Source: Candidatus Poseidoniaceae archaeon (GTDB lineage Archaea; Thermoplasmatota; Poseidoniia; Poseidoniales; Poseidoniaceae). From it: a DNA stretch of 36,709 nt. Shown here in pieces: positions 1 to 36,709 of the stretch. Each line of letters starts with the position of its first letter. Position 1 is the first letter of the stretch. The DNA lies in contig JAPKCS010000021.1 in the NCBI GenBank assembly GCA_028822845.1, positions 1 to 36,709 of the forward strand, in the 5' to 3' direction. The position numbers and the translations under genes are program-made. The notes beneath the pieces are model-generated. The model did not search any database. It was not told where the DNA came from and worked only from the letters and a program-made list of their open reading frames with translations.

Positions 1-1
1 C

Positions 2-238
2 ATGGCCCTTCTCAACCTCTGGTCGCTTGGGCATTTTCTTCAATGGGCTTTGATTGGTCGATTTTTTAGCATTGGATGGCCCCTTTTCTTTGTCCTCTCA
101 ATCGGCTGGGAAGGTTTGGAGTTGTTGCTTCCTTACGAGTTTACATCCGAAGAATGGTCAAATAAAATATCTGATGTTTTCGTGAACGCTGCTGGTTTTT
201 ATCTTGGAAGATCGCACAAAGATGCGAACGAAAACTGA
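2..238 (+). CDS. Small membrane protein, probably 5'-truncated
   Basis: The reading frame is open from the left edge to a TGA at 236-238, giving at most 78 visible residues. The ATG at position 2 may be internal, because the upstream sequence is outside the window. The visible part has one or two hydrophobic segments (about residues 8-40), then an acidic stretch, and ends with a motif of the form S-N-K-I-S-D-V-F-V-N-A-A-G-F-Y-L-G. A W-E pair before a conserved D-x-x-x-N-x-x-G arrangement resembles the C-terminal half of VanZ-like or related small membrane proteins, but this is only a loose resemblance. The gene lies 106 bases upstream of the SPFH gene on the same strand. Function unknown. Confidence 0.5.
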   Translation: MALLNLWSLGHFLQWALIGRFFSIGWPLFFVLSIGWEGLELLLPYEFTSEEWSNKISDVFVNAAGFYLGRSHKDANEN

Positions 239-303
239 CAAAGGTTCCTCCGTGGCGTGAATCTCGCAAACGTCAGAACGGTTGGCTGGTCTGTTTCACG
301 GTA

Positions 304-311
304 CCTTTATG
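304..311 (+). promoter_or_regulatory. Putative TATA box of the SPFH gene
   Basis: An AT-rich element CCTTTATG lies about 37 bases upstream of the ATG at 345. Archaeal transcription usually starts 25-27 bases after the TATA centre, which predicts a start near 334 and a leader of about 11 bases. AGGAAT at 336-340 could act as a weak ribosome binding site. This is a position-based prediction only. Confidence 0.35.
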
Positions 312-344
312 ATTTCATAGCGATAGCATAGGCTAGGAATCACC

Positions 345-1286
345 ATGGTATCAGCAGCAGCAGCAGCCGACAAAAATGTGCAAGGAGTTCATGATGAAAT
401 TATGTTCAAAGACGTGGCAAAAGAGACCATGAACGGTTTCGTAGGGGTCGCCATCCATTGGCTGGCCGTGCCCGCCGTTTTCCTGTTGACTTTCATATTC
501 TATGCCGGTGGAGGATTTGGACTCGCAATCGGAGTCACCCTTCAAATCTTAATAGGTATCATTTGGTTTCTTATGTTCAACAGTTACCTCATTATCAACC
601 CCAATGAGGGCACTGCACTGCAGTTTTTTGGCAAATATGCAGGAACTGTGGATGAGGAAGGGTTCCATTGGCTGCCAAATCCCTTTTTTGAAAAGCGAAA
701 AATATCCCTCAAGATTCGAAATTTTGAATCGGCAAAACTCAAGGTCAACGACGTCAACGCAAATCCGATTGAAATCGCAGCAGTTGTTGTTTGGAAGGTG
801 GTTGATTCTGCCGAAGCCTTGTTCGAAGTGAACAACTATCTTGACTATGTCCAAATTCAAAGCGAAGCCGCACTGCGCGCCATGGCAACCAAATATCCTT
901 ACGATATCATCGAAGAGAAGGACCTCGGAGGCATTGCCCTTTCCAGCCATCAAGAATTGATTGCTGATGAGTTACAGATTTCTGTTGAGGATCGCCTCAA
1001 GCGCGCTGGCATCCAGGTTCTCGAAGCTCGAATTAGTCACTTAGCCTACTCTCAAGAAATCGCACAGGCCATGCTCCGCCGCCAACAAGCAAGTGCTGTT
1101 GTCGCAGCACGCACTGAGATTGTCAAAGGAGCCGTTGGGATGGTTGAACTTGCCCTTGAGCAACTCAGTCAAAAGAACATCATCGAGCTCGATGAAGATA
1201 AGAAGGCCAGCATGGTGAGTAATCTCCTTGTCGTACTCTGCTCCGAAAGTGACACCACCCCCATAGTGAACACTGGATCATTGTGA
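345..1286 (+). CDS. SPFH/band-7 domain membrane protein
   Basis: This 313-residue protein has a short alanine-rich N-terminus, two hydrophobic segments at about residues 33-54 and 57-80, then an SPFH (stomatin/prohibitin/flotillin/HflK) domain from about 85 to 260. Recognisable SPFH features are the N-P-N-E-G entry, the paired strands ending in V-V-V-W-K-V-V-D, and the D-Y-V-Q-I-Q-S-E-A-A-L-R helix. SPFH proteins form oligomeric rings on membranes, scaffolding lipid domains or controlling proteases. No protease or NfeD partner lies beside it here. A small two-helix membrane protein follows 97 bases downstream on the same strand and may be co-transcribed. The start at 345 is supported by the TATA element and spacing. 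The exact client or partner cannot be told from the sequence. Confidence 0.9.
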   Translation: MVSAAAAADKNVQGVHDEIMFKDVAKETMNGFVGVAIHWLAVPAVFLLTFIFYAGGGFGLAIGVTLQILIGIIWFLMFNSYLIINPNEGTALQFFGKYAGTVDEEGFHWLPNPFFEKRKISLKIRNFESAKLKVNDVNANPIEIAAVVVWKVVDSAEALFEVNNYLDYVQIQSEAALRAMATKYPYDIIEEKDLGGIALSSHQELIADELQISVEDRLKRAGIQVLEARISHLAYSQEIAQAMLRRQQASAVVAARTEIVKGAVGMVELALEQLSQKNIIELDEDKKASMVSNLLVVLCSESDTTPIVNTGSL

Positions 1287-1383
1287 CTGTGAGTGATTTC
1301 TTTGGATACGAAAGTGCATTCGGTGAGCGACTCAATCGAGTCTCTTCTCAAAGAATCGAACAGTGAACAACGAGGGATCAGAA

Positions 1384-1647
1384 ATGGATAAAGAAGAACA
1401 CGAACGTAGTTTCATTGGGAAATGGTTTGGATTCCAAGGGTGGAGCGCCATGTCTGGAAAGGCTAGGATTTTAACTCAAATCATTTATCGCGTCTTCTTT
1501 TTACTTGGTTTGGCTGTTCTTATCATCGGTTACGGAACCGTGACTGGTTCAGACCCCGGTGGCCTACCGCTCCTTCTCATGATTGGCGGTTGGTTTCTGC
1601 TGTTCCAGGCCATGGTCAATTTCATCTTCGTCGAAGGTTCGCGATAA
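1384..1647 (+). CDS. Small two-helix membrane protein
   Basis: This small protein has 87 residues from the ATG at 1384. That start is chosen because GAGG lies about eight bases upstream; an in-frame GTG at 1363 would add seven residues. The N-terminus is charged and hydrophilic (K-E-E-H-E-R), followed by two hydrophobic helices separated by a short G-S-D-P-G-G loop, and it ends in a short polar tail. No family is recognised. It follows the SPFH gene on the same strand, so the two may work together at the membrane, but that is inference from position. It is convergent with fumC, with 41 bases between the stop codons and no obvious T-rich terminator. Confidence 0.65.
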   Translation: MDKEEHERSFIGKWFGFQGWSAMSGKARILTQIIYRVFFLLGLAVLIIGYGTVTGSDPGGLPLLLMIGGWFLLFQAMVNFIFVEGSR

Positions 1648-1688
1648 AACCAACTTCTTCGGAAATCGAATCGATGAGATACTGGGGT

Positions 1689-3083
1689 TCAGGCCTTTGG
1701 ACCTGTCATCTCTTCTGGGCGAACCCAAGCGTCGAATTCATCATTGGTAAGGAAGCCGAGTTCAAGCGCTGATGCTCGAAGCGTCATTCCTTTCTCGTGA
1801 GCATTTTTTGCAATCTTTGCTGCTTTGTCATAGCCGATGTGGTTGTTGAGGGCAGTCACCAACATGAGGGAGTTCTCGAGATGGTTCGCGATGTTTTCTT
1901 CCACTGGCTCCATGCCTTCAACGCATTTGGAACGGAACGCACGGCATGAATCGCTCAGCAAACGAATTGAATGCAGAAGATTGTGGATCATCATTGGTTT
2001 GTAGACGTTCAGTTCGAAACTACCTTGGCTGCCACCGATCGTGATCGCCGTGTGGTTGCCCATCACTTGGCAGCACACCATGGTCAGTGCCTCGGCTTGG
2101 GTTGGGTTGACCTTTCCTGGCATGATTGAAGACCCTGGTTCGTTTGCTGGGAGTGCGAGTTCGCCGAAGCCACAACGAGGCCCAGATCCGAGCCAGCGTA
2201 CATCGTTGGCGATTTTCATTAAGGAGACCGCAAGGGTGTTGAGGGCGCCCGATGCTGCAACGACGGCGTCATGGGCTGCAAGTTGTGCGAATTTGTTTTC
2301 TGCAGTGCAGAACGTCATACCGGTGATGTTGGCGATCTCATCTGCCACCATCTGAGCAAACAAAGGGTGTGTGTTCAGGCCGGTTCCGACTGCTGTTCCA
2401 CCCAAAGCCAGTTCAAACAAGTCGTCTAATGCAAAATCAATGCGTCGCAAATCAGCATCGAGTTGTGCGACCCAGCCTGAGACTTCTTGGCCGAGGGTGA
2501 GTGGAACTGCGTCCATTAGGTGCGTCCTGCCGATTTTGACAATGTCTTTCCAAGCCTTTGCTTTTTCATCCAAAGCATTGCGCAGAGCACGAACGCTTGG
2601 TAAGAGGTCGTGGGTGATTGTTTCGGCAGCGGCAATGTGCATGGCTGTGGGGAAGGTGTCGTTCGAGGATTGTGCTCGGTTGACATGATCGTTAGGGTGG
2701 ACTGGCGTTTTTGAACCAAGGACGCCGCCAGCCATCTCGATGGCTCGATTGGCAATAACTTCATTTGAGTTCATGTTCGATTGAGTTCCACTGCCTGTTT
2801 GCCAAATGCGGAGGGGGAAATGGTCGTTCAGTTGACCGTCGAGGACTTCCTGCGCTGCTGCGATAATGAGGTCGCCAACTTCGGGATCCAGTTGTTCAAG
2901 AGCAACATTTGTTTTGGCAGCTGCCTGCTTCAGGATACCAAAAGCACGGATGACTGCAAGCGGCATGGTGTCGTCACCGATATCGAAATTGATCAGGGAA
3001 CGGGCGGTTTGGCACCCGTAATACTTGTCGGCAGGAACTTCAAGTTCGCCCATGGTGTCCGCCTCGATGCGTACATTGGCCAT
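1689..3083 (-). CDS. fumC: Fumarate hydratase, class II
   Basis: Class II fumarase catalyses the reversible hydration of fumarate to L-malate in the citric acid cycle. The aspartase/fumarase signature [11 protein letters not shown] is at about residues 316-326 from this start, which nearly matches its place in well-studied FumC proteins. The T-M-G-E-x-x-V-P-A-D-x-Y-Y-G-x-Q-T-x-R-S N-terminal motif and the S-S-N-D-x-x-P motif are also present. From the ATG at 3083 the protein is 464 residues, the usual family length. The frame stays open further upstream, with ATGs at 3131 (16 more residues) and 3239 (52 more), so the start is uncertain and no strong ribosome binding site settles it. It is a bacterial-type, oxygen-stable, iron-sulfur-free fumarase. 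Identification is firm, the start is not. Confidence 0.95.
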
Positions 3084-3359
3084 GGTTGAGCGTGGAAGCG
3101 GTACTTCTTCACCGTTCGTACGGATTTCCATCTTCAGAGCGATGGTTTTGATCGTTGCCTCGTGTTTGAACAGAGTCTGGGGGTTGACTGCTTTTTGGCA
3201 TGTTTTTACGTTGTTGATCGCACAAGTATGTGATGACATACGGTTCTATCAATACATTGGCGCATGAAATTTTGATTCTTACTTCCTGTGGTTGTTGTAC
3301 TTGCGGATGTGGTGGTTGCTGTTCTTGCGAATGAACTGAAACCTCATTCTTTACATCAA

Positions 3360-3845
3360 TTAAGGGATTTCGACGGGGATTTTTAGACCATCTTCTTCTG
3401 ATCCAGGGAATTTTGGCTTGAGCAACCTCACAGCCGTGAGGAGGTAATTGAGCCATATTGCGATGGTTGCGATGAGGAGGGAAGATGTAATGTGTTGCGA
3501 AAAAGTGAGCGAGAGATTAGAAAACAGCAGCGATGTAACCATTGGACCGACAAAGACGGAAAAACCCAAACCAACGAAAACGGCATCACTGAGTTTCCCC
3601 CAACCGGATACGGCCCCGATGATCGTCATGCTTGCTATTTGTGCTAGCCCCATGTAGAGGGGGGGGACAAAAGCTACGATAACCAGAAAGTAAAACCGCC
3701 AGTCAAGTGGGCCACTCCACGCCAAAAGTTTGTCTCCGTCCCCTGTGAATGCAGAGGACAGCAGAATGCCCCAAAAGGCAACAAAGACGACGACAAACCG
3801 AAGAAGAAATTTGCCGACGCTGTCATTATCGAATATGCTCATCAT
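3360..3845 (-). CDS. Small membrane protein with about four helices
   Basis: From the ATG at 3845 this gene encodes 161 residues. A TTG at 3884 in the same frame would add 13 residues but is unlikely, because a TATA-like element lies between the two at the right distance for a leaderless or nearly leaderless transcript from 3845. Four hydrophobic segments are visible, near residues 12-32, 45-70, 75-100 and 120-145, followed by a short proline-rich polar tail. There are no recognised catalytic or binding motifs and no family is recognised. It sits between fumC and the asparaginase gene on the same strand, but a gap of more than 240 bases separates it from the asparaginase, so it probably has its own promoter. 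Confidence 0.65.
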   Translation of the reverse strand: MMSIFDNDSVGKFLLRFVVVFVAFWGILLSSAFTGDGDKLLAWSGPLDWRFYFLVIVAFVPPLYMGLAQIASMTIIGAVSGWGKLSDAVFVGLGFSVFVGPMVTSLLFSNLSLTFSQHITSSLLIATIAIWLNYLLTAVRLLKPKFPGSEEDGLKIPVEIP

Positions 3846-3870
3846 CCCTTTGCTCTTTGATTTATGATAA

Positions 3871-3880
3871 GAATATATCT
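3871..3880 (-). promoter_or_regulatory. Putative TATA box of the four-helix membrane protein gene
   Basis: On the minus strand the element reads AGATATATTC, a good archaeal TATA match. Its centre is about 30 bases upstream of the ATG at 3845, so transcription would start within a few bases of the start codon, giving a leaderless or very short-leader mRNA. The region from 3881 to 4087 otherwise shows no gene, tRNA or strong repeat. Confidence 0.45.
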
Positions 3881-4087
3881 TCAAAGAACATCATCCAAAT
3901 TTTAAGTCTGTTCTGGTATATTGGGCTGGTAAAGACCCCTGCTACCGACTGCTGAATGAAACATGTACTGATTCTGATTGGAAATCGCCTAAATTTGGCT
4001 AAATTACCGAATACCCATGTCGGGTAAAAACCCATTCTATCCGCATAAATCGTAGTTTCCGAGCCAGTGGAATAATTTCAACAGCGC

Positions 4088-5068
4088 TCAGTCATCGTTT
4101 TTACTCGAATAGACTTCATCACCGATTCCCGTCGTGATCAAGCCACTTCGCCAGAGGCCCCTGTACATGAGCATGGTTTGGAATGGAAGTGCAACTTCGC
4201 CTGATTGAGATACGGCAATGATGCCGCCGCGACCACCCAGTGGCTCGACCATAGCGAGGACATGTTCGCATGCCTGACCAAGCCTTGCGCCTTCTGGGCG
4301 CAGTTGGACGGCCACTTCGTGAGCAGCACAGCTTCGAATGAATGCTTCGCCAACGCCGGTGCAGGAGACTGCCACAGTGGGATCACACCATGTGCCGGCT
4401 CCAATGATTGGCGTATCGCCGATGCGGCCCACTGGTTTGCCAGTCATGCCGCCGGTTGAGGTCGCTGCAGCGAGTTGGCCATTGAGGTCAAGCGCTACCG
4501 CTCCAACAGTGCCCATGCCTTCTGGCTCCTCACTGCTCAAGTCGTGATCTAAAACGGCGCCGTCGTCTTCATCTGTCGCTCCGGGGCGAGAATTCAAATC
4601 GCTCCATTTCTTCCATTGTGCCAGTCGTAAATCAGTTTTGAGCCATGGTTGTGTGGTTTGTTCGAGACCGTGCTTCTTGGCATAGGCGTCAGCCGCACCA
4701 GCGTTCATCATCACTGGCCATCCACCTTTGAGAAGGAGGTTAGCGGCACGTATTGGATGACGTGTTGCCTCAATGTTCACCACTGAACCTGCGGCTTGGT
4801 CGCTGCTTCGCATGATGCTAGCATCCATGTAGATACGTTGGTCTTCAGCCAAGACCGACCCCCTTCCTGCATTGTAGAGTGGTTCATCTTCCATGGCTTC
4901 GACCGCAAGCGTGACCGCTTCGAGTGCGTCGAGTTCGCCTGATTCAAGCCGTGGGCCTAGATCTGCTAGGATGCGTTTCATGCAGGCAAGGCGTTGTGGA
5001 TCAAGCGCCGTCATGCCGCGCCAAGGGCCATCGCCGCCAGCACCGCCGTGGAGGGCCAGAATGGCCAT
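4088..5068 (-). CDS. Type 2 asparaginase / isoaspartyl peptidase (Ntn hydrolase)
   Basis: Members of this family are made as a precursor that cleaves itself before a conserved threonine, which then becomes the N-terminal nucleophile of the beta subunit. They hydrolyse L-asparagine or isoaspartyl dipeptides. Here the N-terminal L-A-L-H-G-G-A-G-G motif and Y-N-A-G-R-G-S motif are clear, and the cleavage site is G-T-V-G-A-V-A with the predicted nucleophile at Thr187. Downstream, G-R-I-G-D-T-P-I-I-G-A-G-T-W and S-C-T-G-V-G-E match the substrate-binding regions. At 326 residues it has normal length. The start is well supported: GAGGTG overlaps the stop of the upstream cyclophilin gene and lies 5-10 bases before the ATG, so the two are probably co-translated. 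The exact substrate preference cannot be told. Confidence 0.92.
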   Translation of the reverse strand: MAILALHGGAGGDGPWRGMTALDPQRLACMKRILADLGPRLESGELDALEAVTLAVEAMEDEPLYNAGRGSVLAEDQRIYMDASIMRSSDQAAGSVVNIEATRHPIRAANLLLKGGWPVMMNAGAADAYAKKHGLEQTTQPWLKTDLRLAQWKKWSDLNSRPGATDEDDGAVLDHDLSSEEPEGMGTVGAVALDLNGQLAAATSTGGMTGKPVGRIGDTPIIGAGTWCDPTVAVSCTGVGEAFIRSCAAHEVAVQLRPEGARLGQACEHVLAMVEPLGGRGGIIAVSQSGEVALPFQTMLMYRGLWRSGLITTGIGDEVYSSKNDD

Positions 5069-5077
5069 TGTCCCACC

Positions 5078-5560
5078 TCACTCGACCATTGAAACACGAA
5101 TGATCTTCTGGGGCACCGATGGACGGTCGCCAGGGAGTTTCTTGCACGCCTCGATGTTCTTGACAATGTCCATGCCTTCAGAAACTTCACCGAAGACAGC
5201 GTGGTTTCCGTTCAACCAAGGAGTTGCGATTGTGGTAAGGAAGAATTGGGAGCCGCCGCTGTTCGGTCCTGAGTTTGCCATTGAAAGAACTCCAGGCTTG
5301 TCGTGCTTCAGACGAAGCGCTGATTGTTCGCAAGGAATCTGCCATCCTGGGCCGCCTGTTCCTGCTCGGCGTGAATTTGGATCTTTTGAGTGAGGGCATC
5401 CACCTTGAATCATGAAGTCTTCAATCACTCGGTGGAAGTGAAGTCCGTCGTAGTGGCCCATCTCGACAAGTCGCACAAAATTGGCGACTGTGTCTGGGGC
5501 ACTTCCGTGGTACAGTTCGATGGTGATGTTTCCTGCGCTGGTTTCCATAAGGGCGTGCAT
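5078..5560 (-). CDS. Cyclophilin-type peptidyl-prolyl cis-trans isomerase
   Basis: Cyclophilins speed the cis-trans isomerisation of X-Pro bonds and help protein folding. The family motifs are intact: F-H-R-V-I-E-D-F-M-I-Q-G-G with the catalytic arginine, then S-M-A-N-S-G-P-N-S-G-G-S-Q-F-F, and W-L-N-G-N-H-A-V-F-G. From the ATG at 5560 the protein is 160 residues, the usual length for a single-domain cytosolic form without a signal peptide; an ATG at 5548 is also possible. The frame continues upstream to 5635 and would overlap the preceding gene, but the extra residues do not fit the family. It lies nine bases upstream of the isoaspartyl peptidase gene. A folding enzyme and a protein-damage enzyme in one unit suggests a shared protein-quality role, which is inference. 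Confidence 0.94.
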   Translation of the reverse strand: MHALMETSAGNITIELYHGSAPDTVANFVRLVEMGHYDGLHFHRVIEDFMIQGGCPHSKDPNSRRAGTGGPGWQIPCEQSALRLKHDKPGVLSMANSGPNSGGSQFFLTTIATPWLNGNHAVFGEVSEGMDIVKNIEACKKLPGDRPSVPQKIIRVSMVE

Positions 5561-5619
5561 GACCTTACGAGGGCTCGGGGGGTCATGAGCATTCGCACGC
5601 TCAGTCTTGCGGAAACACC

Positions 5620-8600
5620 TCAGTTTTGCAACCAAGGACGGAAGTGTTGGTCTGCATATGCTCGAGCATAGTCAGCTGGGTAGCCCGAAGCAACCAATTG
5701 TTGCTCATAGGCCAACTGCTCAGCGGTGATCGTAGGGTCTGCCACTGGAAGAGCCGCTGATCCGTACGCCATTTCTTGCTGAGCAAACGCACTGGATTCA
5801 CCTGAGCTTCGACCACGTAGCAAGAGCATGGAAAGCAAAGCGATGATCACAACGCCAGCGATACCGTAGACCACTATGGGGGACATGCCTAGGATGTCTG
5901 AATTGGACTTGACGCCCGTCACATCGGACTGGTCCCCTGGCTCGTCAACACCGTCGGTTTGGCTATCGTCCGTTCCATCGCCGGGTAGGGTCGTGTTGCC
6001 TTCTGGATTTGTCGTGTCGCCGGGAAGGGTTGTGTTGCCTTCTGGATCTGTTGGATTGTCCACTTCACAGCCATCTGCACCAACAGTCACGCCGAGAGGT
6101 GTGTCTGGGCATGCATCAAAGGCATCGTTGACACCGTCATCATCTGCGTCAGTATCGGCTGCAGGGCAGCCATCGCCGCCCTCGCCGTTGGCAACGCCAG
6201 AAACGTCAGGGCATTGATCGCCATCGGTTCCAAGAGGGTTGTCGCCGTATGAATCACCGTCGGTGTCAAGGGCTTGGGATGCATCTTGTGGCCAGTAATC
6301 GTTGAGGTTCGAGACGCCATCTTCGTCGATGTCAGCGCATCCAAACCGATCGATGGTTGATTCACCAAAGGTCGTGGGGCAGTCATCAACCGTTCCATCT
6401 CCCGTATCGGTGGTGTTGAATCCATCTCGGTCGACGTCGTTGGCCCAAAGTTCCTCTTCATTTTGGATGAAGAAAGAATCACCAATGTGGATGTTGTTCT
6501 CTTCATCGCCTTCAGGAAGGTCATCGTTCACGTCGATTGTGATTTGACAGGCATAGGTGCCACTTGTTGTTTCGTCTGGAGTGGTGAAGAAGTCTGAGGC
6601 AGCGCCAAAGGTGAGGTTGCCTTGGACTGAGACGGTTGCGATTGCTTCCACCATGCGTGCCACTTCTGCGCCATTTTCATCGATCAGATCGACGTAAATG
6701 GTGATCACTGTGTTGTTGGCGGGTCCACGAAGGCTGATCAATTCCCATGAAACCTGAACTTCCTCGCCAGAGGTGTGGTTCAGTGGGCAAACAAGTGAAT
6801 CAATGCCAACATCTGCGGGAGCGGCTCCCACGGTGTTGATTGAGAGGTTGTAGTATCCAACACCGCCGGCAGCGTCAATGTTAACGGTGTACTCTTTGGT
6901 TTGGCCTTCGTAATCTGTGCCGAGGGTTTGGAAAATCATGCCGTAGCTCAGGTTGTCGGCAGAAGCTACGAGGTTGCCCGCGGCGTCCTGGAGGGTGAGG
7001 GTGAACGGCAGGCTGGTGTCGGCATCAAAGGTCAGATCGAAGTTCTCGTTGTCGTTTATGCTGAACGTGTAGATATCTGAATCGTCTGTACCTGAGAAGC
7101 AACCTTCGCCGCTTGCCGTAGGGTTTTGTCCAATGTTGATGCCGTTGCCGCCAGGAGCGTCTTGTCCAAGATTGATGTCATTTTGCTGGCCGCAGTTGAA
7201 CGAATCGGGGTCGACGCCCTCCGTTTCAATGATGATCGTGTAGACACCAAGAGAGGCCCATGCTTCGACACTGACATAGAATGTACCACCAGTGCCTGAG
7301 AAGTCGTCTGAATCAATGGTTGTCGCACTTTCATCGCTCGAGCCTGAAAGGAAACCACGGTCGAACCATTCGCCAGCGTTGTCATGCAGGTAAATATCAG
7401 CGTCTTGGTCTGGAGAGTTGACCAAGGTGACGGTGAGGTTGAGTCCAGGTGAAACCGTGAGTTCGAACCAGTCGCTGTCGTCCACATCTTTGTGAACACA
7501 GGCTGTGATGGTCATCGAAACATCTTGGCCGAGGAAATAAGCACCATTTGCGTCCGAACCAGCATCGCTGCCAGACATTGCGTCGTCCTGAGTTGGACAT
7601 GCTGTTGCTTTTTGGTCGACCAGTATTTCGGATATCGGGCTCCCTTCGTTGTCGAATTCACTCTTTTCATCGATGAGTTCATCCGAATCAACCATGACAA
7701 TGAGGGTGTAATTTCCACCTTGTGCACTCGCTGGAACGGTGACACTGAACTGAATCAACTGTGATTCATTGATGTCAAGTGACATGGCGGTTTCATTGCC
7801 CAATTCCAAATCAAGGTCAGACAACTCCCCATCAACAGAGAGCCATGCAGTGAGCATGCTTGACGGAGCCACTAGGGTTCCTGTGTTGTTGATTTCAACT
7901 TCAAAGCTGATCGAGGAACCTGCGCTTGCCGTCAATGGGGCATCGATGCTTTCGATGACCAAATTTGGTTGTGGGGTTGAGTAATTCGTCCAGACGTCGA
8001 GGGTCCAGTTCACGCCAGTACCTGACATTGACACATTGAGGAAGTAGGTTCCTCCGATTCCATCGTAGGACGTCCCGAGGGTCGTAACAAATCCATCAGA
8101 GCCGACATAATCCACCATGGAGTCCGCTGCATCGGTAAGAAGCAAGGTGAAAAACACGCTTGCATTGCTGAGCGTGAGTTGTGCTTCAATCGTGTGGTTT
8201 GATGGAACATCAAAGGAGAGCACGTCATTGCCATCAGCGCCATCGATGCAACCGGTGTAACTGTCGGTGACATTGGAACCCATGGGTGTGGCGGCTGCAG
8301 ATTCATTGTTTGGAGCATCTGCACCAAGCCCCGCATCATCTTGGCCGTTCGGGTGAAGGTCGTCGCACGACTCCCCCACAAACATCACGCCATCTGAAGC
8401 GAGGTTGTTGTTGGTGTCGTTATGTTCCGTGACGTTGCCGTATCCGTCCGCCCAGATGATCCAATAGTATGTTCCATCGGCGAGGTTGTTGGGGAGGGTG
8501 ACAGAGGCTGTGGTCGTACGGCTTGTGTTCTCAGCAAGGGTGTTCTCAGATTGAGAGAGCTGAATCAATTCATCAAACTGATCGAAGGTTTGGTCGGATG

Positions 8601-9369
8601 AAAGAATGAATTGTACTTCGAAGGCACTGGAACTGCTGTTGTAGATGTTCTCAACAACGTATTCAACGCTAACAGTGGCTCCTGCTTGGCCAGTCGATGG
8701 TTCGGTGATTGAAGTGATCACCAAATCTGGGCGTGGGGGGGTGCTGTTTGTCCATGTGCGAAGTGTGTATTGGCCGTCACCTGAATAGGCTCGGACATTG
8801 ATGTAAAAGGTGCTTGCAACGCCTGAGAAACTCGTGCCGCCTGTGCTCACTTTTTCCAACGGGTCGTCGAACTCAGAATAGTCATAATCGTATTCATAAC
8901 CACTTGAGTCCACTAAGTAGAGATCGAAATCAGCGCCGGCTGGCACAACGAGTTCGACATCCACATCTTTACCTGCAGTGGTTGTCACCGTGTACCAATC
9001 ATCCGTATCGGTCGCATCAACGCAACCTTGGACGCCAGTTGCTCCCGAGGACGGATCGGTTCCAAGGCTACGGGAAGTGTTTGAATCTGAACCGGCATCG
9101 CCGTTTGAACCGCCATCTGATTGAAGGCTGGAGGGGCTTGGGCATGCGGCACGTCCACTGGAAGTGCCAACCTTGGGCGTGAACGCGTCAAGCGTCGAGT
9201 AGGTGATCGATTTCGGGCTAACCAATGTGGGGTTAGCGAACGACTCGGCTGGCATTGCCGATTCAATGTTATCGACTTCTTCAGATGAATTGGCGGTAGC
9301 GATTGGCATCATCGGAGCGATGAGGAACAAAAGCGTAAGGCAAAGGGCAGTGCTACGTGCGTTCTGCAT
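5620..9369 (-). CDS. Large secreted, membrane-anchored protein with PPC, CARDB and thrombospondin type 3 domains
   Basis: This 1249-residue protein starts with a typical signal peptide (hydrophobic residues 8-25, cleavage likely after A-T-A near 27). Four PPC-like domains, of the type found C-terminal to secreted peptidases, can be read at about 75-208, 333-460, 588-720 and 720-850; each has a D-x-D-W/V/I-Y/F core and a G-x-Y-x-L/I-x-I/V end strand. CARDB-like adhesion domains lie at about 210-330, 465-585 and 850-970. Residues 970-1105 hold calcium-type thrombospondin type 3 repeats. A spacer with a repeated P-E-G-N-T-T-L-P-G-D unit leads to a membrane helix near 1163-1185 and a cytosolic tail ending in a P-A-D-Y-A-R-A-Y-A-D-Q-H-F-like segment. 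No catalytic domain is seen. It is probably a surface structural or adhesive protein; many N-x-S/T sites suggest glycosylation. Confidence 0.9.
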   Translation of the reverse strand: MQNARSTALCLTLLFLIAPMMPIATANSSEEVDNIESAMPAESFANPTLVSPKSITYSTLDAFTPKVGTSSGRAACPSPSSLQSDGGSNGDAGSDSNTSRSLGTDPSSGATGVQGCVDATDTDDWYTVTTTAGKDVDVELVVPAGADFDLYLVDSSGYEYDYDYSEFDDPLEKVSTGGTSFSGVASTFYINVRAYSGDGQYTLRTWTNSTPPRPDLVITSITEPSTGQAGATVSVEYVVENIYNSSSSAFEVQFILSSDQTFDQFDELIQLSQSENTLAENTSRTTTASVTLPNNLADGTYYWIIWADGYGNVTEHNDTNNNLASDGVMFVGESCDDLHPNGQDDAGLGADAPNNESAAATPMGSNVTDSYTGCIDGADGNDVLSFDVPSNHTIEAQLTLSNASVFFTLLLTDAADSMVDYVGSDGFVTTLGTSYDGIGGTYFLNVSMSGTGVNWTLDVWTNYSTPQPNLVIESIDAPLTASAGSSISFEVEINNTGTLVAPSSMLTAWLSVDGELSDLDLELGNETAMSLDINESQLIQFSVTVPASAQGGNYTLIVMVDSDELIDEKSEFDNEGSPISEILVDQKATACPTQDDAMSGSDAGSDANGAYFLGQDVSMTITACVHKDVDDSDWFELTVSPGLNLTVTLVNSPDQDADIYLHDNAGEWFDRGFLSGSSDESATTIDSDDFSGTGGTFYVSVEAWASLGVYTIIIETEGVDPDSFNCGQQNDINLGQDAPGGNGINIGQNPTASGEGCFSGTDDSDIYTFSINDNENFDLTFDADTSLPFTLTLQDAAGNLVASADNLSYGMIFQTLGTDYEGQTKEYTVNIDAAGGVGYYNLSINTVGAAPADVGIDSLVCPLNHTSGEEVQVSWELISLRGPANNTVITIYVDLIDENGAEVARMVEAIATVSVQGNLTFGAASDFFTTPDETTSGTYACQITIDVNDDLPEGDEENNIHIGDSFFIQNEEELWANDVDRDGFNTTDTGDGTVDDCPTTFGESTIDRFGCADIDEDGVSNLNDYWPQDASQALDTDGDSYGDNPLGTDGDQCPDVSGVANGEGGDGCPAADTDADDDGVNDAFDACPDTPLGVTVGADGCEVDNPTDPEGNTTLPGDTTNPEGNTTLPGDGTDDSQTDGVDEPGDQSDVTGVKSNSDILGMSPIVVYGIAGVVIIALLSMLLLRGRSSGESSAFAQQEMAYGSAALPVADPTITAEQLAYEQQLVASGYPADYARAYADQHFRPWLQN

Positions 9370-9411
9370 AAGAAAACGGTTGTCATGCTCCGTTATGAAA
9401 CCTCGGATGGG

Positions 9412-9430
9412 GTGTCACATTGAGTGACAC
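9412..9430 (-). promoter_or_regulatory. Perfect inverted repeat between rpo3 and the surface-protein gene
   Basis: GTGTCAC and GTGACAC form a perfect seven-base stem around a five-base loop. It lies 21-39 bases after the rpo3 stop and about 43-61 bases before the surface-protein start, both on the minus strand. There is no T-run after it, so it is not a classic intrinsic terminator. It could be a regulator operator placed upstream of the downstream gene's promoter, or an RNA hairpin at the operon end. Confidence 0.4.
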
Positions 9431-9450
9431 GGACCAGAAGAGGGTTGACT

Positions 9451-10383
9451 TCAAGCGAAGGCTCGCTCAATGTCGCCAGTCAGGTTCTCGAATCGAGCCT
9501 GAAGTTCGTCCATTGCGCCGTTAAATGCTTGCTGTGGAGAGAGACTTCCATCAGTTTCGAAAGAGAACACGTAGGCGTGCTCGACTTCTTCAAGAGTGAT
9601 AGCGTCTGCAAACTCAAGGTCACGGTTCGTGCCTGGGCCAACTTGGTGAAGAGCGGCTTCAAGATCGATGACGTGGTTGATGTCTGTGAGGGTCTTGTCC
9701 TTTCCAAACAACTTGGCGTTGATGTCTTTTCCATCGGTTGTCTTCAATCCAAGCTTGAAGAGGACTTCTGCCTTCTTTGGCTTGTTGAGCGTAGCGATGA
9801 GTTGTGGTCGGAATCCAATGGCTCCTGCAGAGGCCCACTTAGCGTGGTCTCGTCCTCGGCCAAGGGTAGCGAAGGCGTAGAATTCGAGGAACTGTCCTTT
9901 CGACAAGATGGTCAAAGGAATGCGCTTGTGTTCGTCACGGATGTCAAACATTTGGTCGGAAATGGTGGTCAAATCTCCAGCGTAAACGGTCTTGTAATCT
10001 TCATCTGCGTCTGAGGTTGGTCCACGAGCGGAAAGAGAGTACAACACTTGGCAAGATGGGCAGCCCTTGGATTCTTCTGCGAGGTCGATGCAGTTTGGGC
10101 ATGCGTCTGAGAAGTGGATGCCTTCTTCGGGGAAGGTCGGGACCGGGATCATAGCCAAGCGGTGGGCGATGGTTTCGTCGGGCAACACGTTGACCGATTC
10201 GAGAACTTCGCCTTTGTTGTCTTGATTGACACCTTGGGAGAAGTCGACGCGGTTGATCGCGAGCTTTGGTACATCTGCGATAAGAGCACGGCGAATTGCG
10301 TTCACTTGTGCAGCGTCTGTTTTGGTCAATAGAATACGAATTGCATTCCCTTGGGGCCAGCCTTCAACAATCTTTGCTTCCAT
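9451..10383 (-). CDS. rpoD (rpo3): DNA-directed RNA polymerase subunit D (Rpo3)
   Basis: Rpo3 is the archaeal counterpart of half of the bacterial alpha dimer and pairs with Rpo11 to nucleate RNA polymerase assembly. The N-terminal dimerisation motif with A-Q-V-N-A-I-R-R-A-L-I-A-D-V-P is at residues 25-39, followed by the A-H-R-L-A-M-I-P-V-P segment at 73-82. Four cysteines at 95, 98, 108 and 111 form a C-x2-C-x9-C-x2-C cluster, the position of the iron-sulfur cluster in several archaeal Rpo3 proteins. At 310 residues it is longer than many homologues. The gene ends the uS13-uS4-uS11-Rpo3 operon, 18 bases after uS11. The genes that often follow in archaea (L18e, L13, S9, RpoN) are absent; a surface-protein gene follows instead. 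Confidence 0.96.
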   Translation of the reverse strand: MEAKIVEGWPQGNAIRILLTKTDAAQVNAIRRALIADVPKLAINRVDFSQGVNQDNKGEVLESVNVLPDETIAHRLAMIPVPTFPEEGIHFSDACPNCIDLAEESKGCPSCQVLYSLSARGPTSDADEDYKTVYAGDLTTISDQMFDIRDEHKRIPLTILSKGQFLEFYAFATLGRGRDHAKWASAGAIGFRPQLIATLNKPKKAEVLFKLGLKTTDGKDINAKLFGKDKTLTDINHVIDLEAALHQVGPGTNRDLEFADAITLEEVEHAYVFSFETDGSLSPQQAFNGAMDELQARFENLTGDIERAFA

Positions 10384-10401
10384 TTTAATCCACCTTTAAC
10401 A

Positions 10402-10785
10402 TCAGACACGGCGGCCACGGCGGCCACCTTTGCTCTTGGTACCGTCGTGAGCAATTGGCGTCACGTCTTCGATTCGAGTGATGGTCATTCCAGCACGGGT
10501 AAGTGCTCGGATAGCGGCTTGTGCGCCAGGACCGGTGTTGTTCGACAAGTTACCGCCAGGTGCACGGTACTTGATGATGAGTTGAGTGAATTCCTTTTCC
10601 TTTAGGGTATCAGCCATCTTTTCTGCAGCACGGGTGGCTGCGAATTGACCGCCGCTGTCCTTAGAAGACTTGACCACTTGACCGCCGGAGCAGGTTGTGA
10701 TCGTTTCAGCACCGGTAAGATCGGTTGCCGTCATGAGGATGTTGTTGTAAGAACTGAAGATGTTGATAATTGCACGGCGGGACAT
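10402..10785 (-). CDS. rps11: Small ribosomal subunit protein uS11
   Basis: uS11 is part of the 30S platform and contacts 16S rRNA near the mRNA exit site. The [14 protein letters not shown] motif near the N-terminus, the S-G-G-Q-F-A-A segment, and the basic C-terminal end [12 protein letters not shown] are typical. The ATG at 10785 is preferred over a GTG three bases upstream, because it overlaps the uS4 stop in a TGATG arrangement and has a strong GGAGGTGA ribosome binding site inside the end of uS4. This overlap points to translational coupling. The protein is 127 residues, normal for the archaeal family. Confidence 0.97.
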
Positions 10786-11459
10786 CACTCGTCACCTCCG
10801 GCTGCTTCAGTGGTTTCGGCCTCAGCTGAAGGGGCTGCGGCTGCAGCTTCCTTCACTTCAGCAGCGAAAGCAGGTGTTGCTTCTGGATCAACTTCTTCGG
10901 TTTCAACTGCGTACTCTGCAGAGGAAGCACGTCCGTCAATGGCCTTGCGGATGTAGTGGTCTTCGTCGTTCAAGTCGGAGGAAATGTGGTATTTGATTTC
11001 CTCTTCTTCGTCACGGTTGACCGGGTAGGAAGGGATGGTGACCTTTTGGTCGCCAATGCAAATGTGACCGTGGGTCACGAGTTGGCGAGCTTGCTTCATG
11101 GTCGTTGCAAGTCCCTTGTAGTAGACTTGTGCTTGAAGTCGGCGGTTGAGGATGTCCTCGGTGCCGAGCGAAAGGATGTCGTCAAGCGAAGCATCGGATG
11201 CGATCAATCCCTTGTTGTGAAGGGAACGGGTCAAATCGTCCATCTCGCGCTTTGAGTGAGCAATGCTGTCATCGGACATACCAATCAAGCGCATAGCCTG
11301 ACGTCGATGTCGGCGAAGTTGAGACTTGGCCTTCCAGATTTCTCGCATGTTCTTGAGACCGTGATTCTTTTGAATCGCGTGTTCTTCTTCAATACGTTCA
11401 GCCTTCCACGGGTGGGAAGGTGTGTCGAACTTCGGGCGTGCAAACTTTGGTTCTCCCAT
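10785..11459 (-). CDS. rps4: Small ribosomal subunit protein uS4 with an acidic C-terminal tail
   Basis: uS4 is a primary 16S rRNA binder that helps start 30S assembly. The protein starts with the archaeal [11 protein letters not shown] segment, followed by a basic helical region, the S4 RNA-binding domain with [14 protein letters not shown] at about 118-131, and a C-terminal extension of roughly 40 residues rich in alanine and glutamate. The core fits archaeal uS4, while the tail after about residue 185 is an addition whose sequence is low in complexity. At 224 residues it is longer than typical archaeal homologues. The uS11 start overlaps its stop. A GGAGGG motif sits before its start, 16 bases after uS13. 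Confidence 0.96.
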
Positions 11460-11475
11460 TCATCATCCCTCCAAA

Positions 11476-11943
11476 TCACTTACTTCGCTTCACACCGAGT
11501 GTGAGGCCTCCACGACCGTTCGAACGGCCGCGCTGTCCTCGGACCTTGTTACCGCTAGCGTGGCGAACACCACGGTAGCACTTCATGGTACGAAGACGGT
11601 CGATATCGTCTTTCAAGGTCAACGTAACTTGTTGACCGGTGAGGTGGAGTTCATCGCCAGTCTCAATGTCACGTTGACGGTTGAGCATCCAGAGAGGGAC
11701 GGTTTCTGCATAGCCTTCAATAGCGAGGCGAAGAGTTTCTTGTTCTTCTGTTGAGAGGTGGCCGGCGAGGGAGAATGGTGAGAATCCGGTGTTCTTACAG
11801 ATCTGAACCGCAGTGCGAGGACCGACGCCTTTGACCGAGGTCAATGCCGTTGAGAGGGCCTTTAGACCATCCATATCGGTATCTGCCATACGCAGGATAT
11901 ATGAGAAATCATCTCCTAAATCTTCTTCCTTGGGTTTTGCCAT
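11476..11943 (-). CDS. rps13: Small ribosomal subunit protein uS13
   Basis: uS13 sits in the head of the 30S subunit and contacts the 50S subunit and P-site tRNA. The helix-two-turn-helix motif with S-V-K-G-V-G-P-R-T-A-V is at about 37-47, and the basic C-terminal R-G-V-R-H-A-S-G-N-K-V-R-G-Q-R-G-R-S-N segment is the classic rRNA-contact tail. The protein is 155 residues with a short acidic N-terminus, as in other archaea. It is the first gene of the operon; an AAGGTGAA ribosome binding site at 11949-11956 and a TATA-like element at 12001-12009 lie upstream. Confidence 0.97.
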   Translation of the reverse strand: MAKPKEEDLGDDFSYILRMADTDMDGLKALSTALTSVKGVGPRTAVQICKNTGFSPFSLAGHLSTEEQETLRLAIEGYAETVPLWMLNRQRDIETGDELHLTGQQVTLTLKDDIDRLRTMKCYRGVRHASGNKVRGQRGRSNGRGGLTLGVKRSK

Positions 11944-12000
11944 GTTGGTTCACCTTCAACCTCAACACGTAGTGTCAAGCAAGTTTCCGACCTTCCACCC

Positions 12001-12009
12001 CTATATCAA
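12001..12009 (-). promoter_or_regulatory. Putative promoter of the uS13 operon
   Basis: On the minus strand the element reads TTGATATAG. Transcription would start near 11979, giving a leader of about 36 bases that contains the AAGGTGAA ribosome binding site. The rest of 11944-12092 holds no gene, tRNA or obvious repeat. Confidence 0.5.
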
Positions 12010-12092
12010 GACCGCGACGCGCTCATTGTGATACTGAGAGCGGGATTGTCCGAATTTGATACGTCGAGGGGGGGTCTTGGAATAAAAGCGGC

Positions 12093-13388
12093 TTATTCGG
12101 CGATGCAAATCAGCAGCATTTCGTCACCAGGCTGTTGAACGAGGAAGGCGTCTCTTCGACCAGTCCTTCGAGCCAACTGGCGATCGATGGCGCCCTGCAC
12201 TTTGGGTTGCACTTCGGGCGGGAGTGTGGCACGGACTGTGAGGCTGCGGATGTCGTGTTCCAGTAAGACCTCGACCAAACGGTCGACGTGAGCAACCGAG
12301 AGCGCCATTCGCGCCAAGGCCACAACGCGGCCTGTTGCTTGAACGAGCAAACGATCTGCGGGATCTTCCAATCGAAGCGGGTGGTCATGGTGGATTTGGG
12401 GGCGGCGGCCTTCGACGACGCTCCATCCGATTTTTTCAGACTTTGTGACTCGCTTGAGCCAGTCCTCTGCCAAGCCGCTTTCAACAAGGGCGGCATCAAG
12501 GATGCTGATTCGCTCACCTCGGCGTGGAGGGCGGTTGACCTGCACTGGGTGACCTGAGCCGTTCACCAAACGGCGACCGCCCGCAACAAGGGTCGGTTCG
12601 GTACCAAGGGTTGGGGGGACGCGTACGAAGCGGCGAGCAACGCCCTCTTCAGCTGCACTGCCAAGCCACAGAGCCAATCGATCGACGCGGCCGCGGCCTC
12701 GGGAAGTCCACACCCATGTGCGGAGAAGACCAGGCCAAGAAAGATCGACAAACGCTTCGACCTCGAGGCGTTGTTCATGAGTCAGACGAGGTGATAAATC
12801 GAGCAACAGGGCTGGCCCTGTGCGCCCTTCTTGCAGGTAAGGTGCCCAGCCCTCAAAGACCTCATCCAGCCTCGGTTCCATTTCATCAAGACCGTGTGTG
12901 CGGCTGTTGCGAGGGCGTGCAGGGTCCAAATGTAGGAGGGCTATTTTTGGGAGTTCAGCGAGACCGAGGTCTTCTTTCAAAGCCGACAAAATACCGGCGC
13001 CATCTCTGCCATCTCCAACCACAACACGGGTTGTAAGCATGCGCTCGGCGTCGACTTCATTCCGTTGTGATGCAATTGTTTGGAGGTTCATTGCGCTTGC
13101 TTGAGCGCGTCGTGGATCAAGTTCAACGCCGATTGCTGGGCGTTGCAAGACCGATGCGTGGGCTGCGAGTTGTATGCCGCTTCCACAGGCACAATCCAAA
13201 ACCATGCCTGCGGGCAGTGCGGCTCTGGCGAGCAATTGTGAGCGGATAAGGGCCACTTGCCACGGGGTCGCAAGGGGCTTTCCTTCACTGGCGTGGTAAA
13301 ACACCATGCCTGCTGGAGCCGTTGAATCGGGTGCCGATTCGTTCAAACCTTCGGCTGAGGCGTCGGCGGGGTTGAGTATCTTTGGCAT
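12093..13388 (-). CDS. Class I SAM-dependent methyltransferase, THUMP-like type
   Basis: This 431-residue protein has a Rossmann-type methyltransferase core at about residues 55-240. Motif I, L-D-C-A-C-G-S-G-I-Q, is at 64-73, and the acidic residue of the next strand is in G-V-E-L-D-P-R-R. A later L-D-P-A-R-P-R segment resembles the D-P-A-R-R motif of a group of methyltransferases that carry a THUMP-like C-terminal domain, which would make RNA the likely substrate. The C-terminal part from about 250 has no clear family signal in my reading. It lies nine bases after pyrE with GAGGG overlapping the pyrE stop, so the two genes are co-transcribed. The target RNA or other substrate is unknown. Confidence 0.8.
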   Translation of the reverse strand: MPKILNPADASAEGLNESAPDSTAPAGMVFYHASEGKPLATPWQVALIRSQLLARAALPAGMVLDCACGSGIQLAAHASVLQRPAIGVELDPRRAQASAMNLQTIASQRNEVDAERMLTTRVVVGDGRDGAGILSALKEDLGLAELPKIALLHLDPARPRNSRTHGLDEMEPRLDEVFEGWAPYLQEGRTGPALLLDLSPRLTHEQRLEVEAFVDLSWPGLLRTWVWTSRGRGRVDRLALWLGSAAEEGVARRFVRVPPTLGTEPTLVAGGRRLVNGSGHPVQVNRPPRRGERISILDAALVESGLAEDWLKRVTKSEKIGWSVVEGRRPQIHHDHPLRLEDPADRLLVQATGRVVALARMALSVAHVDRLVEVLLEHDIRSLTVRATLPPEVQPKVQGAIDRQLARRTGRRDAFLVQQPGDEMLLICIAE

Positions 13389-13397
13389 AGGAAGCCC

Positions 13398-14060
13398 TCA
13401 TTGGACAGCTACATCAGAACGTGTCATGATGCTTTCAAAGTGGATGCCTGCGTCGGCAAAGGCTTCTGCTGCGCCTTCTTCACGGTCGACGATGCTGATC
13501 ACGCCGATGACTTTGCAGGTTGTATCGTTGTGAATCCGCTCGACCGCTTTGATGGCCGAACCGCCTGTTGTCGTGACATCTTCGACGATCACGATGGTGC
13601 CGCCTCCAGAGAGAGGGGACCCCTCAATCCCGGGGGGATTGTTCGTTTTTCGGCCGCCTCTGCCTTTGGGTTCCTTTCGAACCATGAAGCCGAGCCGGGG
13701 TGAGTCAGCAGGTGATGCTGTGACGGCGATGGCGGTGAGGGGGACGGCGCCGAGTTCCAATCCTCCAACGAAATCAGCACCAAGTGCGTCCATTCGAAGG
13801 TTGAAAAGTTCACCCAGTAAATGGGTCGACTCAGGGTGCATCATCACTGGTTTGGTGTCGAAGAACCAGCGTGAGGTCCGACCGCTTGCGAGTGTAAACG
13901 CTTCATCGTTACCGCCATCGATGAAAGCAAGTTCTCGAACGAGCTCGACAAGACGGGGCCATCGGGCATGGGCTCGAAGGGAGGAGTGGACGGTCATCGT
14001 CAAACGGTCGGCACCATCGGAAATGAACTTTCCTTCCCTTGTGGCTGAAGTTTTTCTCAT
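13398..14060 (-). CDS. pyrE: Orotate phosphoribosyltransferase
   Basis: PyrE converts orotate and PRPP to OMP in pyrimidine synthesis. Family motifs are clear: F-T-L-A-S-G-R-T-S-R-W-F-F-D near the substrate site, G-L-E-L-G-A-V-P-L, the flexible-loop-type segment F-M-V-R-K-E-P-K-G-R-G, and the PRPP motif V-I-V-E-D-V-T-T-T-G-G-S. The ATG at 14060 is chosen because a TATA-like element is centred about 24-26 bases upstream, so the transcript would be leaderless. A TTG at 14099 is less likely, and an ATG at 13997 is an internal alternative that still keeps the whole enzyme core. At 220 residues it fits the family. It is divergent from the polymerase gene and leads into the methyltransferase gene. 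Confidence 0.93.
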   Translation of the reverse strand: MRKTSATREGKFISDGADRLTMTVHSSLRAHARWPRLVELVRELAFIDGGNDEAFTLASGRTSRWFFDTKPVMMHPESTHLLGELFNLRMDALGADFVGGLELGAVPLTAIAVTASPADSPRLGFMVRKEPKGRGGRKTNNPPGIEGSPLSGGGTIVIVEDVTTTGGSAIKAVERIHNDTTCKVIGVISIVDREEGAAEAFADAGIHFESIMTRSDVAVQ

Positions 14061-14080
14061 CAAAACGCGAGCGCGCCTCT

Positions 14081-14088
14081 CATAAACG
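14081..14088. promoter_or_regulatory. Shared TATA-like element between pyrE and polC
   Basis: CATAAACG, or CGTTTATG on the other strand, is the only AT-rich patch in a GC-rich gap. It is about 25 bases from the pyrE ATG at 14060 and about 32 from the polymerase GTG at 14116, so one element may direct transcription both ways. On the plus side AGGAG at 14107-14111 would be very close to the transcript start. Confidence 0.4.
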
Positions 14089-14115
14089 GTCGGCGGCAAG
14101 CACTACAGGAGAACC

Positions 14116-17100
14116 GTGTCATCTGAACGAGTGCCAGGCCAACCAAGGGGTCACAACCCCCTGATCGGTGTTGACGTGGCTCGTTTGGAAGCGGAAATGG
14201 TCGCCTACCACGAATGGCTCGATGAGCGGGCTGATGAGGCGTACATCATCGCCGAAAAAGCCCGGAATAAAGGCTACGATCACAAAGAGTACGTCGAAAT
14301 CCCAAGGGCTGCCGATCTTGCCGGCCGGACTGAGAAATTACTCATTGAACACCTCGACGGTTACGAAGTTGCAGATGACATCCGCGTGATGTTGGCCGAA
14401 CACGACCGTGAAACCACCTCGATCATGATGGCGCAATCCGTTGCTCGTGGGTTTCGAGAAAAGGGCTACGACCTTGTCACGGCCATCGACGTTGGTTTGC
14501 GCGTTGGTTTAGCCATCCTTACCGAGGCCGTACTGGTCGCTCCCCTCGAAGGTATCAGCGAGGTGCGCCTTCTCAACAACGTCGACGGGTCTCAATTCGT
14601 CTCGGTCCACTTCGCTGGCCCGATTCGTGCTGCAGGCGGTACCGCACAAGCGCTTGCTGTCTTGATTGCCGATATGATTCGACGTGATTTGAACGTCGGC
14701 CATTACCAACCAACAGATCCTGAAGTCGAGCGCGTCAAAGAAGAATTTGGATTGTACCGTGGGAACCTGCAGTACCGGCCATCGCCTGCGGAAATCGATG
14801 AGATTGTCCGAGCCTGTCCCGTCATGATCAACGGTGAATCAACCGAGAAAATCGAATGTGCGGGATACGGGCGTGTTCGCAACATTGACGAGCCAAGAAT
14901 TCGCGGTGGTGTCCTCTTGGTTATTGGAGAAGGACTGTGCCTCAAGGCACCGAAAATTCAGAAGCACACAGAACGGTTGGACATTCCTGGATGGGACTTT
15001 ATCACCAAATTCGCTGAGCGTGGAAAGGAGAAGGATTCCGAAGGTACAGGGCCGGTTTTCAAATCGAGAAAGGTACCTCAGATTACCAAATTCATGAAGG
15101 ACATCATCGCTGGACGCCCTGTGTTCGGCGCCCCGCTTGAAGCGGGTGGCTTCCGCCTTCGTTACGGCCGTGCCCGCCCCTCTGGCCTTGCTGCTGCCTC
15201 GACCAACACCGCCTCCATGTTGGCCATGGACGATTTCATCACCATCGGGACTCAAATGAAAATAGAGCGCCCCGGCAAGGCTTGTGCCATCACCCCTTCG
15301 GACAACACTGAGGGCCCATGGGTGGTTCTGAGAGACGGGCGGTTCCTGCGCTTAGATGACGCTCCCAGTTTCGCCCTGATTCGATCGAAGGTTGGCGCGG
15401 TATGGGACAATGGCGAATTGGTCTTGGGCTACGGTGAGTTCATGGAGAACAACAAAAACCTCGTTCCTGCAGGCTATTGCGACGATTGGTGGGCAAGTGA
15501 TTTGCTCGAGGAATTGCATGATGAAACAACCGTGGCGGATGCGCTCGGCATTATGGAAATCGAACGCACACAAGCACCAACAGGAGTTCCTGGAGTTCAC
15601 CCCGAAGACGCCCCAGACCCCGATGCCCAGTTCCACAACCGCCGGCATTGGCACAACTATCTGCGCCAACTGCGCCCAACATGGGACCAAGCAAAACGCA
15701 TATCTCAGCGATACAAAACCTCCCTACCGCCACCTCATAATCCGTGGTTCCTCGATCTTCCGTTGGAATGGGTTCCAAACGTTCTGACCTTGTTGGATGG
15801 TGCGAGCATCGAGGCACAGGGGACAATGAAATTTGGCACAACTGAGGCCGAAAAAGGGTTGCAAGCCTATCCTCGTCCAGAGGGAAATCAACTTCGAATT
15901 GTCAACGGCGTCGAAGGTTGGAGCCATGCAGCCATGGATGTGTTGCGCCCTGAGAGCATCGAAGACGTCGAAGTTCACACCATTCCAGGCCCCGACATGA
16001 GACCTTTGCCATCCTTGTTTGGCGGTGAAACACCTGAAGCATGGACCCTCGTCCAGCACGGGTTCGCCAAAGGTGCTGCTATGATCCTCGGATTGGCCCA
16101 CCACCACGATGGTGATGATTTGATCCTCACCTCCGGCTGGCCGGCTGTTTTGGAAGGTTTTGGATACAGTTTCGAGGGTGAAAAGCCACTTCGAATTGTC
16201 GATGCAAGGGCCCGATTCATGGCACGCATCGAAGAACTGCGCGATGCTCACGTCACCCTGGTGGCTGAGCGGCAACGGCAATCTGAACTCAAAAGCGCCC
16301 GAGCAACGGTGCGGATTGCGGCAGAAACTGATGCAAGACAGCGTGGATTGGGCATTACTGAAACCGACCAAGTCGGTCGTGAAGCTGCCAAAGAAGTCCC
16401 CGACCCGGGCCCAGATGACCCAGAGCGTTACCTTGCCGCACAAATCAATGAAGATGACCATGATGTGGATGGGATCATGATTCAGGTCCGAAAAATTTCG
16501 GATTTACGCTGGGAGCATTCCGCCCCAGTCCGAATCGGATGTCGAATGGGTCGCCCTGAGAAGGCTGCCCCCCGAGTCATGAACCCGATGACACATGCGT
16601 TGTTCCCCATCGATTTGACCGGCGGAAATCAACGCTTGATGTCGATTGCTGTCCAGAAGCAAACCATCCGCGTCCAAATGGGCCGCCGGATTTGCTCAAA
16701 GTGTGGAAAAGAATCGCCGTTCGTCATTTGCCACCACCGGTTGTTGGACGACAACGGTGAAGAACGCGTTGGTGTCAATTGCAGGGGCCGGACTGCAATG
16801 CGTGAAAATGAGAACAGCAAGCGACGAAGGCGCGGGGAAATCCAATCGGTTCGACTCGACACAATCCTTGAAGATGCCCGAATCCGTTTGGGCCTCGATC
16901 GTATTCCTCGTGCGGTGAAATGCATGAAGAAGCTGTCATCGAAAGACCAGACACCTGAAGCGATCGAAAAGGGCCTGCTGAGAGCGAAATTCGAACTCCC
17001 TGTGTTCAGGGATGGAACCGTTCGTTACGACATGAGCGATGTCCCCGTCACCCACTTTACGCCCCGAGAAATTGGCGTGAGTTGGCAGACAATCAAATCC

Positions 17101-18237
17101 CTTGGCTACACTCACGACCTCGAAGGAACCCCTTTGGAAAACGAAGAACAGATGTTGGAACTCTTCCCGCAAGACTTCATCGTTGCCAAAAATGCTGGTG
17201 ATTTCTTCGTCCGCACTGCCAAATTCATCGATGACCTCTTGGTCAGGTTTTACGACATGGAACCGTATTACAACGTCAACACTCCAGATGATTTGGTCGG
17301 CCACCTCATCTGTGCACTGGCCCCTCACACATCTGGCGGGGTGTTGAGCAGGATCATCGGATGGGCGGATTGCTCAGGTGGCTATGCTCACCCGTTGTTC
17401 CATGCAGCAAAGCGTCGCAATTGCGACGGTGATGAAGATGCGATCATGCTCCTGATGGATGGGTTGCTCAACTTCAGCAGAGAAATTCTACCTGCGAACC
17501 GCGGTGGTTTGATGGACGCCCCACTGGTGTTGACCACACGATTGAACCCCACAGAAGTGGACAAGGAGGCCCTCAACGTCGATTCGGGTTGGTTTTACGA
17601 ACGGGACTTCTACGAAACCACATTGAGTCAACCACATCCAAAAACCATTGCTGAACGAATGGATTTCGTTGAGCGGCGGCTTGGAAGCATCGCAGCTGTC
17701 AGAGGCTACGGTTACACCCACGATTGCAAAGCAATTGACTCAGGGCCTGCTCTCTCTGCTTACAAGACCCTCGACACGATGATTGACAAGATGAACGGGC
17801 AATTGGATCTCGGTCATCGTTTGCGTGGCGTCGATGTGCGAACGGTCGCCTCAAGCGTGGTTCGTTCTCACTTTTTGCCAGATTTACGAGGGAACATGAA
17901 CGCGTATGCGCGCCAGAAAATTCGCTGCCTAAAGTGCGCTCATTCCTACCGCCGGATGCCCATCGCTGGTGAATGCATCCAGCCAAAGAAAGCCTCAGGC
18001 CAAGGGCTCGCCAGCGTTGGCGTGACCAAAACTGAGGGCGGATTGTGTGGAGGAAACCTCGCCCTGACCGTTTCAGAAGGTGCGGTTCGAAAGTACATCA
18101 AGGTGACAAAGCACGTGATGGCGACCTATGGCGTGGACAATTACACCAAGCAAAACGTCGAATGGTTGGCCGACAGCGTCGACTCATTGTTCAACAACGA
18201 TCGAGCAAAGCAACTTTCGTTGAGTGACTTCTTGTGA
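14116..18237 (+). CDS. polC: DNA polymerase D, large catalytic subunit (DP2)
   Basis: DP2 is the catalytic subunit of the archaeal replicative polymerase D and pairs with the exonuclease subunit DP1, not in this window. It is 1373 residues with no intein. Conserved blocks include H-F-A-G-P-I-R-A-A-G-G-T at about 165-176, R-I-R-G-G-V-L-L-V-I-G-E-G, and R-L-R-Y-G-R-A-R-P-S-G-L-A. The double-psi barrel active site N-C-D-G-D-E-D places the catalytic aspartates at 1104 and 1106. The first zinc site has C-x2-C then C-H-H; a second cysteine group lies near the C-terminus at about 1276. The last residues Q-L-S-L-S-D-F-L form a PIP-box for the PCNA clamp. The GTG start has AGGAG upstream. It ends directly against pckA. 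Confidence 0.97.
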   Translation: MSSERVPGQPRGHNPLIGVDVARLEAEMVAYHEWLDERADEAYIIAEKARNKGYDHKEYVEIPRAADLAGRTEKLLIEHLDGYEVADDIRVMLAEHDRETTSIMMAQSVARGFREKGYDLVTAIDVGLRVGLAILTEAVLVAPLEGISEVRLLNNVDGSQFVSVHFAGPIRAAGGTAQALAVLIADMIRRDLNVGHYQPTDPEVERVKEEFGLYRGNLQYRPSPAEIDEIVRACPVMINGESTEKIECAGYGRVRNIDEPRIRGGVLLVIGEGLCLKAPKIQKHTERLDIPGWDFITKFAERGKEKDSEGTGPVFKSRKVPQITKFMKDIIAGRPVFGAPLEAGGFRLRYGRARPSGLAAASTNTASMLAMDDFITIGTQMKIERPGKACAITPSDNTEGPWVVLRDGRFLRLDDAPSFALIRSKVGAVWDNGELVLGYGEFMENNKNLVPAGYCDDWWASDLLEELHDETTVADALGIMEIERTQAPTGVPGVHPEDAPDPDAQFHNRRHWHNYLRQLRPTWDQAKRISQRYKTSLPPPHNPWFLDLPLEWVPNVLTLLDGASIEAQGTMKFGTTEAEKGLQAYPRPEGNQLRIVNGVEGWSHAAMDVLRPESIEDVEVHTIPGPDMRPLPSLFGGETPEAWTLVQHGFAKGAAMILGLAHHHDGDDLILTSGWPAVLEGFGYSFEGEKPLRIVDARARFMARIEELRDAHVTLVAERQRQSELKSARATVRIAAETDARQRGLGITETDQVGREAAKEVPDPGPDDPERYLAAQINEDDHDVDGIMIQVRKISDLRWEHSAPVRIGCRMGRPEKAAPRVMNPMTHALFPIDLTGGNQRLMSIAVQKQTIRVQMGRRICSKCGKESPFVICHHRLLDDNGEERVGVNCRGRTAMRENENSKRRRRGEIQSVRLDTILEDARIRLGLDRIPRAVKCMKKLSSKDQTPEAIEKGLLRAKFELPVFRDGTVRYDMSDVPVTHFTPREIGVSWQTIKSLGYTHDLEGTPLENEEQMLELFPQDFIVAKNAGDFFVRTAKFIDDLLVRFYDMEPYYNVNTPDDLVGHLICALAPHTSGGVLSRIIGWADCSGGYAHPLFHAAKRRNCDGDEDAIMLLMDGLLNFSREILPANRGGLMDAPLVLTTRLNPTEVDKEALNVDSGWFYERDFYETTLSQPHPKTIAERMDFVERRLGSIAAVRGYGYTHDCKAIDSGPALSAYKTLDTMIDKMNGQLDLGHRLRGVDVRTVASSVVRSHFLPDLRGNMNAYARQKIRCLKCAHSYRRMPIAGECIQPKKASGQGLASVGVTKTEGGLCGGNLALTVSEGAVRKYIKVTKHVMATYGVDNYTKQNVEWLADSVDSLFNNDRAKQLSLSDFL

Positions 18238-19836
18238 TCAAGCGAGTGGCGATGGTGCAGAAGCGTTAACGGCTTCTGAGACGCCTTGTGCGTATCGAGC
18301 AAAGTTCTCATTGAACATGGCTGCAAGTTTGTCTGCTGTTGCATCAAAGTCATCCTTGTCGTCCCAGGTGCTGCGCGGTTGGAGCACTTCGGATGGCACG
18401 TTTGGACACTCCACTGGAACTTCGAAACCAAAGCGGTGGTCTTTGACGAATTCAACATGTTCCAAATCCCCATCCAATGCTGCGTTAAGCATGGCGCGGG
18501 TATGACGGATCTTCATTCGGTTGCCAACGCCGTAGGCGCCGCCGGACCATCCGGTGTTGATGAGCCAAGCCTTTGCCCCGTGCTCAGCCATTTTGGTGGA
18601 AAGCAAATCAGCATAGACACCGGGGTGCATGGGCATGAACGGTTCACCAAAGCAGGCTGAGAAGGTCGCCTGTGGTTCTTTGACACCTATTTCTGTGCCA
18701 GCAACCTTTGCAGTGTAGCCTGAGATGAAATGGTATGCAGCTTGGGCAGGAGTGAGGCGAGAAATCGGAGGGAGAACGCCAAATGCATCGCAGGTTAGGA
18801 AAATCACGTTTTGTGGGTGGCCGCCTTTCGAATCGTGGGTTCGGTTTTCGATGAATTCGATTGGGTAGGAACCACGGGTGTTCTGGGTTTTGCTGGTGTC
18901 GGTGAAGTCTGGTACACCAGTTTCATCCATGACAATGTTCTCGAGAACGGTTCCGAATTTTCGAGTTGTACCGAAGATTGCTGGTTCATCTTCTTCAGAC
19001 AAGTCGATCAGTTTTGCATAGCAGCCGCCTTCAAAGTTGAACACGCCGTTTGCGCCCCATCCGTGCTCGTCGTCGCCGATGAGGGCCCGCTTTGGATCGG
19101 CGGAAAGAGTGGTTTTTCCAGTGCCAGATAAGCCGAAGAAAATTGCGGTGTTCTCACCGGTGGTGTTGGCTGAGCAATGCATTGGGAGGATGCCTTTCTT
19201 TGGAAGAATAAGATTCATCACTGAGAAAATCGACTTCTTGATTTCTCCAGCGTAACGTGTTCCGCCGATGATGACTTCTTTAGCAGCGTAGTTGACGATG
19301 ACGAAGCATTGGGAATTCAGTCCGTCTTCTGGGCTCGCTTCAAAATGCGGGGCGTGGAGAACAGTGAACTCTGGTGTGTGGTGTTCGAGTTGATCTGCGC
19401 TTGGGCGGATGAACATGTTGCGAGCAAATGCGTTGTGCCAGGCGTTGTGGTTGATCACACGGATTGGCAACGCTTCGCTGAAATCAGCGCCACAGTACAA
19501 ATCTTGGACGAACAATGTGTCTTGGGCGGAGAGGTATTCGACCACTTTAGCGCGCATTCGAACAAAGGTTTCAGCATCGGTGGAGACGTTGACGTTGCCC
19601 CAGTTGATGTCTTCTGTGGTCGAAGGTTCATCGACGATGAACTTGTCATTTGGTGACCGGCCAGTTCGTTCCCCGGTTTCGGTGACAAGGGCCTTGTCGG
19701 CGCTGTAAACACCTTCGCCACGGGCAACTGCGAGTTCGATCAGTGTAAGGGCATCGTGGTTCCAGTACACATCACCGGCAGGGGTGATTCCGTACGAAGA
19801 AAGGTCCCCTGTTGGGGTCCCGTGGGCTTCGGCCAT
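18238..19836 (-). CDS. pckA: Phosphoenolpyruvate carboxykinase (ATP)
   Basis: PckA converts oxaloacetate and ATP to phosphoenolpyruvate, ADP and CO2, the first committed step of gluconeogenesis. The P-loop G-L-S-G-T-G-K-T-T is at about residues 233-241, followed by L-I-G-D-D-E-H-G-W for metal binding, Y-A-G-E-I-K-K-S near the substrate site, and F-L-T-C-D-A-F-G-V-L-P-P. These mark the ATP-dependent type, not the GTP type. The ATG at 19836 (M-A-E-A-H-G) gives 532 residues, the normal length; the frame runs 63 bases further upstream without family-like sequence. Its stop codon abuts the polymerase stop in a TGATCA palindrome. With fumarase nearby it fits carbohydrate synthesis from amino acids or lipids. 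Confidence 0.96.
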   Translation of the reverse strand: MAEAHGTPTGDLSSYGITPAGDVYWNHDALTLIELAVARGEGVYSADKALVTETGERTGRSPNDKFIVDEPSTTEDINWGNVNVSTDAETFVRMRAKVVEYLSAQDTLFVQDLYCGADFSEALPIRVINHNAWHNAFARNMFIRPSADQLEHHTPEFTVLHAPHFEASPEDGLNSQCFVIVNYAAKEVIIGGTRYAGEIKKSIFSVMNLILPKKGILPMHCSANTTGENTAIFFGLSGTGKTTLSADPKRALIGDDEHGWGANGVFNFEGGCYAKLIDLSEEDEPAIFGTTRKFGTVLENIVMDETGVPDFTDTSKTQNTRGSYPIEFIENRTHDSKGGHPQNVIFLTCDAFGVLPPISRLTPAQAAYHFISGYTAKVAGTEIGVKEPQATFSACFGEPFMPMHPGVYADLLSTKMAEHGAKAWLINTGWSGGAYGVGNRMKIRHTRAMLNAALDGDLEHVEFVKDHRFGFEVPVECPNVPSEVLQPRSTWDDKDDFDATADKLAAMFNENFARYAQGVSEAVNASAPSPLA

Positions 19837-20026
19837 GCCAATCCGTAAAACGGGCCCTCTACAACCCTTGCGGCTGGAACGCCTATCAATCGTTGACAAT
19901 GAGGGGGCAATGATTGCGGCGCGGCCCTCCGATTAGGGGTTGGGAGGCGGGAATTGTGGGGGAAACCGCACTTCGGTTGCCAGAATGGCGAGAAAGCATT
20001 CAAGGGGGTGAGATGAGGGGTGGGCC

Positions 20027-23000
20027 ATGGCTGAAGTTCCTACGGATGGGTCACCCCCTCATCCGTCCCGCGACGAGGTGTTGCGGAAACGAGATTTTCA
20101 GCGCCCAAAGGGCATTGCCCTCGATTCCTTCATGGTCGCTCAAGAGGGCCCTGTTGAGCCGTTGGCCCCGGTCGAACCTGCTGTCAAGGAACACGACATT
20201 GATGAAGCGGTCGGCGAAATTGTTTCCATCTTCTCATCAGGCGACGATGAGGGCAACGCGCCCGGCGCTGTGCAACGCGATGGGACCGTGCATCTGGCCC
20301 CTGAAATGGACAGTGTGGAAGACCTTGCCGTGCATGGTGAGCGTCGACTGAGCCTTGGTTTGCTCGTGGCCATGGTCTTGGTTTGGTCCGCTATTGGCGC
20401 CGTTGTTGGCACGGTTTTACCCCCGATTCTAAGCGGTCTTGGTCTGTTTTTCATGGGCATGGTTGGCCTGTACTTCGGTGAACGATGGATTCCAAAGAGA
20501 TCCATGCGTTTGCTCGGCGTTACTTGGGTCATCATCTCGATGAAATTATTCTACGGCCTTGTGTTGGATGCGTGGCATTGGGGCTGGTTTGATGCATCGC
20601 CGCTTGGTGCAAATGAAACCCTTGGCGTCAGTTTACTTGCTGTTATTGGAGGCAACATCATGCTTGCCCAGCGGCATAACGAAGATGCAATCGCTGCTCA
20701 AGCAACGCTGATCCTCCTCATCGTTGGAAGCGCTGCTGGCGCTCTTTACGGTGAATTCGGTGTCGCCATTATGATCGGAACAGGGACGCTGCTCATGCAT
20801 AGCCTGGCGTTCATGCGGCGGTCCGGTAACCTCGCAAGCCTCGGTATCGCCTCGTCTTACCTTTGGGTGGGCATTCACGCTCTTTCCAATGATTGGATGA
20901 TGTTTGGTGTCCAGCTGGTGCCGTTCGAAGACGACTTGCTGTTGTTCCTCCTCATGGCTGGCGTGACGGCCACAAACGCTGTTGTCGCCGCTCAGTTCGT
21001 TCGTGAAGAAAATTGGTTCTCAAGCGCTCTGGAAGCGCTCGGCCTTGGCAAACCCGCATTGTGGTCGGTTTCAGTTGGCCTTGGGATGATTGGAGCATTA
21101 TTGGCGATTGCAGCCCATCGCTTTGAGACGGGTTATGCTCTTGCTCAGTTGCTGCTCTTGGTTTCTGCATTCAGTGCCTCTTATCTTGTGGTTCGTGGCG
21201 TTCACATCAAAAATCTCGCACCGTTCATCCTCTATCCTGCCCCCTTCATGCTCGCTGGTTTAGCCCTCTTGTCCTCGGGTGCGTTCGATGTGACGTTGCC
21301 CGGTGGAATGAGTGGCTACAGTCTGTATGCCGCCATCACCGCCGCCCTCACTTCAGCCGCATTGTTGCGGAACCAAACCTCGGTTTCAGACCACGTCCTT
21401 TGGATGGGCGGCGGCATCATCGTCCTCTTGCTCACCCTCTTGATTCCTGCAGGTGAAAGCGAGGATACCGCTCGGTTGCTGCTTGTCTCCCAAGGCCTGG
21501 TTTGGATCGGTCTGTCTTGGCTTGCTGTGAAACGCGAGTCGCCTTCAATCGCTGGAACAGCGGTGCTTGGGCCGTGGGTATGGCTGGTTTTGTTCGCAAC
21601 CAATGCCGAAGCGAGGCTCATCTCGATGGATTTGATTCCAATCGCCTTGGATGAAATCGACCTTGCTGTTTGGATGGGTATCTTGGTCGTTCAGCAAATC
21701 ACCGTTAACGTTCACCATGGAGAAACAGGGCTGAACCTTGCAGCCAGGCTAACCGGTGCATCTGAATTTGGGGCGAGGTTTCGTGATTCCGGCATGGCGA
21801 AACTTTGGAATTTAAGTTTCATATTCTCAGTCATTGTCGTTTGGGCTGTCGCTCGACCGGGAGGATTGCCCATGCCGGGATTGCTCGTGGTGATGGGTAT
21901 GTTGCTCATCGGTCACGCATTGATGGTGTGGCGCGGTAAGCACCTCGGAAAGCCTCGCAGTCTGATGACCGTCTGGGGCGTTTTTGCTCTGGTTCTTGTT
22001 TGGCAATATGGACAATCGGCTTTCTGGGCCATGATTATGGTGGCCGCATGCGGACTGATGCTGCTGGCTGCCGATCGGCGTAAGAGCGAGGGAGCGTCCC
22101 TTGCAGATCTCGAATTGACCGAGGCTTTACCGGGGCGTTTGTTGACCTTGATGCTCGGGTTTATGTCTGCCTTTTACATCGTCATCAGCCTCGAACCGAT
22201 CACCAATGTTGAGTTGACAGGTGCCGATAAAATGCTGTCACCTGAGATGAACTTGCTCGTCCTCTGTGGTGTTGGCCTTGTCGCCCTCACCTTCTATCTG
22301 GTTCGAGCCGCCACCTTGGAGAAGCTCTTGCCGCCTGCCTTTGCAGCCCTCGGCCTCATCGTCACAATGGCTTTGGCTGGAAGCACGTTGAGCATGTCAT
22401 TGGTCATCCTTGCTGCGATTCTGGCCTTCGTTGCCTCAGGAACGTTCCTCGCCGTCCAGGGTGAATTCCGTTCGGGTTTGCGCGCCCTTGCCCGTCGCGA
22501 AGACCGTATGGAACGGATCCAAGAGAAACGGCAACGCATGCACGCCTTCATCACGGCCTCAGCGCAAGGCGGCGACAGCGTTGCATTGGATCTGTTAGAG
22601 CGTTCCAACGCTGGACTCGATGTTTCTGGCGAGGTCGTGCAATTGACGCAAGCGACACAGGCACCAACGGCTGAGGCCACAGATTCTGCCCAGCCATCAC
22701 TGCGAATGATTGACACAGAGCTTCTGGCCCTTGCTGAGAAACAACGCAAGCGATCGAAGAAGCAAGGGACTTCTGGCGAATTCGACCTTGAAGTCGGCGA
22801 TATTCATCACCAACCCACCATCGTCCTGATGTTCCTCGTCACCACTATTCTCGCCACAACATTGCTCTCGTTCGTCACCGGGAACACGTTGATGACCCTG
22901 GCCTTTGGCGTGATGATCTCCCTCCTCTTTGTCGGTGCTGCCCGTTTGCGGGCAAACGAAATCGGATTGCGCTTGCCTGATGTGATGGGTATTGAAGCCC

Positions 23001-23995
23001 CGATTGCCGTGGCCATGGCTGGTTTGGTCTTGGTCCACGTCGCAGGCCGAGCAAGCAACTCAGTTGTGGTCCTTGAGGACACCGTTCACCTGCTCGTCCT
23101 TGTGGCGGGATTGGTGATGCTCGCCGGGCTTGGTCTCATCGGCCGGAGCGATCTGGGATTAAGGCTACCAAACGCCCTTGAGGGCGTTGTTTTCCTCACC
23201 GTGCTGGACCGTATTATTTGCTTGTTGATCGGAGGCGAAGTTCCGCTTCCATTCAACGTCGATCCTTTCGCTTCGATGGGACTCACCTCGACGGTTCCCT
23301 TGCTTGGAATTGAAACCGTATTGATCGGTGCAGTGCTCGGGTTTGATTGGGTCGAAGGGAAGAGAATCTCACGGGGCATGCAAGATCACCGCGGTGCCGC
23401 TGGTCGCTCGGCATGGTTGCTTTCGGTTGCCATCCTTTCCGTCGGATTTGCTGGCATTCTCGCCTTGGTTTGCACGGCACGCCGAAGCGTCTGGTGGCAA
23501 CAACCCGCACCTGCGCTCATGGCGTGGATTACGCTTCCTTTGGTGATTCAAGGAATCATGGCTTGGGGGCCTGGCATCGTCGGCGTCCCTGCAATTCCGA
23601 TGTTCATCGTCGCTTCCCTAATGGCGTGCTTCACCGTCGTCTTTGTTGCTTGGACCGTCATGAACCGTCATGGGTTGTGGCTTCCATCAGGCTTGTGGGC
23701 GTTGCACCTCTTGTTGTTCCTGGCCTGCTTTGGATTCCCGAGTTTGGTCTACGCAGTGGTCTTCATCCTCATCGCTTCGGCCGTCTCTTGGGTCAGCGGT
23801 ATTCTCACCCTCCGAAAGGGGTGGCGCGTTGTCGGAGCACTCGACTTGGTGCTTGGATGGATCATTGCAGGCATCGTCTTGATCAACGGTTCATCCGTTG
23901 GCGGCTTGTTGGCGATTTTACTCGCATCTGCAGCACTCTTGGGCGTCGTGACATGGCTCACTCAAACCTTTGAAGGCGAAATGGCGACCGAGTGA
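20027..23995 (+). CDS. Giant polytopic membrane protein of unknown function
   Basis: This 1322-residue protein starts with a soluble acidic N-terminus of about 100 residues, then two blocks of membrane helices, which I count as roughly 35-40 in total. The blocks are split by a cytosolic insert at about 806-930 that starts with a charged, coiled-coil-like R-R-E-D-R-M-E-R-I-Q-E-K-R-Q-R-M segment and later has a lysine-rich K-Q-R-K-R-S-K-K patch. Few charged residues lie inside the helices and no transporter, transferase or protease motif was recognised. The ATG at 20027 is preceded by GGGGTGGG. It is divergent from pckA and convergent with the mutase gene, so it is probably transcribed alone. 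Alternatives include an envelope-polymer flippase or a large sensor; none is supported by motifs. Confidence 0.85.
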   Translation: MAEVPTDGSPPHPSRDEVLRKRDFQRPKGIALDSFMVAQEGPVEPLAPVEPAVKEHDIDEAVGEIVSIFSSGDDEGNAPGAVQRDGTVHLAPEMDSVEDLAVHGERRLSLGLLVAMVLVWSAIGAVVGTVLPPILSGLGLFFMGMVGLYFGERWIPKRSMRLLGVTWVIISMKLFYGLVLDAWHWGWFDASPLGANETLGVSLLAVIGGNIMLAQRHNEDAIAAQATLILLIVGSAAGALYGEFGVAIMIGTGTLLMHSLAFMRRSGNLASLGIASSYLWVGIHALSNDWMMFGVQLVPFEDDLLLFLLMAGVTATNAVVAAQFVREENWFSSALEALGLGKPALWSVSVGLGMIGALLAIAAHRFETGYALAQLLLLVSAFSASYLVVRGVHIKNLAPFILYPAPFMLAGLALLSSGAFDVTLPGGMSGYSLYAAITAALTSAALLRNQTSVSDHVLWMGGGIIVLLLTLLIPAGESEDTARLLLVSQGLVWIGLSWLAVKRESPSIAGTAVLGPWVWLVLFATNAEARLISMDLIPIALDEIDLAVWMGILVVQQITVNVHHGETGLNLAARLTGASEFGARFRDSGMAKLWNLSFIFSVIVVWAVARPGGLPMPGLLVVMGMLLIGHALMVWRGKHLGKPRSLMTVWGVFALVLVWQYGQSAFWAMIMVAACGLMLLAADRRKSEGASLADLELTEALPGRLLTLMLGFMSAFYIVISLEPITNVELTGADKMLSPEMNLLVLCGVGLVALTFYLVRAATLEKLLPPAFAALGLIVTMALAGSTLSMSLVILAAILAFVASGTFLAVQGEFRSGLRALARREDRMERIQEKRQRMHAFITASAQGGDSVALDLLERSNAGLDVSGEVVQLTQATQAPTAEATDSAQPSLRMIDTELLALAEKQRKRSKKQGTSGEFDLEVGDIHHQPTIVLMFLVTTILATTLLSFVTGNTLMTLAFGVMISLLFVGAARLRANEIGLRLPDVMGIEAPIAVAMAGLVLVHVAGRASNSVVVLEDTVHLLVLVAGLVMLAGLGLIGRSDLGLRLPNALEGVVFLTVLDRIICLLIGGEVPLPFNVDPFASMGLTSTVPLLGIETVLIGAVLGFDWVEGKRISRGMQDHRGAAGRSAWLLSVAILSVGFAGILALVCTARRSVWWQQPAPALMAWITLPLVIQGIMAWGPGIVGVPAIPMFIVASLMACFTVVFVAWTVMNRHGLWLPSGLWALHLLLFLACFGFPSLVYAVVFILIASAVSWVSGILTLRKGWRVVGALDLVLGWIIAGIVLINGSSVGGLLAILLASAALLGVVTWLTQTFEGEMATE

Positions 23996-24043
23996 ACTGA
24001 ACCGCTTGGCAAACCTTGGCAGTCTTGGTACAAATCGCGACGT

Positions 24044-25681
24044 TCATTGACACATTGCCGATGAAAGAAGCGATGTTATCTGATCAAGAACGACGCCCAT
24101 ATCAGAAGAGTCAATGGTGGGTGAAAGCCTTAGCGAAATGCTGATTTTCGCTTGTGTCCCGCTGTTTCGCACACCGAGCGAGACTGGTGAACCATCCAAG
24201 GTGAAGGAAATGAGCATGAGGTTTGATTCGCCTTCCAAGCCGTGCCGGTCCCAAGAACCAACGGTGCCTTGGTGGTTGAAAAAAGTCTGAGCGATGGTTT
24301 CAACTTCATCGGCGAGAGCGTTTGAGCCTGTCCAAAGTGAACGGTCGACGTTCTTCACTGACCGGCGTTGTTTCCATCCACGGCTCATGTGGTGTGCCTC
24401 GTTTCCAACCGAGAACGCAAGAAGGTAACACACGAGGGATGCTGCTCCATCGCCGACAAGCGCCCACGTGTCGGCGTGGTGGGGGTGAGGCGTGGCCATG
24501 ACGAGGTGTCCTGAGTCTTCGACGCCCAAGCAGCACGGTGCGGCTTCAGACGTGATGAGGGTGGGTTCGAGGGCTTTGGAAAGCCAACGGTCGCCAACCG
24601 CTGTTTCAATCACCGTCACATCTGCAGGAAGGCGGTGTGCTGTTGAGAGCAGGGACAAATCGGATTCGATGCTCGCTGCAAGGTGCCATGGCCGGTTGCT
24701 TTGGTGTGTTGCAGCGCTCAAAATAGCGTCGCCGAGAGCATCCCCGTCGACCACCATGAAGCCCCGTTCTGTCGCTTGTAAGACCAAGCATCGATCGCCA
24801 TCACCGTCAAGCGCAGCACCAACAATCGTGCCAGGGGGAGCTGGGTGTAGATTTTGCAGCAAACGGTGCGAGGAGGAAGTGGCTTCTTCGAAGGTCCATG
24901 TTTGCGTTGGTGAGAAATCCCCCGCGCCGCAATTCAGGTTCAACGCTTCTGCTTCAGCACTTACTTCAACGGCGCGAACGCCGCGCTCTGAAAGCCATGC
25001 AGCAAGCCATGTGTGAGCGGCTCCCTTCGAACAATCAAGCACGAATGGATCGGCGAGGCGTGAGGCGTCAAAACCCTGAGCGCCCACGAGGGTTTGGAAG
25101 TGTCCGAAGCGCTCTGTGAGCCATGCTGGATGGAGCACTGAGGCGCTCGTTGAGGCGTTGTATGGTTCGCTGGCTTGGCTGAGTTCCTTTGCTTCAATCT
25201 CATCGATTTCTCGTTCTTCTGATGCAAGAGCGTCGGCGACGCCCGAGACATGATCTTCAAAATGAGGGGTCGACTTGAAGCCATTTGCATCGAACACCTT
25301 CAGTCCTGAATCTGAAACCGGATTGTGGCTGGCCGTAATCATACAACCGAGCCGTGCGTTGTGATGGAGCAACGCCCGGTGCAAAGCCGGGGTCGCACAC
25401 AGGCCAACATGAACCACAGAACATCCCACCAGGCGAAGGCCGAGCGTCAGTGCTGCTGTGAGTTCGAGGTTGTTTGGTCGCTCGTCCCAACCGATCACCA
25501 CTTTCATTCCTGAACCAGAGAGTGTGTCCATGGTGCGGCCAAGGGCCTCGCCAACCACCCGCATCAATGCAGGGCAAATCACTCGCTGTTCGTGGAGGGC
25601 GAGAATGGCTTGGGTTTCATCTGGATTTGTTTCGACAACCTTTCCACGAATCCCATCGGTACCAAACAGACGACGGACCAT
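24044..25681 (-). CDS. glmM-like: Phosphoglucosamine mutase / phosphohexomutase family
   Basis: Enzymes of this family move a phosphate between C6 and C1 of a sugar through a phosphoserine. The N-terminal F-G-T-D-G-I-R-G motif typical of GlmM is at residues 6-13. The catalytic loop T-A-S-H-N-P places the phosphoserine at Ser118. The metal loop D-G-D-G-D-R is at 292-297, the sugar loop reads V-E-D-S-G-H, and the phosphate loop R-N-S-G-T-Q-A-K is near the C-terminus. At 545 residues it is some 90-100 longer than typical. An acyltransferase-like gene ends six bases upstream, so the pair probably feeds UDP-GlcNAc synthesis, which favours glucosamine 6-phosphate as substrate. Glucose- or mannose-phosphate activity cannot be excluded. 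Confidence 0.9.
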   Translation of the reverse strand: MVRRLFGTDGIRGKVVETNPDETQAILALHEQRVICPALMRVVGEALGRTMDTLSGSGMKVVIGWDERPNNLELTAALTLGLRLVGCSVVHVGLCATPALHRALLHHNARLGCMITASHNPVSDSGLKVFDANGFKSTPHFEDHVSGVADALASEEREIDEIEAKELSQASEPYNASTSASVLHPAWLTERFGHFQTLVGAQGFDASRLADPFVLDCSKGAAHTWLAAWLSERGVRAVEVSAEAEALNLNCGAGDFSPTQTWTFEEATSSSHRLLQNLHPAPPGTIVGAALDGDGDRCLVLQATERGFMVVDGDALGDAILSAATHQSNRPWHLAASIESDLSLLSTAHRLPADVTVIETAVGDRWLSKALEPTLITSEAAPCCLGVEDSGHLVMATPHPHHADTWALVGDGAASLVCYLLAFSVGNEAHHMSRGWKQRRSVKNVDRSLWTGSNALADEVETIAQTFFNHQGTVGSWDRHGLEGESNLMLISFTLDGSPVSLGVRNSGTQAKISISLRLSPTIDSSDMGVVLDQITSLLSSAMCQ

Positions 25682-25687
25682 TTTACT

Positions 25688-26389
25688 TCACCTGTGGGTT
25701 GAATGTTCGGGATGGAGCCCCGTCACGGTCACGTTCGGCCATACGGCGCTTTGTGGCCCGAGTACGGTCCCAGGATTGGTGACGCTGTTGCATCCAAGTT
25801 GGCACCCTTCACCGAGCACTGCGCCGAATTTGCGCAGACCGCTGGCGAGGCGCGAACCATCGAGGCGAAGATGAACTTCCCCGCCATCGTTGCGAAGGTT
25901 GCTGAGTTTTGTTCCAGCGCCAAGGTTGACATCCTTACCGAGGATTGAATCCCCGACGTAATTGAAATGAGGTGCTTTTGCCCCAGGAAGGAGAATCGAA
26001 TGCTTTACTTCCGTGTTATGGCCGACAACTGCGCCAGCACAGATCCAAGAAAAAGGGCGGACATAAGCGCCATGCCGCACTTCTGCATCCGCTTCGACAA
26101 GGCAAGGTCCGATGAAATGCGCCGAAGGTTCCAGTTTCGCTGATGCGTGGACAACAACAGGCCCCTGTGATTCGTCGATGGTTGCCCCGCTGTCAACGGG
26201 GTCTTGGGTTGCTTCTGAAAATTCACTGATGGCCTGTAAAAGCTGGGCCTTGAGCCCGTTAGCAGAGGTTGGATCGAGGACAGCCCATGCTGGGGCTGCG
26301 GGGTCAAATTGCGGTACAGCGCCTTTGGGCTGTGTTGAGAAAAGGGATGGAAACAATGCGTTCGGGCGCACCCAATTTGGCCAATCCAT
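25688..26389 (-). CDS. Left-handed beta-helix acyltransferase-like protein (GlmU C-terminal type)
   Basis: This 233-residue protein has a proline-rich N-terminus of about 70 residues and then a left-handed beta-helix built from hexapeptide turns from about 72 to 225. A segment H-F-N-Y-V-G-D-S-I-L-G-K-D-V-N-L-G-A-G-T matches the acetyl-CoA/glucosamine 1-phosphate part of GlmU. The uridyltransferase half of GlmU is missing, so another protein would have to activate the sugar. It stops six bases before the mutase gene and is clearly in the same operon. Together the two enzymes would give GlcNAc-1-phosphate from glucosamine 6-phosphate. The role is inferred from family and context; related helix proteins act as nucleotide-sugar acyltransferases. 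Confidence 0.82.
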   Translation of the reverse strand: MDWPNWVRPNALFPSLFSTQPKGAVPQFDPAAPAWAVLDPTSANGLKAQLLQAISEFSEATQDPVDSGATIDESQGPVVVHASAKLEPSAHFIGPCLVEADAEVRHGAYVRPFSWICAGAVVGHNTEVKHSILLPGAKAPHFNYVGDSILGKDVNLGAGTKLSNLRNDGGEVHLRLDGSRLASGLRKFGAVLGEGCQLGCNSVTNPGTVLGPQSAVWPNVTVTGLHPEHSTHR

Positions 26390-26431
26390 ACATGGGCCAT
26401 GAACCCCGTTCGCATGAAGGTAGCGCTACAC

Positions 26432-26692
26432 TCACGCCGCAATGTGATACATTCGCTTCCCTGTGGAATGATCGAGTGTGAACGCAATGAAGTCCGAAAG
26501 GTAACGCGGGATGAAGAACCCCACCTTGCGCGCCGTAAGTCCATGGTTCCTCATGCGTCGTTCATTTGACAGGTGGTGAACGATGTCAGCAGCCGAACAA
26601 CTCGGTTGCGTGGCTACGTATTCCACAATTTCATTCTTCAGTCGTGCAAGCCGTGCTTCTTTTTGCGTCCCGTTTCCCTTCATCTTTCTCAT
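26432..26692 (-). CDS. Small winged-helix-like DNA-binding protein
   Basis: From the ATG at 26692 the protein is 86 residues. It has a lysine-rich start, a helix with A-R-L-A-R-L-K-N-E-I-V-E-Y-V, and a helix-turn-helix-like region with S-A-A-D-I-V-H-H-L, then a second helix and a short beta-like end. This suggests a winged helix, but no family is recognised. ATGs at 26701 and 26683 are alternatives; 26692 is preferred because the TATA-like element at 26713-26722 would start transcription within a few bases. It lies 42 bases upstream of the beta-helix gene on the same strand and could regulate this operon, which is inference. Confidence 0.6.
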   Translation of the reverse strand: MRKMKGNGTQKEARLARLKNEIVEYVATQPSCSAADIVHHLSNERRMRNHGLTARKVGFFIPRYLSDFIAFTLDHSTGKRMYHIAA

Positions 26693-26712
26693 AATATACA
26701 TCGTTCTCAGCG

Positions 26713-26722
26713 TATATCAAAT
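26713..26722 (-). promoter_or_regulatory. Putative TATA box of the winged-helix / mutase operon
   Basis: The minus strand reads TTTGATATAC, one of the better archaeal TATA matches in the window. The expected start of transcription is near 26690, at the ATG of the small DNA-binding protein, so a leaderless transcript is likely. Confidence 0.5.
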
Positions 26723-26752
26723 GTTGATGGGGAGTCCATGGGCGCCCGTGTT

Positions 26753-27562
26753 TCAGAGGATTTTCAGGACCGTGTTCCACTTCATAGACGACCCTCTGCG
26801 GAACATATCTTGGTGGAATTGGCGTTGTGGCAAGTGCGCTGTGCGAGCAAGGCGACCCCTGTTGTCGTAGCATCCATGGCGAATGTGAATCGGGACCATC
26901 ACCTGGCCAATCACAACTTCCGGTGCTGTCACTGGCGGGGCTTCGCGTTCGATGTTCTCGTTTTCCCCATCCCATACGATTTCATCGTGGGTTGGAGCCA
27001 TGATTGGTTCAAATTCAAAATGGAGGGCGCCCTCTGCTGGTTTGACCGGTTTCCAAGTTCCTAAACGATCGTTGTCCAGCCACGTGATCATTGCTTTCAT
27101 TTGCTCTACTGTCGCCATCGTCATGTGAGTTCTTTCCCACCAGCCATGTGTCCGAGCAACCGTGATGTGATGGACACCGGGGTATGTGTCGCGGGAATCA
27201 AGACCATCTGCGTAGGTTCGGCAAAGATCGGTTAAACGAACGGTGAAGATGGGCAAAGGCCCCATTCGGATGTCTTGCAAGCGGTATGGGTTGGCAAGTT
27301 CTCCGAGCAGGAGAAATGGTCGGCGTTCGCTCATTGGCGGGGCGTCATGAGCTGCCAAGAGTTCGTCAACGGTCCCATCTGGGCTGGTGAAAGCGGAACA
27401 GTAGGATTGCAGATCTGCACCTGCCAGAGGTCCTGCGGGCGCATCGGTAGGGGGCGTCAAATCACTCAACGCTGAGGGCGAATAGAACAACGGGTGTTCT
27501 GGTAAAGCGACCGGGGAATTGGATGGTGCATAGGGCCAGAGTCGAGGAGAACTGTCGCGCAT
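26753..27562 (-). CDS. Protein of unknown function
   Basis: This 269-residue protein has a proline-rich N-terminus, a central part with R-R-P-F-L-L-L-G-E-L-A-N-P-Y-R-L, and a C-terminal end rich in charged and aromatic residues. No signal peptide, membrane helix or catalytic motif is seen, and I recognise no family. Histidines and a V-H-H-I-T-V-A-R-T-H-G-W-W-E-R segment in the middle could be a binding site, but this is a guess. A weak TATA-like TTGATAC at 27585-27591 lies about 26 bases before the ATG, which suggests a leaderless transcript of its own. The zinc-ribbon gene ends 37 bases upstream on the same strand. Confidence 0.6.
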   Translation of the reverse strand: MRDSSPRLWPYAPSNSPVALPEHPLFYSPSALSDLTPPTDAPAGPLAGADLQSYCSAFTSPDGTVDELLAAHDAPPMSERRPFLLLGELANPYRLQDIRMGPLPIFTVRLTDLCRTYADGLDSRDTYPGVHHITVARTHGWWERTHMTMATVEQMKAMITWLDNDRLGTWKPVKPAEGALHFEFEPIMAPTHDEIVWDGENENIEREAPPVTAPEVVIGQVMVPIHIRHGCYDNRGRLARTAHLPQRQFHQDMFRRGSSMKWNTVLKIL

Positions 27563-27599
27563 GATGTGTCCTAAAGCCCGGGCTGTATCAATTCAGCGC

Positions 27600-27995
27600 T
27601 CATGCTTGGAAGGTCGACTCTTGGAGGCATTGTGGGCACGTGACTTTGATTGGACGGATCGATGGAATTCCAAGGGTCACGCCACAAGAAGGGCAGAGGA
27701 TCGCTTGTTCCACACTTTTTCGTCGCTCGGCGGCTTGGCTTGAAGGATCATAAGCAAAACGGAAACTCCTCTTTTCAGCGGGGTTTGGGACTGTTGGAAG
27801 GCCTGGCATTTCCTTGCTCGAGGGTGCAAATGTTGCAGGGTCGGCGCCCGAAACGGGTGTGCTTGGCCCAAGTTGCTGTTCGATCCATTCGCTCGTGACG
27901 CCGTATTGTGCTGAAATCTTATCAGTTTCGAGCATTCTGTCATAACCGCTCAGGCGAGCAAGGGCCTGAAGAACTTCATCGGGTACGTGAGTCAT
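27600..27995 (-). CDS. Zinc-ribbon protein of unknown function
   Basis: From the ATG at 27995 this protein is 131 residues. An N-terminal helical region with V-L-Q-A-L-A-R-L-S-G-Y is followed by a serine/proline-rich linker at about 50-80 and a C-terminal zinc ribbon with C-P-S-C and C-P-Q-C knuckles 20 residues apart. Such ribbons bind nucleic acid or proteins in many archaeal regulators, but no family is recognised. A GTG at 28025 would lengthen it by ten residues, yet the shared TATA element at 28031-28041 would start transcription after that codon. It is divergent from the CBS gene. Confidence 0.65.
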   Translation of the reverse strand: MTHVPDEVLQALARLSGYDRMLETDKISAQYGVTSEWIEQQLGPSTPVSGADPATFAPSSKEMPGLPTVPNPAEKRSFRFAYDPSSQAAERRKSVEQAILCPSCGVTLGIPSIRPIKVTCPQCLQESTFQA

Positions 27996-28030
27996 AGCGG
28001 TTGGTGATTTGCCATCATTCTTCACTCTTC

Positions 28031-28041
28031 ACTTATATTGT
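28031..28041. promoter_or_regulatory. Shared TATA-like element between the zinc-ribbon and CBS genes
   Basis: ACTTATATTGT reads as a TATA-like element on both strands. It lies about 40 bases from the zinc-ribbon ATG at 27995 and about 58 from the CBS ATG at 28094. It predicts a minus transcript starting near 28009 and a plus transcript starting near 28062. Confidence 0.45.
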
Positions 28042-28044
28042 GTC

Positions 28045-28071
28045 GAGGGTTTGCCGGTATCCGGAACCCTC
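28045..28071. promoter_or_regulatory. Inverted repeat at the predicted transcript start of the CBS gene
   Basis: GAGGGTT and AACCCTC form an outer seven-base stem, with CCGG and CCGG as an inner stem around the TAT loop; a two-base TG bulge separates the two stems on one side. The dyad covers the predicted plus start point near 28062, so it could be an operator or a hairpin in the leader. Confidence 0.45.
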
Positions 28072-28093
28072 AATCTTGGATGTGGAAGTTATC

Positions 28094-28636
28094 ATGACGC
28101 CGAAAGCCTTGAAAGAGAGCCGCGTCCGCCCGGGAACCAACAGAGGGACCTCAATGCCTCAAATCAAGCCCCGAAAACTGACGCGAGACGTCATGGCCAG
28201 AATGACACCCAAGCAACGCGCAGAGACCGCAAGGACGATCTCGTGTGGAGAGACCATGCTTGAAGCACACTGGGTATGGCATGATGCTTCGATGACTGAT
28301 GTCATCGACGACCTGACTGCAAACAACTGGGACCACGTGTTCGTCATCGATCAAGAAGGCGCTCCCGAAGGTCGCATTCACGCGGTTGATGTTTTGAAAA
28401 TTATCGCTCGGAAAAAGGTCAACCGTGACATCGCCTGGATGCATGGAATTCCTGCTCGACAGTTGGTCAACCTTCCCCCAATCACCGTCACACAAACAAC
28501 GCCCTTGCTCAAGGCAGGAGCGTTGATGCTGACTCACGACCTCAACCAAATTGGTGTCGTCAACAAAGACGGCGCCTTGGTGGGCGTTGTTGGACACAAC
28601 ACGATGGCTCGGCACATGCCGAAGTTCATCCTGTGA
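28094..28636 (+). CDS. CBS-domain pair protein
   Basis: The ATG at 28094 gives 180 residues: about 45 basic N-terminal residues, then two CBS domains at about 50-115 and 120-180. The first has A-S-M-T-D-V-I-D-D-L-x-A-N-N-W-D-H-V-F-V-I-D and the second T-P-L-L-K-A-G-A-L-M-L-T-H-D-L-N-Q-I-G-V-V-N, both typical of the fold. CBS pairs bind adenosine nucleotides or SAM and work as energy or metabolite sensors; the ligand here is unknown. An ATG at 28154 is an alternative. There is no enzyme domain attached. Its stop abuts the DUF373 stop in a TGATCA palindrome. Confidence 0.85.
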   Translation: MTPKALKESRVRPGTNRGTSMPQIKPRKLTRDVMARMTPKQRAETARTISCGETMLEAHWVWHDASMTDVIDDLTANNWDHVFVIDQEGAPEGRIHAVDVLKIIARKKVNRDIAWMHGIPARQLVNLPPITVTQTTPLLKAGALMLTHDLNQIGVVNKDGALVGVVGHNTMARHMPKFIL

Positions 28637-29755
28637 TCAAATGCCCCAATACCGCTCAGCTTGGGCCTGCTTGGCTTGAAGAGAGCGAACGATGGTCATG
28701 GTCATCCAAAGGACAACAACCCAAATCAATGGGTTTGTCAAATCCTCTAAGACCTTCTGTACGCTGAATTCATAGGCGGTACCGCCAAGAACATCTGTGG
28801 CGATTTCAAGCGCCTTATCGACAAAGGAGTACACGACCATTCCAAAGATTCCGAGCACGATCAGTCGGCCAGAAAAGGAACCGCGCTTGAGTCGGAGAAG
28901 CATGAATCCTGCCGTCGAGGTGAGGAAGGCAATCACGATCCAAGCCAGTGCTTTGTGAACCGCTTCAAGCCAGACAACGGATTGAGAGAAATCATCGGCA
29001 AGAGCGGTGTACTCTCTCCAGCCTTCTGCAACTGCAAAGATGGCACTGAACAAGGTAGCTGTCCACAAAAGCGATGAAAACATTGCAGCGTCTGCGTTCT
29101 CTCGCATCTCTTGAATGACTTTGTTAACGGTGGTTTCGATACCGGCACCCTTGCTCAGAATGTAGAGCCCTGTCACCATCGGTAAGCCACCGATCAGAAG
29201 GCCGCCGATTTCATTTGGCAACATGATGCCAAGACCAAACACGGCAAGAACGAGTCCGAACGGAATCATAATTTTCGCTCGCCATTTTGGATCTTCTAAG
29301 GCTTTGACGATGTAGTAGTAGGTCCCTTCAATGCCCTTCGATTGCTTGACAATGATTTTTTGCACGTGGTCGATTCGAACTTGAGATTGGATGATTGGGA
29401 GCACGGACTCGTCCTCTGCTCCATCGGTGACAAGGATGGCCTTGTCGGGTTGGAATTGGGCCACGACTTCTTCGAGTTGTGCTGCAACAGCACGGTCAGA
29501 GCGGAGGCCGACTTTTTCGTCCCCGGTAAGGATGGCGATCTCGACTTCATCTTCATCCGATTTCTCCCCGAGGATCTTGTCGTGTTGTGACAGAGCGCCG
29601 AGCATGGCGTTCGTGTCGCTTTCTTCTGGATCAGCAATGCCTAATTTCAGCGCCGCTGTGAGCACTTGTCGGCGTCCAATGACGGGGCCGCGAATCGCGG
29701 TTTTGATCCCAAGATCGTTGTCTCGGTCAACTGTCAAAACGAGTGTTCGTACCAT
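28637..29755 (-). CDS. DUF373 family membrane protein
   Basis: The ATG at 29755 (M-V-R-T-L-V-L-T-V-D-R-D-N-D) gives 372 residues; the frame runs 75 bases further without family-like sequence. The N-terminal cytosolic part of about 150 residues has the D-R-D-N-D-L-G start and L-V-T-D-G-A-E-D-E-x-V-x-P-I-I motif of the archaeal DUF373 family. It is followed by about six membrane helices. The function of this family is not established. A second-start region GGGGAT lies before the ATG. The primase gene on the same strand ends 90 bases upstream. The protein ends directly against the convergent CBS gene. Confidence 0.88.
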   Translation of the reverse strand: MVRTLVLTVDRDNDLGIKTAIRGPVIGRRQVLTAALKLGIADPEESDTNAMLGALSQHDKILGEKSDEDEVEIAILTGDEKVGLRSDRAVAAQLEEVVAQFQPDKAILVTDGAEDESVLPIIQSQVRIDHVQKIIVKQSKGIEGTYYYIVKALEDPKWRAKIMIPFGLVLAVFGLGIMLPNEIGGLLIGGLPMVTGLYILSKGAGIETTVNKVIQEMRENADAAMFSSLLWTATLFSAIFAVAEGWREYTALADDFSQSVVWLEAVHKALAWIVIAFLTSTAGFMLLRLKRGSFSGRLIVLGIFGMVVYSFVDKALEIATDVLGGTAYEFSVQKVLEDLTNPLIWVVVLWMTMTIVRSLQAKQAQAERYWGI

Positions 29756-29845
29756 TAAAAATCCCCGGTGGTCATGATGACCTAACTGTTCACCCAATTC
29801 AAATGCTTCGCGCGAAACCCCGGACATCAAGGCGTTCGTTGAAGG

Positions 29846-31090
29846 TTATTCTTGAGGCGATGGAGGTTCCTGTTCGGGTTGGGCCGCTGGCGTTGGTTGT
29901 GCAACGGGTTGTGTGCTTTGTGTTCGAGCCTTCCAACGCTGAGTGGCCCGTATGTACTTGAGAGGATGGTCAAGCCAAGGTTGGTCACACAATCGATCGT
30001 CACCCGGTAAAACTGGACAATTGTGGTTGATTTTCAATTTACCACAACTCGAAGGAGTGTAGCCGTGCTGGTAAACGTGGTCGACTTGGTACCCCGTGGT
30101 GCTCTCGCTGAAGTCGGGTGCGCTGCGGAAAAAGTTCACACACGATTCTTTTGGAAGGGCGAGCACGGCGGACATCGAAGCCAAAAACAGACGGCCGAAG
30201 TGGTTGAGGTTGACACCCATTGCAAGGTCTGAGGCCGCCTTTCGCATGCATGGAGGCCAATCTGATTCGTCAGCCCCAACCAGCGCGATGGCTTCACTTG
30301 CCTGATTTGACATCAGGTTGCGAACCATGCCGACTGGTTCTGCCAATCGGATGGCTAGGTCCGTGGTGATCTCTGCCATCTTCTCCAACGCATCTTGTTC
30401 AACACCTCGTTTGATTCGTTCACGCAGCAAACGAGCGAGTTTCGCAGAGGACCCATAGGTTGGTTCATCGAACAACGTCACCCATCCTTTGTTGACGTCG
30501 CAATTGGGCAACCGCCATCGGGCTCCGGTAATTTTAGGACAAATCTCGATGAAGTCGCTGAGTCCAACATTCCACACCGGGCCCGATTGGGATTGGCGCA
30601 TGGAGCGCATGTCACCGGTTCCAGAGCCGATGCTCGTGGCCGCTTGCATGCCGCCTTTGCCTTCCTTACGTTCGAGTTCACTGATGTAACTGCGGGCGAT
30701 GTCTTCGATGTTCTTTGTGTCCTTGATGAGAATTTGTTCGGCCCGAGCAGCTTCTGCTTGTGCCCAGCGTGCAATCAAGCGCTCGTCTTCTGAAGCACAG
30801 ACAACAAGGCGGGCGTAATAGAAAGAAAAGGCCTCGACAATTCTGCCTTCTTCGGTGAACAAATCGCCGCCAACCACTTCGACGCCTTCTTTGGACTGAA
30901 TGGAATCAATGAGGCGGATCCTCGCTCTCGAACGCGCCTTTTCCATCCATGAACCATCCAGGAGTTCGTCCAAATCGATGCCGTGCTCGACCGCCATGGA
31001 GCGAATCCAGCCACTGGCCTGAGGCAGGAACGGATAACGGGCAAACGTCACCTCATCGTCAAGTTCCGGCAGGGACCTTGGGACGGGCAT
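29846..31090 (-). CDS. priL: DNA primase, large subunit (PriL)
   Basis: PriL binds the catalytic PriS subunit and regulates primer synthesis in archaea and eukaryotes. The A-R-Y-P-F-L-P start is at residues 17-23. The C-terminal iron-sulfur domain has four conserved cysteines, in D-W-P-P-C-M, P-K-E-S-C-V-N-F-F, T-P-S-S-C-G and I-N-H-N-C-P, with the F-x-x-x-P-D-F motif between. The rest of the N-terminal part is alpha-helical in character, as in the family. The last 25 residues are a Pro/Gln-rich tail beyond the domain. At 414 residues it is of usual size. A TATA-like element about 26 bases before the ATG implies a leaderless transcript, divergent from mptE. Confidence 0.93.
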   Translation of the reverse strand: MPVPRSLPELDDEVTFARYPFLPQASGWIRSMAVEHGIDLDELLDGSWMEKARSRARIRLIDSIQSKEGVEVVGGDLFTEEGRIVEAFSFYYARLVVCASEDERLIARWAQAEAARAEQILIKDTKNIEDIARSYISELERKEGKGGMQAATSIGSGTGDMRSMRQSQSGPVWNVGLSDFIEICPKITGARWRLPNCDVNKGWVTLFDEPTYGSSAKLARLLRERIKRGVEQDALEKMAEITTDLAIRLAEPVGMVRNLMSNQASEAIALVGADESDWPPCMRKAASDLAMGVNLNHFGRLFLASMSAVLALPKESCVNFFRSAPDFSESTTGYQVDHVYQHGYTPSSCGKLKINHNCPVLPGDDRLCDQPWLDHPLKYIRATQRWKARTQSTQPVAQPTPAAQPEQEPPSPQE

Positions 31091-31112
31091 GACTTACCCA
31101 CGCGCAACGACC

Positions 31113-31122
31113 GCATAAGAAC
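31113..31122. promoter_or_regulatory. Shared TATA-like element between priL and mptE
   Basis: GTTCTTATGC on the minus strand is centred 26-27 bases before the primase ATG at 31090, so the primase mRNA would be leaderless. On the plus strand GCATAAGAAC would start transcription near 31143, which would favour the downstream ATG at 31164 for the pterin kinase gene. Confidence 0.4.
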
Positions 31123-31130
31123 TTCAACGG

Positions 31131-31892
31131 ATGATTGATGAGGGCGGTGTGGGAGCAAAGGGCATGCACGAGGCGTTTCAACAAAGCCTCGTCGATGTTC
31201 AAAGTGAGGTCCGGGCAGCCTTTGAGTGGACGGTTGCGAGCGACCGCTCAAGCGCAGAAGCCATGGTCGCATGTGTCCAAAATCATGCTGCTATGCTACC
31301 GGTATGGCGCAACGCAGCTCGAAACCAAACGCTTGAACACCTCCGCTCGGAGTTGCTTGCTGCCAAGGAAGTCGTTGTCCTCGGGGCTGCTGTGACCGAA
31401 TCTGAAGTTGAATCCATGGACATGGATGAGCGACTGATCATTGCCGCTGATGGCTCGGTCGGCGCACTCTCCGACCGCTCGAAACTGGCGTGCGTGGTCT
31501 CGGATTTTGATGGCGGTGTGCATCTTGATGGCGCTGCTGGACAAGGAACGGTGATGGTCGTTCATGCCCACGGAGATAACCCTGTGCGATGGTTGGAATG
31601 CCTGAACACATGGTCGCAGTACCCCACGCCCCCTCGCCTCATTCTCACACATCAAACGCCTGAAGTGCTGGCAAATGCGCACAACTTTGGCGGTTTTACC
31701 GACGGGGATCGGGCGGTATGCTTTGCTTTGGCAATGGGCGTTGCAAAGGAAAATATCCGCCTTGTGGGCTTTGCATTGAACATGGTGGGTGCCTGGTCGG
31801 CCACCACTGTAGCAGAGCGGAAATTGGAGAAATTAGTCTGGATGAACCGCATTTTAAGTTCGGTCGGCCTTGAAGATGCGGTGGCCAAGTGA
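31131..31892 (+). CDS. mptE: 6-hydroxymethyl-7,8-dihydropterin pyrophosphokinase, MptE-like (DUF115)
   Basis: Members of this archaeal family transfer pyrophosphate from ATP to 6-hydroxymethyl-7,8-dihydropterin, a step in tetrahydrofolate or methanopterin synthesis. Visible motifs are I-I-A-A-D-G-S-V-G-A-L, V-V-S-D-F-D-G, V-V-H-A-H-G-D-N and the strong family signature N-F-G-G-F-T-D-G-D-R-A, all in the usual order. From the ATG at 31131 the protein has 253 residues; the ATG at 31164 would give 242 and fits the predicted transcript start better. A methanopterin role is unlikely in a marine heterotroph, so folate is more plausible, which is inference. Confidence 0.9.
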   Translation: MIDEGGVGAKGMHEAFQQSLVDVQSEVRAAFEWTVASDRSSAEAMVACVQNHAAMLPVWRNAARNQTLEHLRSELLAAKEVVVLGAAVTESEVESMDMDERLIIAADGSVGALSDRSKLACVVSDFDGGVHLDGAAGQGTVMVVHAHGDNPVRWLECLNTWSQYPTPPRLILTHQTPEVLANAHNFGGFTDGDRAVCFALAMGVAKENIRLVGFALNMVGAWSATTVAERKLEKLVWMNRILSSVGLEDAVAK

Positions 31893-32563
31893 AGAATACA
31901 TACCATCAAAAGCAACAGGATGAAACAGAATTCGCTATGGAGCGAAAACGACTCGTCAATCTGGTGTTATGGCCAGTTGCTTTGTTGGTCTTGAATACGC
32001 TATGGATGAGCGTTGCAGGCGGCAGTGCTCCTTACGAGATCAACGATGAAAACCATGCCATTGAAACCCGCACCGTTGAGTTGAGCGCAGTGTTCGGACA
32101 AGACAAAGAAATGCCTGCTGTGTTTGAAGTCTCCTTTATTGGCGCGTCCGTCGATGAAGGCAACGTCTCTTGGACCATTCGCGATGCATCGAATTCTGTG
32201 GTTGCAGAATGGAGCGGGATGCTCTCCGATGGGGCGCCCGATTGGAGTGGGAACCTAATGCCGGGGACATACACAGTGGAAACAACCGTTGATACGGGGA
32301 TCATCACCAATCAGGTTTTGCAAATTCAACCGTTCGAGTCATACCGCTTTGAGGGGCATTTATTGCTCTCTGTGATGCTTTTCGCAATCGCTTTTGGCGA
32401 AGTATTGGTTCGTCAGAAGGGCGGGGCTTACCTCGCTAAGCGAAACGCAAGCAAACCCGAACAGCCCGAAAAGAGCCCATTCAAACCCTTGCGTGCTGGT
32501 ATGCCTGAAGAAGACGTGGACATTGACGAAGAGGGGCCCTGGCGGACTCCCCTCGGTCGTTGA
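31889..32563 (+). CDS. Membrane protein with an extracellular domain
   Basis: The GTG at 31889 overlaps the mptE stop, with GGTGG nearby, so translational coupling is likely; an ATG at 31937 would remove 16 residues. The protein has an N-terminal membrane segment at about residues 24-42, then an extracellular-type region of some 110 residues rich in beta strands, with S-W-T-I-R-D-A-S and P-G-T-Y-T-V-E-T-T-V segments, a second membrane helix near 160-178, and a basic then acidic cytosolic tail. The middle region looks like an immunoglobulin-type sandwich but no family is recognised. Function unknown. Confidence 0.7.
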   Translation: MKNTYHQKQQDETEFAMERKRLVNLVLWPVALLVLNTLWMSVAGGSAPYEINDENHAIETRTVELSAVFGQDKEMPAVFEVSFIGASVDEGNVSWTIRDASNSVVAEWSGMLSDGAPDWSGNLMPGTYTVETTVDTGIITNQVLQIQPFESYRFEGHLLLSVMLFAIAFGEVLVRQKGGAYLAKRNASKPEQPEKSPFKPLRAGMPEEDVDIDEEGPWRTPLGR

Positions 32564-32571
32564 CTGCCTGC

Positions 32572-35500
32572 TCAATCCTCATCGGCGTCGTGTTCTTCTT
32601 CCGATGCCTCATCGTTTGCAGCTTCCGGTAATTCCACTGGTTGCTTGTTGATATGTTCGTCAATGGCTGTATTATGCTCTTCAACCATGTCGTACTCCAA
32701 CATGTTCTCTCGCTTGGAACGCATGCGTTCGAGTCGGAACCCTTGGTGGGTTGCAATCAAGCGCATCTGCAATGCTCGCTCGTACCCGAGGCTGATGTCA
32801 TGAAGTTCTTCTTCTGATTCGGCAACTGAGATTGATTCGGCGAATTCCTCAGTGCGTCGATCTCGAAGCACAAAGGAGAACGCAAGGTAGATGATGCTCG
32901 GCATACCAATGGCCAAGGTCAACAAATCCCAAGAGTCGAGGCCGATGTTCAGCACCGGGATGCTCACAGAGAATGGTTCGACTGGGAAATCAGCACTGCT
33001 GTACGCATCGGTACCGGCAATCAGTTCCTCAACGTCGGGGGTTCCATCGTTGTCATCGTCACCGTCGCCGTTATCACCGCTGTGGTCGCCGTCAAAGTCG
33101 ACCCATTCGGATGCATCTCCGGGGAATTGATCTTCATCGACAATGCCGTCACCATCGTAATCTTGCAACGATTCGAGGGTGATGAATCCATCACGATCGA
33201 GTTCGTAGTTCAGTGGATCGAAGTAGCCATCATTGTCGTAGTCAAGGGTACAATCTCGGAACAACCCTGTCTGCTTATCGGTGCACTTGTCAGGGGCGTC
33301 GCCTTCCATGTTGTCACCGCGGCCATCGCCGTCAGCATCGGACCACTGCGTAGGTTCTTCTGGGAACTCGTCATCCCCATCATCGTAACCATCGTTGTCA
33401 AAGTCATTTGTGCACAACCGCTCTTCCTGGCTTTCAGGATCGAGGCAGACGTCAGCGTTGAGCCCAACTTCGTTGTCGCCCAATCCATCGCCATCGGCGT
33501 CGAACCACTGGAATTCATCATCGGGGAATTCATCCGGATCTGTCCCTGTGGAGTCGTCACCAAATCCATCACCGTCGCTGTCTTGCCATTGAGTCGGATT
33601 GTCAGGCAAGTCGTCGCCACCTTCAACCGCTCCGTTGTCTCCGTGGCCGTCTCCATCGCGGTCTTGCCATTGATCTGGGTCGTTGATGAAGGCGTCTGAA
33701 GTCAAACTGTAGGGTGCATCGCCCCAGCCATCGCCATCAGTGTCGTTCCACTGGTATCGGTCGTCTGGGAATTGATCGCCATTTTCAACATCGCTGTTGT
33801 CACCATAGCCATCGCCATCGCTGTCCAACCACTGTTCGCCATCGGTAGGGAAGGCATCTGGATTTCGCCCACCTACGTTGTCGCCGTAGCCATCTTCATC
33901 AGCATCTTCCCATTGAGTTCCGTCAAGTCGGAAGGCATCTGAAGTGTCGCCATAGCCGTCACCATCAGTGTCAGTCGATTCATTTGCATCGTTCGGGAAC
34001 TCGTCCGCAAGGACGCCAAACGGATTGTCTCCATACCCGTCGCCGTCAGCGTCGCTGCACTGGGTTGGCAAGGTTGGGAATTCGTCACCGTTCACACCGT
34101 CTGTGTTGTCGCCGCAGCCGTCTTGGTCTGCGTCTTCCCACTGGGTGGATTCGTAGGGGTGGCTATCAGCCAATCCAAACGGATGAGCCAGCCACGTCGA
34201 GGAAGCGTCGCTGTGGCCGTCACCATCAGTGTCGAGGCAGCCCAAGCGATCTTCTGTGCTGTTGCCTGCGTCGTAGATGCAACCATCGGGATCATTGGCC
34301 CAGACTTCTTGATTATCGCCATAGCCATCACCGTCAATGTCGCTCCATTGTGAGCCATCATCGGCAAACGCGTCAGCATCAATACCGTTTGCGTTGTCGC
34401 CATAGCCATCACCATCGGTGTCGACCCATTGCGTTGGATTTTCAGGGAACTGGTCAGTGTTGTTGCCATCAGCTGCGTGATCTGTATAGCCGTCGCCGTC
34501 CCAGTCCTCAGGATCGGCTGTCGCGTTGTCTGGCATCGGATCTTCATTGTTGCTGATGCCGTCGCCGTCATCGTCGGCACAGCCAAGTTTGTCGACCCAG
34601 CTATCACCGTATTGATTTGGGCAAGGGTCCGATTGATCGTCGAAGCCATCGTTGTCTCTGTCTATGCACCCATAGAACGTCTCATTGGTGTTGTCTGGGC
34701 CGGCAGCACGTGTAGATTCGCCCGGTTGATTTGGACAAGCGTCTGGGAAGTTTCCGTTGTATTCATCGCCATAGCCGTCGCCGTCGGTATCGAACCACTG
34801 GGTGTTGTCAAGTGGGAAGGCGTCGTAATCATCGGACCAACTGTCACCGTCGCTGTCTTCACAGCCGTGGTAGGGCAACGTGCTGTTTCCAGATTCAAAT
34901 CGACAGCCATCGCCTTCGTAGCCGTTCGAATCATCGCCGTAGCCATCACCGTCCGTGTCCTCCCATTGTGAAGGTTCCAACGGGAAGGCGTCGCCTTCGA
35001 ACCCTGACAAGTTGTCACCGTAGCCGTCATTGTCGGTGTCGGCCCATTGGGTTGACTCTTCGGGGTATCGATCTGTGTTTAGAGATTGATCGAACGCATG
35101 ATCTGGGTAGGTGTCGCCGTCCCAGTCGGTGGCGTCATTGGCCACCTGGTTTGGATAGGGGTCGTACAGGTCACTGATGCCGTCCTGATCGGTGTCGGCG
35201 CATCCAAGCAAATCGACCCAACTGTTTCCGTAAGCGAACGGGCACGGATCTGAATTGTCATCATAGCCATCACCATCTTCATCCGGACAGCCGAACGAAG
35301 TTGTATTGCTCCATTGACCATTGGAATTGTTGTAATGAGTGGACATTGTGGAAGTGCCTGGCGTCGATTGGCAGTAGTCAGGCGTGGTTCCAGTTGAGTT
35401 GTCGCCGTAGCCGTCCTCGTCCATATCGCTCCGTTGAGTTGCGTCTGAGATGAAGGCGTCAGCACCATTGCTCAGACCCCAATTACCGTCGGGGTTCGAA

Positions 35501-36709
35501 ACGCCGTCGCCGTCAGAATCTGGACAACCGTACCTGTCCTGCGTTGAGTTTCCGGCAGAGTAAATGCAAGCATCGCTAAAGTTTCCGAAGTCGTTGTCGC
35601 CGTAACCGTCGCCATCAGAATCAGCCCACTGTGATTCGTCCGATGGGAAAGCGTCGGCGGCGGTGCCGTTTGGATTATCCCCATAACCATCCATGTCAGT
35701 GTCGTTCCATTGAGTTGAATCGTCCGGGAACGCGTCCGTATTGTCGGTGAAATCAAGCGCATTGTCGGGGTAGGAATCATTGTCCCAATCCTCGGTGTCG
35801 TCGGTCGCTGTGTTCGGGTATGGGTCATACAGATCACTGATGCCGTCTTGGTCAGCATCAGGGCATGCAAAAGAATCAACCCAGCTGTTTCCATACGAAT
35901 ACGGGCAGGGGTCGGTGAAGTCATCATAATCGTCACTGTCACTGTCAATGCAACCATACATTGTCATGTTTTCAGGAGACATTGTCGTTGAATTGAAAGT
36001 AATTGTTTTTGTTGAAGAACCGAAATCAAACGGACAAGCATCTGGGTTTGTTCCCGATGAGTTATCGCCATAACCGTCGCCGTCATAATCCGAGTTTTGC
36101 GTCGGGTCATTGACAAAAGAATCATCTAAATCTGCCCAGGAGTCGCCATCCGTGTCAGGGCAACCTTGGTAGAAGCTCATGGAGACGTTGCCTGAAACAT
36201 ACGGGCAGTAGTCTTCGTAATTGTCTCCGTATCCGTCGCCATCGGTATCAGCCCACTCTCCAGAATCTTCAGGGAATATATCCGGGTTATTTCCTGAAGC
36301 ATTATCGCCGTAGCCATCGTTGTCATTATCTTCGTATTGAGTTGAATCGTAAGGGAATGCATCTGCTTCGTTATCGCCGTAGTCATCGCCGTCTGAATCG
36401 GCCCATTCATCCCTGTTATCTGGGAACATATCTGGGTTATTTCCTGAAGCGTTATCGCCGTATCCATCTTCGTCTTCGTCTTCGTGTTGTGTCGAATCAT
36501 ACGGGAACATATCCGCCTCGTTATCACCATGTCCATCGCCATCGGAATCTTCCCATTCATCACCGTTGCCGGGGAACATGTCGGGATCGTTTCCTGTGGT
36601 GTTGTCGCCGTAGCCGTCGTCATCGTTGTCTTCCCATTGGGTTGAATCGTAAGGGAATTGATCGCTTTCATCACCGTAACCGTCGCCGTCTGTATCGGTT
36701 GTTTCGGAA
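32572..36709 (-). CDS. Giant thrombospondin type 3 repeat surface protein, N-terminus outside the window
   Basis: The frame is open from the stop at 32572 to the right edge, at least 1378 residues, without a signal peptide in view, so the true start is beyond the window. Nearly all of it is built from calcium-binding D-x-D-G-D-G-Y-G-D-N repeats alternating with D-A-F-P-x-D-x-T-Q-W-x-D segments. Near the C-terminus lies a single membrane helix (about 32868-32940 in DNA) followed by a cytosolic, charged, helical tail ending in an acidic stretch. Many N-x-S/T sites fit glycosylation. Repeats of this type fold only when loaded with calcium, so the protein should form a long stiff rod on the cell surface. 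Cysteine pairs recur at fixed places. No catalytic domain is visible; a matrix, adhesion or cell-wall-like role is inferred. Confidence 0.9.
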   Translation of the reverse strand, partial: SETTDTDGDGYGDESDQFPYDSTQWEDNDDDGYGDNTTGNDPDMFPGNGDEWEDSDGDGHGDNEADMFPYDSTQHEDEDEDGYGDNASGNNPDMFPDNRDEWADSDGDDYGDNEADAFPYDSTQYEDNDNDGYGDNASGNNPDIFPEDSGEWADTDGDGYGDNYEDYCPYVSGNVSMSFYQGCPDTDGDSWADLDDSFVNDPTQNSDYDGDGYGDNSSGTNPDACPFDFGSSTKTITFNSTTMSPENMTMYGCIDSDSDDYDDFTDPCPYSYGNSWVDSFACPDADQDGISDLYDPYPNTATDDTEDWDNDSYPDNALDFTDNTDAFPDDSTQWNDTDMDGYGDNPNGTAADAFPSDESQWADSDGDGYGDNDFGNFSDACIYSAGNSTQDRYGCPDSDGDGVSNPDGNWGLSNGADAFISDATQRSDMDEDGYGDNSTGTTPDYCQSTPGTSTMSTHYNNSNGQWSNTTSFGCPDEDGDGYDDNSDPCPFAYGNSWVDLLGCADTDQDGISDLYDPYPNQVANDATDWDGDTYPDHAFDQSLNTDRYPEESTQWADTDNDGYGDNLSGFEGDAFPLEPSQWEDTDGDGYGDDSNGYEGDGCRFESGNSTLPYHGCEDSDGDSWSDDYDAFPLDNTQWFDTDGDGYGDEYNGNFPDACPNQPGESTRAAGPDNTNETFYGCIDRDNDGFDDQSDPCPNQYGDSWVDKLGCADDDGDGISNNEDPMPDNATADPEDWDGDGYTDHAADGNNTDQFPENPTQWVDTDGDGYGDNANGIDADAFADDGSQWSDIDGDGYGDNQEVWANDPDGCIYDAGNSTEDRLGCLDTDGDGHSDASSTWLAHPFGLADSHPYESTQWEDADQDGCGDNTDGVNGDEFPTLPTQCSDADGDGYGDNPFGVLADEFPNDANESTDTDGDGYGDTSDAFRLDGTQWEDADEDGYGDNVGGRNPDAFPTDGEQWLDSDGDGYGDNSDVENGDQFPDDRYQWNDTDGDGWGDAPYSLTSDAFINDPDQWQDRDGDGHGDNGAVEGGDDLPDNPTQWQDSDGDGFGDDSTGTDPDEFPDDEFQWFDADGDGLGDNEVGLNADVCLDPESQEERLCTNDFDNDGYDDGDDEFPEEPTQWSDADGDGRGDNMEGDAPDKCTDKQTGLFRDCTLDYDNDGYFDPLNYELDRDGFITLESLQDYDGDGIVDEDQFPGDASEWVDFDGDHSGDNGDGDDDNDGTPDVEELIAGTDAYSSADFPVEPFSVSIPVLNIGLDSWDLLTLAIGMPSIIYLAFSFVLRDRRTEEFAESISVAESEEELHDISLGYERALQMRLIATHQGFRLERMRSKRENMLEYDMVEEHNTAIDEHINKQPVELPEAANDEASEEEHDADED
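34207..34674 (-). repeat. Supermodule copy C of the giant surface protein
   Basis: This is the third copy of a module of about 156 residues that starts with G-C-I-D-R-D-N-D-G and contains S-D-P-C-P, Y-G-D-S-W-V-D-K-L-G-C-A-D, a D-W-D-G-D-x-Y segment and Y-D-A-G-N-S-T-E-D-R-L-G-C, ending in D-G-D-G-H-S-D. Confidence 0.7.
34828..35295 (-). repeat. Supermodule copy B of the giant surface protein
   Basis: The second copy has the same order: G-C-P-D-E-D-G-D-G, S-D-P-C-P, Y-G-N-S-W-V-D-L-L-G-C-A-D-T-D-Q-D-G-I-S-D-L-Y-D, a D-W-D-G-D-T-Y segment and F-E-S-G-N-S-T, ending in D-G-D-S-W-S-D-D. Confidence 0.7.
35495..35958 (-). repeat. Supermodule copy A of the giant surface protein
   Basis: The first copy reads G-C-I-D-S-D-S-D-D, T-D-P-C-P, Y-G-N-S-W-V-D-S-F-A-C-P-D-A-D-Q-D-G-I-S-D-L-Y-D, a D-W-D-N-D-S-Y segment and Y-S-A-G-N-S-T-Q-D-R-Y-G-C. 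The three copies are about 620-660 bases apart, with differing spacer repeats between them. Confidence 0.7.
36280..36709 (-). repeat. Tandem 150-base units at the right end
   Basis: Two full 50-residue units (36430-36579 and 36280-36429) and most of a third (36580-36709) follow head to tail. Each holds an M-F-P-x-x-x-D-E-W half of 23 residues and an F-P-Y-D-S-T-Q half of 27. The DNA is closely similar between the units, including a shared GGGTTATTTCCTGAAGC stretch, so the duplication is recent compared with the other repeats. Confidence 0.75.

Follow-up and report, generated by a model that had tools for sequence, protein, structure and literature searches.

The gene at the right edge of the window (i.e., the whole 36,709-base stretch of DNA analysed here) most likely encodes a stalked adhesin or receptor and not the main coat of the cell. 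The 1378 residues at hand probably form a stalk, a membrane anchor and a tail within a type I membrane protein, the head and signal peptide of which are unassembled; a calcium-stiffened stalk would hold out a ligand-binding head and the tail would provide coupling at the other end. As read from its sequence, the window protein itself carries the repeats, paired cysteines, membrane helix and conserved tail. Export and a head would be expected of the window copy from what is found in its relatives, and we infer that the head binds a ligand and that the tail has a role of its own.

The open reading frame (ORF) extends over positions 32572-36708 of the minus strand and corresponds to the C-terminal part of a protein with repeats like those of thrombospondin type 3 (TSP3). 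No upstream start is present, as the 5' end is open and runs into the end of the contig. The window spans this contig in full (the 1.92-Mb genome is in 57 contigs); thus, the gene was cut by the assembly and the N-terminus of the 1378-residue ORF is missing there. Among the other genes of the window, Pfam identified those for the DNA polymerase II (DP2) large subunit, the DNA primase large subunit and PEP carboxykinase. A second surface-type protein is encoded at 5620-9369 (minus strand); its CARDB domains exceed the Pfam cut-off, a calcium-type motif matches it four times and its C-terminus has a hydrophobic stretch.

The TSP3-like calcium-repeat region covers residues 5-1246 (32971-36696, minus strand) and comprises 42 motif units. 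Motif counting revealed 37 strict DxDxDG motifs, all in the ectodomain, whereas shuffled sequences (n = 1000) contained 2 on average and never more than 8; a looser pattern gave 42 starts in the ectodomain. The acidic calcium-type repeat chain of the original prediction was supported. Spacings between motifs (n = 41) were 27 residues in 14 cases and 22 or 23 in nine, and autocorrelation at 27 residues was 0.233 compared to a maximum of 0.150 in 200 shuffles. The proposed alternation of 23 and 27 residues was therefore recovered as spacing peaks at 22/23 and 27, but clean alternation was confined to the first ~150 residues of the window protein. At 36272-36698 (minus strand), the two spacings (22/23 + 27) form a tandem array of double repeats of ~50 residues, detected by TRF as a 150-nt period in 2.9 copies with 73% matches, in agreement with the 50-residue tandem units that had been described.

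To which repeat family this chain belongs was indicated by comparison to the PDB. When a profile was built from 16 repeat segments of the window protein, the one distinct sequence that it matched at E ≤ 0.01 was that of 5wtl, an OmpA family protein (E = 1.8e-14); the motif and the cysteine-bracketed linker were kept in register, and a single-sequence search found the same entry (E = 5.3e-7). We take 5wtl to be the TSP3 structure of Dai et al. 2017, presumably from Capnocytophaga gingivalis. At E ≤ 1, nothing in Pfam or NCBIfam matched the window protein, which stayed below the Pfam cut-offs for PF02412 and PF18884; when three segments of it were compared to Pfam separately, TSP_3 was the best match at 12.1 of the 25 bits required and two segments were without a match. 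In the C-terminal alignment, 11 of the 16 members matched TSP3_bac (PF18884) at E ≤ 0.01, the window member not among them, and this family was above cut-off in relative L063. Since the profile matched 5wtl but no Pfam cut-off was reached, the repeats are named TSP3-like. Judged by this profile match, they are of the bacterial OmpA kind, and the layered design amounts to stacked repeats of a type already known. An AlphaFold2 model of one large module (see below) had a mean pLDDT of 40 with four alignment rows and without calcium; thus, the rod shape of the chain is taken from known TSP3 proteins, by analogy with which it is plausible. Calcium binding by the repeats would likewise be expected.

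At a larger scale, three cysteine-bearing modules were detected on the minus strand, at residues 225-395 (35524-36036), 446-616 (34861-35373) and 658-824 (34237-34737). The original prediction had a 156-residue supermodule present three times with recurring cysteines. The three copies and the cysteines stand, but the period of the module is 221 and then 207 residues, and 156 is the span from cysteine to cysteine in copies 1 (Cys225-Cys381) and 2 (Cys446-Cys602), the corresponding span in copy 3 being 152. The 26 cysteines of the protein pair off consecutively at distances of 11-28 residues, and these 13 close pairs may form intra-repeat disulphides.

Orthologues of the window protein were compared module by module. 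Over the protein, identity was 83% to the orthologue of genome G168 (1343 aligned residues) and 68% to that of genome G003 (1334 aligned residues). Modules 1, 2 and 3 were 76, 88 and 90% identical to the same-numbered modules of G168 and 78, 69 and 68% identical to those of G003, compared to 55-60% among the three modules of the window protein. As same-numbered modules match best and the 221/207 spacing is identical in all three genomes, the layout is conserved and, by these alignments, predates the three species, with occasional gain or loss of a module. By motif search, the window protein has three modules, as do G168 and G003. A fourth was counted in G021, where two modules are 74% alike, and G121 and G028 gave only two each; these lower counts may reflect assembly collapse or a module overlooked by the pattern. 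As a separate observation, within residues 101-300 (35809-36408, minus strand) the stretch of residues 201-300 was 87% identical to G003 (66% at third codon positions) and 74% to G168 (55%). Elsewhere in the protein the nearest relative is G168, so that the identity is mosaic in this membrane-distal part, which suggests recombination as judged from the sequences.

The C-terminal end departs from the repeat pattern. A single membrane helix was located at residues 1262-1281 (32866-32925, minus strand), with a hydropathy peak of 2.02 over 19 residues and followed by RDRR, and the C-terminal membrane helix that had been predicted was thus confirmed. The remaining 97 residues (1282-1378; 32575-32865, minus strand) form a conserved tail with 11 K/R and 29 D/E, which on the orientation that we consider probable would lie inside the cell. 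AlphaFold2 modelling of helix and tail placed helices at 1259-1295 (which includes the membrane helix), 1299-1314 and 1320-1354, with block pLDDT values mostly of 84-95 and a pTM of 0.46 for the whole model; the final ~25 residues were without a confident helix. The model is consistent with the charged helical tail of the original prediction, its cytosolic side being presumed from the orientation. Across 16 sequences, the tail positions H, L-E-R and R are invariant. The tail of the window member matched no Pfam or NCBIfam family; two NCBIfam names each matched 2 of the 16 members of the C-terminal alignment, with best E-values of 1.4e-4 and 1.6e-3. Foldseek comparison to the PDB gave no fold match below E = 1.4, and any role assigned to the tail is thus a guess.

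The tail is a lineage marker as far as the searches extended. It occurs once in its own genome, and the C-terminal 152 residues match 20 of 59 relatives, own genome included. A C-terminal profile matched all 145 genomes of the order at E ≤ 0.001. Among the matches listed, 43 of these 145 had a best match to the tail-bearing family at E ≤ 3e-48, and the listed matches of the remaining genomes started at 6.6e-16, nearly all covering approximately the first 53 of 217 positions (i.e., repeats). When the tail alone was used, 29 of 292 genomes of the phylum matched at E ≤ 1e-5 and all 29 were within the order, with 243 of the 263 non-matching genomes carrying no listed kinship, so that the number from outside the order is not fixed. 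Comparison of the C-terminal alignment to genome contigs revealed at least 79 loci, of which at least 15 (L053-L067) extend their match beyond residue 140 of the 186-residue query and are labelled Euryarchaeota, Poseidoniales, Poseidoniaceae or Thalassarchaeaceae. By these relatives, the host is an archaeon of the Poseidoniales (Marine Group II, MGII). The others (at least 64, bacteria included) match the first 99 query residues or fewer, mostly repeats. Viral contigs encode repeat matches at seven loci (L132-L138), none extending beyond residues 1-77 of the same query. Five of the tail-bearing loci (L054, L060, L061, L062 and L065) end in an additional stretch of the type GYEW...WYR...W, which is absent from the window protein and is reminiscent of a small WW-like unit. 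In the genome of the window protein, two other TSP3-like proteins (L015 and L156) resemble each other in the aromatic stretch, GLP-GWT--QW-WYG, with which they end after the membrane helix; theirs is another tail type.

The missing N-terminus was approached through relatives. The G003 orthologue has a signal-peptide-like start, followed by 48-residue blades and then by the same stalk. In the alignment to the second G003 segment, residue 1 of the window protein falls on residue 324, and by this measure ~640 residues are missing from the window copy and the full protein would have ~2,000 residues. The start of the G021 orthologue is very similar to that of G003 and leads into a few TSP3-like repeats and then a region without domain match. 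The head region of both orthologues contains a frame break (L038:6849-6893 and L041), due either to assembly error or to a real break; thus, no unbroken orthologue of the same genus was seen. An unbroken ORF of ~2390 residues was found in another genus of the same family (L168), with a signal-peptide-like start, a head and 53 repeat units, and its C-terminal region is 42% identical to that of the window protein over 113 residues. By a simple hydropathy test (a peak after Met), a signal-peptide-like start was detected in 10 of 11 N-termini of relatives, as expected of the surface protein originally predicted. The exception, L065, has no Met before the peak; its N-terminal region is exported, with DUF4886 below cut-off (24.4 of 26.7 bits). 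An intracellular enzymatic N-terminus, the finding named at the outset as speaking against a surface protein, was encountered in none of the relatives' N-termini.

The heads of these relatives differ. In G003, the HVTY motif recurs at residues 92, 140, 188, 236 and 284, with one further blade within the frame break and one beyond. Two Pfam models exceeded their cut-offs in this head: the SBBP beta-propeller repeat, with 25.6 of 20.5 bits (E = 1.2e-5), and Gp5_trimer_C, with 32.4 of 30.9 bits and the better E-value of 1.1e-7. As Gp5_trimer_C outscores SBBP by E-value, the reading of the approximately seven 48-residue blades as a beta-propeller is likely from the sequence, not settled. Within the orthologue group, the propeller match was to G003 alone: nothing in Pfam beyond sub-threshold TSP_3 was matched by the head of G021 or by the short piece of head from G121. 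The ~400-residue head of L168 had no Pfam match. Among eight tail-bearing relatives analyzed out of the 15 loci L053-L067, SBBP was above cut-off in four, RCC1 in one and neither in three. FG-GAP repeats were found in the head of L172, whereas L042, an ORF of 1995 residues with very few calcium motifs, carries RCC1 and Ig-like repeats.

A candidate for the missing half of the window gene was considered at the end of contig C27 (G000:C27; L157), since both genes are truncated by the end of their contig and since its blades look like those at the start of L164. This 1745-residue N-terminal orphan, cut by the contig end, contains blade repeats, five Ig-like (He_PIG) domains and several RCC1 stretches. 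The pairing is disfavoured. The homologue of C27 in genome G059, a single contig, lies in an 11-kb region whose three ORFs of more than 500 residues lack the motif (frames are broken there), and in G003 the signal peptide leads straight into blades and stalk. Further orphans were noted on contigs C42 and C40.

On the reading that we favour, the N-terminal third that is missing would supply a signal peptide, a head and more stalk to a protein of ~2,000 residues in total. The signal peptide would export the protein and the membrane helix would hold it with the tail on the inner side. Calcium of the seawater would fill the TSP3-like repeats and the paired cysteines, as disulphides, would brace them into a stiff stalk that carries the head clear of the membrane. 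The head could then bind a polymer, a particle or another cell, and the helical tail may anchor to, or signal to, a partner inside the cell.

The distribution of orthologues bears on how central such a protein could be. Residues 1-503 of the window protein were used as query, and a match at E ≤ 1e-60 was taken as a strong orthologue. Of the 59 genomes of the genus, 7 have one (the genome of the window among them), as have 4 of the 8 of good quality; none was found in the single-contig genome G059. Draft assemblies lose repeats (G023 keeps merely a contig-end piece), and 7 of 59 is therefore a lower bound. In the parts examined of the own genome, 15 further ORFs carry three or more matches to DxDxDG or DxDGD, some of them contig-end pieces that are possibly parts of one gene. 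The original prediction had proposed this protein as a candidate for the cell's main outer structure, and a large acidic ectodomain with a C-terminal membrane anchor and 23 N-glycosylation-type sequons would suit an S-layer-like coat protein. However, a coat is expected throughout the genus, and with an orthologue in 7 of 59 genomes (even as a lower bound), none in G059, 15 other motif ORFs beside it and no known domain found in Pfam or NCBIfam, this reading was rejected on distribution and appears very unlikely. By the same figures, the protein looks like an optional member of a large set. It could alternatively serve as an extracellular calcium store or as acidic repeat filler of drifting length with no specific ligand, as might be read from an ectodomain of 28% D+E and 1.6% K+R and from module numbers that vary from two to four among orthologues. 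Against this stand the conserved layout, with same-numbered modules matching best and the 221/207 spacing kept in three genomes, and the conservation of the tail, and we regard mere storage or filler as unlikely.

A role as signalling receptor, with binding at the head relayed via stalk and helix to the tail, overlaps the stalked adhesin or receptor that we prefer, in which anchoring or signalling by the tail is left open. The tail is lineage-restricted and conserved, with its invariant H, L-E-R and R positions, and is common to proteins with different heads. It nevertheless has no known signalling or enzymatic domain by Foldseek against the PDB, Pfam or NCBIfam; a long stalk would presumably be a poor transmitter; and the downstream neighbours that G003, G020, G028 and G023 have in common differ from those of the window and of G021. 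Signalling as such is thus possible but rather doubtful. Only tentatively, and with slightly more confidence, may the tail-bearing proteins be viewed as a receptor-like family of the Poseidoniales' own, in which one tail is combined with interchangeable heads (SBBP, RCC1, FG-GAP and others) and stalks of varied length, and contact outside is passed to a dedicated inner partner. The tail, undescribed in Pfam and NCBIfam, is the most interesting part of the protein. A defined architecture with the tail as marker gives a handle for detection in metaproteomes, for prediction of ligands by head type and for a search for the partner of the tail.

Among the planktonic archaea of ocean surface waters, Poseidoniales are the most abundant and have no cultured member, according to the accessible text of PMC6461757 (Rinke et al. 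2018). There, thrombospondin genes are described as widespread in Ca. Poseidoniales, and the case for adhesion is built on genes annotated as archaellum, thrombospondin and flotillin; the thrombospondin point is restated in the available part of PMC8821943. The genes of Rinke et al. are from the same order as the window protein, but architecture, head and tail are not named in that part of the paper. Nor is a stalk and tail architecture of this kind described in the accessible portions of PMC6336850, PMC6864105 and PMC5069720, and no relevant mention was found in PMC9723583. PMC5069720 reports highly expressed disordered MGII proteins, one group of which is annotated as collagen-like cell surface protein, and a paper that names both Poseidoniales and beta-propellers mentions a Poseidoniales domain. 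Neither a paper on repeat adhesins at the cell surface of Poseidoniales nor one on TSP3 repeats in OmpA of Capnocytophaga gingivalis was found in a search with a nameless tail and a coverage mostly outside subscription journals.

Among characterized systems, the TT3R proteins of Nitrosopumilus are likewise marine archaeal and TSP3-like, but belong to another lineage and are likened here by description. As far as the available text of PMC6593220 goes, they rise under peroxide, the function of TT3R in prokaryotes is elusive beyond calcium binding, and a related myxobacterial gene cluster has a role in the surface matrix. The Pfam family TSP3_bac (PF18884) describes repeats of most members of the C-terminal alignment but not those of the window member. 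Closest are the TSP3 repeats of the bacterial OmpA protein 5wtl, which have the same DxDxDG motif and the same cysteine-bracketed linker, DxCP...G...GC. In contrast to that protein, the window protein strings 42 units together in a single chain and carries a membrane helix and a helical tail in the place where an OmpA C-terminal domain, for which it has no Pfam or NCBIfam match, would be sought. Taken together, TSP3 genes of Poseidoniales are already in print as presumed adhesins (PMC6461757, in the sections available), and what appears to be new is a helical tail that has no name in Pfam or NCBIfam, is matched within Poseidoniales alone and is joined to several kinds of head.
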